Source of the DNA: Phycisphaerae bacterium RAS1
GTDB lineage: Bacteria > Planctomycetota > Phycisphaerae > UBA1845 > Fen-1342
Direction of reading: 5' to 3'
Assembly: GCA_007859745.1 (NCBI GenBank)
Contig: SMLU01000001.1
Span: 868,001-932,000, forward strand
Length of the DNA stretch: 64,000 bases
The first letter of the stretch is position 1; the number at the start of each line of letters is the position of its first letter. Below, one piece after another: positions 1 through 64,000 of this stretch. The notes under the pieces are model-generated. The model worked only from the letters and a program-made list of their open reading frames with translations. It was not told the DNA's origin and did not search any database. The translations under genes and the position numbers were made by a program.

Positions 1-145
1 AGATCACGGCGAGGGCCATGCGGTCCTTCATGCTTCCGGTGGGATTCTCCCATTCGAGCTTGACGAAGATCTCCGCGCAGTCGGGCGGGACCACCCGGCG
101 GAGTTGAACCATGGATGTGTGGCCGATGGCTTGGAGGATATCCAT
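1..145 (-). CDS. PLP-dependent cysteine synthase family protein, N-terminal fragment
   Basis: This is the first 48 codons of a gene that continues past the left edge. The translation opens MDILQAIGHTSMVQLRRVVP and contains NPTGSMKDR, the fold-type II PLP signature. The Schiff-base lysine would be residue 40. The family includes cysteine synthase (CysK/CysM) and cystathionine beta-synthase. The start 'IGHTSMVQL' corresponds to the usual 'IGNTPLVxL' of O-acetylserine sulfhydrylases. An in-frame GTG nine codons upstream is an alternative start. Substrate cannot be decided from this fragment. Confidence 0.8.
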   Translation of the reverse strand, partial: MDILQAIGHTSMVQLRRVVPPDCAEIFVKLEWENPTGSMKDRMALAVI

Positions 146-200
146 GATCGGGACCTTCGCCGGCGTTGTCACAATCGACGGGCGAGAGAGCTTGTGCACA

Positions 201-271
201 TTTGGGTGGGACGGGCGTCTCGCCCGTCCCCGCGGTCTCAGGAACGGGCAAGATGCCCGTTCCACCCGAAA
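201..271. repeat. REP family B palindrome (copy 1)
   Basis: Two inverted segments of the form GGGTGGGACGGGCG ... CGTTCCACCC surround smaller palindromes (ACGGGCGtctCGCCCGT and ACGGGCAagaTGCCCGT). Related copies lie at about 12586-12627, 36903-36930 (inside flhF) and 45400-45470. It fills the gap between the PLP-enzyme gene and the zinc-ribbon gene. Confidence 0.8.
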
Positions 272-282
272 ATGTCCACAGA

Positions 283-1110
283 TTAGGCGCGCTTGGCCTG
301 GCTCGAATCGTCGCACGACGGGCGCTGCCGCGTCGAAACAAAGACTGCCAGGCGCACGGCTGCGACGACGCCGACGAGAATCGCCGTGCCGCAAAGCGGA
401 ATCATCGCGAAAATCAGGACAACGGCGAAGGACGCTCCAAGCCGGATCAGCGCGGCCGTGATGAGCGCCAGCGGCGCGGTCACGGTGAACGTGAAGCACG
501 CGGTCTGCGCCAACTCGATCGCCGCATGGCAGCCGAAGCCCTCGGCCATATCCTCGACCAGGTGGTACAGCAGAGCAATCAACACCGAGAGCAGCACCCA
601 AAGAAGCCAGAACGCAGCGTCAGTGACGCCCGCAACGGTCGCCGCGCGAAGTGTGAGCGCGGGTGCAAGCGGCGACAGGAGAAGCGCCAGGACGGCGGCA
701 ACGATGATCGCGGCGATGCCCACGGTGTGCGCCGCACGCCGCACCCAGGCGTCTTCGTCGGGCCCGCCGGCGGGCCGCCTCGGAAGCAGCACCCACGTGC
801 CCGCCGTCATCGCGGCGGCAGCGATCAAACCCAGGAATATCCCCGATCCGGTGCTCGGCGGAATAACGCGCGCCGCAAGCATCGCCAGCACGAGCGACAG
901 AGGTACTGCTGCGCCCGCGGCGAGCAGTGCTGCGGCGATCCGCCAGCGGCGCCGCGGATCCACCAAGGCCAGTGCGGCGGACTGGAATGAACGTTCGACC
1001 GCCTCGGCGCATTCGGGGCACCGGCCCGAGCGAATCAGGCCGCGGAGGTTGTAGCCGCAAGCGGTGCAATAAAGGTCGCGCTCGATCGCTGAAGCCACGC
1101 GGTTGTCCAT
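283..1110 (-). CDS. Zinc-ribbon polytopic membrane protein, function unknown
   Basis: This 275-residue protein starts with a four-cysteine zinc ribbon (C15, C18, C31, C34; CTACGYNLRG then CPEC). Several hydrophobic segments follow between about residues 55 and 260 that look membrane-spanning. Proteins with a 'CxxCGYNLRG' ribbon fused to membrane helices are frequent in planctomycetes, but I know of no assigned function. It lies 19 bases downstream of the ferredoxin gene on the same strand, so the two may be co-transcribed. The ribbon would face the cytoplasm if the N-terminus stays inside, which is an inference. Confidence 0.75.
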   Translation of the reverse strand: MDNRVASAIERDLYCTACGYNLRGLIRSGRCPECAEAVERSFQSAALALVDPRRRWRIAAALLAAGAAVPLSLVLAMLAARVIPPSTGSGIFLGLIAAAAMTAGTWVLLPRRPAGGPDEDAWVRRAAHTVGIAAIIVAAVLALLLSPLAPALTLRAATVAGVTDAAFWLLWVLLSVLIALLYHLVEDMAEGFGCHAAIELAQTACFTFTVTAPLALITAALIRLGASFAVVLIFAMIPLCGTAILVGVVAAVRLAVFVSTRQRPSCDDSSQAKRA

Positions 1111-1129
1111 CGCCGGCTCGTGGGCCGTC

Positions 1130-1507
1130 TCATCGTACGCCGCCCAGAGAAACGGCGCCGCCGCGGTGCGGGCAGCGCGGCGTGTTCAAACATCCGTCCG
1201 GGAGCATCAGCCGCTGCACCGGCTCGCCGCCGATCAGGTGCTTTTCGACGATTTCGGCCACGTCCTCGCGCTTCACAAAGCCGTACCAGACGCCGTCGGG
1301 GTACACGACCAGCGTCGGGCCGTGCTCGCATTGATCCAGGCAGCCGGCGTGATTGGCGCGGATGCGGCCCTTCATGCCGCGCTTTTCCAACTCGGTTTTG
1401 AGCGCCTCGCGGATGGCCTCGCTGCCCTTGTCCGTGCAGCAGCCGCGCGGGTGGCCGGCGTCGCGCTTGTTGCCGCAGACGAAGATGTGCCGTTCGAATC
1501 TGGGCAT
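1130..1507 (-). CDS. Thioredoxin-like [2Fe-2S] ferredoxin
   Basis: The 125-residue protein begins MPRFERHIFVCGN and carries cysteines at 11, 23/24, 56 and 60 in the spacing of thioredoxin-fold (Shethna-type) [2Fe-2S] ferredoxins, with the typical GCLDQCEHGP segment. It should carry one [2Fe-2S] cluster and act as a small cytoplasmic electron carrier; the partner enzyme is unknown. Two further cysteines (in DGCLNTPRCP) in the C-terminal tail are outside the core fold. It lies just upstream of the zinc-ribbon membrane gene. Confidence 0.88.
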   Translation of the reverse strand: MPRFERHIFVCGNKRDAGHPRGCCTDKGSEAIREALKTELEKRGMKGRIRANHAGCLDQCEHGPTLVVYPDGVWYGFVKREDVAEIVEKHLIGGEPVQRLMLPDGCLNTPRCPHRGGAVSLGGVR

Positions 1508-1579
1508 GGTTTGCTCCGATGCCGGGAAGTGTAACGGCCAGGTACGGACCGCGGGTAACCGGCCAGCCGTTGGCGGCCC

Positions 1580-1641
1580 ACGGTCGGCACGGGGGCCGGC
1601 CGCTACCCAAAGCCGTCGGACGCGGAGGTCCGACGCTACCG
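1580..1641. repeat. Adjacent REP family D and C palindromes
   Basis: A family D unit (GGCACGGGGGCCGGCCGCTAC, about 1585-1606) is followed directly by a family C unit (CCGTCGGACGCGGAGGTCC... at 1613-1641). The right end of the C unit, read on the - strand as GTAGCGTCGGAC, contains the TAG stop codon of the neighbouring lipoprotein gene. Confidence 0.8.
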
Positions 1642-2133
1642 CAGCGTGAAACGAACGCCGTTGATCTGAATCGCTTCGAGCCGCCGCAGGCCTTCGACGA
1701 ACGCGACGGCGGCGTATGCGCTGCCGTCGGGCTGAAAGCTGCCGCCGTTGAAGGTGAAGCTCAGCTCACCGCGCTCGCCGCTGCCGCGGGCGGCCACGCC
1801 GTCGAGCGGGGTCGGCCCGTCAATCGGCGTGCCGGCGAGACTGATCACAGCGATGACCATGCCGCGCCGCAGATCCGGCGCCGGGCCGATCGCCGGCAGC
1901 GCGGTTGACAGGCGCTGCCAGTCGGCCGCACTGCGGATGCAGGCCACTCCCAGTCGCGGGCTGAGGAGCGTGCAAATCGGGCGCAGCGCGGTGAAGTCGC
2001 GCAGCGGGCCGTCGGCGAGCTGCTGCGTCGCCAGCGGCTGAGGGCCGTGGGCAGCGGCGTCTAACCCCCAGTCGCGCCGCGCACAACCGGGGGAGGTAAG
2101 TGCAGCGGCGACGAGCAGGGCGACGAATCTCAC
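1636..2133 (-). CDS. Small putative lipoprotein, function unknown
   Basis: I place the start at a GTG giving MRFVALLVAAALTSPGCARR, a short positively charged N-terminus, a hydrophobic stretch and a cysteine at about residue 17 that fits a loose lipobox. Upstream in-frame codons are repeat DNA and are unlikely to be translated. The mature part (165 residues in all) has no domain I recognise; it ends EAIQINGVRFTLR. The stop codon TAG lies inside a REP element, so the present C-terminus may be the product of a repeat insertion. Confidence 0.6.
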   Translation of the reverse strand: MRFVALLVAAALTSPGCARRDWGLDAAAHGPQPLATQQLADGPLRDFTALRPICTLLSPRLGVACIRSAADWQRLSTALPAIGPAPDLRRGMVIAVISLAGTPIDGPTPLDGVAARGSGERGELSFTFNGGSFQPDGSAYAAVAFVEGLRRLEAIQINGVRFTLR

Positions 2134-2173
2134 CCCGCCGCCCGGGCGAGTGGCCAGGGACCTTGGCGCGCAT

Positions 2174-2261
2174 CCGAGCCCCAAGCGCAAGCGCGTGGGT
2201 GTTTTTGGGCGACCGACGGCGCTCCGTACAAATTCCCGCGCGCTTGCGCTTGGGGCTCGGA
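2174..2261. repeat. Inverted-repeat element, family E (copy 1)
   Basis: Arms CCGAGCCCCAAGCGCAAGCG and CGCTTGCGCTTGGGGCTCGG enclose about 48 bases. Two further copies occur inside larger elements at 45520-45669 and 61995-62145. It occupies the middle of the 2134-2443 gap between the lipoprotein gene and ald. I see no gene in the rest of that gap. Confidence 0.85.
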
Positions 2262-2443
2262 GCGCAGTCGTGCCAAAATCCCTAGCCCCACCCCGGCCTG
2301 GCGGAAACTTGAAAAGCGCTGGCGGCACCCTTAGGCTCTCGATTTCCTGACTGGATCAGGTACGTCCGAATCAGGGTCGGAATCGAGCGCCTGATCCGCC
2401 AGCAAGCGCTATCGACCAATCCCGGCACAGGCAGGAGTTGCCC

Positions 2444-3550
2444 ATGATCGTCGGCGTCCCGAAGGAAGTGAAGACAGACGAGTATCGCGTTGCGGTGGTG
2501 CCGGCGGGCGTCGAGCAACTGCGGCGGTCCGGGCACACCGTGCTGGTCGAGGAAGGCGCCGGCGTCGGGTCGGGGATTCCGGACGAGGATTATAAGGCCC
2601 TCGGCGCGCAGATCGTGCCGACGGCCAAGGAAGTCTGGGGCCAGTCCGACCTGATCTGCAAGGTGAAGGAGCCGCTGCCGCAGGAGTATGGACTGATCCG
2701 CAAGGACCAGATTCTCTTCACCTATCTGCATTTCGCCGCCAGCCGCGAACTGACGGACGGCGTCTTGAAGTCGGGCTGCGTGGCGATTGCGTACGAGACG
2801 ATCGTCGATGAGCAAGGGCGCTTGCCGCTGCTGGCGCCGATGAGCGAAGTGGCCGGGAAGATGAGCATTCAGGAGGGGGCCAAGTTCCTTGAAAAGCCGA
2901 TGATGGGCCGCGGGATTCTGCTGGGCGGCGTGCCCGGCGTCGAACCGGCGAATGTGATGGTCCTGGGCGGCGGGATCGTGGGGACGGCGGCGGCGAAGGT
3001 GGCGGCGGGCTTGGGGGCGCACGTCATCGTCATGGACGTCGATCTCTATCGTCTGCGCTATCTCGACGACATCATGCCGGACAACGTCGTTACCGTATAC
3101 AGCACGGCCGAGGCGATTCGGCGGCACCTCTCGGAGGCGGACCTGGTGATCGGGGCGGTGCTGATCCCCGGGGCGCGCTGCCCGATGCTGATTCCGCGCG
3201 ACTATTTGACGCTGATGAAGCACGGCGCCGTGATCGTCGACGTCGGCGTGGACCAGGGCGGCTGCTGCGAGACGATCAAGCCGACGACGCACTCGAACCC
3301 GACGTATCTCGTGGATGGCGTCGTCCATTACGGCGTCGCGAACATGCCCGGCGCGGTCGGCCGTACGAGCACGTTCGCCCTGACGAACGCGACCATTCGC
3401 TACCTGCTGAAGATCGCCAACCTGGGCTGGAAAAAGGCGGCGGGGAGCGACCGCGGGCTGGCTGAGGGCATCAACATGCTGCAGGGGAAGGTGACGAACA
3501 AGCCGGTGGCGGAAGCGTTCAACATGAAGTACGAGGCGGCGGCGCTGTAG
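2444..3550 (+). CDS. ald: Alanine dehydrogenase
   Basis: Catalyses the NAD-dependent interconversion of L-alanine and pyruvate plus ammonium. With the ATG at 2444 (AGGAG six bases upstream; a TTG two codons earlier is less likely) the protein has 368 residues, near the usual ~370. Numbering matches characterised enzymes: R15, K75 and H96 for substrate binding and catalysis, the Rossmann loop GGGIVG at 175-180, D198 for NAD ribose, and D270. It stands alone between the lipoprotein gene and the broken kinase gene and is probably a monocistronic cytoplasmic enzyme. Confidence 0.97.
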   Translation: MIVGVPKEVKTDEYRVAVVPAGVEQLRRSGHTVLVEEGAGVGSGIPDEDYKALGAQIVPTAKEVWGQSDLICKVKEPLPQEYGLIRKDQILFTYLHFAASRELTDGVLKSGCVAIAYETIVDEQGRLPLLAPMSEVAGKMSIQEGAKFLEKPMMGRGILLGGVPGVEPANVMVLGGGIVGTAAAKVAAGLGAHVIVMDVDLYRLRYLDDIMPDNVVTVYSTAEAIRRHLSEADLVIGAVLIPGARCPMLIPRDYLTLMKHGAVIVDVGVDQGGCCETIKPTTHSNPTYLVDGVVHYGVANMPGAVGRTSTFALTNATIRYLLKIANLGWKKAAGSDRGLAEGINMLQGKVTNKPVAEAFNMKYEAAAL

Positions 3551-3615
3551 ACGCGTCGTTCCGCTCCCTCACGATCCCGGCTCTGTTTGCGGCGCTTGAA
3601 ACGCGGGGCGGCGGA

Positions 3616-4849
3616 TCACGCACCAGATCCGCCTTCGAGCCGATCGACTTCCGCCTGAATCCGCTGCTTTTCCACGCGAAGCAGCTCATTGGCCGGGGCC
3701 GCCTTGGTGGCGGCGTCGATGTGCTCAAGGGCCTCCAGCCACCAGCGCGCCGCGTCATCGCGGCGACTCAGCGCGTCGCAGAGCCTTGCCATGCGCCCCG
3801 CAGCCGTGGCGGCCGCGTAGCGCGGCTTGGCGGCGGCGGGGTCTGTGGCGAGATACTCGCGGGCGGCCTTCATCGCCTCGTCGTAATACGTGCGGGCCTG
3901 ATTCTTGTCATCGGCTTTCAGCGCCGCGTCGCCGGCCATGCCGCAAATGTCTGCAAGGTCGTAGAGGCCGCGTGCATCGGCGCTATCGGCGAGCCGCAAT
4001 TGCCTAGCCTGCTCGACCGCCTGAGCCAGCAGCGGCTGGACTTGTGACCACTGTTTCTCGCTCACCAGCAAGTCGGCCAGCGCCTTCTGAGCTTCGAGCA
4101 CATCCCGCTGCGCTCGGGCCGTCTCCGGCTCGCGCTGCAGCAGCCCCCGCCGCAGCTCCAGCGCGCGCGCAATGTGTTGTCGGGCTATTTCGATCGATCG
4201 GGCCTGGCCAGCGTCGAGCACGGCTCGACCGATCTTCAGGTGGGCGACGGACGCGTCGCGAGCCGCACGAATGTCGCCTGGGTGCTCGCGGAGGACCTCC
4301 TCGCGCAGGGCCAGCGACTCCTCGAAGAGCCGCAGTCCGCCTTCCGCGTCGCCGCCCGTGCGAAGGAAATCACCCCGCTTGACCAGCGCGACGGCCAACT
4401 GGGACCGGCTTTCCCGGTCGCCGGGCAGCGTCGCCACAAGCCGCCGCGTGATCGACTCGGACTCGCGGTAGAGCGCGTCCGCCTGAATCGACTCGCGCGA
4501 GGGGGCGCGGCGGTCGGCGAGCTTGACACAACTGGCGGCCAGTTCGAGCTGCAGCTCCCGGTTTTCCGGCCGCGCCGCAGCCAGCTTGCGGCGAATCTCG
4601 AGCGCCTTTTCGAACGAGCGTGCCCATTCCGCCGCGGCCGACTTCGCCGACGACGCGGTAGGGTCCGATGCGTTCCGGCGGGCGGTCGCGGTCGGCGCGG
4701 GTGATGGCGTCGTCAGTATTGCCGGGCCCGTGAGCGCCCGCTCCTGACCCGCCGGCAGCCCCGACCCCCGGATCGGCAAGCTGTGTCCAGTCATCGGTCG
4801 GCTGGTTGCCGCGCGATGGGCGGGTCGGGTCGTGATCTGCGACGGACAT
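3616..4849 (-). pseudogene. Ser/Thr protein kinase-TPR protein with the kinase core deleted
   Basis: From the ATG at 4849 one frame reads a low-complexity N-terminus and then ERIGPYRVVGEVGRGGMGT, the start and glycine-rich loop of a planctomycete Hanks-type kinase. At the glycine loop (about 4620-4630) homology jumps to another frame: RSFEKALEIRRKLAAARPEN and on to a C-terminal TPR-like helical region ending at 3616. The lost part would hold the catalytic lysine, HRD and DFG motifs and any membrane segment. The first frame stops at about 4370. A deletion with a frameshift explains this best. The TPR part may still be an open frame of its own, but I see no good start for it. Confidence 0.75.
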
Positions 4850-4968
4850 GACGGCTCTCGCGACGGGTCCCACCATCGTATTCGACGGCGGCGTCTTCGG
4901 GCAAAGGGAGCTTCCAGGATCGGACGGGGATCGGCGTATCCCGTGAGAGGTCGCGATTGGCGGCGTCT

Positions 4969-5069
4969 TTCCGAACCCGCCGCGCCAGGCGGAGGGTTGC
5001 CGATCGTTAGCGATCGGCGCCCCACAAGCCGCGGACGTCACCCCGCCGCTCGGCGCGGCGGGTTCGGAC
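4969..5069. repeat. REPIN-like element, family A (copy 1)
   Basis: Head hairpin (TCCGAACCCGCCGCGCCAGG..., degenerate here) and inverted tail hairpin (CACCCCGCCGCTCGGCGCGG... GGTTCGGA) are separated by about 35 bases that include a short palindrome, CGATCGttagCGATCG. It sits in the 4850-5187 gap. The rest of that gap shows no gene, only a small GC palindrome near 5101-5130. Confidence 0.85.
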
Positions 5070-5187
5070 GGGTCCCCACCTGAAACCGGATGAGGCTCAC
5101 TGACCCGCCGGCGCGGGCGGGACGCCCGCAGTCCCCGATGGCCTGCCTCACGGTCGCAGCTCTGATTGCGTTGTCGAACCGCTTCCT

Positions 5188-6897
5188 TCACTCCGCCAGG
5201 GCGGCAATGAACGGGTTGATATCCAGGATATCGACCAACCCGTCGCCATTCAGATCGCCAAGCAGAATGTCGCAATCCGGGAACAGCAGCGCGTATTGAT
5301 CCGCGGCGCTCAGCGCCAGCACGAACGGGTTGATGTCCAGAATGTCCGTCGCGCCGTCGCAGTTCATGTCGCCCGGCGGCGTGGGCGGGCCGAGCCGCAG
5401 GTTCAGCCGCGTCGCCGGACCGGACGACACGACGATATCCTCGACAACGCGCGGCGCGCAGCCCGCCGCCTCGAAGCGCAGATCGTAATCGCCAGGCCGC
5501 AGCAGGCGGTGGTAGTCGCCCACGTCCGGATCGGTGTAGACGGTGTGACCGCGCCCGACAACGGTGACGGTCGCGGCCAGCGGCTGGCCCGTCAGGCGAT
5601 GGGTCACGACGCCGCGGACGCCGGTGAGCGCGGTCTCCAGGTAGGCCATCATCGACTCGCGGTTGTTATTCCAGTAGGTCACGATCTGTGACGCCGGGGG
5701 CGTGCTGTCGGCAAGTTCGATGGTCACCTCGTTCCCGCCCATGTAGACATAGGCCCAGTCCTGCATGCCGCCGTAGATCACGTACCAGTCGGCGCCATTT
5801 GTAATCCCATGGTAGAACGTCGGGCTGTTCCACATGGGGGCGTTGTAACGGCTGTACTCTTCGCTGGCCCAGATGAAGACATCGTCGTCGGGAGAAGCCG
5901 TGTAGACCGATTGACCGCTGGCATTGGCGTCGTAGGGGTAGTTCACCACCATGGCCCCGCTGTGAAAATTGGCCGAGAGCGTCAGCGAGCGCCCGAATCG
6001 CCAGTTCATGATGTTGGCCGTCTCCACTTCGCGGCCGGCGGGAGTATTGACCGGGCTGGTGTACGGACAGGGGAAATTGCGGTTCAAGTTGACGCCGTGC
6101 GCGTTGTTGCGCGTGCCGTTCACAAAGCCGTCGGGATTCATCACGGGGACAATCCAGATTTCAAGCGAGTTCACCAGGTTCTGCACGCGCGGATCGGCGG
6201 CGTAGTTGGAAGTGAGGTAATCGATCAGGCCTAGGCACATCTCCATTCCGATAATTTCGTCGCCGTGCATGGTCGAAATGTAGGCGACTTCCGGCTCGTC
6301 CTCCTGCAACTGCACGTTGTCGCTAATGCACAGCGCCCACATCGTGCGGCCCTGCACGGTTAGCCCGAGGTTCACGCGACGGCACAACCCCGGATGAAGC
6401 GCCTCAGCCGCGGCGAGGTCGGCCTCAACCTGCGCGTAGGTGTGGTACGCAGCCCGGTCTTCGGGAGCCAGCGGCGGCGACGCCGGCCGTTGTGCGTCGC
6501 GCGGATCGGCGCCGGCAGCGATCAAAATCTCGGCCAATGCGCCTAGTCGCGCGAGCGCTTCCGGCTCCCCGGGGCATGCACGAGCCGCCAGCGCCAGCGG
6601 CGTCAAGCCGGAGAGGTTTCGAGCGCGTACGTCCGCGCCCGCCGCGATCAGTCGGGCGGCGACGTCCGTTCGCAATCGTCGCGCGGCCAGATGCAGCGGC
6701 GTTTCGCCGTTGGCGTCGGCCGCGGCGACGTCTGTGCCGCCGGCAAGGAGTTCAGCACACTCCCCGGCGTCGCCGCGCAGCGCCGCCCAGTGGAGGGCCG
6801 AACGCCCGAAGGAGTCACTCGGTGGCGCGGCGACCGGCGGAGCGGCGAAGATCACGACGTTGCAGGCGAAGGTAGCCAAAAGCGCGAGGCGTTTCAT
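5188..6897 (-). CDS. Secreted ankyrin-repeat M14 zinc carboxypeptidase with dockerin-like C-terminus
   Basis: 569 residues. An N-terminal hydrophobic segment (about 1-25) looks like a signal peptide. Residues about 30-135 form three ankyrin repeats (GRSALHWAALRGD, GETPLHLAARR, GLTPLALAARA). An M14 metallocarboxypeptidase domain follows: zinc ligands H211 and E214 (MHGDE) and H312 (NFHSG), substrate loop NLNRN at 270-274, catalytic E394. A carboxypeptidase-regulatory-like beta domain runs about 425-505, and two Ca-binding dockerin-like motifs (DMNCDGATDILDINPF, DLNGDGLVDILDINPF) end the protein. It would trim C-terminal residues from peptides outside the cytoplasm. Ankyrin repeats on an exported peptidase are unusual. 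Confidence 0.9.
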   Translation of the reverse strand: MKRLALLATFACNVVIFAAPPVAAPPSDSFGRSALHWAALRGDAGECAELLAGGTDVAAADANGETPLHLAARRLRTDVAARLIAAGADVRARNLSGLTPLALAARACPGEPEALARLGALAEILIAAGADPRDAQRPASPPLAPEDRAAYHTYAQVEADLAAAEALHPGLCRRVNLGLTVQGRTMWALCISDNVQLQEDEPEVAYISTMHGDEIIGMEMCLGLIDYLTSNYAADPRVQNLVNSLEIWIVPVMNPDGFVNGTRNNAHGVNLNRNFPCPYTSPVNTPAGREVETANIMNWRFGRSLTLSANFHSGAMVVNYPYDANASGQSVYTASPDDDVFIWASEEYSRYNAPMWNSPTFYHGITNGADWYVIYGGMQDWAYVYMGGNEVTIELADSTPPASQIVTYWNNNRESMMAYLETALTGVRGVVTHRLTGQPLAATVTVVGRGHTVYTDPDVGDYHRLLRPGDYDLRFEAAGCAPRVVEDIVVSSGPATRLNLRLGPPTPPGDMNCDGATDILDINPFVLALSAADQYALLFPDCDILLGDLNGDGLVDILDINPFIAALAE

Positions 6898-6926
6898 GAC
6901 AAACGTCCTTTATGTGCGAAGCCCTC

Positions 6927-7006
6927 GTAGGCTGGGCTGGGCGTGTGGAGCCCAGCTTGGGCTGGGCTTAGCACGCCCAGCCCAGGCTACTACTACTACT
7001 ACTACT
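6927..7006. repeat. Inverted repeat plus TAC trinucleotide run
   Basis: Arms GTAGGCTGGGCTGGGCGTG (6927-6945) and CACGCCCAGCCCAGGCTAC (6972-6990) form a near-perfect hairpin. They are followed by six tandem TAC triplets. The element fills the space between the two protease genes and lies just upstream of the carboxypeptidase start. Confidence 0.75.
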
Positions 7007-7025
7007 CCCACACGCGGTCAAATCG

Positions 7026-9704
7026 TCATCCACCGGCGACGAGATCGATGAACGGGTTAATGTCCAGGATGTTCACTTCTCCATCGCCGTTCAGGTCGCC
7101 GGAAATCAAGTCGCAATCCGGCCAGGTGACGGCGAACGCGAACGGATCGCCGATCGCCAGCACGAACGCGTTGATATCCAGAATGTTCGCGGCGCCGTCG
7201 CAGTTCATGTCGCCCACCGGCCATGGCGTGCAGGCGGCTCCGCCCGGCAGGATTCGCAGGGTCCAGCTATTGAGCGTGCCGGTGTCGGCGCCGGCCTGAT
7301 CGCTGACCGTCAGTGTCCACGTGCCGGTCGGCCGCTGGTTGTCGAAGGCGGCCAGCGTTCCCGGGCCGTCCGGAGCTGAGCCTTCGTCGTCATATGTCAG
7401 GACCAGGTTGTCGGCTCCGCCGCCGCTGCGATTGTGCAGCGTGACGACCGTGCCCTGTGGCGAGGTCAGCGTGACGAGCAGGTCGCCGACGTAGGTGTGC
7501 GTCAGGTTCAGATCGACATTGACGTCGGCGATGCAGAAACGGCGCGTCACGACGGTGCGGCTGGTGATGGTCGAGTAGTCATTGATCGGCTTGGGTACGT
7601 CGGGGGACGGGAAGACGTGCCGGCCGATCTGCAAGACGACCTGCCGCGTGGAATCGCCAATGCCGTCGGTCAGATTGTCGAAGTGCACGTTGGTCACGTA
7701 GACGCCCGGCAGGAGCGATTGGGCGTCCTCGTCGATGATGAAGCGCGCTTCGACGCTCGTTCCGCCCGGCAGGACGCTGATCGGCGACGTTTCGACCGTG
7801 AGCCAGTCCACGGGCGGTTCGAGCGTGATGCCGTAGCTGATTGCGTAGTCGGCGACGTTGCGGAGCAAATAGGTCGCTTCCGCCGGCACAAACGGACCAC
7901 CCAGCGGCCCCTCGGCGCTCAGCGAGCCGGATGGGCTGACGCGCAGCGCCGCCTGCGCCTCGGGGATGGCGAGCGTCGGGTCGCCCATCAGGTTGTACAT
8001 TTCGAAGTAGCGGCGAGTCGTGCTGCCCGAGCCCATCTGCGTCAGGTAGCGCAGCTTGGTCGCGTTGAAGGCGGGGCCGACTTCACGAAGGTAGTCGTCG
8101 TAAAGGACGATGAAGAGCTTGCGCTGCAGCACGTCGTCCTCATCCCAGTAACTGTTGACGGTCGAGGCCCAGATGGCCGCTGCGCCCTTGCTCGGCGCCC
8201 GCACCCACGTTTCGGCGAAGCACTCGGTCAGGACATAGTTGCCCGTCAGACACGCGAAGCTGCACACGAGCGGGTACATGTTCGCGTTCAGCAGTCCGTT
8301 CACGTCCGACTGCGAGAAGGGCGGCCCGTCGGCCCAGCTCGTTTCCGAGCCGTGGCCGCTGTAAATGCCGAAAATCCGCCCGGCGTTGAAGGCGTTGCGA
8401 ACCTGTTGCGTGGTCGCGTTGTACGTATGGCTGTACAGCATGTCCGAGTCGATGTTGCTCGGCTCCATGTAGTTCGTAATGGTCCAGTTGTGCGTGCCCT
8501 CGGTGATGTCGTAGTTGTCCTCGGAAGCCATGAACACCGCCCGCGCGAGGTAGCCGGGGTCGGCGAACTGCTGGTTCTCGACATAGAGGGTCTTGTCGAT
8601 CATCGCCTGGAGTTGCGTTGCGGAGCGCACCGGGAAACGGCCCAGCGCGATATCGGGAAGCCAGTCCGACGTGCCGTCCATGCAGACGTAATTCAGATCG
8701 GTCTGCGGATAACCCTCGCCGCCGCCGGTCCAGTACGGGATCGTGTCCGTGTCGCCGACCAGCAGCACATATTCGGGCCGGATGAGCGGGTCAGCGTAGC
8801 GGTTTTGAATCTGGGTTTTGATCGCGGCGGCGGTCGTGCCCGGCGCGGCCGTCCAGCTTGTGAGCGAATAGCCCTGCGGCGGCTTGGCGTTGATGAAGGG
8901 GGTAATCGCCGAGGCGTAGGCGCTGGCGACGACCATGAAGATATCGCCCGTGCCGGTCTGGCCGCGCGTCAGCGAGCGGCCGTTGGCCGTGCCGTCCGCC
9001 AGCCAGCTTGAGACGTCGTCGAGCGGTTCAAAGGCCGCGCCGTGGCCGAAATCGACTTCAACAGAAATCTGCGGCCAGACGGTGAGCTTCTGCGCGACCG
9101 GATTGTAGGCCACTGGCCGGGTTTCCAGCAGCATGAGCCTCTGGCCGCGGAAGATGCCTACGTCGGTCAACACCGCCCGTTCGGCCGGCAGGTCCGCGTC
9201 GGTGGCGTAGGCGGCCGCGTCGAAGTCGAACGGCGCGCTTTTCCGCGCGCCGGGCAGCTTCTCGACCGGCCGCTGCACGGGCATCGCGCGCCAAGCGCCC
9301 CCAAACCACGACGCATCCGCGACGATCGGGTTTTCCGCGATCACGCGGAGGCAGACGGTCGCGCTCTGCGGGACAACCAGCAACTCGCGCCGTACCGGGA
9401 TCGCCGGGGCGCCAACGTCGCCGCTGCGGGCCGAATCGGGCCAGTCGATCATGAGAAACTCCCCGCCGCGCGTCTGCACGGGCGTGACGCGCATCGCAAG
9501 CGTGTTCAGCACGAAGCGAGGGTGAGCTGGGTCGGCCAGGTCAGTCGACCACTGGACGGTTGCCGCCGGTTGTGCGGGCGTGATTCCGGGCGCGGGGCCG
9601 CCGACGCTGAGCCAGGACGGACTCGCGGCGCGCGACGCGCTGGGCTGTGAGACCAGCGCCAGCAGCATGCCGGCGCACAGGAGAGCTTTGAGAGGCGTCT
9701 TCAT
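7026..9704 (-). CDS. Secreted C25 (gingipain-like) cysteine protease with P-domain and dockerin-like C-terminus
   Basis: The ATG at 9704 has GGAG eight bases upstream and opens a signal peptide (MKTPLKALLCAGMLLALVSQ). The 892-residue protein has a propeptide-like region to about 245, then a C25 peptidase domain with catalytic H451 in YSGHG and C485 in CSFACLTG, and the late motif LMGDPTL. A proprotein-convertase P-like beta domain follows at about 705-830 (DLNLTHTYVGDLLVTLTSPQ), then two dockerin-like motifs (GDMNCDGAANILDINAF, GDLNGDGEVNILDINPF). It should be an exported endopeptidase. It shares strand and C-terminal module with the neighbouring carboxypeptidase, which suggests a common surface or complex location. 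Confidence 0.9.
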   Translation of the reverse strand: MKTPLKALLCAGMLLALVSQPSASRAASPSWLSVGGPAPGITPAQPAATVQWSTDLADPAHPRFVLNTLAMRVTPVQTRGGEFLMIDWPDSARSGDVGAPAIPVRRELLVVPQSATVCLRVIAENPIVADASWFGGAWRAMPVQRPVEKLPGARKSAPFDFDAAAYATDADLPAERAVLTDVGIFRGQRLMLLETRPVAYNPVAQKLTVWPQISVEVDFGHGAAFEPLDDVSSWLADGTANGRSLTRGQTGTGDIFMVVASAYASAITPFINAKPPQGYSLTSWTAAPGTTAAAIKTQIQNRYADPLIRPEYVLLVGDTDTIPYWTGGGEGYPQTDLNYVCMDGTSDWLPDIALGRFPVRSATQLQAMIDKTLYVENQQFADPGYLARAVFMASEDNYDITEGTHNWTITNYMEPSNIDSDMLYSHTYNATTQQVRNAFNAGRIFGIYSGHGSETSWADGPPFSQSDVNGLLNANMYPLVCSFACLTGNYVLTECFAETWVRAPSKGAAAIWASTVNSYWDEDDVLQRKLFIVLYDDYLREVGPAFNATKLRYLTQMGSGSTTRRYFEMYNLMGDPTLAIPEAQAALRVSPSGSLSAEGPLGGPFVPAEATYLLRNVADYAISYGITLEPPVDWLTVETSPISVLPGGTSVEARFIIDEDAQSLLPGVYVTNVHFDNLTDGIGDSTRQVVLQIGRHVFPSPDVPKPINDYSTITSRTVVTRRFCIADVNVDLNLTHTYVGDLLVTLTSPQGTVVTLHNRSGGGADNLVLTYDDEGSAPDGPGTLAAFDNQRPTGTWTLTVSDQAGADTGTLNSWTLRILPGGAACTPWPVGDMNCDGAANILDINAFVLAIGDPFAFAVTWPDCDLISGDLNGDGEVNILDINPFIDLVAGG

Positions 9705-10042
9705 GATCGTCACTCCGTTGAAATGCGAAGAACGGGGTTGCCGCGGACTCTGGCGTGCAACCCGCCTTGCCGTTGTGTTGCTGCGCGAAATGTGTGGACG
9801 GACTTTCCACCCGGCCCGGACGGCAGTCGAAATGAACTCATCACCCGCCACAGTCCGCCTCGGCCCTTCGGCCCGGCGGTCTACATGCCTGCTGACAGGA
9901 TGATACCACGGGCGACCGCCGAAGGAAACGGCTCCCACGCCCGGCGCTCCCGCGCCGTCCACGCTCGCTCCCGCGTCTGCCGCGCCATCTGCGACGGGCG
10001 GCACGCCCAGGGTTGACCGCAGGGCCGCGCGGGCCTGTCTAT
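9705..10042. other. Gap with no recognisable gene
   Basis: The 338 bases upstream of the C25 protease hold no convincing reading frame. One + frame near 9900-10015 is rich in Pro, Ala and Thr but has stop codons before it and runs into repeat DNA, so it is at most a remnant. The promoter of the protease should lie in the part next to 9704, but I see no clear -35/-10 pair. Confidence 0.5.
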
Positions 10043-10140
10043 CAGAACCCGCCGCGCCAAGCGGCGGGGTGACGTCCGCGGCCTGTGTGACGCCGCTTGA
10101 CCACGATCGTCACCCCGCCGCTTGGCGCGGCGGGTTCCGA
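10043..10140. repeat. REPIN-like element, family A (copy 2)
   Basis: Head hairpin CCCGCCGC-GCCAA-GCGGCGGG and its inverted copy at the right end enclose about 35 bases. It lies directly upstream of the SRPBCC/ArsR promoter, ending about 18 bases before the -35 box. Confidence 0.9.
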
Positions 10141-10158
10141 ACGACCGCCAAGGTGGCG

Positions 10159-10187
10159 TTGACTCCCGCGCGCCGGATGCCTAATAT
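10159..10187 (+). promoter_or_regulatory. Sigma-70-type promoter of the SRPBCC-arsR operon
   Basis: TTGACT at 10159-10164 and TAATAT at 10182-10187 are separated by the ideal 17 bases. Transcription should start near 10194, only about a dozen bases before the ATG. This is among the best promoter matches in the window. Confidence 0.75.
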
Positions 10188-10206
10188 GCAACCTGGAGGT
10201 TGCACA
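10185..10206 (+). promoter_or_regulatory. Palindromic operator overlapping -10 box and ribosome-binding site
   Basis: TATGCAACC (10185-10193) and GGTTGCACA (10198-10206) form an inverted repeat matching at 8 of 9 positions around the centre TGGA. It overlaps the end of the -10 box, the likely start of transcription and the Shine-Dalgarno GGAGG (10195-10199). Since the operon encodes an ArsR-family repressor, autorepression by binding here is the simplest reading (inference). Confidence 0.65.
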
Positions 10207-10670
10207 TGGGCAAAACGACCAGCGACCGCATCGAGCTCGAGATCGATCTGAAGGCGACGCCCGCCCGCGTCTGGCGCGCGCTCACCGACCACCGGGAATT
10301 CGGCCTGTGGTTCCGCGTCAACCTGGAAGGGCCCTTCATTCCCGGAAAAACCACCCGTGGCCGGATCACCTACCCCGGCTACGAACACCTGATCATGGAA
10401 GTCGTGGTGCAGAAAATGGAGCCCGAGCGGCTCTTCTCCTACACCTGGCATCCCTACGCCGTCGATCCCAACACCGATTATTCCGGGGAACCGCCCACGT
10501 TAGTCGAGTTCCGGCTCGAACAAACGGCGACCGGGACGCGGCTGCGCATCACGGAGTCCGGATTCGACGCCATCCCCGCTGAGCGGCGCGACGAGGCCTT
10601 CCGCATGAACAGCGGCGGCTGGACCACGCAGCTCGCGAACATCGAGGCCTATGTCGCCGGCCGATCGTAG
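10206..10670 (+). CDS. SRPBCC (AHSA1-type) family protein
   Basis: 154 residues from the ATG at 10206, which has GGAGG at a six-base spacing. The sequence begins MGKTTSDRIELEIDLKATPA and contains the helix-grip start motif RVWRALTDHREFGLWF, typical of AHSA1/START-like proteins that bind hydrophobic ligands in a deep pocket. Pairs of an AHSA1-like gene with an ArsR regulator are common in bacteria and are usually co-transcribed. The ligand is unknown. The 3' end overlaps the regulator gene by 20 bases, implying translational coupling. Confidence 0.88.
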   Translation: MGKTTSDRIELEIDLKATPARVWRALTDHREFGLWFRVNLEGPFIPGKTTRGRITYPGYEHLIMEVVVQKMEPERLFSYTWHPYAVDPNTDYSGEPPTLVEFRLEQTATGTRLRITESGFDAIPAERRDEAFRMNSGGWTTQLANIEAYVAGRS

Positions 10671-11010
10671 CGGCGCGGGCGACACGCGCGCCTTCGCGCC
10701 GGTTTTCGCCGCCCTGGGAGACGAGACGCGGCTGACGCTGCTCTCCAGGCTGGGCGCCGGGTCGCCGCTCTCGATCACGCGGCTGACACGGGGCTCGCGC
10801 CTGACGCGACAGGCTGTGACGAAGCACCTGCGCGTGATGCAGCGCGCCGGACTCGTGCGCGGCGTGCGGCGCGGACGCGAGCGCCTGTTTGAGCTGCGGC
10901 CCGAGCCGCTTCACGCCGCACAGCAGGCGATGCTGAACATCGCTCGGCAGTGGGAAATGGCGCTGGCACGGCTGAAGGAACTCGTCGAGTCGCCAGACCC
11001 CGGCGTGTAG
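10651..11010 (+). CDS. ArsR-family winged-helix transcriptional regulator
   Basis: 119 residues. The segment FAALGDETRLTLLSRLGAGS followed by LTRQAVTKHLRVMQRAGLVR is a classic ArsR winged helix with the recognition helix around residues 50-70. There are no cysteine pairs of the metal-sensing type, so a non-metal signal, possibly the ligand of the SRPBCC partner, is likely. The gene overlaps the partner by 20 bases and should repress the shared promoter through the palindrome at 10185-10206. Its TAG stop is the first three bases of a REP element. Confidence 0.9.
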   Translation: MSPADRSGAGDTRAFAPVFAALGDETRLTLLSRLGAGSPLSITRLTRGSRLTRQAVTKHLRVMQRAGLVRGVRRGRERLFELRPEPLHAAQQAMLNIARQWEMALARLKELVESPDPGV

Positions 11011-11068
11011 GGTGGGCCGCGCCCACCATCCTCGCGCGGATGGCCAAAGAAGGCGGGCACGGCCCACC

Positions 11069-11071
<3 letters not shown>
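11008..11071. repeat. REP family F inverted pair filling a convergent gene junction
   Basis: TAGGGTGGGCCGCGCCCACC at the left and the inverted GGCACGGCCCACCCTA at the right form a two-REP unit. The left TAG (11008-11010) is the stop codon of arsR. The right CTA (11069-11071) is the stop codon, TAG, of the convergent gene on the - strand. The element therefore spans exactly from stop to stop. Other family F copies are at 56191-56250 and, in part, near 32727. Confidence 0.9.
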
Positions 11072-12547
<1,476 letters not shown>

Positions 12548-12585
12548 CAGCAGCGCCCGGATCGCGGGCGGGAGAGCCTATCGAC

Positions 12586-12627
12586 TTTGGGTGGGACGGG
12601 CGTCTCGCCCGTCCCCGCGGTCCCCGG
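12586..12627. repeat. REP family B palindrome (copy 2)
   Basis: GGGTGGGACGGGCGTCTCGC and continuation, as at 201-271 but half length. It ends three bases before the TAA stop codon of the flippase gene on the - strand. Confidence 0.75.
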
Positions 12628-12630
12628 TGG

Positions 12631-13917
12631 TTACAACTTCACTCCAAACAGCTTTCTCGCGTAGTACACGATCAGCCCCGCCTCGACGCCGTAGGCGATC
12701 GCCGTTCCCGCGGCCGACCCGGCGATCCCCAGGACCGGAATCAGCGCCGCGTTCAGCAGCGCATTGGCCGCCACAACGATCGCCACCATTCCAGTGAACA
12801 CGCCCGGCCGGCCGCCTTGCAGCACGATGCCCTGAAACGGCTTGTAGTACGCATTGACGATGATGCCGGCCATCAGGATCGCGAACGGCGGCCAGCTCGA
12901 CTCGAAGCCGCGATCCGGAACCAGCAGCCGCACGGCGGGCAGGTAGAGTGCAACCGCGGCGACGCCGATCACCAGCATCATGAGCAGGCTCAGCCGTTTG
13001 ACGCGCGCCAGGTCGCGGGCGATGTCGTCGGTCCGGCCTTCGGCGAAGTGCCGTCCCAGCGGCGGATCGACATTGCGGCGAATCACGAGCGGCAACTGGC
13101 TGAATCCCTCCGCGAGAATGGCGGCAAAGCTGTAGACGCCGACCGGCCCGTCGTCGGCCAGAAAAAGCCCGAGCAGCAGAATGTCCACGCGCGTGTTGAG
13201 TTCGGTGAAGACGCCCGCCAGCAAGCCGCGCAGGCCGTACGAAAAATGGCGCCCGATCCACGTGCGCTGCGCCTCGAAGCTCACGATCGGACAGACGCGC
13301 GCCTGCACGTACGCGGCCACGCCGACGAACAGCGCCGCCTCCGCGACCGAGAGCGACGCCGCCAGCCAGACCGTCGGCCAGCGAAGCGCGATCACCGCGG
13401 CGATCCCCGCGACGATCATCAGCACGCGCAGCGCCTGAAACAGGGCGTAGGCGCGCATGTGGCTGACCCCGTTCAGCGTGTTCATCAGCACTTTGTTCAA
13501 CGAGAACAGCAGCAGTCCCGGGATTGTCAGCAGCAGTCCCCGGCCGACGTCGGGGCTGTTCAGGACCGCGGCCGTCACGCCGTGCAGCGCCGCCGCCGCC
13601 CCACACACGACCAGCGACAACCCGCCGGCCAGCAGCAGGCCGGCGCAGGTGATCTGGCTGCGCGCCCGCCGGTCGGCCTGGTTGTACGAGACGTGCATGA
13701 GCACCGAGAGATGCACGCCGCCCACGGCGATCTGCGACAGCACGATGTAGATGGCGAAGACCTGGTTGAAGACGCCCAGCGCGGCCTGGTCCAGGTAGCG
13801 GGCGATCAACAGGTTGATCAGCGCGCCCGACACGCCCAGGACGGCGAGGCTGGCCAGGTTCCAGATCAGATCGACATTGAACTTGCGGCCCGCGGCGGCG
13901 GCCGCGCTTGCAGACAT
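12631..13917 (-). CDS. Polysaccharide/lipid-linked oligosaccharide flippase-like membrane protein (Wzx/MATE-like)
   Basis: 428 residues with roughly 12-14 hydrophobic segments spread over the whole length. The start, FNVDLIWNLASLAVLGVSGA followed by LINLLIARYLDQAALGVFNQ, is the typical first-helix pattern of Wzx/RfbX-type flippases, which move lipid-linked sugar units across the inner membrane for cell-surface polysaccharides. No glycosyltransferase genes are adjacent, so the polymer is unknown. wecB at 43 kb could belong to the same surface pathway. Confidence 0.8.
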   Translation of the reverse strand: MSASAAAAAGRKFNVDLIWNLASLAVLGVSGALINLLIARYLDQAALGVFNQVFAIYIVLSQIAVGGVHLSVLMHVSYNQADRRARSQITCAGLLLAGGLSLVVCGAAAALHGVTAAVLNSPDVGRGLLLTIPGLLLFSLNKVLMNTLNGVSHMRAYALFQALRVLMIVAGIAAVIALRWPTVWLAASLSVAEAALFVGVAAYVQARVCPIVSFEAQRTWIGRHFSYGLRGLLAGVFTELNTRVDILLLGLFLADDGPVGVYSFAAILAEGFSQLPLVIRRNVDPPLGRHFAEGRTDDIARDLARVKRLSLLMMLVIGVAAVALYLPAVRLLVPDRGFESSWPPFAILMAGIIVNAYYKPFQGIVLQGGRPGVFTGMVAIVVAANALLNAALIPVLGIAGSAAGTAIAYGVEAGLIVYYARKLFGVKL

Positions 13918-13999
13918 GCGGCGGACGGTACACGCAGGGATGCGGGTCTGGCCAGTGCGCTATGCGCGCTGCGCCGGCTGCGGTAGCATGGCGCGCGGA

Positions 14000-14662
14000 A
14001 TGACAGCGCATTTCGTCAATCTGCTCGATGAAGTCCGCCGGCGTTCGCTTCGACTTGCCAGCCAGGTCGAGGACATGCTCCAGGAGGCGTGCGAGATCGT
14101 CTTCTCGCCCAACAAGCCGCTGGCGCTTCGGGTTGTGGCGCGGGACGCCGAGGTGGACGCCGAGGAAGTCGCGGTCGAGGCCGAGGTCATCCGGCTGGTG
14201 GCGCTTTACCAGCCGGTGGGAGTCGATCTGCGGCTGCTCTTCACCGTGCTGAAAGTGACGACCGAGCTGGAGCGCGTGGCCGACTGCGCGGTGAATATCG
14301 CCGAGCGGGCCAAGCATCTCGAGGTTCAGCAGCTCGCGCCCCAGAATGAGCACGTCCGGCAGATGTGCACGCTCGTGCGGCGCGTGCTGCGGCAGGCGGT
14401 GACGGCCTACAGTTTTCAGGAGGTTGACGTGGCCCGGCAGGTGGCGGGCGGCGACGCGGAGATTGATGCGCTGTTCGGGGCGATCGTTCGCGAAGTGCTC
14501 GCGTCGGCGACCCGGTCGCCCGAGAGCCTCGCGGGATACCTGGACATCCTGTCGGTGACGAAGAACCTGGAGCGCATCGCAGACCACGCCACAAACATCG
14601 CCGAGGATGTGATCTACCTCGCGACGGGCGCGATTGTGCGGCATCGCAATCCGGGCGATTGA
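14000..14662 (+). CDS. phoU: PhoU-family phosphate signalling protein
   Basis: 220 residues from the ATG at 14000 (MTAHFVNLLDEVRRRSLRLA); an in-frame ATG at 13988 would add four residues. Two copies of the PhoU three-helix motif are visible, one with LLFTVLKVTTELERVADCAV and one with LSVTKNLERIADHATNIAED, each with the conserved E-R-[IV]-[AG]-D-x-A metal-site pattern. PhoU restrains phosphate uptake and phoR signalling in other bacteria. No pst or phoR gene is nearby. Confidence 0.93.
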   Translation: MTAHFVNLLDEVRRRSLRLASQVEDMLQEACEIVFSPNKPLALRVVARDAEVDAEEVAVEAEVIRLVALYQPVGVDLRLLFTVLKVTTELERVADCAVNIAERAKHLEVQQLAPQNEHVRQMCTLVRRVLRQAVTAYSFQEVDVARQVAGGDAEIDALFGAIVREVLASATRSPESLAGYLDILSVTKNLERIADHATNIAEDVIYLATGAIVRHRNPGD

Positions 14663-14919
14663 CGCGCGTTTCGCGACTTCGGTTAATGTATGCGATCGCG
14701 TGGTTGCCTTAATTGAACCACGGAGTCACGGAGACACGGAGAATGCGGAAGAGCGGAATCGACAAGCGGAGGGATGAGCGTCGCGGAACGCCCGATACGC
14801 CGCGCGCCGTTTGTCCCTTCATCGCGCTAATCCCCCCTTCGTGTCCTCGCCGCCCCTCCGCGACTCCGTGCTGAGAATTCGCCGCTGCATGACATCTCGC
14901 GCCGGAAGGAGCACGCACG
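14663..14919. other. Gap with short 'CACGGAG' inverted repeats
   Basis: About 257 bases between phoU and tssA. ACCACGGAGTCACGGAGACA near 14714-14740 and the partly complementary CTCCGCGACTCCGTG near 14856-14872 could pair. No gene is seen. A Shine-Dalgarno AAGGAG precedes the tssA ATG. Confidence 0.5.
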
Positions 14920-16530
14920 ATGGCCTTCGAACATGATCCGATCGTCGCGCTGGGAAAAGATCCGATTCGCGCCGACGGCCCCGCCGGCGACCCGGTGCGC
15001 TACGACACTGATTTCGAGCAGCTTCAGGCGCAGCTCGACCGGCTCGGCTCGCTGACCGGCGAGGAAGTGCAGTGGTCCACGGTCGTCGACCTGGCAACGC
15101 AAATCCTGCAGAAAAAATCCAAGGATCTGCTGGTTCTCACCTACCTGGTGCTCGGAATCTTCAACCAGAACGGGTACGCCGGTCTGGCGGCCGGCCTTGA
15201 TACGTACAACGAGTTCCTGAAGAACTTCTGGGAGAAGTGCTATCCGAAGGTGAAGCCGCCGCACGGCCGCTTCAACTCGGTGCAGTACCTGATCGACAAG
15301 CTGCTGCCCAGCATTGAAATCAAGAGCGGGCAGATCAAGCGCGAGCCGACCGCGGGCGAGAAGCCGGCGGTTCACAAGTGCGCCGAGCTGGGCGACCAGC
15401 TCAGCACCACCGTGACGGCCTGCTTCCGCGAATTCGGCCCCGACCAGCAGCCCGCGATTGCCCAATTCGTACGGGCGCTGAAGAGCCTGCGCGACAAGGT
15501 CGGCCCGCTGGTCGATCCGAAAGCCGCCGCGGCCGCAGCAGCAGCCGCCGCCGCGCCCGCCGCGGGCGCCGCGCCGGCCGGTGAAGGGGGCGCCGCCCCC
15601 GCCGCGGGCGGCGGCGGAATGGCCGTTCCCGAGACGTTCGCCAGCGCCCAACAGGCGACGCAGACTGTCGTCAAGATTGCCAAGTACCTATTCACGCAGG
15701 ACAACAAGGACGCCCGGGCGTATCGGCTGGCGCGCGCCGTTCATTTTGGCGGGCTGCCAGCGCCGCCCAAGTCCGGACTGCTTCCTCCGCCGCCCAAGCC
15801 GCGACGCGACGCGTTCGACAAGATGATCGGCGACGGCGAGTGGGCCCAGCTTTTGACCGAGACCGAGAACCAGTTCCTGCTGACGCCGCTGTGGATCGAC
15901 ATGCAGCGCTACATCGCCAGCGCGCTCAAGGCACTGGGCGCGCCGCATCAGAATGCGTACATGGCGGTCGTGCTGGACACGTTGGCCCTGCAGGCTCGCT
16001 TTCCCCAGATTCTCGACGTGACCTTCAAGGACGGCACGCCCTTCGCTGACGGCGCCACCAAGGGCTGGCTCGCCGACGTCGGCAAGGAGCACGGCATCGG
16101 CAGCGGCGGGAGCGGCGGCGGCAGCAACGGCGACGCGCTTTCGGCCGCGCTCACCGAGGCCCGCAAGCTGCTCACCGAGTCCAAACCCGCCGACGCGGTC
16201 GGCCGGCTCGCCGGCGTGGTCGAGTCTTCCGGCGTCGGGCGTCAGCGCTTCCGGGCGCAGCTCGCGCTGGCCGATTTCTGCATGGGCATGAACAAGCTCA
16301 CGCTCGCCGCGCCGATTCTTGAAGGCCTCGAAACCGAGATCGAGCATTTCCACGTGGACGAGTGGGAGCCGGACCTGGCGGCGACAGCCCTGCGCAACCT
16401 GTACGAGTGCATGACCAAGCTCAAGCAGAAACCGACGCCTGACGAATTCGTCCGCATGGGCGGCATTTTCGCCCGCCTGTGCCGGCTGGATCCGAAATCG
16501 GCGCTGAGTTTCGACGCGGCGAAGAAGTGA
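14920..16530 (+). CDS. tssA: Type VI secretion-associated protein TssA (ImpA N-terminal family)
   Basis: 536 residues. The N-terminal ~130 residues form an ImpA_N domain (VRYDTDFEQLQAQLDRLGSL; then DLLVLTYLVLGIFNQNGYAG), the hallmark of TssA, which primes and caps the growing contractile sheath. An alanine-rich linker (about 195-225) with little sequence complexity joins this to a helical C-terminal part. AAGGAG precedes the ATG. No other T6SS gene (tssB, tssC, tssK, tssM) is in the window apart from the lipoprotein directly downstream, so the apparatus must be encoded elsewhere or this protein has another role. Confidence 0.85.
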   Translation: MAFEHDPIVALGKDPIRADGPAGDPVRYDTDFEQLQAQLDRLGSLTGEEVQWSTVVDLATQILQKKSKDLLVLTYLVLGIFNQNGYAGLAAGLDTYNEFLKNFWEKCYPKVKPPHGRFNSVQYLIDKLLPSIEIKSGQIKREPTAGEKPAVHKCAELGDQLSTTVTACFREFGPDQQPAIAQFVRALKSLRDKVGPLVDPKAAAAAAAAAAAPAAGAAPAGEGGAAPAAGGGGMAVPETFASAQQATQTVVKIAKYLFTQDNKDARAYRLARAVHFGGLPAPPKSGLLPPPPKPRRDAFDKMIGDGEWAQLLTETENQFLLTPLWIDMQRYIASALKALGAPHQNAYMAVVLDTLALQARFPQILDVTFKDGTPFADGATKGWLADVGKEHGIGSGGSGGGSNGDALSAALTEARKLLTESKPADAVGRLAGVVESSGVGRQRFRAQLALADFCMGMNKLTLAAPILEGLETEIEHFHVDEWEPDLAATALRNLYECMTKLKQKPTPDEFVRMGGIFARLCRLDPKSALSFDAAKK

Positions 16531-17273
16531 ATGTTGGTGACCAAGACGAACGCGCTAGCGAGCCGCGCGGCGGCACGCCGACCCGGGTTTCCTCGACACG
16601 TCCCAAGCTGTGCGGCGGTTTGGGCGCGGCTGTACTGCTTCTTCTTCTCGCACTCGCCGGCTGCGGCCAGGGCGGCGCCGCGTCCGGCACCGCAGCGACG
16701 ACCGAAACACCGCGCCAAACCGTTCAGAAGATCATCGACCTTCGCGCCCGCCGCGACTACCAGCAACTTCGCACGTTGATCGTCCCCGCCCATGCCTCCA
16801 ACGTCGTCACCACGCTCATCGCCGTCGACGAGTTTCTGGCCGCCAATGACGCGCTGTGCACGCTGCTCCGCCAGGAGGTCGGCGTGGGCGTCGCGGAAAT
16901 GATCGACCAGTCGCCCGTGGGCAGTACCCTGGATATCTTCAGCCGCTACGTCGAGCTGCTGGACGAACGGGTCAGCGGCGAGACGGCGACCGTGGGGTTT
17001 CTCATCAATCACGAGCTGCCGGCGCGCGACGCGCGGCTGGTGCGGGACGGGGCGGTCTGGCGATACGACCCAGGGGAGGGATTCGACCCCGCCCTGCCGG
17101 ACGCGTTTCGCAAGATGGCCGCGGGACTGCGCGACACCGCCGACGCCTTTCGCGACGGGCGCGTCCGGCCGGACGATATCCGCGCCGATCCGGAGAAGCT
17201 GGTGTCAGAGGTGATGCTGCGCATGAGCGCCGGCGTGCGGATGCTGCCGGCGGCGGGCGAGCGGAAAAAATAG
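16527..17273 (+). CDS. Putative lipoprotein translated in overlap with tssA
   Basis: The likely start is the GTG at 16527, which overlaps the TGA of tssA (GTGA), giving 248 residues. After about 30 mostly polar residues a hydrophobic stretch ends in LLLLLALAGCGQ, a good lipobox with the acylated cysteine at about residue 46; the N-region is longer than usual. The mature part has no family I recognise (motifs TVQKIIDLRARRDYQQLRTL, GFLINHELPARDARLVRDGA). Because it is coupled to tssA it may be a T6SS accessory lipoprotein, but it does not clearly resemble TssJ. Confidence 0.65.
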   Translation: MNVGDQDERASEPRGGTPTRVSSTRPKLCGGLGAAVLLLLLALAGCGQGGAASGTAATTETPRQTVQKIIDLRARRDYQQLRTLIVPAHASNVVTTLIAVDEFLAANDALCTLLRQEVGVGVAEMIDQSPVGSTLDIFSRYVELLDERVSGETATVGFLINHELPARDARLVRDGAVWRYDPGEGFDPALPDAFRKMAAGLRDTADAFRDGRVRPDDIRADPEKLVSEVMLRMSAGVRMLPAAGERKK

Positions 17274-17295
17274 CGCCGACTCGCTCCCCCGCTTG

Positions 17296-18873
17296 CTACG
17301 CCGCGGCCGGCGCGCGCCCATTTCGTCGCAGCAGCGCAGCGGCGACCAACGCAGCGACGGCGCCGGCCGCCGTCGGCCAGCGAGCGGCCGCGTGCGAATC
17401 GAGCAGTACACTGGCCGTCGCGCACGCCGGCATGATCACCAGCACGTACGCATTCAGCGCGCCGCCGGTCACGGTCAACCCGTTGCTGCCGCGGGCGCGC
17501 AGCGCCAAGAGCAGCGCCCCCAGGGGCAGTGCCGCACCGATCAGCGCGCTGGGCAACGCCGGCGCCTCCAGTTTCGTCCCGATCAGCAGCGCCACGGATG
17601 CGGCGGCAAGCACACCCGCCAGCAGCATCAGCGGCTCATCGCGTGCGAGAGCGTCGCGGGTCAGCATCAGCGAGAAAAGCAGCGCCGCCGCCGCGGTCAC
17701 GATGACCGCGGCAAGACCCGGCTCCCCGCGCGACCGCTCCGTGATGACGGCCGCCAAAATGAGCACAAACCCCATCGGCGACGCGAGCGCGGCCGCGCGA
17801 CGAGCCATCGGAACCAGCCGACCGGTGGTGGTCCAGGGCCGGCCGTCCAGCAACTGCTGCGACCAGAAACGCGACAGCCAGAGCATGTACACCCCCGCAA
17901 TGAGCACGCCGCGCGCCCCGCTCAGGTCGCTGCGCGGCAACCACGCCAGGTCGGCGCTGACGACCGCGGCGCTCAGCAGCATCAGCCCGAGAAACCCCGT
18001 GGCATCCGGGCCGCGCCGCTGAAGATGAAATACGCCCAGCGCCGCCAGCGCCGCCAGGAGCAGCGCAATCGGCGCCAGCGCGGCCGAACCGCCGCTCAGC
18101 CCCGCGCAGCCCGCCGCGACGCAGAGCGCGAGAATCGTGCGGTGAGCCTGGATGGCCGGTTCGGGCGGCTCGGCGAGGAGATCAGGCGCGCTCATCCAAA
18201 GCTGGCTTCGCCGCCGCCACTCGCGCTGCACGAGGGACAATACCCACGCGAGCGCCAGCACCGCGACGCCGGCGGCGGCCAGTGCAATTGTGCCGGCGGC
18301 CTGGTTCAGGCCGGCCGGCCGCAGAATCCAGGCGATGCAACCAGCGATCGCCGCCAGCGCCGGCCCGCCAGCGCCGTCCGGCTGACGCCGCCACGTCCAC
18401 CCCACAGGCAGCGCAATTACGAGAAGCAGCACGCAGGCCGTGACGCGCGAGCCGATCGAATCGCCCAGCGGATAGGAAAGCAGGGTGCCGGCCGCGAGCA
18501 GTCCCGAAAGGGCCGCACACTGCATCGCCAGCTCACGACGTAGCCGCACGACGCCCGCGCGACCCGCGGGCGCGCCGGTCGCGTCGCGACTGTCGCGCTC
18601 GATCCAACCGGCGACCATCCACCACAGGATGCACAGGCCGGACAGCACGCTGGCCAGCTTCACCTGCCACGTCTGCGGGTCCGGCCGAGCCATGTACGCC
18701 GGTACGATTCCGGCGAAGACGGTGCAAACCACCAATCCTTCGACTACACCCCGCGGCGCAGCGCGCCGCAGCACAACCGCCAGCAGCAGCGCCGCGCCTG
18801 CCGACACGTAGCCGACGATTTCCGGCGGCAGCCCGGCGGGCGTCGAGCCTGAAACAAGGACGGCGCTGCTCAC
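17296..18873 (-). CDS. Polytopic membrane protein, function unknown
   Basis: From a GTG at 18873 (opening MSSAVLVSGSTPAGLPPEIV) the protein has 525 residues and about 14 or more hydrophobic segments separated by short Arg-rich loops. Upstream in-frame codons are REPIN DNA and were excluded. No transport or enzyme motif stands out. It converges on the lipoprotein gene with a 22-base gap. Confidence 0.65.
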   Translation of the reverse strand: MSSAVLVSGSTPAGLPPEIVGYVSAGAALLLAVVLRRAAPRGVVEGLVVCTVFAGIVPAYMARPDPQTWQVKLASVLSGLCILWWMVAGWIERDSRDATGAPAGRAGVVRLRRELAMQCAALSGLLAAGTLLSYPLGDSIGSRVTACVLLLVIALPVGWTWRRQPDGAGGPALAAIAGCIAWILRPAGLNQAAGTIALAAAGVAVLALAWVLSLVQREWRRRSQLWMSAPDLLAEPPEPAIQAHRTILALCVAAGCAGLSGGSAALAPIALLLAALAALGVFHLQRRGPDATGFLGLMLLSAAVVSADLAWLPRSDLSGARGVLIAGVYMLWLSRFWSQQLLDGRPWTTTGRLVPMARRAAALASPMGFVLILAAVITERSRGEPGLAAVIVTAAAALLFSLMLTRDALARDEPLMLLAGVLAAASVALLIGTKLEAPALPSALIGAALPLGALLLALRARGSNGLTVTGGALNAYVLVIMPACATASVLLDSHAAARWPTAAGAVAALVAAALLRRNGRAPAAA

Positions 18874-18996
18874 CCGGATGGGCCTTTTTCCGCTTGGGGC
18901 ATCGTAGAAAGCTCGTTCGAAACTCAGACCGCGGTGAGCATGATATCGTCGGGAATGGACGCGGGGCGGCTGCGGCCCCGCCGACCGAGCCGTCTT

Positions 18997-19095
18997 TCCG
19001 AACCCGCCGCGCCAAGCGGCGGGGTAACGTCCCCGGCCTGTGCGAAGCCGCTGGACTCCGATCGTCAACCCGCCGCTTGGCGCGGCGGGTTCGGA
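18997..19095. repeat. REPIN-like element, family A (copy 3)
   Basis: Complete head and inverted tail hairpins with GCCAA/TTGGC loops and about 30 bases between. It lies in the 18874-19227 gap between the membrane protein gene and tRNA-Val. The rest of that gap holds only the tRNA promoter. Confidence 0.9.
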
Positions 19096-19178
19096 CAGAT
19101 GTGCCCGTCAAGCGCTACCACCCCACCACGACTCCCCGCCTCCAATCCCCAACCACCCAAGCCCTCGCGCCGCGACCC

Positions 19179-19207
19179 TTGACATTCCGTGTCGAGGCCG
19201 GGAACAT
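19179..19207 (+). promoter_or_regulatory. Candidate promoter of the tRNA-Val gene
   Basis: A perfect -35 box TTGACA (19179-19184) is followed after 17 bases by GAACAT (19202-19207), a weak -10. Transcription would begin about 15 bases before the mature 5' end of the tRNA. Confidence 0.45.
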
Positions 19208-19227
19208 CGGTTTTCCGCGATTGATGC

Positions 19228-19301
19228 GGGCGATTAGCTCAGTTGGCTAGAGCGCGTGCTCGACATGCACGAGGTCACTGGTTCGAGCCCAGTATCGCCC
19301 A
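19228..19301 (+). tRNA. tRNA-Val (GAC)
   Basis: Cloverleaf: acceptor GGGCGAT/ATCGCCC, D stem GCTC/GAGC, anticodon stem CGTGC/GCACG around loop TCGACAT (anticodon GAC at 19262-19264), T arm ACTGG-TTCGAGC-CCAGT, discriminator A. CCA is not encoded. The base before the anticodon, position 33, reads C where almost all tRNAs have U; all other invariant positions I checked are normal. Confidence 0.93.
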
Positions 19302-19350
19302 TCCCTCCTCTCGCCCGACGACGCGCGGTTCACGCTCAGGAGTCTCGCCG

Positions 19351-20412
19351 ATGACGGCATGGATGCTGACTCGGTCGCTCTTCTTCATCACAGTCGCGGC
19401 TGTCTGCACAGGTGGCTGCACGACGCCGGACAGATCGCCGAACGCGATGGCGGCGATTCGCGAGTACGAGTGCCAGCAGGCGGCCCGTCCGAGTCCGGCG
19501 GCGGCGCGCGATGAGGACGGCGGTGGCATCTGGGCCTCGGCCGATAAGCCGGCCGATCGGATCGCGTCGCCGGGAAAGCTGTCGTTTGCGATCCAGCCCG
19601 CGTACTGCGGCGTGGTTGAAGAGCCGGCCAGCTCGCGGCCCGCGTCAGGCAGCGCTTCGCGGCCGCGGCCGCCGGGCGACCTGCCCGAGGGGTATTGGCG
19701 GCGCGACCTCTGGCACCAGATGGGCCACGAGGCCAAGTCGCTGGGCTCGCGCGATTTCTGGCGCGGCTTCAAGACGTCGTTCTGGGATGTCGAGAACGCG
19801 CTGGTGCTCACCGCGACGATGGGCGCCAGCATCGCCATCCGCGAAACGGGGGTCGACGACACGGTTCGCAATCGCACGCACGGATCGAACACGCTCGGTG
19901 ACTTCGACGAGCCGGTCCAGATTCTCGGCCATCCCGGTTTCCACTTTGCCGGAACGGGCGTGCTCTGGCTGTCCAGCGCGCTGACGAAGAACGCCCGTGA
20001 GCACGAAGTCGCCAAGGCGCTGACGCAAGCCCTGGCGGTCAATGGCGTCTCGACCATTCTGCTCAAAGTCGCCGCGAACACGCGCACGCCCGACGAGGAA
20101 CGCTACGGCTGGCCGAGCGGACATACGAGCAGCGCATTCACCGCGGCGGCGGTGCTGAACGAGTACTACGGCCCGTGGGTGGGCGTGCCGTCGCTGGCGC
20201 TGGCGGGGCTGGTGGGTTACCAGCGGCTCGACTCGCGCGTGCATGATTTCTCCGATGTCGTCTTCGGCGGAATGATGGGGTATATCATCGGCACGTCGAT
20301 TGCGCGCGACGACAAGATGCGCATGCCGGAGCTGTTCGGAATGACGGTGCTGCCGTTCAGCGACCCGCAAACGGGCAGCGCGGGGCTGGCGCTGTACAAG
20401 CGAATCAAGTGA
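19351..20412 (+). CDS. PAP2-family phosphatase, putative lipoprotein
   Basis: 353 residues from the ATG at 19351 (AGGAG eight bases upstream). The start MTAWMLTRSLFFITVAAVCT with GGC at 21-23 fits a lipoprotein signal. After a polar linker, residues about 190-335 carry PAP2 motifs: KVAANTRTP, PSGHTSSAF (catalytic His) and SRVHDFSDVVFGG. PAP2 enzymes remove phosphate from lipid or nucleotide pyrophosphates, and a role outside the cytoplasm in membrane-lipid or undecaprenyl-phosphate metabolism is plausible. The TGA stop lies at the edge of an inverted repeat shared with the convergent permease gene. Confidence 0.85.
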   Translation: MTAWMLTRSLFFITVAAVCTGGCTTPDRSPNAMAAIREYECQQAARPSPAAARDEDGGGIWASADKPADRIASPGKLSFAIQPAYCGVVEEPASSRPASGSASRPRPPGDLPEGYWRRDLWHQMGHEAKSLGSRDFWRGFKTSFWDVENALVLTATMGASIAIRETGVDDTVRNRTHGSNTLGDFDEPVQILGHPGFHFAGTGVLWLSSALTKNAREHEVAKALTQALAVNGVSTILLKVAANTRTPDEERYGWPSGHTSSAFTAAAVLNEYYGPWVGVPSLALAGLVGYQRLDSRVHDFSDVVFGGMMGYIIGTSIARDDKMRMPELFGMTVLPFSDPQTGSAGLALYKRIK

Positions 20413-20551
20413 CGAGTGACGCGTGAAAGGTGACACGTGAAAGGTGACAAGTGAAAGGTGACAGATGACCGCGGAGCGTCGCGTGTCACCTGTCACCTGT
20501 CACCTGTCACCTGCCACCTGTCACCTGCCACCTGCCACTTGCCACTCGTCA
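20410..20551. repeat. Inverted GGTGACA/TGTCACC short tandem repeat at a convergent junction
   Basis: Tandem AAGGTGACA-type units (20410-20468) are followed by tandem CACCTGTCACCTGCC-type units (20484-20551), giving a long imperfect hairpin. Both flanking genes end in it: the PAP2 gene with AAG TGA CGAGTG and the permease with GGG TGA CGAGTG on the other strand. It could serve as a two-way terminator. Confidence 0.75.
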
Positions 20552-22030
20552 CCCGGCACGCCGCTGGCGGTGAAATCGTGCCAGATACAGCCCCACCGCC
20601 GCCGCGATCCAGATCAGCCCGACCACCGCCGCCGCACGGGTGTCGCGGTCCAGGTAGGCGCCGATCATGATCGCCGCCTCACCCGCGCAGAAAATCGCCG
20701 GGGCGAGCGGATACCCAAATCGCGGCGCTGCCGCGCTCGCCGCCCGCCGCGCCAGCACAAACGCCGAGACGCCGGTCAGGAAAAAGAACACGCCGTCCAC
20801 GAAGACCACCCCCGTCAGCAGCCGATCGACGCCGTTCAACCCCGCCGCCAGAACCAGCACGATGCCCAGTCCCGCGAGGAGCAGCACCGCCGCCCACGGC
20901 GTCGCGAAACGCGGGTCCAGCCGCGAAAAAAGCGCGAAGAAGCGGCCATCCTCCGCCATGCGGTAGATCAGCCGCGGGCCGGAAAGTAGTTGGGCATTCA
21001 GCACGCCCAGCGCCGACACCGCCACCATCGCCGCTGCCGCCTGCCGCCCGATCCCCGGCCAGACCGCCCCGACCGCATCGGCCGCCAGCGCCCGGCTGCT
21101 CGCTACGCCCTCATACCCCAGCAGCCGCAGATAGGCCGCGTTGATCAGTACGTAGGCGATGATGACCGTGACCACGCCGACAACGATCGCCAGCGGCACG
21201 TTGCGCGATGGGTTGCGAATCTCTCCGCCGATCCACAACGCATGCTGCCACCCGCCATACGCAAAGAACGACGGCACAATCGCGGCCGGCAGCAGCACGA
21301 GCATGCTCCAAAACGCCGGCGGCGCGGGAGATTGAGCGCGCGCCGACGAAGCCGCTTGCGAAATCGCCTGCGATGTCGATTGCGCCGTCGCCGCCGGCGC
21401 TCCCCCCGCCGCCGCCGCCAGCACCACGATCAGCGCCACGGCGGCCAGCCTTGCCAGCACGGTCGCATTCTGTACGCCCGCGCCGGTTCTTACACCAACA
21501 ACGTTCGCCGCAGCCAGCGCTGCGATCAGGCGGATTGCTGCCCCCGCTGTCATGCTCGGGCTTGCGTCTTCTCCGGCGATTGCCAAATGCAGGTTCATCG
21601 CACAGATCATGGCGATAATGGCGATCGCCCCGGCCTGGATCGCCGTCGCGTTGCAGAAGACGAAGACGAACGCCGGCAGCGGGCCCAGCGCGTCGCGCAG
21701 CACCTCGTACTGCCCGCCGGCTTGCGTGCAGATCGCGCCGAGCCGGGCGAACGTCAGCCCGCCGGCCAGCGCGATCGCTCCGCCCAGAGCCCACGCCAGC
21801 AGTGCGGCCTGTCCGCTTCCCGCGAGTTTCGCGACAGTGCTGGGCGTGAAGAAGATTCCGACGCCGATGATCGCGCCGATAACGATCGCGGTGGCGTCCA
21901 GCGGGCCCAGCACGCGCTTCAGCCCGTCCGGTTGGTCTTGCACTGCCGCCTGCGTGCTCGCCGGCGATGACGGTTCAGTTCCCCGTGTGGGGTCCGTACT
22001 TGACTTCACGCGCGCTCCGTTCTCGGCCAT
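20549..22030 (-). CDS. APC-superfamily amino acid permease
   Basis: 493 residues with about 12 membrane helices starting near residue 40. The first helix has LDATAIVIGAIIGVGIFFTP, matching the GxGIF-type substrate-binding break of APC transporters, and helix 6 lies near FFAYGGWQHALWIGGEIRNP, also a family signature. It should import or exchange amino acids at the inner membrane; the specific substrate is unclear. An Ala/Ser/Gln-rich loop at about 225-250 is low complexity. Confidence 0.9.
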   Translation of the reverse strand: MAENGARVKSSTDPTRGTEPSSPASTQAAVQDQPDGLKRVLGPLDATAIVIGAIIGVGIFFTPSTVAKLAGSGQAALLAWALGGAIALAGGLTFARLGAICTQAGGQYEVLRDALGPLPAFVFVFCNATAIQAGAIAIIAMICAMNLHLAIAGEDASPSMTAGAAIRLIAALAAANVVGVRTGAGVQNATVLARLAAVALIVVLAAAAGGAPAATAQSTSQAISQAASSARAQSPAPPAFWSMLVLLPAAIVPSFFAYGGWQHALWIGGEIRNPSRNVPLAIVVGVVTVIIAYVLINAAYLRLLGYEGVASSRALAADAVGAVWPGIGRQAAAAMVAVSALGVLNAQLLSGPRLIYRMAEDGRFFALFSRLDPRFATPWAAVLLLAGLGIVLVLAAGLNGVDRLLTGVVFVDGVFFFLTGVSAFVLARRAASAAAPRFGYPLAPAIFCAGEAAIMIGAYLDRDTRAAAVVGLIWIAAAVGLYLARFHRQRRAG

Positions 22031-22088
22031 CGATTAGTGCGACAACGCTGCTTTGGATCGCGGGCGAATCGCAAGAACACCGGTCTTT

Positions 22089-22305
22089 AGCCCCGGAGGG
22101 GCGGCAGAGTAAAGCCCCGGGCGCGAGCCCGGGGAGCTTCGCCCAATCGTGCATTAGCCCCGGAGTGGCGAAAGACGCTAGCGTTTTGCGATGGCGTTGA
22201 GCAGCCAGGCGTTTCTTTCGCCCCTCCAGGGCTGAAAGAACTGTCGGCCCGCACACCCCGGGCTCGCGCCCGGGGCTGTACTCTTTCGCCCTTCCAGGGC
22301 TGAAG
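22089..22305. repeat. REP family I inverted repeats (GCCCCGGGCGCGAGCCCGGGG type)
   Basis: GCCCCGGAGGGGCGGCAGAG followed by a GGGCGCGAGCCC palindrome occurs near 22090-22140, and the inverted form GGGCTCGCGCCCGGGG with CTTTCGCCC(C/T)TCCAGGGCTG occurs twice near 22215-22305. They fill most of the 22031-22585 gap between the divergent permease and FIST genes. No gene is seen there. Confidence 0.75.
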
Positions 22306-22410
22306 AAGAATGCGTTGCAGCATGAGCCGCACACGTTATCGCCGCCCGCGACGGCCCGGTAGCGGCCGGCCGCCCGCGCCGCCGTGGTCCGGCGGCGATC
22401 GACCGGCGGG

Positions 22411-22500
22411 AAGCCGATACCACATTGGAGAAGCCGATACCACATTGGGGAAGCCGATACCACCGCTCAAGCCGACGCCGCATTTTGAAGCCGAGACCAC
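22411..22500. repeat. Tandem 20-base repeats upstream of the FIST gene
   Basis: AAGCCGATACCACATTGGRG occurs twice in tandem, then a shortened third copy and two degenerate copies (AAGCCGACGCCGCATTTTG, AAGCCGAGACCAC). They end about 85 bases before the FIST gene start. Confidence 0.7.
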
Positions 22501-22585
22501 AGGCGCGCTTGGCGCGGCGCGGGCGGTCGTAGACGCTACACGCCATGGACGAGAAATCCCCCGGAGCCGCGCCTAGGGTCGCTCT

Positions 22586-23788
22586 ATGAACACCGCAACC
22601 GATCTTCGCTGCGCCACTGCTTGCGCCACCGATCCGGGGGCCTCCGGCGTCGCCGGCATGCTGGCCGAACAGCTCACCGCCGGGCTGGACGGAGGTCGAG
22701 CGGACGTCACGCTGCTGTTTGCGAGTCCGCATTTTCTGGAATCGCTGCCGCAACTGGCGGTGGAACTGCACGAAGCTTTGCCCACGCAGGCGCTGCTGGG
22801 TGTGAGCGGCGAGAGCGTCATCGCCGGCGAACGCGAATTTGAAAATGAGCCGGCCCTCGTGGCGTGGGCGGCCAAGCTGCCGGGAGCGACGGTGCGTTCG
22901 TTTCACCTGTCCAATGACGACATCGCCGGGCTGGATTCGCCTGAGTCGCTTCAGGAATCGCTGGGCGTGCTCCCTACGCAGCAGCCCGATTTCGTGCTCC
23001 TCGCCGATCCGTATTCATTCGACATCGCCCGCTTCGTCGAAACGCTGAACCAGCACTATCCGAATCGCACAGCCGTCGGCGGCATGGCCTCGGCCGCCTC
23101 GGCGCCGGGCGAAAATGTGCTCATTTTCGAGGGTCAGGCGCTGCATCAGGGGCTGGTCGGTCTGTCGCTGACGGGCGCCGCCGCCATCGACACGGTTGTC
23201 TCGCAGGGATGCCGACCCATCGGCCGGCACATGGTCATCACCAAGGCCGAGCGGAACATCATCTACCAGATCGGCGGCCGATCCGCGCTGGCGACGGTTC
23301 AGGAACTGATCGAGGAATGCCCCGCCCGCGACAAGGAGCTGATGCGCCGCCGCGGCCTCCTGGTCGGGCGCGTGATCAACGAGTATCAACCCAGCTTTTC
23401 GCGCGGCGATTTCCTGATCCGCAACCCGCTGGGCTTCGACGCCTCCAGCGGCGCGATGGCCGTGAGCGATCTCGTTCGCGTCGGGCAGACCATTCAGTTT
23501 CACGTGCGGGACGGCGCCACGGCGCACGAGGACCTCGAATCGCTGCTGTCAGCGGCCGGCGACGAATCAACCGCCGGCGTTCTGCTGTTCAGTTGCAACG
23601 GGCGCGGCACGCGCCTGTTTCCTGAGCAACATCACGACGCCCGCTGCGTTTCGGACGCGTTCGGCTCGCCCGCGCTGGCCGGGTTTTTCTGCGCCGGCGA
23701 AATCGGCCCGATCGGCGAGAAAAATTTTCTCCACGGGCATACGGCCAGCGTCGGGCTGCTGCGCCGCCGTCGGCCACAGACGGCGTGA
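22586..23788 (+). CDS. FIST domain sensory protein
   Basis: 400 residues with a FIST_N-like part (motifs RADVTLLFASPHFLESLPQL, AVGGMASA) and a FIST_C-like part (MRRRGLLVGRVINEYQ, GVLLFSCNGRGTRLF, ALAGFFCAGEIGPIG). FIST proteins are thought to bind small ligands, possibly amino acids, and are often linked to signalling proteins. No signal peptide or membrane helix is visible. It ends 25 bases before rnpA and may share a transcript with it. Confidence 0.9.
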   Translation: MNTATDLRCATACATDPGASGVAGMLAEQLTAGLDGGRADVTLLFASPHFLESLPQLAVELHEALPTQALLGVSGESVIAGEREFENEPALVAWAAKLPGATVRSFHLSNDDIAGLDSPESLQESLGVLPTQQPDFVLLADPYSFDIARFVETLNQHYPNRTAVGGMASAASAPGENVLIFEGQALHQGLVGLSLTGAAAIDTVVSQGCRPIGRHMVITKAERNIIYQIGGRSALATVQELIEECPARDKELMRRRGLLVGRVINEYQPSFSRGDFLIRNPLGFDASSGAMAVSDLVRVGQTIQFHVRDGATAHEDLESLLSAAGDESTAGVLLFSCNGRGTRLFPEQHHDARCVSDAFGSPALAGFFCAGEIGPIGEKNFLHGHTASVGLLRRRRPQTA

Positions 23789-23813
23789 CCGTGCCGCCCG
23801 AAAAGTGACCACC

Positions 23814-24227
23814 ATGAGCGACGTCCCGCCGCGCGTGTCGCTACGCTTTCCACGCAGCGCACGCATCGTGCGCGGCGGCGACTACCAGCGCATTATCAAG
23901 CACGGCGTGCGGATAACCGACGGCGTGCTGGTCATCTGGGCCGTCGCCAACGGCCTGCCACACGCCCGGCTGGGGCTGGTCGTCGGCCGCAAGCATGGCA
24001 ACGCCCCGCGACGCAACCGCGTCAAGCGGCTCATTCGCGAGGCGTTCCGCCTCTCACGGCACAACCTGCCGCCCGGCATCGATCTTGTCTGCGCGCCGGC
24101 CGGAAGCGCTGAGACGCTTGAAACGCGCCCGCTGACGCTGCAATGCTGCCGGGAATCGCTGGAGGCGCTGGCGACGAAAGCCGCCCGCCGCACGCCCGCC
24201 CGACCGGACGGATCGGTATCAACATAG
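23814..24227 (+). CDS. rnpA: Ribonuclease P protein component
   Basis: 137 residues from the ATG at 23814; a GTG three codons upstream is possible. The RNR motif RRNRVKRLIREAFR lies at 66-79 and the early FxxV-type RIVRGGDYQRII segment is present. The protein assists the RNase P ribozyme in cutting the 5' leader of tRNA precursors. In most bacteria rnpA sits between rpmH and yidD/yidC. Neither is next to it here. Confidence 0.93.
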   Translation: MSDVPPRVSLRFPRSARIVRGGDYQRIIKHGVRITDGVLVIWAVANGLPHARLGLVVGRKHGNAPRRNRVKRLIREAFRLSRHNLPPGIDLVCAPAGSAETLETRPLTLQCCRESLEALATKAARRTPARPDGSVST

Positions 24228-24254
24228 TGGGTAACCGAACGGGCGCGGGTGATT

Positions 24255-24367
24255 TCCGAACCCGCCGCGCCAAGCGGCGGGGTGAGCCCTCGGAGGCGGC
24301 GCGCGCAGCACCCGTCACCGCGGCCTCGCAGGGTAGTCACCCCGCCGCTTGGCGCGGCGGGTTCGGA
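24255..24367. repeat. REPIN-like element, family A (copy 4)
   Basis: Full head and inverted tail hairpins enclosing about 48 bases in the gap between rnpA and the propeller-protein gene. Confidence 0.9.
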
Positions 24368-24454
24368 CAGAGAGCAACCCACCTACAAAGCGGATGCACG
24401 ACCCGACCGGACTGACCGCCGAAAGTTCTCGTGCAGACCCTCCCGCCCGGCGGG

Positions 24455-24460
24455 TATACT
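24455..24460 (+). promoter_or_regulatory. Candidate -10 box of the propeller-protein gene
   Basis: TATACT preceded by GGG lies 41 bases before the ATG at 24501. The expected -35 region holds no good match, so this is a tentative site. Confidence 0.35.
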
Positions 24461-24500
24461 GAGCCGTCGGCGACTCATCGACGGCCAGTAGGAAGGGAAG

Positions 24501-26891
24501 ATGCGCCTCGGCAGAACTGCCCCCGGAATTGGAACGCGCGCGATCCGTGCGGCCATCCTGTTCCTGGCGGCCATGCGCGCTGCACCGGCGTCGTGGGCCG
24601 GTGGGGCGCAGCAGCAGGCGCCGTCCGGTCCCCACGCCGTCCACCGTCCGCCGTTGCCGGACATCTCCGACCTGCCGCAGCTCGACGCGCCGATCGTCTT
24701 CGTTTCGCGCCAGATTCCCGATCAGGGCAGCACCTACTGGAGTCCGTCGCAAGCCATGGCGGGCGTCGGTCCGCATAGCCGCACGCGCCCGGCGGCGCCC
24801 GGACGCCTGCTGCGATTGGATCCAAGCGGCGACCTGCGCGTGCTCATCGACGGCGCCAGCCCGTCGCCGGCGACGATGGACCTGATCGACGTGAGCGGGC
24901 CGAGCGTGTCCTATGACGGCCAGACGATCGTCTTCGCCGGATTGCCCATCGGCCTGTACGACCCCAACCCCGGCCGGTCGATCGGCGCCTGGCGGATTTT
25001 CACCATCCGCTCTGACGGGACAGACTTGCGACAAGTGACGTTCAGCGATCTCGACAATCTCAATTACTCTCAATTCGGCCCCGCCGCCGCCGCACTCCAG
25101 GGTTACGACGATTTCGATCCCGTCTATCTGCCGGACGGACGAATCTGCTTCGCCTCGACGCGCTGGCCGGCGTTCGCCCAGTATGGCGGCGTGCGAACGA
25201 GCAATCTCTATGTCGTGAACGCAGACGGCACGCGGCCGATCCGCCTGACCTCCGAGCGCAACGGGGCCGAGCGGCCGGAAGTCGATCCGCTGACCGGCCA
25301 GATCGTCTTCTCCCGCTGGTGGCGAAACTACCGCTTTCCGGTCGATTCGATGGAGACGATTCTCGTGAACTCCGGCGATCCGTCGCAGGGGTACGTCCAG
25401 CACGTGGGCCTGACGACCGACCCGGTCGCACACGTCGGCGCCCCGGGGTTTGAGCAGAACCACTGGCAAATGATCGCCGGCAACACCGACGGCACAAACC
25501 TGATCCAGTGGTATCGCCAGGGCCGCGTCGAGAGCGTCAACCACGTCTACGGCGGGAGCTTCGCACGCGACGGCCGATTCTTCGGTAATTTTTTCCCGAT
25601 GCTGAATATGGCCGAGGCGGCCGGGTTCGGCGGCGTGCGCGAGCTGGGGCGCGGGACCGACGTGAGCGAGTCGATCGTCGGCATCACTAATCTGAACGGC
25701 ACGCTTGTCAGCGACGATCCGATCTCCTACGGCGTCTATCAAGGCGAGTATGCGGCGGACGCGGCTGTGATGGGCGATGGCCGGCTGCTTGTTTCGATCG
25801 CCGCGGATTACATGCAGGACTACGGACTGTGGGCGATCGCGCCGGATGGGTCGCGGCAGGTGATCTTCAACCTGCCCGGGACGTCAGAGATGCGCGCCCG
25901 AGTGCTGGCGGCGCGTCACCGGCCGCCGCTCACGCGCGACATGTACCGCGACTATCCGACCGAGCCGGCTCCGCCGCTCCTGCCGCCGACCGCGGGAGGC
26001 CCGCTCTACACCGGCGGCTCGTTCATCTTCTATTCGTTCAATGTTTACGCGAATGGCCCGGTGGACATGGACATTTCCAGCGCCGCGCCGGTCGGGTCGG
26101 CCACGTCCATCCGCTTCTACACGGACTTCCAGCGACAGGCGGTCGGATCGTATTCAAGCCTGGACTGGCCCGTGGTCGTCTTTGAAGGCCGAATCGAGGC
26201 CGACGGACACATGTCGGATTTCCCGGCGATTCCGGCCAATATCCCCCTCTTCGAGCAGCTTCGCGGGCCGCAGCCGGAGTATCGCGTGCCGCTTACCGGC
26301 GGCCCGTACCCGGACGGGGCGGCGCACGTCGCCGGACTGAATTACTCGCCCTCCGGCACATCGGTCACGTGCATCGGGTGTCATGCGGGTCATTCCATGA
26401 TTCCGCTGCCGGTCAATCCGGACGACTTGCACTGGTCCAATCTCGCCCCGGGCGCCGCAGTCGCGGTCTCCTCTACCCGCGACGCCGACTTCAACGGCGG
26501 CCTGATTGACCGCCGTGTGATGAAGGGCGAGATCGGGCGCTACTGGAGCAGCGCCCCCGGCGAGCAAACCGGTCAGTGGGTCGAGCTGCTCTTCCCCGTT
26601 CCGGTGCTGGTGCGCGAGCTGCGGCTCTACAATCCGCGCTTCGGCGACGAGGCCAACTCATCAATCCAGGTTCACGAGGCCACCGTGCGGCTCTTCAGCG
26701 ACGCCGGCGGGCAGGTCGAGGTTTTCTCGTCGTCGACCGGAGAGCTAAGCGTCGGCGGAACGGATGTTCGCTGCTACGACACGCCGACGCGCATCGTCCG
26801 CGTTGAGTTGGACCAGGTTTCGGGCACGTTCTACGGCATGCCGACGGCGAGCCTGGCGGAGATTGAGGTCATCGCGAAGGGCAGCGAGTAG
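24501..26891 (+). CDS. Exported beta-propeller protein with one CxxCH haem motif
   Basis: 796 residues; AGGAAGGGAAG precedes the ATG. A hydrophobic N-terminal stretch (about 14-33) suggests export. Residues about 45-450 contain TolB/PD40-like propeller blades (VSYDGQTIVFAGLP, PVYLPDGRICFASTRWP, DGTRPIRLTSERNGAERPEV). A middle region leads to CIGCH at 624-628, a covalent c-type haem site, and the last ~150 residues resemble a discoidin-like beta domain. Propeller plus middle domain plus late CxxCH at this length resembles proteins described as related to hydrazine synthase subunit alpha, but only one haem motif is present and no other anammox gene is near. Function unknown. Confidence 0.7.
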   Translation: MRLGRTAPGIGTRAIRAAILFLAAMRAAPASWAGGAQQQAPSGPHAVHRPPLPDISDLPQLDAPIVFVSRQIPDQGSTYWSPSQAMAGVGPHSRTRPAAPGRLLRLDPSGDLRVLIDGASPSPATMDLIDVSGPSVSYDGQTIVFAGLPIGLYDPNPGRSIGAWRIFTIRSDGTDLRQVTFSDLDNLNYSQFGPAAAALQGYDDFDPVYLPDGRICFASTRWPAFAQYGGVRTSNLYVVNADGTRPIRLTSERNGAERPEVDPLTGQIVFSRWWRNYRFPVDSMETILVNSGDPSQGYVQHVGLTTDPVAHVGAPGFEQNHWQMIAGNTDGTNLIQWYRQGRVESVNHVYGGSFARDGRFFGNFFPMLNMAEAAGFGGVRELGRGTDVSESIVGITNLNGTLVSDDPISYGVYQGEYAADAAVMGDGRLLVSIAADYMQDYGLWAIAPDGSRQVIFNLPGTSEMRARVLAARHRPPLTRDMYRDYPTEPAPPLLPPTAGGPLYTGGSFIFYSFNVYANGPVDMDISSAAPVGSATSIRFYTDFQRQAVGSYSSLDWPVVVFEGRIEADGHMSDFPAIPANIPLFEQLRGPQPEYRVPLTGGPYPDGAAHVAGLNYSPSGTSVTCIGCHAGHSMIPLPVNPDDLHWSNLAPGAAVAVSSTRDADFNGGLIDRRVMKGEIGRYWSSAPGEQTGQWVELLFPVPVLVRELRLYNPRFGDEANSSIQVHEATVRLFSDAGGQVEVFSSSTGELSVGGTDVRCYDTPTRIVRVELDQVSGTFYGMPTASLAEIEVIAKGSE

Positions 26892-26926
26892 CAAGCCGGT
26901 CAACACGGCCAATCCCGCGACCGTTT

Positions 26927-27940
26927 CTACTGCAGACTTACATTCAGCGCCGCCGCAATCGGCTTCAGACTCGAGTACATTTTCTCGAACGCTGCGAAAT
27001 CCAGAGACTGCGCCCCGTCCGACAGCGCCCGGCCGGGCTCCGGGTGAACCTCGATCAGCAAGCCGTCGGCCCCGGCCGCCAGCGCCGCCAGCGACATAGC
27101 CGGCACATACTCCGCCTTGCCCGTGCCATGGCTCGGATCGACCAGCACCGGCAGGTGCGAGGTGTGCTTGACCACCGGCACGATGGCCAGATCGAGCGTG
27201 TTGCGCGTGTGATCGGCGAACGTCCGCACGCCGCGCTCGCACAGAATGACCTGCCGGTTGCCGCCGCTCATGATGTACTCGGCCGCCATCAGCCATTCCT
27301 CGAGCGTCGCCGCCAGGCCGCGCTTGAGCATCACCGGCTTGGACGCCTTCGACAGCCGCCGCAGCAGCGGGTAGTTCTGCATGTTCCGCGTGCCGACCTG
27401 GAGAACGTCGGCGACCTCCTCGATGCGCGCGGCGCTTTCGGCGTCCATCACTTCGGTGACGATGCCCATCCCGGTCTCGGCCCGTGCCTTGGCGAGCAGT
27501 TTCAGTCCCTCCTCCCCGAGTCCCTGGAAGCTGTACGGGCTGGTCCGCGGCTTGTACGCCCCGCCGCGCAGCAGCTTGATGCCCAGGCCGCTGAGAAAAT
27601 GGGCCGATTTCAGCAGCATCGACTCGTTCTCGACCGAGCACGGACCGGCGATGACGCAGCAGCCGCCGCCGATCTGCGTCCCGGCAACGGGAAAGCGACT
27701 GGGCTGCTCGTGTGTTTGCCTGGAAACGAGCTTGTAAGGCGCCGTGACGCGAACCACGTCCTCGACGCCGGGCATCATTAGCAGTGAATCGCGCCCCTCG
27801 GGGCCGCGGTTGCCGGTGATTCCGATGGCCGTCCGCGAGGCGCCGGGGATGACGTGAGGCGCGTAGCCGAGTTCCTGGATTCGCTGCGCCACCGCGGCGA
27901 TTTCCGTTGCCGAGGCGGCGGGACGCATCACGACGAGCAT
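26927..27940 (-). CDS. aroF: 3-deoxy-7-phosphoheptulonate synthase (DAHP synthase)
   Basis: 337 residues. It condenses phosphoenolpyruvate and erythrose 4-phosphate in the first step of the shikimate pathway. The N-terminal ~80 residues form the ferredoxin-like regulatory domain of Thermotoga-type enzymes, and the barrel follows with metal ligand C101 in [24 protein letters not shown] at 125-140 and the late DPSHGTG. The regulatory domain suggests feedback control by tyrosine or phenylalanine (family knowledge). It faces the propeller gene convergently. Confidence 0.95.
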
Positions 27941-28105
27941 CGATCGAATCCTCCATATGCCGGGCCGCTATGGCCGCTGTCGGCGATTCGCGGGAAGGGG
28001 CGATCGTATGCGAATGCGGCGCGTGCCGAAAGCACGCCGGGACCGCCGACAACGCCTGAAAGTGGTCGAAGTTCCCGGCAGAGGCCGCCAGCCTGCGGCC
28101 GCTTT

Positions 28106-28246
28106 TCCGAACCCGCCGCGCCAAGCGGCGGGGTGACGTGTCGGTCCGGTCCGAACCCGCCGCGCCAAGCGGCGGGGTGACGATCGTTGGCGATCGCGCC
28201 CCACATCCACGGACGTAACGCCGCCGCTTGGCGCGGCGGGTTCGGA
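28106..28246. repeat. REPIN-like element, family A (copy 5, double head)
   Basis: Two direct head hairpins (from 28106 and from 28150) are followed by a single inverted tail ending at 28246, so the head has been duplicated. The 27941-28451 gap otherwise holds no gene. TTTAATTG ... GACGATAG at 28362-28390 vaguely resembles a flagellar sigma-28 promoter ahead of the fliL-like gene, but the spacing is two bases too long. Confidence 0.85.
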
Positions 28247-28451
28247 AAGACGCCGCCAATCGAAACGTCATGCACGTTTCGCGCCCCACGCGCAGGATTC
28301 ACGCGCACGCGCCGCCTTTGTCTGATAAGACCCGCGATGCAGCGCCCCAATCGAGAACGTGTTTAATTGACGCCCGCGGCGCGACGATAGCCATGATGAC
28401 GACGGCGTCCATTGGCCGCCGCTTGCCCCGGAATGTTCCACAGGATCGCCC

Positions 28452-28988
28452 ATGGCCGAAGACGCCGCCAACGCTGCACAGGAAAAAAAGCCCGGCAAGA
28501 AGCTGCCGATGACGCCGATCCTGATCGGAATCGTCAGCCTGGTCGAGGCGGCCGGGTTCTTCGCCTACATGAAGTTCATGGGCGGCGGGCCGAAGGCGAC
28601 CTACGGCGACGACCACGGGCAGCACGCCATCGATGATCACGCCCCGGCCTCGCAGCCGGCCATGCCCAGCGCCGAAGTGCAGCTCGTCAAGCGTTTCCGC
28701 GTCCCGAACAACAAGCAGGGTGCGACGTTCATCTACGACTTCGACATCAGCGTCGTCGTGCCCGGCGAGAAGCGCGAGGAAGTGGAACTGCTCGCCGAGG
28801 AGCGCGCGGCCGAAATCGCCGACCGCCTGGCGCGCATCGTGCGGGCCGCCGACCCGCGGATTCTGGCCGAAGATGATTTCGCCACGCTGCGGGCCCAGAT
28901 CGGGCATGCGCTGGGCGAGGTGTTTCATAATGAGGAACTGGTGCAGCGCGTGCTGATCCCGCGCTGCGTGCCCATGCGGGCGGACTAG
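28452..28988 (+). CDS. FliL-like flagellar basal-body protein
   Basis: 178 residues with one N-terminal membrane helix (about 21-40, PMTPILIGIVSLVEAAGFFA) and a periplasmic domain with FDISVVVPGEKREEVELLAE and a conserved-looking C-terminus. Size, topology and position at the head of the flagellar cluster fit FliL, which sits around the stator in the inner membrane and supports torque. Sequence similarity to FliL is weak, so the call rests mainly on context. Confidence 0.7.
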   Translation: MAEDAANAAQEKKPGKKLPMTPILIGIVSLVEAAGFFAYMKFMGGGPKATYGDDHGQHAIDDHAPASQPAMPSAEVQLVKRFRVPNNKQGATFIYDFDISVVVPGEKREEVELLAEERAAEIADRLARIVRAADPRILAEDDFATLRAQIGHALGEVFHNEELVQRVLIPRCVPMRAD

Positions 28989-29046
28989 CCGCTTCATCGT
29001 CGGACACTGAGGTCCGACGCTGCCACGCCACAAGGATGTGACGGCC

Positions 29047-29685
29047 ATGCCTGACGACCAGCGCGATCCCTCCGCCGAAATCAACGAGACCGCAGGCGCC
29101 GGCGCCCCGGCTCCATCGGCCGACGAGGCAGCATCAGCCGGCGCGTTGGCGAGCGCCGACGCCCCTGCGCCCCCGGCCCGCGCCGACACGAGCGTTGGTG
29201 CGGCATCGGCGGCTCACGCCGTGCCGCCAAGCGCGGCATCGGCTGCGTCCGGCTCGGTTCCAAGCGCCGCGAACCCTGCTCACCCTGCGGCGGTTTCGGC
29301 CGCCCCCCAGCCTGCACCGCCGCTCGACTCGGCGCCGCGAATTCACGGGGATGTGATTCCCGTGCCGGACTACACGACGACGCAATTTGAGCCTCCCGCC
29401 CTGGGCGAGAATGCCGTGAACGCCGGCAGCGGCATCGAGCTCCTGGATGATGTCGAACTGGACGTGCGCATCGAGCTGGGGAGGACGGAGATGTACGTCG
29501 AGGACGTGCTGAAGCTGGGAGTCGGGTCGGTCGTGTCGCTCGACAAGCTGGCGGGCGACCCGGTGGATGTGTACGTGAATGAGCAGCTCGTGGCGCGGGG
29601 CGAGGTGCTGGTGCTCAACGAGAATTTCTGCGTCCGCATCAACGACATCGTCAGCCCGGTGCCCGAGCGCGAGGCCGCCAAGTGA
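29047..29685 (+). CDS. fliN: Flagellar motor switch protein FliN
   Basis: About 212 residues. An Ala/Pro-rich N-terminal extension of ~110 residues precedes a SpoA/FliN domain: LLDDVELDVRIELGRTEMYV, then LKLGVGSVVSLDKLAGDPVD and VYVNEQLVARGEVLV. FliN forms the lower part of the C-ring and binds chemotaxis signals and export components. The ATG at 29047 has AAGGA ten bases upstream; a GTG at 29038 is less well placed. It overlaps the next gene by GTGA. Confidence 0.95.
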   Translation: MPDDQRDPSAEINETAGAGAPAPSADEAASAGALASADAPAPPARADTSVGAASAAHAVPPSAASAASGSVPSAANPAHPAAVSAAPQPAPPLDSAPRIHGDVIPVPDYTTTQFEPPALGENAVNAGSGIELLDDVELDVRIELGRTEMYVEDVLKLGVGSVVSLDKLAGDPVDVYVNEQLVARGEVLVLNENFCVRINDIVSPVPEREAAK

Positions 29686-30383
29686 GACTTTCGTCGGTTG
29701 CACTGCTGATGCTGCTGTGCAGCCGCGCGACCGCGGACGAAGCTCCGATCGCCACGCCGCCCGATGCTCCGCCGCTGCTGCAACGGCCGAGCGAGACCGG
29801 TGCTCACGAAGCCGGGGCGGCTGCCGAGCATGCAGCGGCCCGGCCGGTGCAGCGTTCGCGCTCTGCGGCGGTTCGGCCGGCGGGCGGCGCAGGCGACCCC
29901 GGCGGCTCGTGGCTGCGCAGCTTCGGCTCGCTGCTGGGCGTGGTGGCGCTCATTGTGCTGCTCAGTTGGGGCTACCGCGTCGTCGCGCTGGGCCGCGGAG
30001 TGCGGCTGACCAGCGGCGGGCGGCGGGCGCCGCTGATTGAGATCGTCTCACGCTACACGCTCTCGCGAAAACAGACGCTCTGCCTGGTCCGCGTCGGACC
30101 GCGACTGGTGCTGTTGGCCGTGGGTGAGCAGGTGCGAACGCTGGATGTCATCAGCGATCCGGACCTGGCGAGCACCCTACTGGGCCAGGTCGCTCTAGAG
30201 CCGAACGAACGCGCGGGCGCGTTTCAGGCGGCCCTGGCGCGCGAGGACAAGGCCTACGGCGCGCAAGAAGACAACGAATCCGACGCACACGAGATCGGCG
30301 CGGATACGTCACTGAACCAGGCACGCAGCGCCCTGCTGGGGTCGCTGCGGCGGTTGCGGGCGCCGGCGGGAGCCGGCGCGTAG
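29682..30383 (+). CDS. fliO: Flagellar biosynthesis protein FliO
   Basis: 233 residues from a GTG that overlaps the fliN stop. It has a signal-like start, a linker, one membrane helix (LRSFGSLLGVVALIVLLSWG, about 77-97) and a cytoplasmic segment with the FliO pattern IEIVSRYTLSRKQTLCLVRV. FliO helps assemble the FliP ring of the export gate. Family identity is judged from this short pattern and from its place before fliP. The TAG stop is the start of a REP family C element. Confidence 0.85.
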   Translation: MRLSSVALLMLLCSRATADEAPIATPPDAPPLLQRPSETGAHEAGAAAEHAAARPVQRSRSAAVRPAGGAGDPGGSWLRSFGSLLGVVALIVLLSWGYRVVALGRGVRLTSGGRRAPLIEIVSRYTLSRKQTLCLVRVGPRLVLLAVGEQVRTLDVISDPDLASTLLGQVALEPNERAGAFQAALAREDKAYGAQEDNESDAHEIGADTSLNQARSALLGSLRRLRAPAGAGA

Positions 30384-30451
30384 CGTCGGACCTCCGCGTC
30401 CGACGGGGTAGACCCGGTACGCCGTCGGCCATAGAGGGCCGACGCTACGGA
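30380..30451. repeat. REP family C pair between fliO and fliP
   Basis: GTAGCGTCGGACCTCCGCGT and the partly inverted GTCGGCCATAGAGGGCCGAC follow one another. The leading TAG (30381-30383) is the fliO stop codon. Confidence 0.85.
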
Positions 30452-30492
30452 ACCGGCGGAGTCCGGACCCACGGCGCAATGGAGTGCGAATA

Positions 30493-31377
30493 GTGGCCGC
30501 AAGGAGTGCGAGGCAACCGGCGAAACGATGGGCGGCGATCGCCGCCTGCGGCGCTGCGCTGCTCGCCGCAGCTCTGTGCTCCGCGCCCGCATCGGCGCAG
30601 TGGCCGGGGCAGTCGTCCGCCCGCACGTCCGCCGATTTCGTCGGTCCGCCCGCGCCGACGGCCGACCCGATCTACATTCCGGACCTGAGCAGGCTCGTTC
30701 CGCAGGCGACGCAGAGAGAGTCGCTCTCATCGTCGCTGCAAATCCTCGTTCTGCTGACGATTCTGACCGTCGCACCGAGCATTGTCCTGATGATGACCTG
30801 CTTCGGCCGCATCGTGATCGTGCTCGTGCTCCTGCGCCAGGCGCTGGGCACGCAGCAGCTTCCGCCGTCGCAGGTGCTCATCGGACTGGCGCTCTTTCTC
30901 ACGTTCCTGGCGATGGCGCCGACGTGGGACCGCGTGCGCGCGCGGGCGGTTGATCCCTACATGGAAGGCCGCCTGCCACAACTCGACGCCGTGGCGGCGG
31001 CCGGCGACGAGCTGCGCGGGTTCATGTTCGACCAGATCGAAGCGGCGGGGAACGAAGACGACGTGTACATGCTCTACGAGTACGCCGCCAAGCGGACGGT
31101 TGCCGCGGATGAGACGCTGACGCGTCAACAGGTGCCGATGACGGCCCTCGTGCCGGCGTTCATCCTGAGCGAGCTGAAGGCGGCGTTCATCCTCGGTTTC
31201 CGCATCTACCTTCCGTTTCTGGTGATCGACATGGTGATTGCGACAGTGCTGGTGTCGATGGGCATGATGATGCTTCCGCCGGTGCTGATCTCGCTGCCCT
31301 TTAAGCTGTTGCTGTTTGTACTGGCGGATGGTTGGCGGCTGGTCGCGGGGTCGCTGATGGCGTCGGTGGCGAGTTAG
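30493..31377 (+). CDS. fliP: Flagellar export gate protein FliP
   Basis: 294 residues from the GTG at 30493 (GGAG eight bases upstream; a GTG at 30484 is possible). A signal peptide precedes four membrane helices, as in FliP family members. Signatures: LTILTVAPSIVLMMTCFGRI, VLRQALGTQ-type segment (VLLRQALGTQQLPPSQVL) and FILSELKAAFILGFRIYLPF. FliP forms the core pentamer of the export gate with FliQ and FliR. Confidence 0.97.
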   Translation: MAARSARQPAKRWAAIAACGAALLAAALCSAPASAQWPGQSSARTSADFVGPPAPTADPIYIPDLSRLVPQATQRESLSSSLQILVLLTILTVAPSIVLMMTCFGRIVIVLVLLRQALGTQQLPPSQVLIGLALFLTFLAMAPTWDRVRARAVDPYMEGRLPQLDAVAAAGDELRGFMFDQIEAAGNEDDVYMLYEYAAKRTVAADETLTRQQVPMTALVPAFILSELKAAFILGFRIYLPFLVIDMVIATVLVSMGMMMLPPVLISLPFKLLLFVLADGWRLVAGSLMASVAS

Positions 31378-31412
31378 TTCAGAGTGCAGAGTAGCGAGTA
31401 GCGAGTTACACA

Positions 31413-31469
31413 CCGTCGGACGCGGAGGTCCGACGCTACGGTCGTCGGCCGCAGAGGGCCGACGTTACG
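31413..31469. repeat. REP family C pair between fliP and fliQ
   Basis: CCGTCGGACGCGGAGGTCCG and GTCGGCCGCAGAGGGCCGAC lie in tandem in the space between the two export-gate genes, ending about 9 bases before the fliQ ATG. Confidence 0.8.
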
Positions 31470-31477
31470 GAGTTGAG

Positions 31478-31732
31478 ATGGATCTGGGCGCGGCACTGGA
31501 TCTGGGACGCGAGGCGGTGCTGACGGCGCTGATCGTCAGCGGGCCGATTCTGGCCATCGGGCTGGTGGTCGGCATTCTGATCAGCCTGGGCCAGGCCGTC
31601 ACGCAGCTTCAGGACCAGACGCTCAGCATCGTGCCGAAGATCGTCGCCATGATCGGAGCGGCGATGTTCTTCATCCCGTGGCTCGCGCAGCGGCTGATTG
31701 AGTACACCAAGGAGATGTTCGCCGGTTCGTAG
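31478..31732 (+). CDS. fliQ: Flagellar export gate protein FliQ
   Basis: 84 residues with two membrane helices (ALIVSGPILAIGLVVGILIS and VPKIVAMIGAAMFFIPWLAQ), the family's normal size and layout, plus the signature GQAVTQLQDQTLSIVPK. The last codons and stop are part of a 26-base tandem duplication. Confidence 0.97.
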   Translation: MDLGAALDLGREAVLTALIVSGPILAIGLVVGILISLGQAVTQLQDQTLSIVPKIVAMIGAAMFFIPWLAQRLIEYTKEMFAGS

Positions 31733-31760
31733 CGAAGGAGATGTTCGCCGGTTCGTAGCG
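31709..31760 (+). repeat. 26-base tandem duplication at the fliQ 3' end
   Basis: AAGGAGATGTTCGCCGGTTC followed by GTAGCG occurs at 31709-31734 and again at 31735-31760. The first copy holds the functional stop of fliQ. The second runs directly into a REP family C unit, showing the order before duplication: fliQ end, TAG, REP. Confidence 0.95.
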
Positions 31761-31826
31761 TCGGACCTCTGTGTCCGACGCCGTAACGTTGCTTGTCACG
31801 CCGTCGGACGCGGACGTCCGACGCGA
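31755..31826. repeat. REP family C pair between fliQ and fliR
   Basis: GTAGCGTCGGACCTCTGTGT and CCGTCGGACGCGGACGTCCG lie between the duplicated fliQ tail and the fliR start. Confidence 0.8.
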
Positions 31827-31837
31827 CGCGAGAGCCG

Positions 31838-32614
31838 ATGCCGTTTGACCTGGTCAACCTGTACACGCAGCTCCCGCTCTTCGCGCTGGTCGCGTCGCGG
31901 CTGGCCGGGCTGATCCTGTTTCAGCCGATCCTGACGTCCCTGGCCGTGCCGCCGAACCTGCGCGTGCTGTTGGTGCTGGGGCTGGCGGCGATGACGACGC
32001 CGTTTGTGAGCCTGCCGGCGCCGGCGCCGGACTCGCCCCTGGCGTTTCTGGTGGCAATGGGCGGCGAGCTCCTGCTGGGAGCGGCGCTGGGACTGGCGAG
32101 CCTGGTGTGCTTTGTCGGCTTGCAGATGGGCGGGCTGCTGATCGCGCAGGAGTCGGGCAGCGCGTTCGGCGCCATCGCCGACCCCAGCACGAACGAAGAA
32201 ATGAGCGAATTGAGCGTGTTCTACGCGCAGATGGGGGCGGTCGTGTTCCTGATCACCGGCGGTCATCGCGTAGTGCTTTCGATCTGCCTCGACAGTCTGA
32301 CGGCCTTGCCGCTGCTGGCGGACGTGAATTCGCTGCAGCGCGGCGCTGAGGTGGCGCTGAACGCGGCCACGGTCGGATTGGAACTGGCCGTGCGCGTGGC
32401 GGCGCCCACGGTTCTGACGCTCTTCCTGGTGAACATCGCGATGGGCTTCATCTCGAAGGCCCTGCCGCAACTGAACGTCTTGTCGGTCGGATTCTCGATG
32501 AAATCGCTGATCGGGTTTGCCCTGATCGCCGCCTCGCTGCCCAGCGCGATGACGGCCTTTACGGAAGGGCTGGAGACGACGCTGGATTGGGCGGCGGAGG
32601 CGATCGGCAAATAG
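31838..32614 (+). CDS. fliR: Flagellar export gate protein FliR
   Basis: 258 residues with about six membrane helices. I chose the ATG at 31838 (MPFDLVNLYTQLPLFALVAS); upstream in-frame codons are REP DNA. Family features include the N-terminal FxLVxxRxxGL-type segment (ALVASRLAGLILFQPILTS) and FLVNIAMGFISKALPQLNVL. FliR completes the FliPQR gate and contacts FlhB. Confidence 0.96.
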   Translation: MPFDLVNLYTQLPLFALVASRLAGLILFQPILTSLAVPPNLRVLLVLGLAAMTTPFVSLPAPAPDSPLAFLVAMGGELLLGAALGLASLVCFVGLQMGGLLIAQESGSAFGAIADPSTNEEMSELSVFYAQMGAVVFLITGGHRVVLSICLDSLTALPLLADVNSLQRGAEVALNAATVGLELAVRVAAPTVLTLFLVNIAMGFISKALPQLNVLSVGFSMKSLIGFALIAASLPSAMTAFTEGLETTLDWAAEAIGK

Positions 32615-32621
32615 CGAGTTT

Positions 32622-32846
32622 GTAGCGTCGGCCATCCGTGGCAGACGACGGGACGATCGGTGTTACACCGTCGGCCACAGAGGGCCGACGCTACGACGGG
32701 CTGGCAGTCCGTACCACAGGGTCGCGTGGGCCGTGCCCACCGTCCGGCCGACTCGGAGGTCGGCCGCTACGCCCGGCCGAGGGCGACCGCGATGCTCGGC
32801 CGAGGGCGGCCGGGCTACACCGTCGGACGCGGCGCCCCCGACGTAC
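32622..32846. repeat. Cluster of REP family C/D/F-like palindromes between fliR and flhB
   Basis: At least five palindromic units of the GTCGG...CCGAC type lie side by side, with part of a family F unit near 32727-32740 (GCGTGGGCCGTGCCCACCG). An in-frame reading upstream of flhB passes through them but is not taken as coding. Confidence 0.8.
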
Positions 32847-32874
32847 AGAGAATGCTGGAGGCGCAAGACCGCAA

Positions 32875-33936
32875 ATGGCCGCTGACGACGCTGGCGAAAA
32901 AACTGAGCAACCGACCGCGCGGCGCTTGCAGGAAGCCCGCGAGGAGGGTCGTGTTGCGCGCAGCGTCGATCTCAGCGGCGCGGTCGCAATTCTCGCGGGC
33001 ATCGTTCTGCTGCGCATGCTCGGCCCCGGCATGCTCGACCGCTTCTTTGGCCTGACGCACACGCTCGGCGACGCCGGCGATCCGACCGCGGGCGACCTGG
33101 GGGTGTGGCTGGTCCGCAGCGCCCGCGTCGCCGCCGAGATCCTGGGGCCGTTCCTGGCGGGCGTGATCCTGATCACGATCAGCGGCACCGTGGCGCAGTC
33201 CGGGCTGCTGCTCTCGACGAAAAAGCTCGCGCCGAAGCTGGATGTGCTGAACCCGGTCAATGGCCTGAAGCGGCTCGTGTCGAGCGACTCCGTCGTGCGC
33301 CTCGGCCAGGGCCTGGCCAAGATGCTGCTGGTCGCATGGGTGGCGTACGTCACGATTCGCGACCGCTTCGGGGACGTGCTGACCTGCGGCGCCATCGGGA
33401 CCGACGCGATCTTGATGCGCTCGGCGGAGTTGCTCTACACGCTGATGCTGCGGCTCGCGCTGGTGATGCTCGTGCTGGGGATCGTGGACTACTTCTGGCA
33501 GCGAAAGAAGCTGAACAAGAGCCTGATGATGACCAAGCAGGAAGTGCGCGACGAGCTGAAGCGCATGGAAGGCGATCCGATGATCCGCCAACGGCGGCGC
33601 GCCCTGCAGCAGAAACTGGCGCTACAGCGGATTAACCGGGACGTTCCGCGGGCGGACGTCGTCGTCACCAATCCGACCGAATTCGCCGTTGCGCTGAAAT
33701 ACGACCAGGCCACCATGGCCGCCCCGCGCGTCGTCGCGAAAGGAACGGATTTCCTCGCCGCCCGCATCCGGCAGGTCGCCCAGCAAAGCGGCGTGCCGGT
33801 CGTGCAGCGCCCGCCGCTGGCGCGGGCGCTCTACGCCGCCGTCGAAGTCGGCCACGAAGTTCCGGCCGGGTACTACCGCGCGGTGGCGGAGGTGCTGGCG
33901 TACGTGTACCGGCTGACGGGCAGGGCGGCGGGATGA
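32875..33936 (+). CDS. flhB: Flagellar export switch protein FlhB
   Basis: 353 residues from the ATG at 32875 (MAADDAGEKTEQPTARRLQE). Four membrane helices are followed by the cytoplasmic domain. The autocleavage loop normally reads NPTH; here it is NPTE at 266-269 (VVVTNPTEFAVALKYD). The cleaving Asn-Pro bond is kept. FlhB switches export from hook to filament proteins. The earlier in-frame start at 32638 is rejected because it translates REP DNA. Confidence 0.96.
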   Translation: MAADDAGEKTEQPTARRLQEAREEGRVARSVDLSGAVAILAGIVLLRMLGPGMLDRFFGLTHTLGDAGDPTAGDLGVWLVRSARVAAEILGPFLAGVILITISGTVAQSGLLLSTKKLAPKLDVLNPVNGLKRLVSSDSVVRLGQGLAKMLLVAWVAYVTIRDRFGDVLTCGAIGTDAILMRSAELLYTLMLRLALVMLVLGIVDYFWQRKKLNKSLMMTKQEVRDELKRMEGDPMIRQRRRALQQKLALQRINRDVPRADVVVTNPTEFAVALKYDQATMAAPRVVAKGTDFLAARIRQVAQQSGVPVVQRPPLARALYAAVEVGHEVPAGYYRAVAEVLAYVYRLTGRAAG

Positions 33937-34011
33937 AGTCAGAAGTGAGAAGTCAGAAGTCAGAGGCAGAAGTTAGAGGGAGAAGTCAGAGGTAGACGTT
34001 AGAGACAGACA
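33937..34011. repeat. AGAAGTC/AGAGGC heptamer-like repeats after flhB
   Basis: Degenerate units such as AGTCAGAAGTGAGAAGTCAG begin right after the flhB TGA. They match the arrays at 12470, 51896 and 54340. Confidence 0.7.
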
Positions 34012-34074
34012 TCAGCGCCCGGACTCAGCGGCCGAGATCGGACGTCAGGTGAGAGAGCGGCGTCGGTTTTTCGC

Positions 34075-34241
34075 CCGGAGGGCGCACGAGCGTAGCCAGG
34101 GGCTTCAGCCCCTGGGCAATACATGGAGCGGCGTATCCCGGAATCCGCGCGCCGCTTACGCGATTGGCGCGGACGGGGATTCCGGGTTGGTGGCCGCTCC
34201 CCAGGGGCTGAAGCCCCTGGCTACGCTCGTGCGCCATCCGG
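34075..34241. repeat. REP family H long inverted repeat upstream of flhA
   Basis: GCGCACGAGCGTAGCCAGGG + GCTTCAGCCCCTGGG at the left pairs with its inverted copy at 34198-34235 around a 90-base centre that has its own GGAATCCG/GGATTCCG arms. With a half family G unit (34316-34345) it fills the 33937-34376 gap. No gene is seen. Confidence 0.85.
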
Positions 34242-34376
34242 GCGGAAATGGCCGTCCGCCGTGCGGGCGAGAGCGGAGGAGGTGCGGCCCGCTCGCGCCC
34301 CGACGTTTCTCTGCCGGGCGCTCGCTTGCGCTTCGCGTTCTGACTGGAGACCTGCTTCTTCCGATCTAGAGCACGG

Positions 34377-36464
34377 ATGAACAACACGAACTCCATTCTG
34401 GCATTCCTTCAGCGCAACCGCGGCCTGCTCTTTCCGGCCGCCGCGGCGAGTTTGATTTTTGTCATTCTCGTGCCGCTGCCGACGGCGATGCTCGACCTGC
34501 TGCTGCTGATCAACATCATGCTCTCCACGATCGTCCTGATGACGGTCATGTACCTGAAAGCCCCGCTCGAGTTTTCCAGCTTCCCCTCGCTGCTCCTGGC
34601 CATGACGCTCCTGCGTCTGGTGCTCAACACCGCCACCACGCGGCTGATTCTGGCCAACGGCGCCGAAGGCACCGCGGCCGCCGGGCACGTGGTGGAGGCG
34701 TTTGGGTTCTTCGTCGCCGGCAACTCGCTAGCGGTCGGCATCATCATCTTCCTGATCATCACGGTGATTCAGTTTGTGGTGATTACGAAGGGCGCCACGC
34801 GCATTGCCGAAGTCGCCGCCCGCTTCACGCTTGACGGCATGCCCGGAAAGCAGATGGCCATCGACGCCGACCTGAACGCCGGCACCATCGACGAAGGCGA
34901 GGCCCGCCGCCGCCGAAAGGAGATTTCGCAGGAAGCCGACTTCTACGGGGCGATGGACGGCGCCAGCAAGTTCGTCCGCGGCGACGCCGTAGCAGGAATC
35001 ATCATCACGATTGTGAACATCCTCGGCGGGCTGTACGTCGGCATGGTCGAGCACGGCATGGACGTGTGGCGCTGCCTGGAGGTCTACACCAAGCTGACCA
35101 TCGGCGACGGCCTGTCGAGCCAGATTCCGGCGTTCATTTTGTCGGTCGGCGCGGGCATGCTGGTCACGCGCAGCACCGGACAGACCAATCTCGGCGAAGA
35201 GGTGCTGGGGCAGCTCTTTGCCAAGCCGGTGGCGCTCGGATTGGCGTCCGCCTTCATCGGGGTGCTGGTGCTGTCACCTTTGCCGAAGATTCCGGTGATC
35301 GCGATGGCGGGCGGATGCGGGCTGATGGCGTTTTTCATGAACCAGTCGCAGACGGCGGCGGCGTCGAAAAAAGTGGCCGACGAACGGGCGCGCGAGCGGG
35401 CCAAGCCGCCCAAGGTCGAGTCGCACCTGGCGCTGGACACGCTCGAATTGCAGGTCGGCTTCGGGTTGGTGCGGCTGGTGGACCGCGCCCGCGGGGGCGA
35501 CATGCTCGATCGCATCGCCGGCATCCGCAAGCAGATGGCCAGTGAGCTGGGTGTGCTGATTCCGTCGATTCGCATCCGCGACAATGCCACGCTGGACACC
35601 AATACCTACGCGCTGCTTTTGCGCGGACAGGAAATCGCCCGCGGCGAGGCGCTTCCCGATCAACTCATGGCGATCGACAACGGCCTGGGCGGCGAGCGCC
35701 CGGCGGGAGTCGAGACGCGCGAGCCCGCGTTCAACCTGAAGGCCTGGTGGATCCCCGCCGCGCAGCGCGACCGCGCCGAGCGCAACAATTACACGGTTGT
35801 CGATGCCAGCGGCGTCCTGGCTACGCACCTGGCCGAGCTGCTGAAGCGGCACGCCGCCGAGCTGCTGACGCGGGCCGACACGCAGAAGCTCCTGGACCAG
35901 CTCAAGCAGCACAACGCGGCCCTGGTCGAGGAGGTCGTGCCGAACCTGCTGAAGGTGGGCGAGGTGCAGAAGGTGCTTCAGAACCTGCTGCGCGAACGTG
36001 TGCCCATCCGCGACCTGGAAACCATCGTCGAAACGCTGGGCGACTGGGCCGCCAAGACTAAAGACGCCGAAATCCTGACTGAGTACGCCCGCAACGCCCT
36101 CGCGCGGACGCTTTGTGGCCAGTACAAGGACGACAGCGGCGTCGTGCACTGCGTCACGCTCGACCCCGCCACCGAAGACTACCTGCAAGGCAACGTGCAA
36201 CGCCTTGAGCACGGCTCGGCCCTGACTATTCCGCCGAACCGGCAGGCCGACCTGGCCGGGGCGATTCGCCGGCAGGTCGAGTCGGCCGCCGCGGCCGCGG
36301 CCGGCGGGGGCGTCGTCGTCCTCTGTTCGCCGCAGGTGCGCGTGTGGGTGCGGCGGCTGATTGAGCCGCTGCTTCCTCAGACACCGGTGCTGGCGCTCAA
36401 TGAAATCGTGCGCGGTGTCGATGTTCAGGCACATGGCGTCGTGACGGTATCTCCGGCGACCTGA
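34377..36464 (+). CDS. flhA: Flagellar export protein FlhA
   Basis: 695 residues, the family's normal length. Eight N-terminal membrane helices carry the FHIPEP region (EVAARFTLDGMPGKQMAIDA, then GTIDEGEARRRRKEISQEAD and FYGAMDGASKFVRGDAVAGI). The cytoplasmic half forms the nonameric docking ring for chaperone-substrate complexes. FlhA uses the proton gradient to drive export together with FlhB and FliPQR. Confidence 0.98.
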   Translation: MNNTNSILAFLQRNRGLLFPAAAASLIFVILVPLPTAMLDLLLLINIMLSTIVLMTVMYLKAPLEFSSFPSLLLAMTLLRLVLNTATTRLILANGAEGTAAAGHVVEAFGFFVAGNSLAVGIIIFLIITVIQFVVITKGATRIAEVAARFTLDGMPGKQMAIDADLNAGTIDEGEARRRRKEISQEADFYGAMDGASKFVRGDAVAGIIITIVNILGGLYVGMVEHGMDVWRCLEVYTKLTIGDGLSSQIPAFILSVGAGMLVTRSTGQTNLGEEVLGQLFAKPVALGLASAFIGVLVLSPLPKIPVIAMAGGCGLMAFFMNQSQTAAASKKVADERARERAKPPKVESHLALDTLELQVGFGLVRLVDRARGGDMLDRIAGIRKQMASELGVLIPSIRIRDNATLDTNTYALLLRGQEIARGEALPDQLMAIDNGLGGERPAGVETREPAFNLKAWWIPAAQRDRAERNNYTVVDASGVLATHLAELLKRHAAELLTRADTQKLLDQLKQHNAALVEEVVPNLLKVGEVQKVLQNLLRERVPIRDLETIVETLGDWAAKTKDAEILTEYARNALARTLCGQYKDDSGVVHCVTLDPATEDYLQGNVQRLEHGSALTIPPNRQADLAGAIRRQVESAAAAAAGGGVVVLCSPQVRVWVRRLIEPLLPQTPVLALNEIVRGVDVQAHGVVTVSPAT

Positions 36465-36470
36465 TCGTTA

Positions 36471-36641
36471 AGTCAGAACGCGACGCGCAAGCGAGCGCCC
36501 GCGGCGGCAGGCGCTCGCTCGCGCTTCGCGTTCTGACGGGCCGCAGGACGCGGCGAATCGGCCGCTCGGACGCGAGATCGGCCCGGCCGGAACTGACCGC
36601 CGCGCCGTTGAGCCGGTAGCGGCCGGCCCCCGTGCCGGCCG
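36471..36641. repeat. REP families G and D between flhA and flhF
   Basis: A family G unit, GTCAGAACGCGACGCGCAAG with inverted CGCTTCGCGTTCTGAC, spans 36471-36538. A family D palindrome, GTAGCGGCCGGCCCCCGTGC..., lies at 36613-36641. Confidence 0.85.
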
Positions 36642-36668
36642 TAGCCAGGCCCGCCGACGCTCGGAGTG

Positions 36669-37826
36669 ATGAAGTTGGCCGAGGTACGGACATTTCGGGC
36701 GGCGACGATGCCCGCGGCGCTGGCGCTGGTGAAGCGCGACCTGGGCGCCGACGCCGTGATCCTCGGCACGCGGACCATCGAACCGCACGGCGTCGGCCGG
36801 CTGCTGGGGCGCGGCGTGGTCGAGATCACCGCCTCGCCCGGCGTCAGCGGGGTGGGACGGGGGTCTTCGGCCGACGTGCGGGGGGAACGGCCGGCCGAGA
36901 TTCGGGTGGGACGGGCGTCTCGCCCGTCCATGTCCGTCGAGCCCGTAGGGTCCGCTGTGCGGACCACCGGGCGTGATACGGCGTCCGATGCGCGAACCGC
37001 CGGCGTCGTGAATGGTCCGCGCTGCGGACCCTACGGATTGCCGAACCACGGATTGTCGAACGACCTGCTGCCCTACTACACGCGTTTGGTTCAGCATGAA
37101 CTGGCGGCCGAACTCGCCGCGGAGCTCGTGCAGCGCGCCGCCCGCAGCGGCGGCGACGCCGAGGCGCTCGAACGCGAGCTGCGCGAGTACATCGCCGGGC
37201 TGATCCCCACCAGCGGTGGAATCACGCTGACCGGAACTCAGGCGCGGCGCGTGTTGTTCGTCGGTCCACCGGGCGCGGGAAAGACGACCAGCGTCGCCAA
37301 GCTCGCGGCCCATTTCGCGTTGCGCCAGAAGAAACGCGTCGCGGTGGTGTCGCTCGACATGCATCGCCTTGGCGCCCATGAGCAGCTTCGCCGCTACGCC
37401 GAGATCATCGGCGTCGCGTTTCACGCGGCGCAGTCCGGCGCCGAAGTGCGCGAGCTGTTTGCGAAGCTGAAGGACGTCGATCTGATCCTGATCGACACGC
37501 CCGGCGTCGGCCGCCGCGATGACGCCCGCTTCGCCCGGCTGGCGGCCATGATGCGCGCGGCCAAGGCCGACGAGATCCACCTGGTGCTGCCGGCCGGCAT
37601 GAGTGAGGCGGTGCAATCCCGCACCGCGGCGGCCTTTGCCCCGCTGGGCGTCTCGCGCGTCGTGCTGACCCGCCTCGACGACGCCCTGGGATTGGGCGTG
37701 ATCACGAACACCGTCGCCAAGCTGAACTGGCGCCTGTCCTATGTCTGCAACGGACAAAATGTGCCGCGCGACATCGAGGAGGCTTGCGGGCGCCGCCTTG
37801 CCGCAGTAGTCTTTCCCGCCAACTGA
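36669..37826 (+). CDS. flhF: Signal-recognition-type GTPase FlhF
   Basis: 385 residues. The N-terminal B domain starts MKLAEVRTFRAATMPAALAL, the NG GTPase domain has P-loop GPPGAGKT at 199-206, DMHRLGAHEQLRRYAEI and LILIDTPGVGRRDD. FlhF places flagella at the right site and number. Residues about 79-125 of the linker are encoded by REP palindromes (family B plus a GTAGGGTCCGC/GCGGACCCTAC pair), read in frame. Apart from this the protein looks complete. Confidence 0.95.
   Translation: MKLAEVRTFRAATMPAALALVKRDLGADAVILGTRTIEPHGVGRLLGRGVVEITASPGVSGVGRGSSADVRGERPAEIRVGRASRPSMSVEPVGSAVRTTGRDTASDARTAGVVNGPRCGPYGLPNHGLSNDLLPYYTRLVQHELAAELAAELVQRAARSGGDAEALERELREYIAGLIPTSGGITLTGTQARRVLFVGPPGAGKTTSVAKLAAHFALRQKKRVAVVSLDMHRLGAHEQLRRYAEIIGVAFHAAQSGAEVRELFAKLKDVDLILIDTPGVGRRDDARFARLAAMMRAAKADEIHLVLPAGMSEAVQSRTAAAFAPLGVSRVVLTRLDDALGLGVITNTVAKLNWRLSYVCNGQNVPRDIEEACGRRLAAVVFPAN
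36903..37036 (+). repeat. REP elements inside flhF
   Basis: GGGTGGGACGGGCGTCTCGC (family B) is followed by GTAGGGTCCGCTGTGCGGAC and, inverted about 60 bases later, GGTCCGCGCTGCGGACCCTA. All are in frame within the FlhF linker. Confidence 0.85.
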
Positions 37827-38229
37827 GATTTCCTTGAACTCTCGGCCCGGCCTAGGACGGCCGGCATATCCCAAAGCTGCAAGGATGCGGCAATGAGATA
37901 TCTGCATCGGCATTCGACTTTCCGTCACGCGCGACCACTGTGTCGCACGGCGTGGCGCACGCCGCTCTTGCGCCGAACCGGTAGCGGCCGGCCCCCGTGC
38001 CGGCCGTCAAGCGCCGGAAGCGCCGCGTGCGGGCAACAGCCGCGTAAGCGGCTGGCCGCTGCCGCATGCACCGACGCATCGCGCGTTGTTCATTTCCCAA
38101 GCCTTTCTGGGACCTTGCACCCCATCGAAGTCTCCGGCGAATTCCGCAGCGCAACCCACGGCGTTCACGCTCACGGTGCTGCGACGCCCCTGCGCCCCCT
38201 TCCGATAGGAAGCGGGGGGTGGAGGCGAG
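37827..38229. other. Gap with a REP family D unit and no gene
   Basis: A family D palindrome (GTAGCGGCCGGCCCCCGTGC...) lies at 37979-38006 and a small CAGCCGCGTAAGCGGCTG hairpin near 38038-38055. The motility cluster often has a MinD-like gene (flhG) after flhF; none is present here. GGAGG precedes the next gene. Confidence 0.6.
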
Positions 38230-38508
38230 ATGATTCACAGCATCAGCGCTCAGCTCGCGTGCCTTTCGTTCTCGCTGGCGGTCGTCGCCGGCGTGCGGGC
38301 GGGGAATTCGTTCTTCACGGTCCTGACCCGCGCCCTGGTCGCGATGATCGTTGTGCTCGTGGTCGCCCGCATCGTGGCCGCCCTGGGCGCCGTCGTCATT
38401 CGAGAGCATCTCGTCAGCCGCAAGCTCGGCATCGACCGCGCCCACGTCGCGGCGATCGCCGCCATGAACGCCGATGCAGAGTCGAACCCCGCGGAAGGAG
38501 GCAGGTAG
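38230..38508 (+). CDS. Small two-helix membrane protein in the flagellar cluster
   Basis: 92 residues with hydrophobic segments at about 8-24 and 33-57 (FFTVLTRALVAMIVVLVVAR) and a polar C-terminus. I do not recognise a named family. It lies one base before the sigma gene and has a ribosome-binding site GGAGG, so it is likely expressed with it and may act in flagellar assembly. Confidence 0.65.
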   Translation: MIHSISAQLACLSFSLAVVAGVRAGNSFFTVLTRALVAMIVVLVVARIVAALGAVVIREHLVSRKLGIDRAHVAAIAAMNADAESNPAEGGR

Positions 38509-38509
38509 C

Positions 38510-39358
38510 ATGATCCCAGCCGGCGCCGGGCGCATTCGCCGCGTCAGCCGCGAGCAGGCCGTTCAGACCATCAGCGACCCGGCCGCGCTGGCCGCCGCGT
38601 GGCACAGCTTCAAGGCCACGGGCGACGAATCGACCCGCAACCGCCTCATGGAGCACTATCTCTATCTCGTCCGCTTCACCGCCGAACGCATCGGCTCGAA
38701 GCTCCCGGACGAAGTGGACGTGGACGATCTGATGAGTTCCGGCGTCTTCGGCCTGGCCGACGCGATCGACGCCTTCGACCTTGATCGCGGCGTCAAGTTT
38801 GAAACGTATTGCGCCCCGCGCATTCGCGGCGCCATTCTCGACGAGTTGCGAAACATGGATTGGGTCCCGCGGCTCGTCCGGCAGAGGGCGCACCGGGTCG
38901 CGTCGGCGGTCTCCGCCCTGACGGTCGAGCTGGGCCGCGCCCCGAACCAGGATGAGCTGAGCAAGCGGCTGCACATTCCCGCTGACCAGCTCGAAAAGCT
39001 GCTGCGCGACGCCAACTCCGTCTCGCTCGTGTCGCTCTCGAAGAAGCTGAGCAACTCCGACGCCGCCCGCGACGTGTACGAAATCGACGTCCAGCCGACC
39101 ACTGAAGACGCCGACCCGGCGGTCGAGGCGCAGAAGCGCGACCTGAAGGAACTCGTGACCCGCGGGCTCTCGCGGGCCGAACGGCTGATCATCGTGCTGT
39201 ATTACTACGAGCAGATGACCATGAAGCAGATCGGCCGCACGCTCGACCTGTCCGAGTCGCGCGTCAGCCAGATGCACTCGGCCGTCTTGGAGCGGCTCCG
39301 CGACCAGCTCGGCACGCGTGATCTCAGAATCGGCCCCGGCGCGAGCTTCAGCCACTAG
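38510..39358 (+). CDS. fliA: FliA/WhiG-family RNA polymerase sigma factor
   Basis: 282 residues from the ATG at 38510 with GGAGG eight bases upstream. Region 2 is seen in LMEHYLYLVRFTAERIGSKL and LMSSGVFGLADAIDAFDLDR, region 3 in ILDELRNMDWVPRLVRQRAH, and region 4 in RLIIVLYYYEQMTMKQIGRT and LDLSESRVSQMHSAVLERL. The DWVPR segment is diagnostic of the FliA/WhiG group, which transcribes late flagellar genes. Confidence 0.96.
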   Translation: MIPAGAGRIRRVSREQAVQTISDPAALAAAWHSFKATGDESTRNRLMEHYLYLVRFTAERIGSKLPDEVDVDDLMSSGVFGLADAIDAFDLDRGVKFETYCAPRIRGAILDELRNMDWVPRLVRQRAHRVASAVSALTVELGRAPNQDELSKRLHIPADQLEKLLRDANSVSLVSLSKKLSNSDAARDVYEIDVQPTTEDADPAVEAQKRDLKELVTRGLSRAERLIIVLYYYEQMTMKQIGRTLDLSESRVSQMHSAVLERLRDQLGTRDLRIGPGASFSH

Positions 39359-39376
39359 CACAGATGTGAGCCGGCC

Positions 39377-39679
39377 ATGTCCGCGATTCCCCCCGGCTAC
39401 CTCTCCTCGATCATCCAGACCTCGGGCGCCCAGTCGCGCGCCGCCGAAACCAAATCTCGCGACGATCAGACGCAGGCGCAGCGGACCGGCGAAAAAAGCT
39501 TTGCCGACAATCTCCAGAATGTGATCGAGGAGTCGGACCAGGACTCGGCCGTTTTCGCCGACGCAGAAGGCCGCGGCGGACAGGGCCGCAGCAGCGATGG
39601 TTCCGACCAGCCGCCCGCCGACCCCGCCCCGGCGGACGCAGAACAGGCCGACGACGGATCGCTCGACATTTCCGCCTGA
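39377..39679 (+). CDS. Small acidic protein downstream of the sigma gene, function unknown
   Basis: 100 residues, polar and probably disordered at the end (Asp/Pro/Ala-rich). A short helical patch FADNLQNVIEESDQDSAVFA followed by DAEGRGGQGR looks conserved in style. It does not resemble FlgM clearly, but a small protein coded right after a flagellar sigma factor could be a regulator of it. This is an inference. Confidence 0.55.
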   Translation: MSAIPPGYLSSIIQTSGAQSRAAETKSRDDQTQAQRTGEKSFADNLQNVIEESDQDSAVFADAEGRGGQGRSSDGSDQPPADPAPADAEQADDGSLDISA

Positions 39680-39704
39680 TCTCGCGGCGGCCGCGGGTCT
39701 CCCG

Positions 39705-40817
39705 CTACGTGCGCAGCAGCGCTTCGTACTGAGCAAATCGCTGATCGAGACCGGCTTTCATATCCGCCCCGGCCGGGTCGTAGCCCTTCTCATCCAGCGC
39801 CAGCGCCTCGAACCAGTCCACCATCCGCTGCCAATCGGTCAGACTGACGTACTCGCTGGCGATTCTGCCGCGCTTCTCATCCATATTGTGATAGTTGCCC
39901 AGCGCCACGCACATGCCCGTGGCTGCGTAGCCGTACGCCACGTACGCGGTCGATTCGCACGTCCCGCCGTCCATGAGCTTTCGCTGATACGCGAAGCTCC
40001 TCTTCCGCTGCATCAGCTCCTTGCCGACGAGGTCGCAGAACTGCGTGACCGCGGGCGTGAACACGCTCGATTTGTCGCCCACGCGCAGAATCGGTCCGTC
40101 GCCGATCTTCGCGTTGACGAGGGCCTTGCTGGTCTCGATCGCGATGATCGGCAGTTCGCGCGGGATCGTGCCGTCGCGGGCGGCGCCGATCGCGCCAATG
40201 AAGCCGACTTCCTCCGCCCGGGTAAAAAGGCAGCGCACGTCCGCCGCGGAGCGCTTCTTGCTGAGCCGCTCCAAAAGCGCCAGCATCGACGCCGCTCCGG
40301 CCAGATCATCGCAGCCGCGCGCGTGCACGCAGCCGTCCCGCTCAAACGGATCCGGCAAATCCCACATCCCCGCCGCGCCGCTCTCGACCGGGCGCTGGAG
40401 ACGGATCAGGACTTCCTCCGGCCGGCCGGTGCGGCCGATCATGCCGTAGATCGGCGCGGCCCGGACGATCTTGGCCACTTTGCCCTTGATCCACTTCCCG
40501 CCGCTCCAGAATCGGACGCCCGTGCCGACGAAATACTCCGGCTCCACCCAGCCGCGGAACGCGGCTCGCAGGGTGCGCGCATCGTCCATGTTCAGGGCGC
40601 AGAATCCCGGGTGGTCAGTGTGGGCCGTGAAGACCAGCGGCGCTGCCGGACCGGGCCGATGGCGGTAGTGCGCGAGCAGGTTTCCGTGGCGGTCGTAGGC
40701 GATTTCCACGCCGCCCAGTTTTCGACAGAAACGCTCGACGTACGCGTAGACGGCTTTTTCGACAAACGCCGCCGTCGGCAAGGCGAGCACTTCTCTCAGG
40801 ACTCTGGAGATCGCCAT
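39705..40817 (-). CDS. M42/M20-like zinc aminopeptidase
   Basis: 370 residues from the ATG at 40817 (MAISRVLREVLALPTAAFVE); a start further upstream would translate REP J. Metal-site motifs of the M28/M42 clan are visible: FTAHTDHPGF, ARGCDDLAGAASML, TRAEEVGFIGA (catalytic Glu-Glu) and LGNYHNMD. Such enzymes remove N-terminal residues from peptides in the cytoplasm. The stop codon TAG adjoins a GCGGGAGACCCGC palindrome. Confidence 0.85.
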   Translation of the reverse strand: MAISRVLREVLALPTAAFVEKAVYAYVERFCRKLGGVEIAYDRHGNLLAHYRHRPGPAAPLVFTAHTDHPGFCALNMDDARTLRAAFRGWVEPEYFVGTGVRFWSGGKWIKGKVAKIVRAAPIYGMIGRTGRPEEVLIRLQRPVESGAAGMWDLPDPFERDGCVHARGCDDLAGAASMLALLERLSKKRSAADVRCLFTRAEEVGFIGAIGAARDGTIPRELPIIAIETSKALVNAKIGDGPILRVGDKSSVFTPAVTQFCDLVGKELMQRKRSFAYQRKLMDGGTCESTAYVAYGYAATGMCVALGNYHNMDEKRGRIASEYVSLTDWQRMVDWFEALALDEKGYDPAGADMKAGLDQRFAQYEALLRT

Positions 40818-40840
40818 CGGCTGCTCCGGAACCGGCTTAT

Positions 40841-40913
40841 CCGAGCCGCGACCGTGAGGAAGCCGAGACAGCACGAAACTCAGAACCGCTTCCTCACGGG
40901 CGCGGCTCGGTTA
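40841..40913. repeat. REP family J inverted pair next to the tig stop
   Basis: CCGAGCCGCGACCGTGAGGA (40841-40863) and the inverted CTTCCTCACGGGCGCGGCTC (40888-40910). Read on the - strand the right unit begins TAACCGAGCCGCG, and this TAA (40911-40913) is the stop codon of trigger factor. Confidence 0.85.
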
Positions 40914-42368
40914 CGGCTCGGACGTCGGCGCCGGGACCGCGACCTGTTCGATGTTCGCATGCGTCAGCAGGGCTGTGACGCAGCGGTCGTGCTTGAGCTG
41001 CTCCACGAGCTGCGGGAACAGGCCCTGCGCCTGAAGATCGTCGCGGATGCGATCAAAGCGGCGATTATAGAGCCGCGCGATGCGCGCAATTTCGGTGTTG
41101 ACCTCTTCCTCGGCGACGCTGACCCCCAGCCCGGCGGCCACCTGCTCGAGGATGAAGCTCAGCTTCAGGTCGCGCACCACCTGCTCCTTGGCGCTGGTGC
41201 GCAGCTCATCGATGCGGGCCTCGATCTCAGGCATGGGCGTGCCATTCTGCTGAAGGTCGACCACGCGGCGGATGACGGCCCGGTCGGTCTGGCGCGCAGA
41301 CAGATCGGTCGGCACCTCGATCGGCGTCTTGTCCAGCAGGTACTGGAACACCTGCTCGCGCTTGGCCCGCTGAATCAGGCGGTCCACTTCGCTCTCCATC
41401 CGCTCGCGGACGATCTCGCGCAGCTCCTGCTCGCTCTCGCAGCCGAGCTGCTGCATGAAATCCTGCTGCGACTGGGCCGACAGCCGCTTGAGTTCCTGCA
41501 CCGTGAATTCGAACCGCCCCTGCTTGCCGCGCAGGTCGGCCCGCTCGTAGTCGTCCGGGAAGGTGCATTCGACGCTGCGCTGGTCGCCCACCTTCACGCC
41601 CTTGAGCACTTCGTGCAGCGTCAGGAGCGGTACGCCATCCAGCCGCGAGGGGCGCAACCCGAGCTGCAGGTTCTCTTCCTTCTTGACTTCCTTGCCCTCG
41701 CAGGTGAGCAGCACGTCGGCGACGATCATGTCCTCCGCCTCGGCCGCGCCGCCCTCGAGCGGCTCGTAGTGGCCGCGGACTTTGCGCTGCCTCAGAATTT
41801 CATCCTCGACAGCCTTGTCGTCGATCGTGATCTGCGGGCTTCTCACCGGGATGCCCTTCAGCTCGGGCAGCGTGAAGGTGGGCTTGACCTCGAACTCGCA
41901 CACGTAGTCCAGATCGCCGCGCTCCGGCAGCTTCAGCCGGCTGAGCGCTTCCTGGAACTCGACCAGCTTCTCGCCGTCGCCTTCCTTCATCTTGAACAGC
42001 GGGTCGCCCAGCACGGAGAGCTTCTGCGACTCGACCGCGGCGAAGAACGACTGGCCCAGGATGGTGGTCTTGAGCGACTCGCGCACTTCGCCGGCGAAGC
42101 GCTTCTCGATCAGCCGCCGCGGGGCCCGCCCCTTGCGAAAACCCGGAACGACCGCGTCGTTGGCGATCTCATCGAAATTGAAGGCGACGTGATCGGTGAT
42201 GGCCTTCTCCGGCACGATGACGCGCATCTCCTTGCGCAGCACGCCGGCGTCTTTCACCTCCGCCTTGACCGCCTTCTTCAGCTCGTCCAGAAGTGATTGC
42301 GCCTTCTTTTCCGCTTTCTCGCGCAGGTACGGATCGGCGACAAAATCGGCCAGTCCCGGAAGTTCCAT
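40911..42368 (-). CDS. tig: Trigger factor
   Basis: 485 residues, longer than the usual ~430. The ribosome-binding signature GFRKGRAP lies at 76-83, about 33 residues later than in E. coli, due to an N-terminal extension (MELPGLADFVADPYLREKAE). A PPIase-like FKBP domain (DMIVADVLLTCEGKEVKKEE) and the helical C-terminal arms follow. It guides folding of new chains at the ribosome exit tunnel. No clpP/clpX genes are adjacent. Confidence 0.96.
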   Translation of the reverse strand: MELPGLADFVADPYLREKAEKKAQSLLDELKKAVKAEVKDAGVLRKEMRVIVPEKAITDHVAFNFDEIANDAVVPGFRKGRAPRRLIEKRFAGEVRESLKTTILGQSFFAAVESQKLSVLGDPLFKMKEGDGEKLVEFQEALSRLKLPERGDLDYVCEFEVKPTFTLPELKGIPVRSPQITIDDKAVEDEILRQRKVRGHYEPLEGGAAEAEDMIVADVLLTCEGKEVKKEENLQLGLRPSRLDGVPLLTLHEVLKGVKVGDQRSVECTFPDDYERADLRGKQGRFEFTVQELKRLSAQSQQDFMQQLGCESEQELREIVRERMESEVDRLIQRAKREQVFQYLLDKTPIEVPTDLSARQTDRAVIRRVVDLQQNGTPMPEIEARIDELRTSAKEQVVRDLKLSFILEQVAAGLGVSVAEEEVNTEIARIARLYNRRFDRIRDDLQAQGLFPQLVEQLKHDRCVTALLTHANIEQVAVPAPTSEP

Positions 42369-42478
42369 CGTCCACGGCTCCCTTCACAAGATGATCGACC
42401 GGGGGCCGACGAGCTGCTGGGATCCGTGCAGCCTGTCCCGCCACGGTCGATCCGGTTCTCCCGGCTTCCGGCACGATG

Positions 42479-42655
42479 CTAGAAGCCGCTGTTCTGCCCG
42501 ACGCCACCCAGGAAGATCGAGACAATCGCCGAAAACAGCGCCACCAGAAAGCTGGTCAGAAGCTGCGAATAGTCCACCAGGCTGAACGCTGTGATCGCGC
42601 CCAGCAGCAGTCCGCCGGCGGCCAGACGGCAGCAGGTTCGGTGCAGTTCTCGCAT
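42479..42655 (-). CDS. 58-residue membrane protein, function unknown
   Basis: ATG at 42655 with AGGA six bases upstream. The sequence starts MRELHRTCCRLAAGGLLLGA and has two hydrophobic segments, about 11-26 and 32-51 (LTSFLVALFSAIVSIFLGG). Codon use and the ribosome-binding site suggest a real gene. It lies 110 bases before trigger factor on the same strand and could be co-transcribed. No family is known to me. Confidence 0.6.
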   Translation of the reverse strand: MRELHRTCCRLAAGGLLLGAITAFSLVDYSQLLTSFLVALFSAIVSIFLGGVGQNSGF

Positions 42656-42796
42656 GGGTCATCCTCGCTCGGTCCGGCGAATTGGCCGGATTCTGCCGAG
42701 TCAGGTAACGATACCCCACGGGTCAGGGGCGTCAAGCGCGCCAATCGCCGAGTCGCCGAAGGGTGTGCCCATTATTCCGGGAGGGCGGCTTTTCTT

Positions 42797-42914
42797 TCCG
42801 AACCCGCCGCGCCAAGCGGCGGGTTGAGGTGCGCACGGCGATCGGCGTCAATCTACGATGCGCCGCCGCGGACGCGCCGGACGTCACCCCGCCGCTTGGC
42901 GCGGCGGGTTCGGA
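42797..42914. repeat. REPIN-like element, family A (copy 6)
   Basis: Full head and inverted tail hairpins around a ~50-base centre. It lies in the 42656-42987 gap, which otherwise shows no gene. Confidence 0.9.
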
Positions 42915-42987
42915 CAAACCAGCGAGCTTTCCCAGATTTCTGGGCACACCCTCGCCGAACGGGGCGACGGGGTGGCACGACGGGGTC

Positions 42988-44121
42988 TTATCCCGCCGTG
43001 AACTCCGGCGTCACCGCCCGGCCGTCCAGCAGGACCTCGGCGATCCGCCGCGCCGCCAGCCCGTCGCCATAGGGACTGGCGCCGCGCGCCATCGCCGCGT
43101 ACGCGGCCGGATCGGTCAGCAGGCGGGCCGCCTCGTTGACGATCGTGTCCCGCTGCGTTCCCACCAGTCTGACGACCCCCGCCGCCACGGCCTCCGGCCG
43201 CTCGGTCTTCTCACGCATGACCAGCACCGGGATATGCAGCGCCGGGGCCTCCTCCTGGATTCCGCCGGAATCGGTCAGCACCAGGTGCGCCCGCGTCAGG
43301 ACGTTGACAAACGTCGCGTAATCCAGCGGCTCCACCAGCCGCACGCGCGGGCAGCCGTTCAGAATCTCATGCACCGGCTGGCGCACGTTCGGATTCAGAT
43401 GCACCGGATACAGCAGCAGCACACCGTCGTGTTGCTCAGCGATCGCGCGCAGCGCCTGGCAAAGCTGGCGAAACGGCTCGCCGAAACTCTCGCGGCGATG
43501 GGCCGTCACCAGAACCAGCCGCCGGCCGCCGGGATCGAGCTCGGGCGCGAGCGGCCGGTTTCGCACGTGATCGCGCATCCAGTGCAGCGCATCGACCACG
43601 GTGTTGCCGGTGACGAAAATCTGGCCGGCCGTCACCCCTTCGTTGAGCAGGTTCTGCCGGGCACGCGACGTGGGCGCAAAGTGAAAGTCAGCCACGGCCC
43701 CCGCCACGCGGCGGTTGATCTCTTCCGGGAAAGGCGCGTGCTTGTCACCGGTGCGCAGCCCGGCCTCGACGTGCGCGACTTTGGATCCGGCCAGAAAGCC
43801 GGCCAGCGAAGCGGCCATGACCGTCGCGGTGTCGCCTTGCACAATCACCACGTCCGGCCGCAGCTCGTCGAGCACCGGGCGGATGGCCAGCAGGAGCCGC
43901 CCGACAAGATCGGTGGGCGTCTGGCCAGCGGTCATCAGGTCCAGCTCGACGTCGGGCCGCAGGTCAAAGGCGTCCAGGGTCTGGCGCAGCATCTCGCGGT
44001 GCTGGCCGGTCGAGCAGAGCGTCAGGCGGCAGTCGCGCGGCCGGGCGCGCAGCGCGTGCACGACCGTGGCGAGCTTGATGACTTCCGGGCGCGTCCCGAA
44101 GACTGCGAGAATCCGTTTCAT
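42988..44121 (-). CDS. wecB: UDP-N-acetylglucosamine 2-epimerase (non-hydrolysing)
   Basis: 377 residues from the ATG at 44121 (MKRILAVFGTRPEVIKLATV). Active-site residues are in place: RPE at 11-13, D97 in QGDT, E119 in HVEAGLRT, E133 with EINRR, and HRRES at 208-212. It converts UDP-GlcNAc to UDP-ManNAc for surface polysaccharides. No partner sugar dehydrogenase gene is adjacent; the flippase at 12.6-13.9 kb may serve the same polymer. Confidence 0.96.
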   Translation of the reverse strand: MKRILAVFGTRPEVIKLATVVHALRARPRDCRLTLCSTGQHREMLRQTLDAFDLRPDVELDLMTAGQTPTDLVGRLLLAIRPVLDELRPDVVIVQGDTATVMAASLAGFLAGSKVAHVEAGLRTGDKHAPFPEEINRRVAGAVADFHFAPTSRARQNLLNEGVTAGQIFVTGNTVVDALHWMRDHVRNRPLAPELDPGGRRLVLVTAHRRESFGEPFRQLCQALRAIAEQHDGVLLLYPVHLNPNVRQPVHEILNGCPRVRLVEPLDYATFVNVLTRAHLVLTDSGGIQEEAPALHIPVLVMREKTERPEAVAAGVVRLVGTQRDTIVNEAARLLTDPAAYAAMARGASPYGDGLAARRIAEVLLDGRAVTPEFTAG

Positions 44122-44496
44122 TCCGGGCGAATATAGCGGGCCGGCGGGCGCCGGGCCAACGATGGGAGAGGCCGTCCGCAAACGCGTGCCGCGCGCGAGA
44201 GGGATTAGCGGCCGCGCGGCCGGCCGGGCGTCGTCGGCCCGCTACGAACTCGCGCCGTAGTGCCCGCGCCGGTCGTTTTAGAGGGCGATGCTCGAATGCC
44301 GGCGAAGTGTTTTGACGCCGCCGCGCGGCCGTCACTAATCACTCGTAGATCAACGCCGCGAGCGCAGCAACCGCGCCGGTCCGGCACGCCGGACCCCCAC
44401 CGCGAAACTGATGCCCGGCGGCGGCGAACTTCGCGCCGTGACTGAGGAGTCGCGCCGCACAAACTCCGATTGAGCCCGTTCCCCAGGAGGAAGCCC
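44122..44496. other. Gap with a candidate promoter, no gene
   Basis: The 375 bases between the divergent wecB and PEP-CTERM-like genes hold GC-rich palindromes (CGGCCGCGCGGCCGGCCGGGC near 44210) and the candidate promoter at 44312-44341. No reading frame looks coding. Confidence 0.5.
44312..44341 (+). promoter_or_regulatory. Candidate promoter of the PEP-CTERM-like gene
   Basis: TTGACG (44312-44317), 18-base spacer, TAATCA (44336-44341). It would give a leader of about 150 bases before the GTG at 44497. Confidence 0.35.
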
Positions 44497-45384
44497 GTGC
44501 TCACCAAACTCGTTCGTGGTGGATTCCCTGCGCTCATTTTCAGCACGCTGGCCGGCGCTGCGCTGGCCGGCGATATCGTCGTCCCCCCTCCTCCGCCGCC
44601 TCCACCGCCGCCGCCGCCGCCGGTCAGTCTCGATCCGCTTCTGAGCGTCAATGTGAGCACCAATGAGCTGGTGCGCCTGAACCCGCTGAGCGGGGCGCAG
44701 ACCGTCGTCGGTACAATCCGCAACGGCACGCAGGCGTACGACGTCCGGAACCCCGACCTGGCCTATCTGAACGGCACAGTTTACGCCCTCGACACCGATC
44801 CGCTCGGCACGGGCCGTTCGGAGCTGCTGGGCATTGACCCGGCCACCGCGGAGATCGTGTCGCGCGTCAGCGTCCGCCTCAGCGGAGCGGAAGTGCCCCT
44901 GGCGGAGGGTCTGGCGGCGATCAACGGCCAGTTGTGGATCGGCTTCCGCCCCGCGGCCGACGCCTATCTGAGCAACCGCCTGGGACGCCTCGCCTTGGAC
45001 GGCGCCATCACGGGCGTCCTGAACTACACAACATCCGGCGCCGATTTCGACGGCCTCGGCGACAACGGCGCGGCGCTTCTTAGTGTCGATGGCCAGGTGA
45101 CCGCCGGCGGCGCGATCGACAAGCTCTACACACTTGATTCGTCGTCCGTGTATTACAACCTCATGACGTCGATTGAGAAGTCCGGCTTCGATGGCGTGAA
45201 CGACGTCGCGACCTTTCAGGGCAGGCAGTACCTGATCGACGGCAGCGGCCGGCTCGATGCGTTCAATGCCGCGGATGGCTCACTCTCGTCCACGGCGATC
45301 GGCAGTGCGCTGTATGGAATTACGACGCCCGAGCCGGCGACGGCGGCCGGGATGCTGCTCGCGTTGCTGATGCGCCGTCGGTGA
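44497..45384 (+). CDS. Exported protein with polyproline stretch and PEP-CTERM-like tail
   Basis: 295 residues from a GTG at 44497 with AGGAGG six bases upstream. A signal peptide (MLTKLVRGGFPALIFSTLAG ALA) is followed by 13 consecutive prolines at about 32-44. The body has beta-strand-like repeats with DPLLSVNVSTNELVRLNPLS and LYTLDSSSVYYNL. The C-terminus TTPEPATAAGMLLALLMRRR fits a PEP-CTERM sorting tail: Pro-Glu-Pro, a short hydrophobic helix and Arg. Such tails are processed by exosortases. Function unknown. Confidence 0.75.
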   Translation: MLTKLVRGGFPALIFSTLAGAALAGDIVVPPPPPPPPPPPPPVSLDPLLSVNVSTNELVRLNPLSGAQTVVGTIRNGTQAYDVRNPDLAYLNGTVYALDTDPLGTGRSELLGIDPATAEIVSRVSVRLSGAEVPLAEGLAAINGQLWIGFRPAADAYLSNRLGRLALDGAITGVLNYTTSGADFDGLGDNGAALLSVDGQVTAGGAIDKLYTLDSSSVYYNLMTSIEKSGFDGVNDVATFQGRQYLIDGSGRLDAFNAADGSLSSTAIGSALYGITTPEPATAAGMLLALLMRRR

Positions 45385-45399
45385 TTCGGGGAACGCTAC

Positions 45400-45470
45400 T
45401 CGGGTGGAACGGGCATCTTGCCCGTTTCTGCATGCCGCGGGGACGGGCGAAACGTCCGTCCCACCCAAAA
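45400..45470. repeat. REP family B palindrome (copy 4)
   Basis: GGGTGGAACGGGCATCTTGC and the inverted ACGGGCGAAACGTCCGTCCC pair around a short centre. It is part of the 45385-45738 gap, which is made of this unit and the larger element at 45520-45669. Confidence 0.8.
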
Positions 45471-45519
45471 AATTCTGAAGCTTCGGAGCCCGCAATCCCG
45501 GTGCGTGGCCGCCGATGCG

Positions 45520-45669
45520 GATGCGTGACAGTTTTCGCGGCGGCCCACTGCGATCCGAGCCCCAAGCGCAAGCGCGCGGGCATTCTCATGGTTGCGTGAC
45601 ACTCGCACAAACACCCGCGCGCTTGCGCTTGGGGCTCGGATTGCGACCCCGCCAGAACTGTCATGCACC
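45520..45669. mobile_element. MITE-like element with nested inverted repeats (family E, copy 2)
   Basis: Outer ends GGATGCGTGACAGTTTTCGC and (inverted) CCAGAACTGTCATGCACC; inner arms GAGCCCCAAGCGCAAGCGCG and its inverse. The same order occurs at 61995-62145. It codes for no protein. Length (~150 bases), outer and inner inverted repeats and dispersal fit a small non-autonomous element. Confidence 0.7.
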
Positions 45670-45738
45670 CCGCCGATACACGATGCGCACGCGGACGTTT
45701 TCAACGGCGGGCCGTCAGGCTATCATGCTCGCCGCGTT

Positions 45739-45825
45739 GGAGAGGTGCCAGAGCGGCTGATAGGGCTGGTCTCGAAAACCAGTGTGCCCGTAAGGGTACC
45801 ATGGGTTCGAATCCCATCCTCTCCG
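45739..45825 (+). tRNA. tRNA-Ser (CGA)
   Basis: Class II tRNA: acceptor GGAGAGG/CCTCTCC, D arm with GCCAGAGCGGCTGATAGGGC, anticodon stem CTGGT/ACCAG around CTCGAAA (anticodon CGA), long variable arm TGTGCCCGTAAGGGTACC, T arm ATGGG-TTCGAAT-CCCAT, discriminator G. CCA is not encoded. The gene ends one base before the stop codon of the convergent VWA gene. Confidence 0.96.
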
Positions 45826-48800
45826 TTATGCCGGCGCATCGCCCGCCGGCCCCTGATCCTGATCCAGATCATCCCGGGCGCGCTTCTTGGCTTTCAGAAG
45901 ACGCGCGGTGTAGTCACCCTCGCCCGCCGGAGGCTTCCTGCTGGTGGGCGGCGCGACCACCGGCCGCTCCGCTGCGTCGCCTTCCGCCCCGCCCAGCGCC
46001 GCCGTCAAATCCTTCGACGCCTGGGCCGCCGTTTTCGGCGCCTCGTACTTCGCCGAACGATCCGGCGACGGGCCGGCGTCGGTCGCCGCGCCTGCTCCGG
46101 ATTCGCCGACCACGGCGGTTTCGCGCTCCTCGCGAACGCGTCCCTTGGCGCCTTTAAGCGAAGCGAGCACCGCCTCGCTCGCCTCGGCCGGCTTGCGCCC
46201 GCCGGCCATCTCGGCGATGAACCGCCGCAGCTTGCGAGCCAGCTCGATCGGGTTGATCGCGATCCGCCGAATGGCGACATCCAGCAGGAACAGCAGCAGC
46301 AGCCAGCGGATCAGGACTTCCCAGATCGGAGTGCGCGCCTGGGCCTTCGGGAGCGAACCGCGGTCAAAGACCTTGGCCGCGTCGGCGCGGCTCAGCTCGC
46401 GGCCGTCGGCTGATTGCCGCAACTCCTCCAGCCACGGCACATTCGCCGCCAGGTCGCGAAACTCCGGCGAATAGGCGATGGAGACGCCGGTGCGCAGCGT
46501 GCCGCGCTGCGTCTCTTTTCCTGCGCCCATGCGATAGGCGACGCTGACGATGTAGTTGCCGCGCTCGCGGGCGTCGAACGCGGCTTCGAATCGCCCGGGG
46601 CCGACCTGCGTCAGCTCCAGCGGGCGCGTCTCCTGCGCCGGATCGACCAGCGCCCCAGTCATTTCGAGCACGTCGACGGCGGAGGCGTTCTTGTCCAGCG
46701 CGTCGATGCGCACCCTGCCCTGGCCGCCCTGAAAGCTGGTGGACACGTCGAACTGGGCCGCTTCGCTCTGGCGCGAGGCCCAGCGGGCGAGCTGCGCCCA
46801 GAACTTGCTGAACTTGGGCCAGGCGGTCCAGTCCGCCCCCCAACGCGGCCACATCCCGCTGGTGAAAACAGCCGTCTTGCCCAGGCCAACCTGCCAGTGC
46901 GCCAGGATCGGATCGTCGCCGTCCTGCGTTTTGCGGATCAACGGGATTTCGGCCAGCGGTCGCGGCGTGGTCAGCACGTAGCCGTTCAGCTCGGGCACGC
47001 CCTCGCCCAGAAGCCCCGCAACGGTCGTCGCCAGCGACGTGGTCAGCCGCGGCTCAAACGTGACCTCCTGAATCAGCGAGCGGCGGACGATCTTTGATTC
47101 CTTGATGAAAATCTGCGGGAGCTGGCTGTAGTCATCGGTCTTGTAGAACCGCCCGCCGGTCTGCGTCGCGATCCAATTGGCCTTGGTCTCATCGATCATG
47201 TGCCCGCCGTAACCGATGGCGACGGTGCTGCACGTGATTTTGTTCTTTTTCATGCGGTCGATCAGCGCTTGCGACGGCGCGGAGGGGTCGAAGTCCGAGA
47301 TGACGACCATGTGCTTGGCGGCGGCGTCCTTGCGGGCAATCAGGGCGTCCACCGCCGGGGACATCACTTCGTGCAAGTCCGGCATGTCGCCCATTTGCAT
47401 TTTCAGAATCTGCTGGATGATGCCGGTCTTGTCGCCGACTTCCTGCAGCGGCACGGCCCAGTAGCCGCGGTCGGTGCTGAGCCATTGGTATGAGAGCACC
47501 CCGACCAGGTCGCGCGAGCTGAGCGTCTTGACGGCCGCCACGGCGACGCGCTCGCCCCAGTAGTTTCCCTCGGGAATCTCGCAGGCGTGCATGACCAGCG
47601 CCAGCGCCCCTTTCGGAAGCTGCTTCTTGTTCTTCACGTCGAAGCTGACCGGCATGACCTCTTCAACCGGGCTGCCCAGCCAGCCGCCGGCGCCGAAGGA
47701 TTCGTCCCCGCCGACCATGATGAGTCCGCCGCCCAGGTCACGGACGTAGGCCGCCAGGGCCTTCTGATCGTCCTCCTTGATGTAATTCGCCGGCACGTTC
47801 GACAGGATCACCAGTCCGAATTCAAGCAGCCGCACCTGGTCCAGCGGCTGCGAGCCGGCGACCTCAATCTCGCATTGAAGCCGCTCGGTCTCCAGCGCTT
47901 GCTTGAGGATCAGGGCTGATGGCGCCGTGGCGCGCATGTCCTCTTCAGTCGTCAGGATGAGGATCATCCCCTGACCCGAGACGATCGTGAACGCCCGGCC
48001 TTCGTTGTTCTCGGCCACGCTGTCAGCGGCGGCCTCGTCCGGCTCGAAGACGGCCCGGAAGCGATGCACGCCCGCCGCCCGCAGCGGGATCGGAATCGCG
48101 AAGCGCTCCGGGCCGGCGGGCAGCTTCACGGAATAGCCCGCGCCGCGGCCGGGGTCGAGGTCAAGAAGCTGATCGTTGTGATAGAGCAGAATCTTCCCGC
48201 TGGCGGGGCGCTGCGAGCGCAGCACCATCTGCACCTGGATCGTCTCCTCGGCGGACGCCGACGGCGGGACCTTCAGTTGCTCGAAGACCACTTCGTTTTC
48301 GTGCTCGTAAATCAGCGGCAAGACATCGACTGCGACGCCGGCGGCTCGAAGCTGCTGCGCCTCTTTCATGGCCTCGCCGACGTTTTCGTTGCCGTCCGAG
48401 AGCAGCACCATCCGCCGCGCCGCGGAAGGCGGGAAGAGAGCCACGCCCAGGCGCATGGCGCCGGCGATGTTGGTCTGATCGGGCTTGACCGGCTCGGTGA
48501 CGCGCTCGATCGCCAGCGCGCCCTGTGGCATCTGCTCGACGGCCCCGACTCCGTCAAAGGCGACAACCCCAAGCGAGTCGTCGGGCTTGAGGCCTTTCTG
48601 GGAATCGCGGATAAACGCGAAGGCCTCCTGCTGCACGTCGCGCGGAATGCTGTTGGAGCGATCCAGGAGGAAGATGACCGACAGGAAATCGTTGGTGCGC
48701 ACCGACACCGCCCCGGCCAGCGCCAGCACCATCAGCGCCACCACCAGGCAGCGAATCGTGATCGCCAGCACGCGGCGGATCGGCCCCAACCCGGAGAGCG

Positions 48801-48897
48801 AACGGAATGAGAGCGCGATCAGCAGCGGCACGACGGCCAGAAGCGCCAAGTAACCGGGTTGCTCGAACGACAATCCGGGGAGGGCGAAGGCGAGCAT
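45826..48897 (-). CDS. Large VWA-domain membrane protein with glutamine-amidotransferase-like domain
   Basis: 1,023 residues from the ATG at 48897. Two N-terminal helices (about 15-32, 45-65) precede a von Willebrand A domain with MIDAS motif DRSNS at 79-83. A second beta-rich part follows, then a class-I-glutaminase-like fold without a clear catalytic triad (LGGGLIMVGGDESFGAGGWL, about 395-415), a second VWA-like stretch (HMVVISDFDPSAPSQ) and a C-terminal helix (VLIRWLLLLFLLDVAIRRIA) before a charged tail. Proteins of this layout occur next to MoxR/BatA-type genes in planctomycetes; none is adjacent here. Role unknown, perhaps assembly of envelope complexes. Confidence 0.8.
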   Translation of the reverse strand: MLAFALPGLSFEQPGYLALLAVVPLLIALSFRSLSGLGPIRRVLAITIRCLVVALMVLALAGAVSVRTNDFLSVIFLLDRSNSIPRDVQQEAFAFIRDSQKGLKPDDSLGVVAFDGVGAVEQMPQGALAIERVTEPVKPDQTNIAGAMRLGVALFPPSAARRMVLLSDGNENVGEAMKEAQQLRAAGVAVDVLPLIYEHENEVVFEQLKVPPSASAEETIQVQMVLRSQRPASGKILLYHNDQLLDLDPGRGAGYSVKLPAGPERFAIPIPLRAAGVHRFRAVFEPDEAAADSVAENNEGRAFTIVSGQGMILILTTEEDMRATAPSALILKQALETERLQCEIEVAGSQPLDQVRLLEFGLVILSNVPANYIKEDDQKALAAYVRDLGGGLIMVGGDESFGAGGWLGSPVEEVMPVSFDVKNKKQLPKGALALVMHACEIPEGNYWGERVAVAAVKTLSSRDLVGVLSYQWLSTDRGYWAVPLQEVGDKTGIIQQILKMQMGDMPDLHEVMSPAVDALIARKDAAAKHMVVISDFDPSAPSQALIDRMKKNKITCSTVAIGYGGHMIDETKANWIATQTGGRFYKTDDYSQLPQIFIKESKIVRRSLIQEVTFEPRLTTSLATTVAGLLGEGVPELNGYVLTTPRPLAEIPLIRKTQDGDDPILAHWQVGLGKTAVFTSGMWPRWGADWTAWPKFSKFWAQLARWASRQSEAAQFDVSTSFQGGQGRVRIDALDKNASAVDVLEMTGALVDPAQETRPLELTQVGPGRFEAAFDARERGNYIVSVAYRMGAGKETQRGTLRTGVSIAYSPEFRDLAANVPWLEELRQSADGRELSRADAAKVFDRGSLPKAQARTPIWEVLIRWLLLLFLLDVAIRRIAINPIELARKLRRFIAEMAGGRKPAEASEAVLASLKGAKGRVREERETAVVGESGAGAATDAGPSPDRSAKYEAPKTAAQASKDLTAALGGAEGDAAERPVVAPPTSRKPPAGEGDYTARLLKAKKRARDDLDQDQGPAGDAPA

Positions 48898-49052
48898 GCG
48901 GATAGCATAACCCGCGGGCGGATGGCCAGGGCACAGATGCCCGTCGGGCGGGACTTGCGGCGTGTCCAATGCTTATCGCAGGCTCGGCGGGCCGATCCGT
49001 GCAGGGTGCCATGGCGACGGGCTTTGCGTCGGTATGCCCACGCGCCTGTCTG

Positions 49053-49085
49053 TCCGAACCCGCCGCGCCAAGCGGCGGGTCGACG
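49053..49085. repeat. Single REP of family A (head only)
   Basis: TCCGAACCCGCCGCGCCAAG and the rest of the head hairpin occur without an inverted tail. It lies just past the end of the homocysteine methyltransferase gene in the 48898-49108 gap. Confidence 0.85.
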
Positions 49086-49108
49086 TCCCCGGCCAGTGCG
49101 GCGCCAGG

Positions 49109-50026
49109 CTACGTCGCGCTCCTCGCGACCGGCTTGCGGCGACGATTGCGATTCTCAACCAGGGCTGCAACGCGGCGAATGTGGTCCGGCCCCGCACCGC
49201 AGCAGCCGCCGACGACGTTCGCCCCGGCGTCCAGCAGCTCGCCGATATCGCTCACAAAATCGTCAACCGGAAATTGATAGACGGCGTGACCCTCCTCCAG
49301 GTCCGGCAGGCCCGCCGATGGCTTGCACCAGACCGGCCGCGCGGTCGCCGCGCGCAGCGCCACGACCGCCGGCAACGCCCACGCGATGCCCGCGCCGCAG
49401 TTGCAGCCGATCACATCCGCCCCGGCCTGCTCCAGCGCCTCCGCGGCGGCGCCGGCCTGCGTTCCCATCACGGTGCGCGTGTACTGCGGCCCGGAATCGA
49501 ACGACATGCTCGCGATCACTGGCAGACCGGTCTGCTCCTTGACCGCTTTCACCGCCAGCACGAGCTCGGCGATCTCGGAAAACGTCTCGAACAGCAGCGC
49601 ATCCGCTCCCCCGGCCGCCAGGACACGCGCCTGATCCACAAACACGTCCGCCAGCTCCTGCTCGCCGATTTCGCGAACGGCCAGGATCTTGCCGCTGGGC
49701 CCGAGCACGCCCAGCACGGGCACGTTCCGCGGGCCGGCCACCTCGCGCGCGATGCGGACAGCGGCCGAGTTGATTTCCTCGACGCTCGCCGTGATGCCGC
49801 GCTGCTTCAGCACCACGCGGTTGGCGGCGAACGTATTGGTCGAAAGGAACTGCGCCCCGGATTCCAGGTAGGTGTACGCCAGCTCGACGACTTTGAGCGG
49901 GTACGCCAGGTTCGCAAGCTCGACCGCGGGGACTCCGGCGCCAAGGCCGCGCGCCTGGAGCTCGGTGAACCACGCCCCGTCCGCGACGTGGCAGGCGCTC
50001 AGCAGCGCTGATGGATCGAACTTCAC
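49109..50026 (-). CDS. Homocysteine S-methyltransferase family protein
   Basis: 305 residues from a GTG at 50026 with GGTGGAG upstream. The zinc-thiolate motifs of the family are present: GCNC (VIGCNCGAG) and GGCCG (VGGCCGAGPDHIR). Early motifs LSTNTFAANR and FETFSEIAE also fit. The barrel would pass a methyl group from betaine, S-methylmethionine or a corrinoid protein to homocysteine; the donor cannot be told from the sequence, and there is no B12-binding domain. Confidence 0.9.
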   Translation of the reverse strand: MKFDPSALLSACHVADGAWFTELQARGLGAGVPAVELANLAYPLKVVELAYTYLESGAQFLSTNTFAANRVVLKQRGITASVEEINSAAVRIAREVAGPRNVPVLGVLGPSGKILAVREIGEQELADVFVDQARVLAAGGADALLFETFSEIAELVLAVKAVKEQTGLPVIASMSFDSGPQYTRTVMGTQAGAAAEALEQAGADVIGCNCGAGIAWALPAVVALRAATARPVWCKPSAGLPDLEEGHAVYQFPVDDFVSDIGELLDAGANVVGGCCGAGPDHIRRVAALVENRNRRRKPVARSAT

Positions 50027-50048
50027 CGCTCCACCTCGCCGACGACAG

Positions 50049-50130
50049 GTAGCGGCCGGCCCCCGTGCCGGCCGTTGAACGGCGGCCGGGTGTCTGGCGG
50101 ACAACGGCCGGCACGGGGGCCGGCCGCTAC
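50049..50130. repeat. REP family D inverted pair
   Basis: GTAGCGGCCGGCCCCCGTGC (from 50048) and the inverted GCACGGGGGCCGGCCGCTAC (to 50130) around a GAACGGCGGCCGGGTG centre. On the - strand the right unit begins GTAGCGG and its TAG is the stop codon of the upstream gene at 50127. Confidence 0.9.
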
Positions 50131-50777
50131 CCGGCGCAGTGGACCACTACTGGGCCATCGTAACGGAGCGACCGGAGCGCCGCGATGAGCGAATCCTGAT
50201 TCGCCGTCTCAATCATGTCCACCAGGAACAGCCGGCCGCCGGCGATCCGCAACCAGTCCGTGGCGGAGCCGATGCGCTGCGCTGCTGCCGTGACGACGCA
50301 CAAACCGACGTGCGGCGAATTGACGGCGTCGATCAGGTCGGCGGCTTCGAGCGGCGAGAGCAGAAACCGCGCGTGCGGAACGGCCAGGGCGATGCGAACG
50401 CTGCAGGCCGCCGCCACGTGCTTAGCCTGATCAAGCGTCCGAAAAACGCTCTGAAATGCGGATTCATACGAGACCGGCGGCTCGTCGTCGGCGAGTCCGG
50501 CGGGCAGGCCGGCGGGCAACGTCAGGCATTGAACGCCGCAGCGCGTCGCCGAATCGAGCAGGGCGGCGATTCCGACCAGCACGTCGTCGGCGCCGCGGAC
50601 CAGCGGATCAGGGTCCAGCAAGAGCGAGATCGGACGTACGTCCAGCCGCGGCAGCGACTGAAGCGGACGCGCAACCATAAGCTCGCAATCGGAGAATCCG
50701 GCGGCGCGCGCCGCGGCGGCGCCGGCCGCCATCGCGGCCGGATCATCGCCGGCGTGGATTCGCGCAAGCATCTGCAT
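50127..50777 (-). CDS. Sugar phosphate isomerase/epimerase-like TIM-barrel protein
   Basis: 216 residues, shorter than the usual ~270 of the AP-endonuclease-2-like isomerase family. Barrel-like strand patterns include DVRPISLLLDPDPLVRGADD, CSVRIALAVPHARFLLSPLE, VGLCVVTAAA and LVDMIETANQDSL, with the C-terminal YDGPVVVHCAG. Some metal ligands of the family are not evident, so it may be inactive or divergent. The stop codon lies in a REP element, which could mean its end was replaced. Confidence 0.6.
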   Translation of the reverse strand: MQMLARIHAGDDPAAMAAGAAAARAAGFSDCELMVARPLQSLPRLDVRPISLLLDPDPLVRGADDVLVGIAALLDSATRCGVQCLTLPAGLPAGLADDEPPVSYESAFQSVFRTLDQAKHVAAACSVRIALAVPHARFLLSPLEAADLIDAVNSPHVGLCVVTAAAQRIGSATDWLRIAGGRLFLVDMIETANQDSLIAALRSLRYDGPVVVHCAG

Positions 50778-50879
50778 CGATGTCCGATCCGTCGCGTCCC
50801 GACGCCGCCGTGTCGAATGCCGGCTGCGGCCAACTCCGCCGGCGCCCGCGCCACCACACTATTCGAGTCGCGCGCAAAC

Positions 50880-50916
50880 AAAAACAGGCCGGCGCGCCCT
50901 TCCGGGCGGCCGGCCT
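50880..50916 (-). terminator. Intrinsic terminator
   Basis: On the - strand AGGCCGGC-CGCCC-GGAA-GGGCG-C-GCCGGCCT forms a 13-bp stem with one bulged base, followed by GTTTTTG. This is a strong rho-independent terminator reading leftwards. Confidence 0.85.
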
Positions 50917-51010
50917 TCTCGCAACCTCGCTCCCCTCCGGTTCGCACCGGAGACATTGGCTCCCGAGCTGAGCGGCGCCTGACTTTCGCCTGACGCCGCG
51001 GCTCCTTCAC
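50917..51010 (-). ncRNA. Candidate structured RNA ahead of the terminator
   Basis: Reading the - strand from about 51010 there is a GCGGCG/CGCCGC hairpin (50972-50999), a GGGAGCCAATGTCTCC arm and CTCCGGT-GCGA-ACCGGAG (50935-50952), a 7-bp stem with a GNRA loop, then the terminator. No start codon or frame fits. Either a small RNA ending at the terminator or a leader controlling the gene at 50777. I could not match it to a known riboswitch. The rest of the 50778-51217 gap holds the promoter of pdaD. Confidence 0.45.
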
Positions 51011-51080
51011 CCTTAATCCTGCAATACATTCGCCGCCGCGGCGCGAGCTGTGAAAAATCGGCGCGGAGCCGGAAGTTCGA

Positions 51081-51108
51081 TTGAGCGGTGCGCGCGAGGT
51101 GCTATAAT
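51081..51108 (+). promoter_or_regulatory. Promoter of pdaD
   Basis: TTGAGC (51081-51086), 16-base spacer, perfect -10 box TATAAT (51103-51108). The leader of about 100 bases contains GGAGCCGC...GCGGCTCC (an 8-bp hairpin) and a GGAG-TAA-CTCC pair over the ribosome-binding site just before the ATG. Confidence 0.65.
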
Positions 51109-51217
51109 CCCGCCGCTTCGGGAGCCGCTATGCGCCAGGCGGCTCCGCGGCGCGGACGCTAGCGGCGCCACACGCGCTTCCATTGGCGACGAGTCGCGGA
51201 TCACGGAGTAACTCCTG

Positions 51218-51775
51218 ATGATCAATGGCATGGTCCCCACGCAGGTCTTCTTCACCCACGGTCACGGAAAACACAGGCATAACCTTGAATCGTTCGAAGC
51301 CGCACTGCGCGACGCCGGCATCGCGCAGTGCAACCTGGTGAAGGTTTCGAGCATTTTTCCGCCGGGGTGCAAGATCATCTCGCGCGACAAGGGGCTGCGG
51401 AAGCTCGTGCCCGGGCAGATCACGTTCTGCGTCATGGCCGAGGCGCGCACCGACGAACCCAACCGCCTGGTCTCGGCCGGCATCGGCCTGGCCGTCCCCG
51501 CCAAGGGCGAGCAGTTCGGCTACATCTCCGAGCATCACGGCTACGGGCTGACCGAAAAGAAGACGGCCGACTTCGTGGAAGACATGGCGGCGTCCATGTT
51601 GGCGACGACGCTGGGCATCGAGTTCGACGCCAACACCGGCTACGACTCGCGCCGCGAGATCTACCGCATGAGCGGCCAGATCGTCTCGACCCGCGCCGTC
51701 GTGCAGACCGCCGAGGGCGACAAGAACGGACTGTGGACGACGGTGGTGGCGGCGGCGGTGTTCCACTTTGATTGA
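51218..51775 (+). CDS. pdaD: Pyruvoyl-dependent arginine decarboxylase
   Basis: 185 residues. It converts arginine to agmatine with a pyruvoyl group made by self-cleavage. The site is S44-S45 in KVSSIFPPGC, and flanking family motifs are FFTHGHGKHRHNLESF, ITFCVMAEARTDEP and SEHHGYG. This enzyme type is mainly archaeal, with scattered bacterial members. GGAG lies nine bases before the ATG, inside a short hairpin that could mask it. Confidence 0.95.
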   Translation: MINGMVPTQVFFTHGHGKHRHNLESFEAALRDAGIAQCNLVKVSSIFPPGCKIISRDKGLRKLVPGQITFCVMAEARTDEPNRLVSAGIGLAVPAKGEQFGYISEHHGYGLTEKKTADFVEDMAASMLATTLGIEFDANTGYDSRREIYRMSGQIVSTRAVVQTAEGDKNGLWTTVVAAAVFHFD

Positions 51776-51808
51776 GCCGGCGCTCGCGTCCGCCGCCGGC
51801 GCCCAGCT

Positions 51809-51938
51809 GTCAGAACGCGAAGCGCCAGCGAGCGCGGCCGCGCGAAGACCTGACCCACGTTCGCAGCCGCGCTCGCTGGCGCGTCGCGTTCTGACAACTT
51901 CGGACTTCTGACTTCTTACTTCTGATTTCTGACTTCCC
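51809..51938. repeat. REP family G pair plus heptamer repeats
   Basis: GTCAGAACGCGAAGCGCCAG and the inverted CTGGCGCGTCGCGTTCTGAC (51809-51895) are followed by CTTCTGACTTCTTACTTCTG-type heptamers to 51938, three bases before the speB ATG. Confidence 0.85.
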
Positions 51939-51941
51939 CGC

Positions 51942-52811
51942 ATGACCCCAGACAACTTCCTCGGCTTGCCTCACGACGAATCCGATTACGCCTCCGCGCG
52001 CTTTGCCGTCCTGCCCATCCCCTACGACGCGACGACCAGCTACGGCGTCGGCACGCGCGACGGGCCGCGGGCGATCATCACCGCGTCGCAGCAGGTCGAG
52101 CTGTACGACGAGGGGCTGGGCTGCGAGCCGAAGCTGGGCGGTGTTGCCACGCTCGACCCGGTCGCGCCCGACGCGCGCGGCCCGGAACAAACGCTCGCCG
52201 GCATTTTCAAGGCCGCGAAAAAGGTCGTCGCCGACGGAAAATTCCTGCTGAGCCTGGGCGGCGAGCACAGCATCAGCTCGGCCCTGGTGAAGGCCGTGAA
52301 GACGCGAAACAAAGACCTGTCGGTGTTGCAAATAGACGCGCACGCCGACCTGCGCGACGAATACCAGGGTTCGCCCTTCAGCCACGCCAGCGTCATGCGC
52401 CGCATTCACGACCTCGGCGTTGACGCCGTCGCCGTCGGCATCCGCAATTACTCGGCCGCCGAAGCGCGCTTCATCCGAGAAAACGAGAAGCTCGTGCTCT
52501 CGCCGCGAGACGTTCGTGACATGAAGAACTGGATCGACGTCGTGATCAACGCACTGTCGCCGACGGTCTACGTGACGATCGACATTGACGGCTTCGACCC
52601 CGCCTACGCCCCCGGCACCGGCACGCCCGAACCCGGCGGGCTGGATTGGTTCCAGGTGACGGATCTTCTGGCGCGCGTTTCTCGCAAGAAGAACATCGTC
52701 GCAGCGGACATCGTCGAGGTGCGGCCGATCCCGCCCAGCACGGTAACCGAGTTTCTGGCGGCGCGCCTCGCGCATCGGCTGATGGGACTGGTTAGCATGC
52801 ACGGCAAGTAG
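51942..52811 (+). CDS. speB: Agmatinase (ureohydrolase)
   Basis: 289 residues. Hydrolyses agmatine to putrescine and urea, following the decarboxylase coded just upstream. The two-manganese site is complete: H109 (GGEHS), D132, H134 and D136 (IDAHADLRD), D214 and D216 (TIDIDGFDP). The loop SPFSHASVMRR is typical of agmatinases rather than arginases. Being adjacent to pdaD it completes a polyamine route. Confidence 0.95.
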   Translation: MTPDNFLGLPHDESDYASARFAVLPIPYDATTSYGVGTRDGPRAIITASQQVELYDEGLGCEPKLGGVATLDPVAPDARGPEQTLAGIFKAAKKVVADGKFLLSLGGEHSISSALVKAVKTRNKDLSVLQIDAHADLRDEYQGSPFSHASVMRRIHDLGVDAVAVGIRNYSAAEARFIRENEKLVLSPRDVRDMKNWIDVVINALSPTVYVTIDIDGFDPAYAPGTGTPEPGGLDWFQVTDLLARVSRKKNIVAADIVEVRPIPPSTVTEFLAARLAHRLMGLVSMHGK

Positions 52812-52843
52812 CGCCGCCGCCGGTTGACGCAAGGCCCCCGCAG

Positions 52844-54337
52844 ATGGACCACGCCAGACACACGGGACACACCTCACCCGCGTCGCGCGGCGCTCCGACC
52901 GGCGCCGTCTGGCTGGGCGTGGGGCTAGGCGTGCTGCTCACGCTGGGCGCCGGCGTCGCTCTCACGACCGTGGCCTCGCGGCTGGGGTTGGTGCAGGAGC
53001 TGCGCACCGGCGTGAAGCCGTTCCAGATCGACAAGTCCGCCCGTTCCGAAGTCCGCCAGGCGCTCGCGCTGCACGAATCCGCCCGCCGCTTCACGCTCAT
53101 GCTCCAGGACCCCGCCTCCGTGGGCCTGGCGCGCAGCGACATCCAGCGGATGCTCGAAATCACCATTTCATCGCAACTCGGCCGCCTGCTGCACGCGGCG
53201 ATCGCGTTGCACGATCTGGAATCGTCCGCCGCCCCGCCGGAATCCTGGGCGAATTCGGTGCAGCCGTTCTTCGACGGGCTGGAGCATGCGTCATTTCGAC
53301 ACATGCAGAGCGACCTCCGCGAACACCTGGCCGCCGCCGGCGAGCGCGCCGGCATGACCGCCGGCTCGGCCCGACGAATGGGAATGCTGCTGGCGGCAAG
53401 TCCGCTCGGCCCGTTCCTGCAGTACTTCACCGCCGCCCAGTTTCGCGCCGCCGACGCGCTGCGCGAGCGCGGCGCCGCGGCGCTGGCCGCCGCGATGGAC
53501 CGTCCGGCCCTGGGGTTGCTGCGCGAGTGGATCATCGAACCCGGCGCGCCCAGCCTGCGCATGCTTGCGGCCGACCTGCTCGCGCAGCGGCTGGAGACAG
53601 AAGCGGCAGGCGACGCGCCGCGCGCGGAGCTGGCGAAGCTGCTGCGCGACTGGCGCACGGCGTATCGTGCGGTGTTCGACCAGCGAAAGCCGCCAATCAC
53701 GATCATCAGCAACAACCGCGAGCCGGACGTATGCCCCGAACTCCACGCGCCCGTCGAGCGCTGGCTGACGATCGCCGTCTGGACGCTGCTCGGCGGCGCG
53801 CTGAGCGCCGTCGCGGCGGCGCTCACGGTCTGGTCGCTCTGGACTCGCCCGTCGTCGCAGCTCGACGCGGGCGCGGCGCGGCTCGACGCAGGCGCTGCTA
53901 CGCAGCCGATTCGCTTCCATCTGGTGCGGCTGCTGCTGGGCGTCATCGGCGGCGCTGCCTTCGTCCTTCTTGGATTCGTCTGGTATCACTTCAACCCGCA
54001 GGTCATGCACGACGACTGGAGCCGCGACTTCACCGCGCGCGGCGGCTGGCCGCGCGGCCCGCTGCTCGCCGCGGCGATTGCAGTTCTGTTGCTGGCGGCG
54101 GTGCTTCTGATGGGCCGTAGCGACCGCTGGCGCCGCCTGACAACCGTCGCCAGCGGCGCCTGGTGCGGCCTGCTGGCGGCGGCGATCGCGTTTCTGCTGA
54201 TCACATCGGCGTACTACTCGAAGTACGACGCCTGCGTCGCCCAGCGGCTTGCATCGATGGAAAAAGACCCGATCCTCGGCGGCGACGGGAAACTGACGGC
54301 GGCGGTGATTGACAAGCTCCGAGCCTGGACGCCGTGA
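52844..54337 (+). CDS. Membrane protein, function unknown
   Basis: 497 residues with one N-terminal helix (about 21-45, VWLGVGLGVLLTLGAGVALT), a long helical, probably extracytoplasmic region to about 300, and four helices in the last third (near 305-330, 360-385, 410-430 and 445-465). No domain recognised. It follows speB by 32 bases and may be on the same transcript. Confidence 0.65.
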   Translation: MDHARHTGHTSPASRGAPTGAVWLGVGLGVLLTLGAGVALTTVASRLGLVQELRTGVKPFQIDKSARSEVRQALALHESARRFTLMLQDPASVGLARSDIQRMLEITISSQLGRLLHAAIALHDLESSAAPPESWANSVQPFFDGLEHASFRHMQSDLREHLAAAGERAGMTAGSARRMGMLLAASPLGPFLQYFTAAQFRAADALRERGAAALAAAMDRPALGLLREWIIEPGAPSLRMLAADLLAQRLETEAAGDAPRAELAKLLRDWRTAYRAVFDQRKPPITIISNNREPDVCPELHAPVERWLTIAVWTLLGGALSAVAAALTVWSLWTRPSSQLDAGAARLDAGAATQPIRFHLVRLLLGVIGGAAFVLLGFVWYHFNPQVMHDDWSRDFTARGGWPRGPLLAAAIAVLLLAAVLLMGRSDRWRRLTTVASGAWCGLLAAAIAFLLITSAYYSKYDACVAQRLASMEKDPILGGDGKLTAAVIDKLRAWTP

Positions 54338-54339
54338 AA

Positions 54340-54445
54340 AATAAGGAATAAGAAGTAAGAAGTCAGAAGTCAGAAGTCAGAAGTGAAGATGTGCGGCCGC
54401 GTAAACTTCTTGCTTCTTACGTCTGACTTCTAACTTCTGACTTCG
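54340..54445. repeat. Inverted AGAAGTC heptamer array between convergent genes
   Basis: AAGTAAGAAGTCAGAAGTCA... (54348-54389) and TTCTTGCTTCTTACGTCTGA... (54405-54444) are inverted copies that can form a long hairpin between the ends of the membrane gene and ggt. A two-way terminator is plausible. Confidence 0.75.
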
Positions 54446-54446
54446 A

Positions 54447-56171
54447 TCAATACCCCCCCGCCTGCCCATCCTTCCGCGACTCCGACGCCCCGACGTATAC
54501 GCCGTTCTTCTCGTCCCACAGGATCGCCTGATACCCGCCATACGCTCCAAGCGCGTCGCGGAGCCGGTGGCCCATCTTCGACAGGTCGCGCATCACTTGC
54601 GGATCGACCCCCGACTCGAGCGACAGCGTCCCGCCATCGCTCATTTTCTGCCCGGTCGGCTCCGACGAACCCGTGTGATAGAACCGGGCCGCGTCCCCCG
54701 CCTCCTGCACGCTCATCCCGAAGTCGATCAGATTGCACAAAACCTGCACGTGACCCTGCGGCTGCATGTCGCCGCCCATCACGCCGAAGCTCAGCCATGG
54801 CTTGCCACCGCGCGTCACGAAGCCGGGAATGATCGTGTGAAACGGGCGCTTGTGCGGCTCGTAGCAGTTCGGGTGGCCCTCTTCAAGCGTGAAAAGCGCC
54901 CCGCGATCCTGCAGGCAGAATCCCAGTCCGTCCGGGCAAAGGCCGCTGCCGAAGCCGCGGTAGTTCGACTGGATCAGCGAGATCATGTTCCCCTCCCCGT
55001 CGGCCACTGTCAGGTACGTCGTGTCGTTCTCGCGCAGCTTGGTATCCGCGTCGGCCAGCTTCCCCGCCGGGTACACCCGCGCCGCCCGCTTCGGGTCAAT
55101 CAGCTTGCGCCGCTCGGCCGCGTATTCCTTCGACAACAGCCACGCCACCGGCGTCCTGACGAAATCGGGGTCGCAGTAGTAGCGGGCGCGGTCCTCATAG
55201 ACCAGCTTTTTTGCTTCGACCAGGGTATGCAGATACGCCGCCGAGTTGTGTCCCATCGTTCTTAGGTCAATGCCCTCGAGGATGTTCAGCATTTGCAGGG
55301 CCGCGATCCCCTGCCCCGGCGGCGGCAGCTCCCACACGTCATACCCCCGGTAGTTCACGCTGACCGGCTCAACCCACGCGCTGGTGTGCTCCTCGAAATC
55401 GCGCTTGCGAAGGAAACACCCGACCTCATCACGCTGAAAGAACGCGTCCATCCGCTCGGCCAATTCGCCCTTGTAGAACGCGTCGCGTCCGCCGGCGGCC
55501 AGCTTTTCGAGCGTCTCGGCGAGCATCGGGTTCTTGAATATCTCGCCCTTCGCCGGCGCCTGGCCGCCGGGCAGAAACGTCGCCGCAAAGCCGGGATGCT
55601 CGCTCAGCCGCGCACCGGCGGCCCAGTAATACGCGATCAGTTCCGTGACCGGAAAGCCCTCGCGGGCGTAGCGAATCGCCGGTGCGAGCACATCTTTCAT
55701 CGGCAGCTTGCCGAAGCGCCCGTGCAGCTCGAACCAGCCGTCGACGCACCCGGGCACGCTAATCGGCAGCGGCCCGAAGTCCGGGATGTACTTCAGCCCC
55801 TTGTCGATGAAGTGCTGCCGCGAAAGCCCGTAAGGCGAGCGCCCGCTGGCGTTCAGCCCGCTCAGTTTCCCCGTCCGCGCGTCCCACACGATTGCGAACA
55901 GATCGCCGCCGATCCCACAGCTCACGGGCTCCATCAGCCCCAGACAGGCGTTTGCCGCAATGGCGGCATCCGCCGCGCTCCCGCCGGCTTTCAGAATATC
56001 CAGCGCCGCCTGCGTCGCCAGCGGATGGCTGGTGCAGGCCATGCCATGCCGCGCGATCACCTCGGAGCGCGTCGCGAAAAACCGCCCGGTGACCCGGTCG
56101 CCCCCGCGGGCCGGAACAACGGACAGAACGCCAACGATGAGGAGCAGGATCGCGGTTGAAGCGCCGGACAT
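54447..56171 (-). CDS. ggt: Gamma-glutamyltransferase
   Basis: 574 residues from the ATG at 56171 (GGAG seven bases upstream); a longer frame starts in REP DNA. A signal peptide (1-23) directs it out of the cytoplasm. Family motifs: HPLATQAALDILKAGGSAAD, AVxCxLGLMEPVSCGIGGDL-type segment, and ENDTTYLTVAD, where the self-cleaving nucleophile should be T384. It splits glutathione and other gamma-glutamyl compounds. Confidence 0.95.
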   Translation of the reverse strand: MSGASTAILLLIVGVLSVVPARGGDRVTGRFFATRSEVIARHGMACTSHPLATQAALDILKAGGSAADAAIAANACLGLMEPVSCGIGGDLFAIVWDARTGKLSGLNASGRSPYGLSRQHFIDKGLKYIPDFGPLPISVPGCVDGWFELHGRFGKLPMKDVLAPAIRYAREGFPVTELIAYYWAAGARLSEHPGFAATFLPGGQAPAKGEIFKNPMLAETLEKLAAGGRDAFYKGELAERMDAFFQRDEVGCFLRKRDFEEHTSAWVEPVSVNYRGYDVWELPPPGQGIAALQMLNILEGIDLRTMGHNSAAYLHTLVEAKKLVYEDRARYYCDPDFVRTPVAWLLSKEYAAERRKLIDPKRAARVYPAGKLADADTKLRENDTTYLTVADGEGNMISLIQSNYRGFGSGLCPDGLGFCLQDRGALFTLEEGHPNCYEPHKRPFHTIIPGFVTRGGKPWLSFGVMGGDMQPQGHVQVLCNLIDFGMSVQEAGDAARFYHTGSSEPTGQKMSDGGTLSLESGVDPQVMRDLSKMGHRLRDALGAYGGYQAILWDEKNGVYVGASESRKDGQAGGY

Positions 56172-56190
56172 GCGCAGCTCCAGTGAGAGG

Positions 56191-56250
56191 TGTAGGGCGG
56201 GCCATGCCCACCACTCGCCCCCGCATTGTAGGGTGGGCCGTGCCCACCAT
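56191..56250. repeat. REP family F direct pair
   Basis: TGTAGGGCGGGCCATGCCCA and TTGTAGGGTGGGCCGTGCCC lie in direct order upstream of the divergent ggt and glycoside hydrolase genes. Confidence 0.8.
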
Positions 56251-56403
56251 CTCCGTGGCGGCGTCGGAGTGTTGGGTGCCGCATGCATGGCGCCCAAACC
56301 TGTGCGTCAAGGTGAATCGCGCTGCCTTGTGCCCGGCGCGCGGCGCGTCCAGAATCGCCGTTCGCGTGCGCGCGGGGGCGTCAACTCGCGACAGGAGCCG
56401 CCG

Positions 56404-59400
56404 ATGCTGGCCTGGGTTGTTCTCGCGACGTTTGTGACGTTCAACGAGCCGGGGTTTCCGCGGATTGACGTGGGGGAGCTGCCGGCGATCGACGAGGCGG
56501 ACGAGACGCGATCGGTGCCGGAGTTGATCGACGCGCTGAAGCCCGACGCGATTCTCGTCTGGCGACACGGCTCGGCGTTTCCGGCGGATTTCTGGCCGGC
56601 GTTCATGAAGTTTCTCGACGCCGGCGGGTCATTTCTGTACCTGGGCGGCGAGCCTTTCACTCGGTTCGTCGTGGGCGAGCCGGGGAGCCGAATCGTACAG
56701 GCGCGGAGCGTGGCGGGGCTGAAGGCGCTGCGGCTGAATCAGTGCTATCGGGTGAGCGCTGCCGGTGGGACGCGGGAGCTAACCGCGGACGGTAGGGACA
56801 TTTGGCCGATGTTCGGCCGCGGGCTCGAAACGGACGAATTTCAGCCCGGTTCCTGGGTGGCGGTGCTCGAGCCGCGCCTCTGCGAGACACGCGACTTTGA
56901 CGACGAGGATGGCACGGCGGGATCGCGCGACGCCGCGCTTGTGCCGCTTGTATCGCTTCTGCGACGCGGCGAGGCGTTCTCCGACGCGACCCTTGCGTAT
57001 TCGATCGATCGCCTGCGCGGCCGTTGGGCCGGCGGGCGGTGGACCTTTTGGCTGGCCTCGGAACCACCGGGGATGCTCACGATGAAACTGCTGACGCTGG
57101 CAGCCGCGCAGGCGCCGGTAGATCTTCGCATCGACCCGATTCTCGGTTGTTTTCGGCCGGACGAGCATCCGTCGTTCATTGTGCGCTTGCACCTCTCGCG
57201 CAAGTCTCTCGACGACTCGGTGCCCGTGTCCCGCATCCGCGTCAGCGTCGAAGGCGATTCGGAGGAAGCGGCCGCGGAGCGCCAGGAGATTGAACTACGC
57301 GGCCGCACAGCGAGCGCGCAGATTCCGGTGGGTGTCGCGCTGCGTCCCGGGCTGGCTCACGTGAGCGCCGTTCTCGACGGAAAACGAGTCGCGCACACGG
57401 CCTTCTGGGTGTTTGATGCTGCGCTGTTCGAGTCCGGCGACAAGCTCGAATTCGACAACTACACGCTCCGCCGGAGCGGCAAGCCCGAGCCGATCATCGG
57501 CACGACGGTCATGTCGCAGACGGTGCATCGCAAGTTCCTCTTCGAGCCGAACGCGGCGGTGTGGGATGACACGTTTCGCGAACTGGCGGAGCTGAAGATC
57601 AACATGGTCCGCACCGGCGTGTGGACCGGGTATCGCAAAATCTCGCTCGACCCCGGTGTAGTGGACGAGAGCTTTCTGCGGGCGCTGGAGGCGTACTACC
57701 TGTCGGCCCGCAAGCACGGCATCCCGGTGATGTTCACATTCTTCGCGTTTGTGCCGCCGGCGTTTGGCGGGGAGAACCCCTATTTCGATCCGCGGGCGAT
57801 CGAGGGGCAGCGGGCGTATGTGGCGGCGATCGCCGGGCGGTTTGCGGGCGCGAAGGAGATCATGTGGGACCTGATCAACGAGCCGTCGTTCAGCTCGCCA
57901 AAGCACCTGTGGAAGTGCCGGCCGAACGGGGATGAGTTCGAGAAACGCGCGTTTCTGGCGTGGCTGGAGAAGAAGTTCACCCCGCCGCTCGGCGCGGCGG
58001 GTTCGGAAAGACCGGGGAGCGGTGGCCTGTCCGAACCCGGTGCGCCAAGCACCGGGGTGACGTCCAATCGCCCAGCAGTCGCCTCGCCGCCCGTCAGTTC
58101 TCCAATTTCGAACGGCACCCCGCCGCTTGGCGCGGCGGGTTCGGAAAGACCGGGGAGCGGTGGCCTGTCCGAACCCGGTGCGCCAAGCACCGGGGTGACG
58201 TCCAATCGCCCAGCAGTCGCCTCGCCGCCCGTCAGTTCTCCAATTTCGAACGGCACCCCGCCGCTTGGCGCGGCGGGTTCGGAAAGACCGGGGAGCGGTG
58301 GCCTGTCCGAACCCGGTGCGCCAAGCACCGGGGTGACGTCCAATCGCCCAGCAGTCGCCTCGCCGCCCGTCAGTTCTCCAATTTCGAACGGCACCCCGCC
58401 GCTTGGCGCGGCGGGTTCGGAAAGACCGGGGAGCGGTGGCCTGTCCGAACCCGGTGCGCCAAGCACCGGGGTGACGTCCAATCGCCCAGCAGTCGCCTCG
58501 CCGCCCGTCAGTTCTCCAATTTCGAACGGCACCCCGCCGCTCGGCGCGGCGGGTTCGGAAAGACCGGGGAGCGGTGGCCTGTCCGAACCCGGTGCGCCAA
58601 GCACCGGGGTGACGTCCAATCGCCCAGCAGTCGCCTCGCCGCCCGTCAGTTCTCCGACTTCGAACATCACCCCGCCGCTTGGCGCGGCGGGTTCGGACAG
58701 ACTGCGCTCTGACTCCACATCGGCAAATCGAACGGTTGGCTGGGAAGACGAAGTCCGCTCGCGCTGGAGGCTGGCGCCCGGCGAACCCATCGGCCTGCCC
58801 ACGCCGGACGACTTCGAGGACCGCAACGTCTTCGGCGACAACCATCCGTATCGCGCCGCGGACTACGTCTGGTTCGCGCAGGAAGCCTTCGCCGACTGGT
58901 GCCGACAGATGACTGCCGCCATCCGCGACGCCGGCTCCATCGCGCCGATCACCGTCGGTCAGGACGAGGGCGGCCTGACGCAGCGGCCCGGCCCGCTGTT
59001 TCATCACGAGGCGGTCGATTTCACGTCCATGCACACGTGGTGGAACAACGACGCCCTGCTCTGGGACGCCGTCGCCGCCAAGGCGCGGGGCAAGGCGCTG
59101 ATCGTCAGCGAGACCGGCGTCATGCAGCGCGAGCTGCTCAGCGGCGAGGCGCTGCGCCAGCCGGAAGACTCAGCGCGCCTGCTGTCGCGCAAGCTGGCGC
59201 TGGCGTTCGCCGGCGGCGCGGGCGGCGTGATTCAGTGGTGCTACGACGTGAATCCCTACATGGCGTCGGACAACGAAGTCGCCATCGGCCTGCGGCGCGT
59301 GGACGGCAGCTACAAGCCGGAGCACCGCGTCCTGCGCGACTTCGCTGCGTTCGTCGCCCGCAACAAGCAGTACTTCGACGCGCCCCAGGAGCCGAGAATC

Positions 59401-60159
59401 GCGATCGTCATTCCGACCGCGGAGCAGTTCTCGCCGCGCGACGACGCCACGCGCGCGACGCGCCGGGCGGCGGACCTGCTGGTGCGTGAGATGGGGCAGA
59501 ACGTCCGGCTCGTCCCGGAGCCTCGATTGGCAGAGGACCTCGACAGCCCCGACGTGGTCGTCCTGCCCGCGTGCCGCGGAATCAGCGAAGCCGGGTGGAC
59601 CGCGATCCTCACCGCGGCGCGGCGCGGCGCCCGCGTGATCTGCTCCGGGTGGTTTGAAACCGACGAGGTCGGCCGCCCGGCGCGCCGGCTCGGGTTGGGT
59701 CCGCCGCAGCTAATCGGCCAGACTCACGGCGTTCCGTACGTCGCGGGCAGTCCGTTCGGCGCCCGGTGGTATCCGTTGGCGACGATGGAATCGTGGTTCG
59801 TGCCGCCGGAGAATACGCCGGTGACGGGCCGATGGAATCTTGGCGAGCCGGGCCTCGACGTGTACCACACGCGCGAGCCGATTGAATGGGCCAATCTGAA
59901 CGCCTCGCAGATGGTCGCCTATTGGGATGCGATAGCGGCCGCGGGGCTGAAGATCGGCCGCCCGCCGCCGGCCGGCGTCGGCGTCTATCGAGTCGAGTTC
60001 GCGGCGGCGACGTTGCTGGTTGCGGTAAACGAGTCGGATGGCGTCGCCCATGTCGAGGCGGAAAGTCAGGGCGGGGAACTCGAGCTGCGCCCAGGGATGG
60101 CGCGGCTGGCGATTCTCGAGCGCGAGAGCGGACGGATAATCGACGCGACGTCGCCGTAG
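56404..60159 (+). CDS. Glycoside hydrolase-like protein with an internal repeat array
   Basis: 1,251 residues from the ATG at 56404 (AGGAG six bases upstream). The first ~330 residues are a non-catalytic beta/Rossmann-like part. A (beta/alpha)8 glycosidase domain starts near 365 (IIGTTVMSQTVHRKFLFEPN); the acid/base should be E493 in DLINEPSFS and the nucleophile E903 in IVSETGV, as in GH5-like clan A enzymes. Residues 526-765, between the two, are five 46-residue repeats made of REPIN DNA. Removing them brings the glutamates to a normal ~170-residue distance. The domain may still fold if the array is looped out. Substrate unknown. Confidence 0.75.
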   Translation: MLAWVVLATFVTFNEPGFPRIDVGELPAIDEADETRSVPELIDALKPDAILVWRHGSAFPADFWPAFMKFLDAGGSFLYLGGEPFTRFVVGEPGSRIVQARSVAGLKALRLNQCYRVSAAGGTRELTADGRDIWPMFGRGLETDEFQPGSWVAVLEPRLCETRDFDDEDGTAGSRDAALVPLVSLLRRGEAFSDATLAYSIDRLRGRWAGGRWTFWLASEPPGMLTMKLLTLAAAQAPVDLRIDPILGCFRPDEHPSFIVRLHLSRKSLDDSVPVSRIRVSVEGDSEEAAAERQEIELRGRTASAQIPVGVALRPGLAHVSAVLDGKRVAHTAFWVFDAALFESGDKLEFDNYTLRRSGKPEPIIGTTVMSQTVHRKFLFEPNAAVWDDTFRELAELKINMVRTGVWTGYRKISLDPGVVDESFLRALEAYYLSARKHGIPVMFTFFAFVPPAFGGENPYFDPRAIEGQRAYVAAIAGRFAGAKEIMWDLINEPSFSSPKHLWKCRPNGDEFEKRAFLAWLEKKFTPPLGAAGSERPGSGGLSEPGAPSTGVTSNRPAVASPPVSSPISNGTPPLGAAGSERPGSGGLSEPGAPSTGVTSNRPAVASPPVSSPISNGTPPLGAAGSERPGSGGLSEPGAPSTGVTSNRPAVASPPVSSPISNGTPPLGAAGSERPGSGGLSEPGAPSTGVTSNRPAVASPPVSSPISNGTPPLGAAGSERPGSGGLSEPGAPSTGVTSNRPAVASPPVSSPTSNITPPLGAAGSDRLRSDSTSANRTVGWEDEVRSRWRLAPGEPIGLPTPDDFEDRNVFGDNHPYRAADYVWFAQEAFADWCRQMTAAIRDAGSIAPITVGQDEGGLTQRPGPLFHHEAVDFTSMHTWWNNDALLWDAVAAKARGKALIVSETGVMQRELLSGEALRQPEDSARLLSRKLALAFAGGAGGVIQWCYDVNPYMASDNEVAIGLRRVDGSYKPEHRVLRDFAAFVARNKQYFDAPQEPRIAIVIPTAEQFSPRDDATRATRRAADLLVREMGQNVRLVPEPRLAEDLDSPDVVVLPACRGISEAGWTAILTAARRGARVICSGWFETDEVGRPARRLGLGPPQLIGQTHGVPYVAGSPFGARWYPLATMESWFVPPENTPVTGRWNLGEPGLDVYHTREPIEWANLNASQMVAYWDAIAAAGLKIGRPPPAGVGVYRVEFAAATLLVAVNESDGVAHVEAESQGGELELRPGMARLAILERESGRIIDATSP
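57978..58697. repeat. Tandem array of five 138-base units built from REPIN family A
   Basis: Units start at about 57983, 58121, 58259, 58397 and 58535, with a partial sixth from 58673. Each is 138 bases, 46 codons, so the frame is kept. A unit holds the tail hairpin (CCGCCGCTTGGCGCGGCGGG), a short link, a head hairpin with an altered stem (CCCGGTGC-GCCAA-GCACCGGG) and a spacer. Units differ by single bases (CTCGG/CTTGG in units 1 and 5). Confidence 0.97.
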
Positions 60160-60290
60160 AGGTTGCCCGTTGGTTCCGCCCGCCCCGGTCGGCGGGCCGA
60201 CGCTACGGTAAGCGGCCGCGGCCGCGTTTTGGCTGGATAGAAGCCGCGGCGATCGCTAAACTGCAACTGGGATCAAACAGGAGACGGGCC

Positions 60291-60836
60291 GTGGCGGTGA
60301 AGACGCTTTCGCTGGCGGAGTTTCTGGCTGAGCTGGACGAGTATGACTGTCGCGTGCCGCTCGACGAGTTGAGGGAGCGGATGGAGGCGCTCGACCTGTC
60401 GTACGATGACATCAAGTCCTTCGCGCGATTCGGCCGCGAGACCTACCAGCGAAATCTCATGCACGCCGGACCGGGTTATCAGGCGCTGATTCTCTGCTGG
60501 CGGGCGGGGCAGCGCAGCCCGATTCACGACCACAGCGGGTCGAGCTGCGGCGTGCGCGTCGTGAAGGGCACGCTGACCGAGACGATCTTCGACCGCACGC
60601 CGGAGGGTCTGGTTTTCCCGACGCATACGCACCGGCTTCATGAGGGCGGAGTCTGCGGGAGCCAGGACAGCGACATGCACCAGGTCTCGAACCTGCAGCC
60701 ACCGGGCTGCGACCTCATCACGCTGCACGTTTACTCGCCGCCGCTGCTGAAGATGGGGACGTATTCGCTGACGGACACGCGCATCGGGGAGTTCGTCGAT
60801 CCGGTGGTGGGTTTTGTTGCGGGCGACGGAATCTGA
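60291..60836 (+). CDS. Cysteine dioxygenase
   Basis: 181 residues from a GTG at 60291 with AGGAG seven bases upstream. Cupin iron ligands are H79 and H81 (SPIHDHSGSSCG) and H130 (DMHQVSN). Oxidises cysteine to cysteine sulfinate. C86 occupies the position of the Cys that forms the Cys-Tyr crosslink in mammalian enzymes; bacterial members often have Gly there. It is followed by cysteine desulfurase, so two cysteine-consuming genes lie together. Confidence 0.92.
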   Translation: MAVKTLSLAEFLAELDEYDCRVPLDELRERMEALDLSYDDIKSFARFGRETYQRNLMHAGPGYQALILCWRAGQRSPIHDHSGSSCGVRVVKGTLTETIFDRTPEGLVFPTHTHRLHEGGVCGSQDSDMHQVSNLQPPGCDLITLHVYSPPLLKMGTYSLTDTRIGEFVDPVVGFVAGDGI

Positions 60837-60843
60837 ATCACGC

Positions 60844-61989
60844 ATGCCCGACTTGATTTACCTCGATTACAACGCCAGCACCCCGCCGGCGCCACCTGTC
60901 TCCGACGCGATGCAGCCCTACCTTGCCGGGCACTACGGCAACCCACACACATCGCACTGGGCCGGCAAGCCCGCACACGCCGCGATCCAGCGGGCTCGCG
61001 GACAAGTCGCCGCCGCGATCGGCTGCGACGCGGGCGAAGTGTGCTTCACCGGCGGCGCCAGCGAGGCCAACAACTGGGCCCTCAAGGGCTTCTACTTCGC
61101 GAACCGGCAGCGCGGCGATCACCTGATCGGCACGCAGGTCGAACACGCCTCGGTAAAGGCCGCCCTGCAATATCTGGAGCGAGCCTTCGGCGCCAAGGTC
61201 ACGCTCGTGCCCGTCGACGGCCTGGGCCGGGTCAACCCCACCGACATCGCCGCCGCCATCACGCCGCGAACGCTGCTGATCAGCGTCATGCACGCCAACA
61301 ACGAGGTCGGGACGATTCAGCCGATCGAGGAAATCGGCGAGATCGCGCGGCGGCGTGGCGTGGCGTTTCACTGCGACGCGGCCCAGTCGCTGGGCAAGAT
61401 TCCGGTTCGCGTCGATGACCTGCGCGTGGACATGCTCAGCCTGGCGGCGCACAAGTGCTACGGCCCCAAGGGGGTCGGCGCGCTCTACATCCGCAGCGCC
61501 GCGATCGGCCCGGATCGCCCCTGGCGGCTCGATCCGCTCATCCACGGCGCCGGCCAGGAGGAGGGCCGCCGCAGCGGAACGGAGAACACGGCCTGGATCG
61601 TCGGCTTCGGGGCGGCCTGCGAATTGCTCATGCGCGACAACATCTCCGATCGCCTGCGCGAGATGCGGGACTACTTGTGGCATGCCTTGCGCAAGGCCTT
61701 CGGCGATCGCGTCGTGCTTTGCGGTCATCCCGAACTGCGTCTGCCGAATACGCTCAACGTTGGGTTCCGCGGCGTCATCGGCGCCGAGCTGCTGGACAAG
61801 CTGGACGGCGTCGCGGCCAGCCCGGGCGCCGCGTGTCACTATGGCGACGCACGCCTGTCGTCGACGCTCGCCGCGATGGACGTTGATCCGCAGTTCGGCC
61901 GCGGGGCAATCCGCTGGAGCGTCGGCCGCTCGACCACGCCGCAGGAGCTCGACGAATTGATATCGCGCCTGAAGGCCGTGCTCAGCTAG
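60844..61989 (+). CDS. Cysteine desulfurase (IscS/NifS class)
   Basis: 381 residues. PLP lysine K204 in AAHKCYGPKG, H101 and the active-site cysteine C331 in SPGAACHYG, with the usual start IYLDYNASTPPAPPV. It moves sulfur from cysteine to carriers for Fe-S clusters or thiolation. No iscU or scaffold gene is next to it. The seven-base gap to the dioxygenase gene suggests one transcript. Confidence 0.94.
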   Translation: MPDLIYLDYNASTPPAPPVSDAMQPYLAGHYGNPHTSHWAGKPAHAAIQRARGQVAAAIGCDAGEVCFTGGASEANNWALKGFYFANRQRGDHLIGTQVEHASVKAALQYLERAFGAKVTLVPVDGLGRVNPTDIAAAITPRTLLISVMHANNEVGTIQPIEEIGEIARRRGVAFHCDAAQSLGKIPVRVDDLRVDMLSLAAHKCYGPKGVGALYIRSAAIGPDRPWRLDPLIHGAGQEEGRRSGTENTAWIVGFGAACELLMRDNISDRLREMRDYLWHALRKAFGDRVVLCGHPELRLPNTLNVGFRGVIGAELLDKLDGVAASPGAACHYGDARLSSTLAAMDVDPQFGRGAIRWSVGRSTTPQELDELISRLKAVLS

Positions 61990-61994
61990 CGCCA

Positions 61995-62145
61995 GGTGCG
62001 TGACAGTTTTGGCGGCGGCCCATTGAGAACCGAGCCCCAAGCGCAAGCGCGTGGGCATTTTCAGGGCTGGGTGGCACTGGTACAAACACCCGCGCGCTCG
62101 CGCTTGGGGCTCGGATTGAAACTCCGCCGAGACCGCCACGCACCC
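61995..62145. mobile_element. MITE-like element with nested inverted repeats (family E, copy 3)
   Basis: Same order as at 45520-45669: outer GGTGCGTGACAGTTTTGGCG, inner GAGCCCCAAGCGCAAGCGCG, inverted inner arm, and outer end matching CCGCCACGCACC. It separates the desulfurase gene from prmC. Confidence 0.75.
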
Positions 62146-62194
62146 GCGAACGCCGCGACACGCGACGCACAGTCCCCGGAGCGCAGACGCCTGC

Positions 62195-62200
62195 TATACT
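62195..62200 (+). promoter_or_regulatory. -10 box close to the prmC start
   Basis: TATACT ends six bases before the ATG at 62207. If used, transcription would start at or next to the ATG and give a leaderless message. There is no clear Shine-Dalgarno sequence and no good -35 match. Confidence 0.4.
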
Positions 62201-62206
62201 GCGGCC

Positions 62207-63133
62207 ATGGCGGCTCAGAATGCGCAGGATGCGCCTTGGACGGTCGCGCGGCTGCTGGCCTGGACGCGCGAGCATTTCGAACGGCAGCAGATTGAGTCGC
62301 CGCGTCTTTGCGCGGAGATCCTGCTGGCGCATGCCCTGGGTTGCCCGCGCATTCAGCTCTTTACACAGTACGAGCGCGTGCCGGACGCGAACGCTCTGGC
62401 CGGTTTTCGCGAGCATGTGAAGGCCGCCGCGGGCGGAACGCCGGTCGCCTACCTCGTCGGATCAAAGGAGTTCTTCTCGCTGCCACTCAAGGTGGGTCCG
62501 GACGTCCTCATCCCGCGCCCGGAAACCGAGATCCTCGTCGAGCGGGCCATCGCGCTGGTCCGAAAGGGCGAAGCGCCGGCGGCGCCGGCGATCCTGGATG
62601 TTGGAACCGGCAGCGGCTGTATCGCGATCGCTCTCGCCCGCCACCTGCGCGAGGCGCGCCTCATCGCGGTGGATATTTCGGCGGCGGCCCTGCGCGTCGC
62701 CGCCGAAAACGCCGTCCGGCATGAGGTGAATTCGCGCGTCGAGTTCGTGCTGGGAGACTGTTTTGACCACTGGACTCCCGCCGATCCGCAGCGGCCGACG
62801 CGATTCGACATCATCGTCTCCAATCCCCCTTACATCGCCCAGAACATCGCCGCCACGCTGCCCCGGAACGTCCGTGATTTCGAGCCGCACGCGGCCCTTT
62901 TCGGCGGCGTCGATGGCCTGGAGGTCATTCGTCGGCTGATCGTCGCCGCGCCGCAGCACCTGCGCTGCGGCGGACACTTGCTTATGGAAGTGGCATACGA
63001 CCAGGCCGAGGCCGTGCGCGGGCTGCTTCCCGCGGCCAGTTGGCACGGCGTTGAGACATTCAAGGATGGCGGCGGGCATCCGCGCGTTGTGCACGCCGTG
63101 CGATGTGCGCTTGAGCAGGCGGAGGTCGCGTAG
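62207..63133 (+). CDS. prmC: Release factor glutamine methyltransferase PrmC
   Basis: 308 residues. Methylates the GGQ glutamine of peptide-chain release factors using S-adenosylmethionine. The N-terminal helical domain is followed by the Rossmann-like fold with LDVGTGSGCIAIAL (130-143) and the catalytic NPPY at 206-209 (IIVSNPPYIAQ). murA follows on the same strand. prfA, a common neighbour, is not next to it within this window. Confidence 0.96.
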   Translation: MAAQNAQDAPWTVARLLAWTREHFERQQIESPRLCAEILLAHALGCPRIQLFTQYERVPDANALAGFREHVKAAAGGTPVAYLVGSKEFFSLPLKVGPDVLIPRPETEILVERAIALVRKGEAPAAPAILDVGTGSGCIAIALARHLREARLIAVDISAAALRVAAENAVRHEVNSRVEFVLGDCFDHWTPADPQRPTRFDIIVSNPPYIAQNIAATLPRNVRDFEPHAALFGGVDGLEVIRRLIVAAPQHLRCGGHLLMEVAYDQAEAVRGLLPAASWHGVETFKDGGGHPRVVHAVRCALEQAEVA

Positions 63134-63165
63134 CTCGGCCGACGAATCACAAAGGAGTGTGACCC

Positions 63166-64000
63166 ATGAGTTTGCCCTACTTCGAGATCACCGGCGGAAA
63201 CCGGCTGCGCGGCAGCGTGCGCATCGGCGGCGCCAAGAACGCCGCCCTGCCGATCATGGCCGCGGCCATCCTGTGCGAGGGTGAAGTCATCCTGCACGAC
63301 ATCCCGGACGTCGCCGACGTTCGTTCGCTGTGTGAGCTGCTCAGCAAGCTCGGGCTGGAGGCCGGCCGCCGTGGTGACGGCGCCCTGCGGCTGTGCGTTC
63401 GTGACGAGAGCAATTCGCTGGCCGAGTATGACATCGTTCGCAAGATGCGGGCCTCGATCTGCGTGCTGGGGCCGCTGCTCGCCAAGCGCCGGCGGGCGCA
63501 GGTCTCGATGCCCGGGGGCTGCGCCATCGGCGACCGCCCGGTCGATCTGCACCTGCGCGCCGTCAAGGCGCTCGGGGCCGAGATCGAGCTGCGCAGCGGC
63601 GATATCTGCGCATCCACCAAGCAGCTCCATGGAACGGAGCTATTCCTCGGCGGCCCATTCGGATCGACCGTGCTGGGCACCGCCAATGCCATGATGGCCG
63701 CGACCCTGGCCGACGGCGTGACCGTCATCGAAATGGCCGCCTGCGAGCCGGAAGTCGTCGATCTCGCCAATTTCCTCAACAAGTGCGGCGCGGCGATTCA
63801 GGGACAGGGTACGCCGCGAATCGTGGTCGAAGGCGTCAAGCGTCTGCACGGCTGCGAGCACCGCATCATCCCTGACCGGATCGAGTGCGGAACGATGATG
63901 GTGGCCGCGGCTATCACGAATGGCGAACTGCGAATCGAAAACTGCCGCCTGGACCACCTGATGGCCTTCGTCGATCGATTGGCCGCGGTAGGCGTGAACG
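63166..64000 (+). CDS. murA: UDP-N-acetylglucosamine 1-carboxyvinyltransferase, 5' part
   Basis: The first 278 of about 420 residues; the gene runs off the right edge. It begins peptidoglycan synthesis by adding enolpyruvate to UDP-GlcNAc. K24-N25 in GGAKNAALPIMAAAIL and the catalytic cysteine C119 in PGGCAIGDRP are present, so the enzyme should be sensitive to fosfomycin (family knowledge). AAAGGAG lies eight bases before the ATG. The presence of murA argues that peptidoglycan is made. Confidence 0.97.
   Translation, partial: MSLPYFEITGGNRLRGSVRIGGAKNAALPIMAAAILCEGEVILHDIPDVADVRSLCELLSKLGLEAGRRGDGALRLCVRDESNSLAEYDIVRKMRASICVLGPLLAKRRRAQVSMPGGCAIGDRPVDLHLRAVKALGAEIELRSGDICASTKQLHGTELFLGGPFGSTVLGTANAMMAATLADGVTVIEMAACEPEVVDLANFLNKCGAAIQGQGTPRIVVEGVKRLHGCEHRIIPDRIECGTMMVAAAITNGELRIENCRLDHLMAFVDRLAAVGVN

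Follow-up and report, generated by a model that had tools for sequence, protein, structure and literature searches.

A coding tandem array of CGTC-tagged REP palindromes between the predicted catalytic residues of a GH5-like glycoside hydrolase of Phycisphaerae bacterium RAS1

A tandem array within a GH5-like hydrolase gene

The window analysed here, a stretch of 64,000 nucleotides from Phycisphaerae bacterium RAS1, contains a 1251-codon gene for a predicted glycoside hydrolase that is interrupted by an in-frame tandem array (Table 1). Outside the array, the protein aligns over its whole length with homologues from several bacterial groups at 29-55% identity. The Pfam profile PF00150 (Cellulase) matches it with 21.6 bits (E 0.00017), just below the curated cut-off of 23.5; the host is called GH5-like (clan GH-A) here and is not assigned to GH5 proper. 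It carries glutamates in NEP and SETG motifs, which in clan GH-A follow strands 4 and 7 of a TIM barrel. The corresponding predicted catalytic residues, Glu493 and Glu903, are invariant in 13 of 13 homologues and lie one on each side of the array, as the sequence-only reading had proposed. The fold matches of an array-free homologue (L021) are mainly to clan GH-A, with GH42 and GH5 among the members on top. The host gene was also sought in 60 near genomes, of which one gave weak matches.

Table 1. Coordinates of the array, its host gene and the other REP sites of the window.
Feature	Position	Strand	Evidence
Host gene of the array, GH5-like glycoside hydrolase (clan GH-A), 1251 codons	56404..60159	+	open frame; Pfam Cellulase E 0.00017; homologues
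Glu493 codon, predicted acid/base, DLINEPS motif	57880..57882	+	invariant in 13 homologues
In-frame tandem array, five units and terminal REP, 240 residues	57978..58697	+	
Unit 1	57978..58115	+	
REP-B of unit 1, recurring every 138 bases	58030..58059	-	
Unit 2	58116..58253	+	
Unit 3	58254..58391	+	
Unit 4	58392..58529	+	
Unit 5, five bases away from units 2-4	58530..58667	+	
Terminal (+) REP-A, partial sixth unit	58668..58697	+	
Glu903 codon, predicted nucleophile, SETG motif	59110..59112	+	invariant in 13 homologues
Head-to-head pair of the same REP	4970..5068		
Further REP sites	10042-10140, 18997-19095, 24255-24367, 42797-42914		
Three-REP site	28106-28246		
Single REP	49053-49082		

Tandem Repeats Finder delimits the array at 57978-58702, with a period of 138 bases, 5.3 copies, 98% matches and 0% indels. 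It consists of five units that are 96-100% alike, followed by 30 bases of a sixth that make up one complete REP. Copies 2-4 are identical, copy 1 is one base away and copy 5 five bases away. The array remains in the frame of its host and contributes exactly 720 nt, or 240 residues. This agrees with the earlier description of five full units and a partial sixth, in frame and adding about 240 residues.

Each unit is ordered as REP-A (+), 22 nt, REP-B (-), 56 nt and the next REP-A (+), the 22-nt spacers being tail-to-tail and the 56-nt spacers head-to-head. REP-B is the same palindrome as REP-A with paired changes in the stem (GCCGC/GCGGC to GGTGC/GCACC), so that the hairpin is kept. Because the unit alternates A in (+) and B in (-), the 138-base period is the spacing of successive REPs of the same direction, and a (+) REP stands at both ends of the array. 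The unit is therefore two alternating REP types and not the single REPIN that had been suggested, although the idea of a REP-type element expanding in frame holds. The 54 bases that close the unit lack relatives at other places in the 2.46 Mb of genome surveyed, and the genome search gave no full-length match to them; they could be gene DNA that was captured.

Four of the six frames of the unit are open, and in the frame that is used 42% of base-shuffled units are open too. The openness of all copies, which the sequence-only reading had stressed, is thus real but weak evidence; the supposedly unusual freedom from stops is ordinary, and openness is ruled out as a sign of selection. The actual constraint on the array is a unit length divisible by three, and this part of the earlier argument stands. 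The reading frame yields an uncharged peptide rich in Pro, Gly, Ser and Ala, with 83% disorder-promoting residues and no net charge per unit.

Comparison with homologues and structure prediction, both proposed earlier, characterise the site further. The repeats occur in none of the 13 homologues, which have short linkers of varied length instead, and the array sits exactly where the family varies in length; this rules out an ancestral domain. In the AlphaFold2 model, the array is a low-confidence coil (pLDDT 25-30) flanked by two helices that reach about 75-80, and in the model of L021 a 17-residue coil joins the corresponding helices. As the alignment comprised just five sequences, overall confidence in the two models is low to modest (mean pLDDT 45 and 55).

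The palindrome in the window and across the genome

The 30-base palindrome has 20 matches in the window including the array, with none expected from shuffles, and lies at seven other places besides the array. It occurs at 847 sites in its own 5.5-Mb genome (at most three mismatches; reversed control 0) and is absent from the 26 other genomes of the family that were searched. The element is a genome-specific, high-copy, CGTC-tagged REP, and these counts substantiate the earlier observation that the array shares its element with intergenic copies.

In a survey of 2.46 Mb (45% of the genome), 413 REPs were counted, which form 212 groups. Most of these are head-to-head pairs (162, with spacers mostly of 38-40 nt); the others are 36 REPs that stand alone, four tail-to-tail pairs and some clusters. 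Among 213 copies, the tag is CGTC in 131, TGTC in 8 and CCTC in 10. The hairpin has a stem of 10 bp and a loop of 5, with A-T pairs at the stem base in the AACCC variant, and the CGG tail has an A after it in most copies. The genome has 20 matches to the Y1 transposase family; none of the 12 that were checked is flanked by a REP, the nearest lying 1.35 kb away, which speaks against mobilisation by a RAYT as far as these 12 go. Given the CGTC tag in place of GTAG and these 12 Y1 matches, the element does not look like a classical RAYT/GTAG REPIN, and that name is not retained.

In these features, the RAS1 element resembles the CGTC-tagged REPs, a super-family apparently without a dedicated transposase (Di Nocera et al., 2013; PMC3733652). 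Shared with that super-family are the tag, which there is CGTC, TGTC or CCTC at one end of the hairpin, the predominance of head-to-head pairs (162 of 212 groups here) over rare tail-to-tail pairs (four), the lack of association with transposases (12 of 20 Y1 matches here) and the occurrence of units that are read in frame within genes, among them uvrA and genes for repair. As to the hairpin, the loop of 5 agrees with the 4-5 of the super-family, and the A-T pairs that occupy its first two stem positions are seen here in the AACCC variant, but the stem measures 10 bp as against 8-9 bp there. The unpaired tail is CGG as against CCA in most, and the RAS1 element is therefore called CGTC-tagged and REP-like here and assigned to none of the four described CGTC families. 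Inverted REP pairs as the unit and ordered, flanked tandem arrays are features that it shares with REPINs, whose largest tandem array (Bertels and Rainey, 2011; PMC3116915) covers 700 bp with four REPINs and an additional REP. Those REPs, however, are extragenic, GTAG-tagged and linked to RAYT genes that have the same REP at their flanks (PMC3116915), whereas the present array is coding, carries CGTC and showed no RAYT link among the 12 of 20 Y1 matches.

A second REP array was observed at L049 1958-2404 (G000:C1:2248457-2248903), where REPs alternate as -+-+-+- with a first period of 130 bases. It is bounded by (-) REPs at both ends, the same end structure as in the hydrolase gene, and no coding frame crosses it, making it a natural comparison for array growth outside genes.

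REPs inside genes and their reading frames

Of the 202 REP groups that could be evaluated in 45% of the genome, just 7 fall within a coding frame, compared with 58% of random positions under the same test; REPs are strongly depleted in genes. The seven hosts are the GH5-like gene, recG, carB, uvrA, an amidohydrolase, a spermidine-synthase-like membrane protein and a TPR membrane protein. Other candidates were discarded: reading the neighbouring ORFs showed that L130 17292, L180 4951 and L189 5591 are gaps between genes, covered by antisense shadow frames, and at L090 13412 and L110 2055 the frame is broken beside the REP. For recG and for carB there is one full locus each; the break in the family profile of recG, at positions 460/465, coincides exactly with its REPs, and carB has a single REP in frame.

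In five of the seven hosts, every REP is read in a first frame, as TPPLGAAGS(E/D) or LSEP(A/G/R)APS, and the single REPs of carB and uvrA are read as PNPPRQAAG and PNPSRQATG, so all seven sites use one of two low-charge frames. The arginine-rich frames RTRRAKRRG and PRRLARRVRK, as well as HPAAWRGGFG, are used by none of the seven, although the genome's REPs have these frames open no less frequently. The nominal probability is 8e-5 for seven low-charge readings out of seven, and 2e-4 for all four multi-REP sites lying wholly in the first frame; as the frame classes were set after the data had been seen and one of the seven sites is the array itself, these values are indications and not proof. 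The pattern is described here as an apparent frame filter on genic REPs.

Within this genome, the genic sites form a series that starts with single REPs (carB, uvrA, L114), continues with sites of two or three REPs (recG, L122, L190) and ends with the five-unit array. L054 2067-2220 (G000:C3:418666-418819) is genic as well but was kept outside the counts, having been chosen for its likeness to the array. There, a tail-to-tail REP pair is read in frame within a 938-codon frame just before a carbohydrate-binding-like domain, and the spacer has grown into short GSDSPA-type peptide repeats.

Other repeats were noted as well. The very long uvrA (L177 8099-13720; G000:C1:228099-233720) encodes 1873 aa with repeated UvrA-type domains and a REP, and has heptamer-type repeats in frame at several places (peptides such as SSELATRYSELAT and SEVRSE). 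Apparently of the same kind are short tandem arrays of 7-base units (such as GGTCAGA and ACTTCTG) in the window, at 12465-12531, 20416-20553, 33935-34009, 51897-51936 and 54349-54444. The single-copy carB (L116 5000-8803; G000:C1:425000-428803; 1267 aa) has its REP in or beside the oligomerisation domain and also bears another, unrelated repeat, which is translated as SRDREGVVHPSRDREGV.

Probable origin of the array and its likely tolerance by the enzyme

The array probably arose from a tolerated insertion of a REP cluster into a surface linker, followed by amplification between REPs of the same direction, in an enzyme that probably remains active. A CGTC-tagged cluster, at least (+)(-)(+), would have entered the length-variable linker, in the loop after the helix that follows the acid/base strand. 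Two REPs of the same direction, acting as direct repeats 30 bases long, would then have allowed replication slippage or unequal recombination to multiply a 138-base segment to five copies; a (+) REP at both ends is what such exchange or slippage is expected to leave. The identity of copies 2-4 indicates that part of this growth is recent. A segment length divisible by three and a reading frame that gives an uncharged Pro/Gly/Ser/Ala-rich peptide would account for the survival of the array, selection presumably clearing insertions elsewhere and in other frames, and the fold would close around a 240-residue loop that is probably disordered in the cell. The earlier proposal that a REP-type element has turned into a coding tandem repeat is upheld by its entry and in-frame expansion in a gene whose homologues lack the array.

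Alternatively, the REP insertion may have inactivated the gene, leaving the array free to grow in a young pseudogene. Such a view can call on the 240 residues inserted within a barrel domain between catalytic residues, on an array openness that is ordinary for its composition, and on an expansion so recent that decay may not yet show; given this apparent recency, intact flanks alone are no proof that the present protein works. Against it, however, the other 1011 codons have no frameshift or stop, the flanks are full length, both predicted catalytic glutamates and the alignment with homologues are intact, the period is a multiple of three, the insertion falls precisely in a variable linker, and the same REP peptides are read in single-copy carB and recG. 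We consider inactivation unlikely; of the two options left by the sequence-only reading, a tolerated loop appears much more likely than an inactive gene, as judged from the predicted catalytic residues, the flanks and the REP peptides of carB and recG.

Pro/Gly/Ser-rich repeats act as linkers in many secreted enzymes, and the neutral unit with its disorder-promoting residues would suit an adaptive domain, such as a spacer or surface-binding segment, whose length is selected. Yet none of the 13 homologues has the array, it lies within the catalytic domain and not between domains, and its sequence belongs to a selfish repeat found 847 times in the genome, which makes this very improbable. An assembly artefact, to which near-identical repeats are prone, is the least credible explanation, as copies 1 and 5 have distinguishing bases, the array spans only 720 bases of a 3.4 Mb contig, and misassembly collapses arrays more often than it expands them.

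The tolerance of the REP array finds support by analogy in the rickettsial palindromic elements (RPE): in Rickettsia, a guanylate kinase that bears an RPE has been shown to be translated and active (PMC2229807). RPEs are likewise palindromic repeats in frame in genes of conserved enzymes (PMC2229807, PMC10969869); they differ in being other sequences of about 105-146 bp and are described there as single insertions, not tandem arrays. In-frame REPs and RPEs, and tandem REPIN arrays between genes, are already known. The largest coding CGTC-REP clusters reported span 43-82 residues (PMC3733652), and a REP array of 240 residues inside a catalytic domain was not found in the REP, REPIN and RPE literature compared. 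Three points are new here: this length, about three times that maximum, the tandem growth within a catalytic domain by which it was reached, and the frame filter that the genic REPs appear to show.

More tentatively, and with considerable doubt on our part, selection may have shaped the REP itself or may filter its insertions, so that the element is translatable in both orientations in one harmless frame; REPs would then be a recurrent, genome-wide source of loops. If true, REPs would supply disordered protein loops even to essential enzymes, and these loops could expand as coding tandem repeats. The array ties selfish palindromic DNA to the origin of protein tandem repeats, two fields that are usually separate, and the series from single REP to array makes the passage from selfish DNA to tolerated protein testable, the two filters being where the loop lies and which frame is read.
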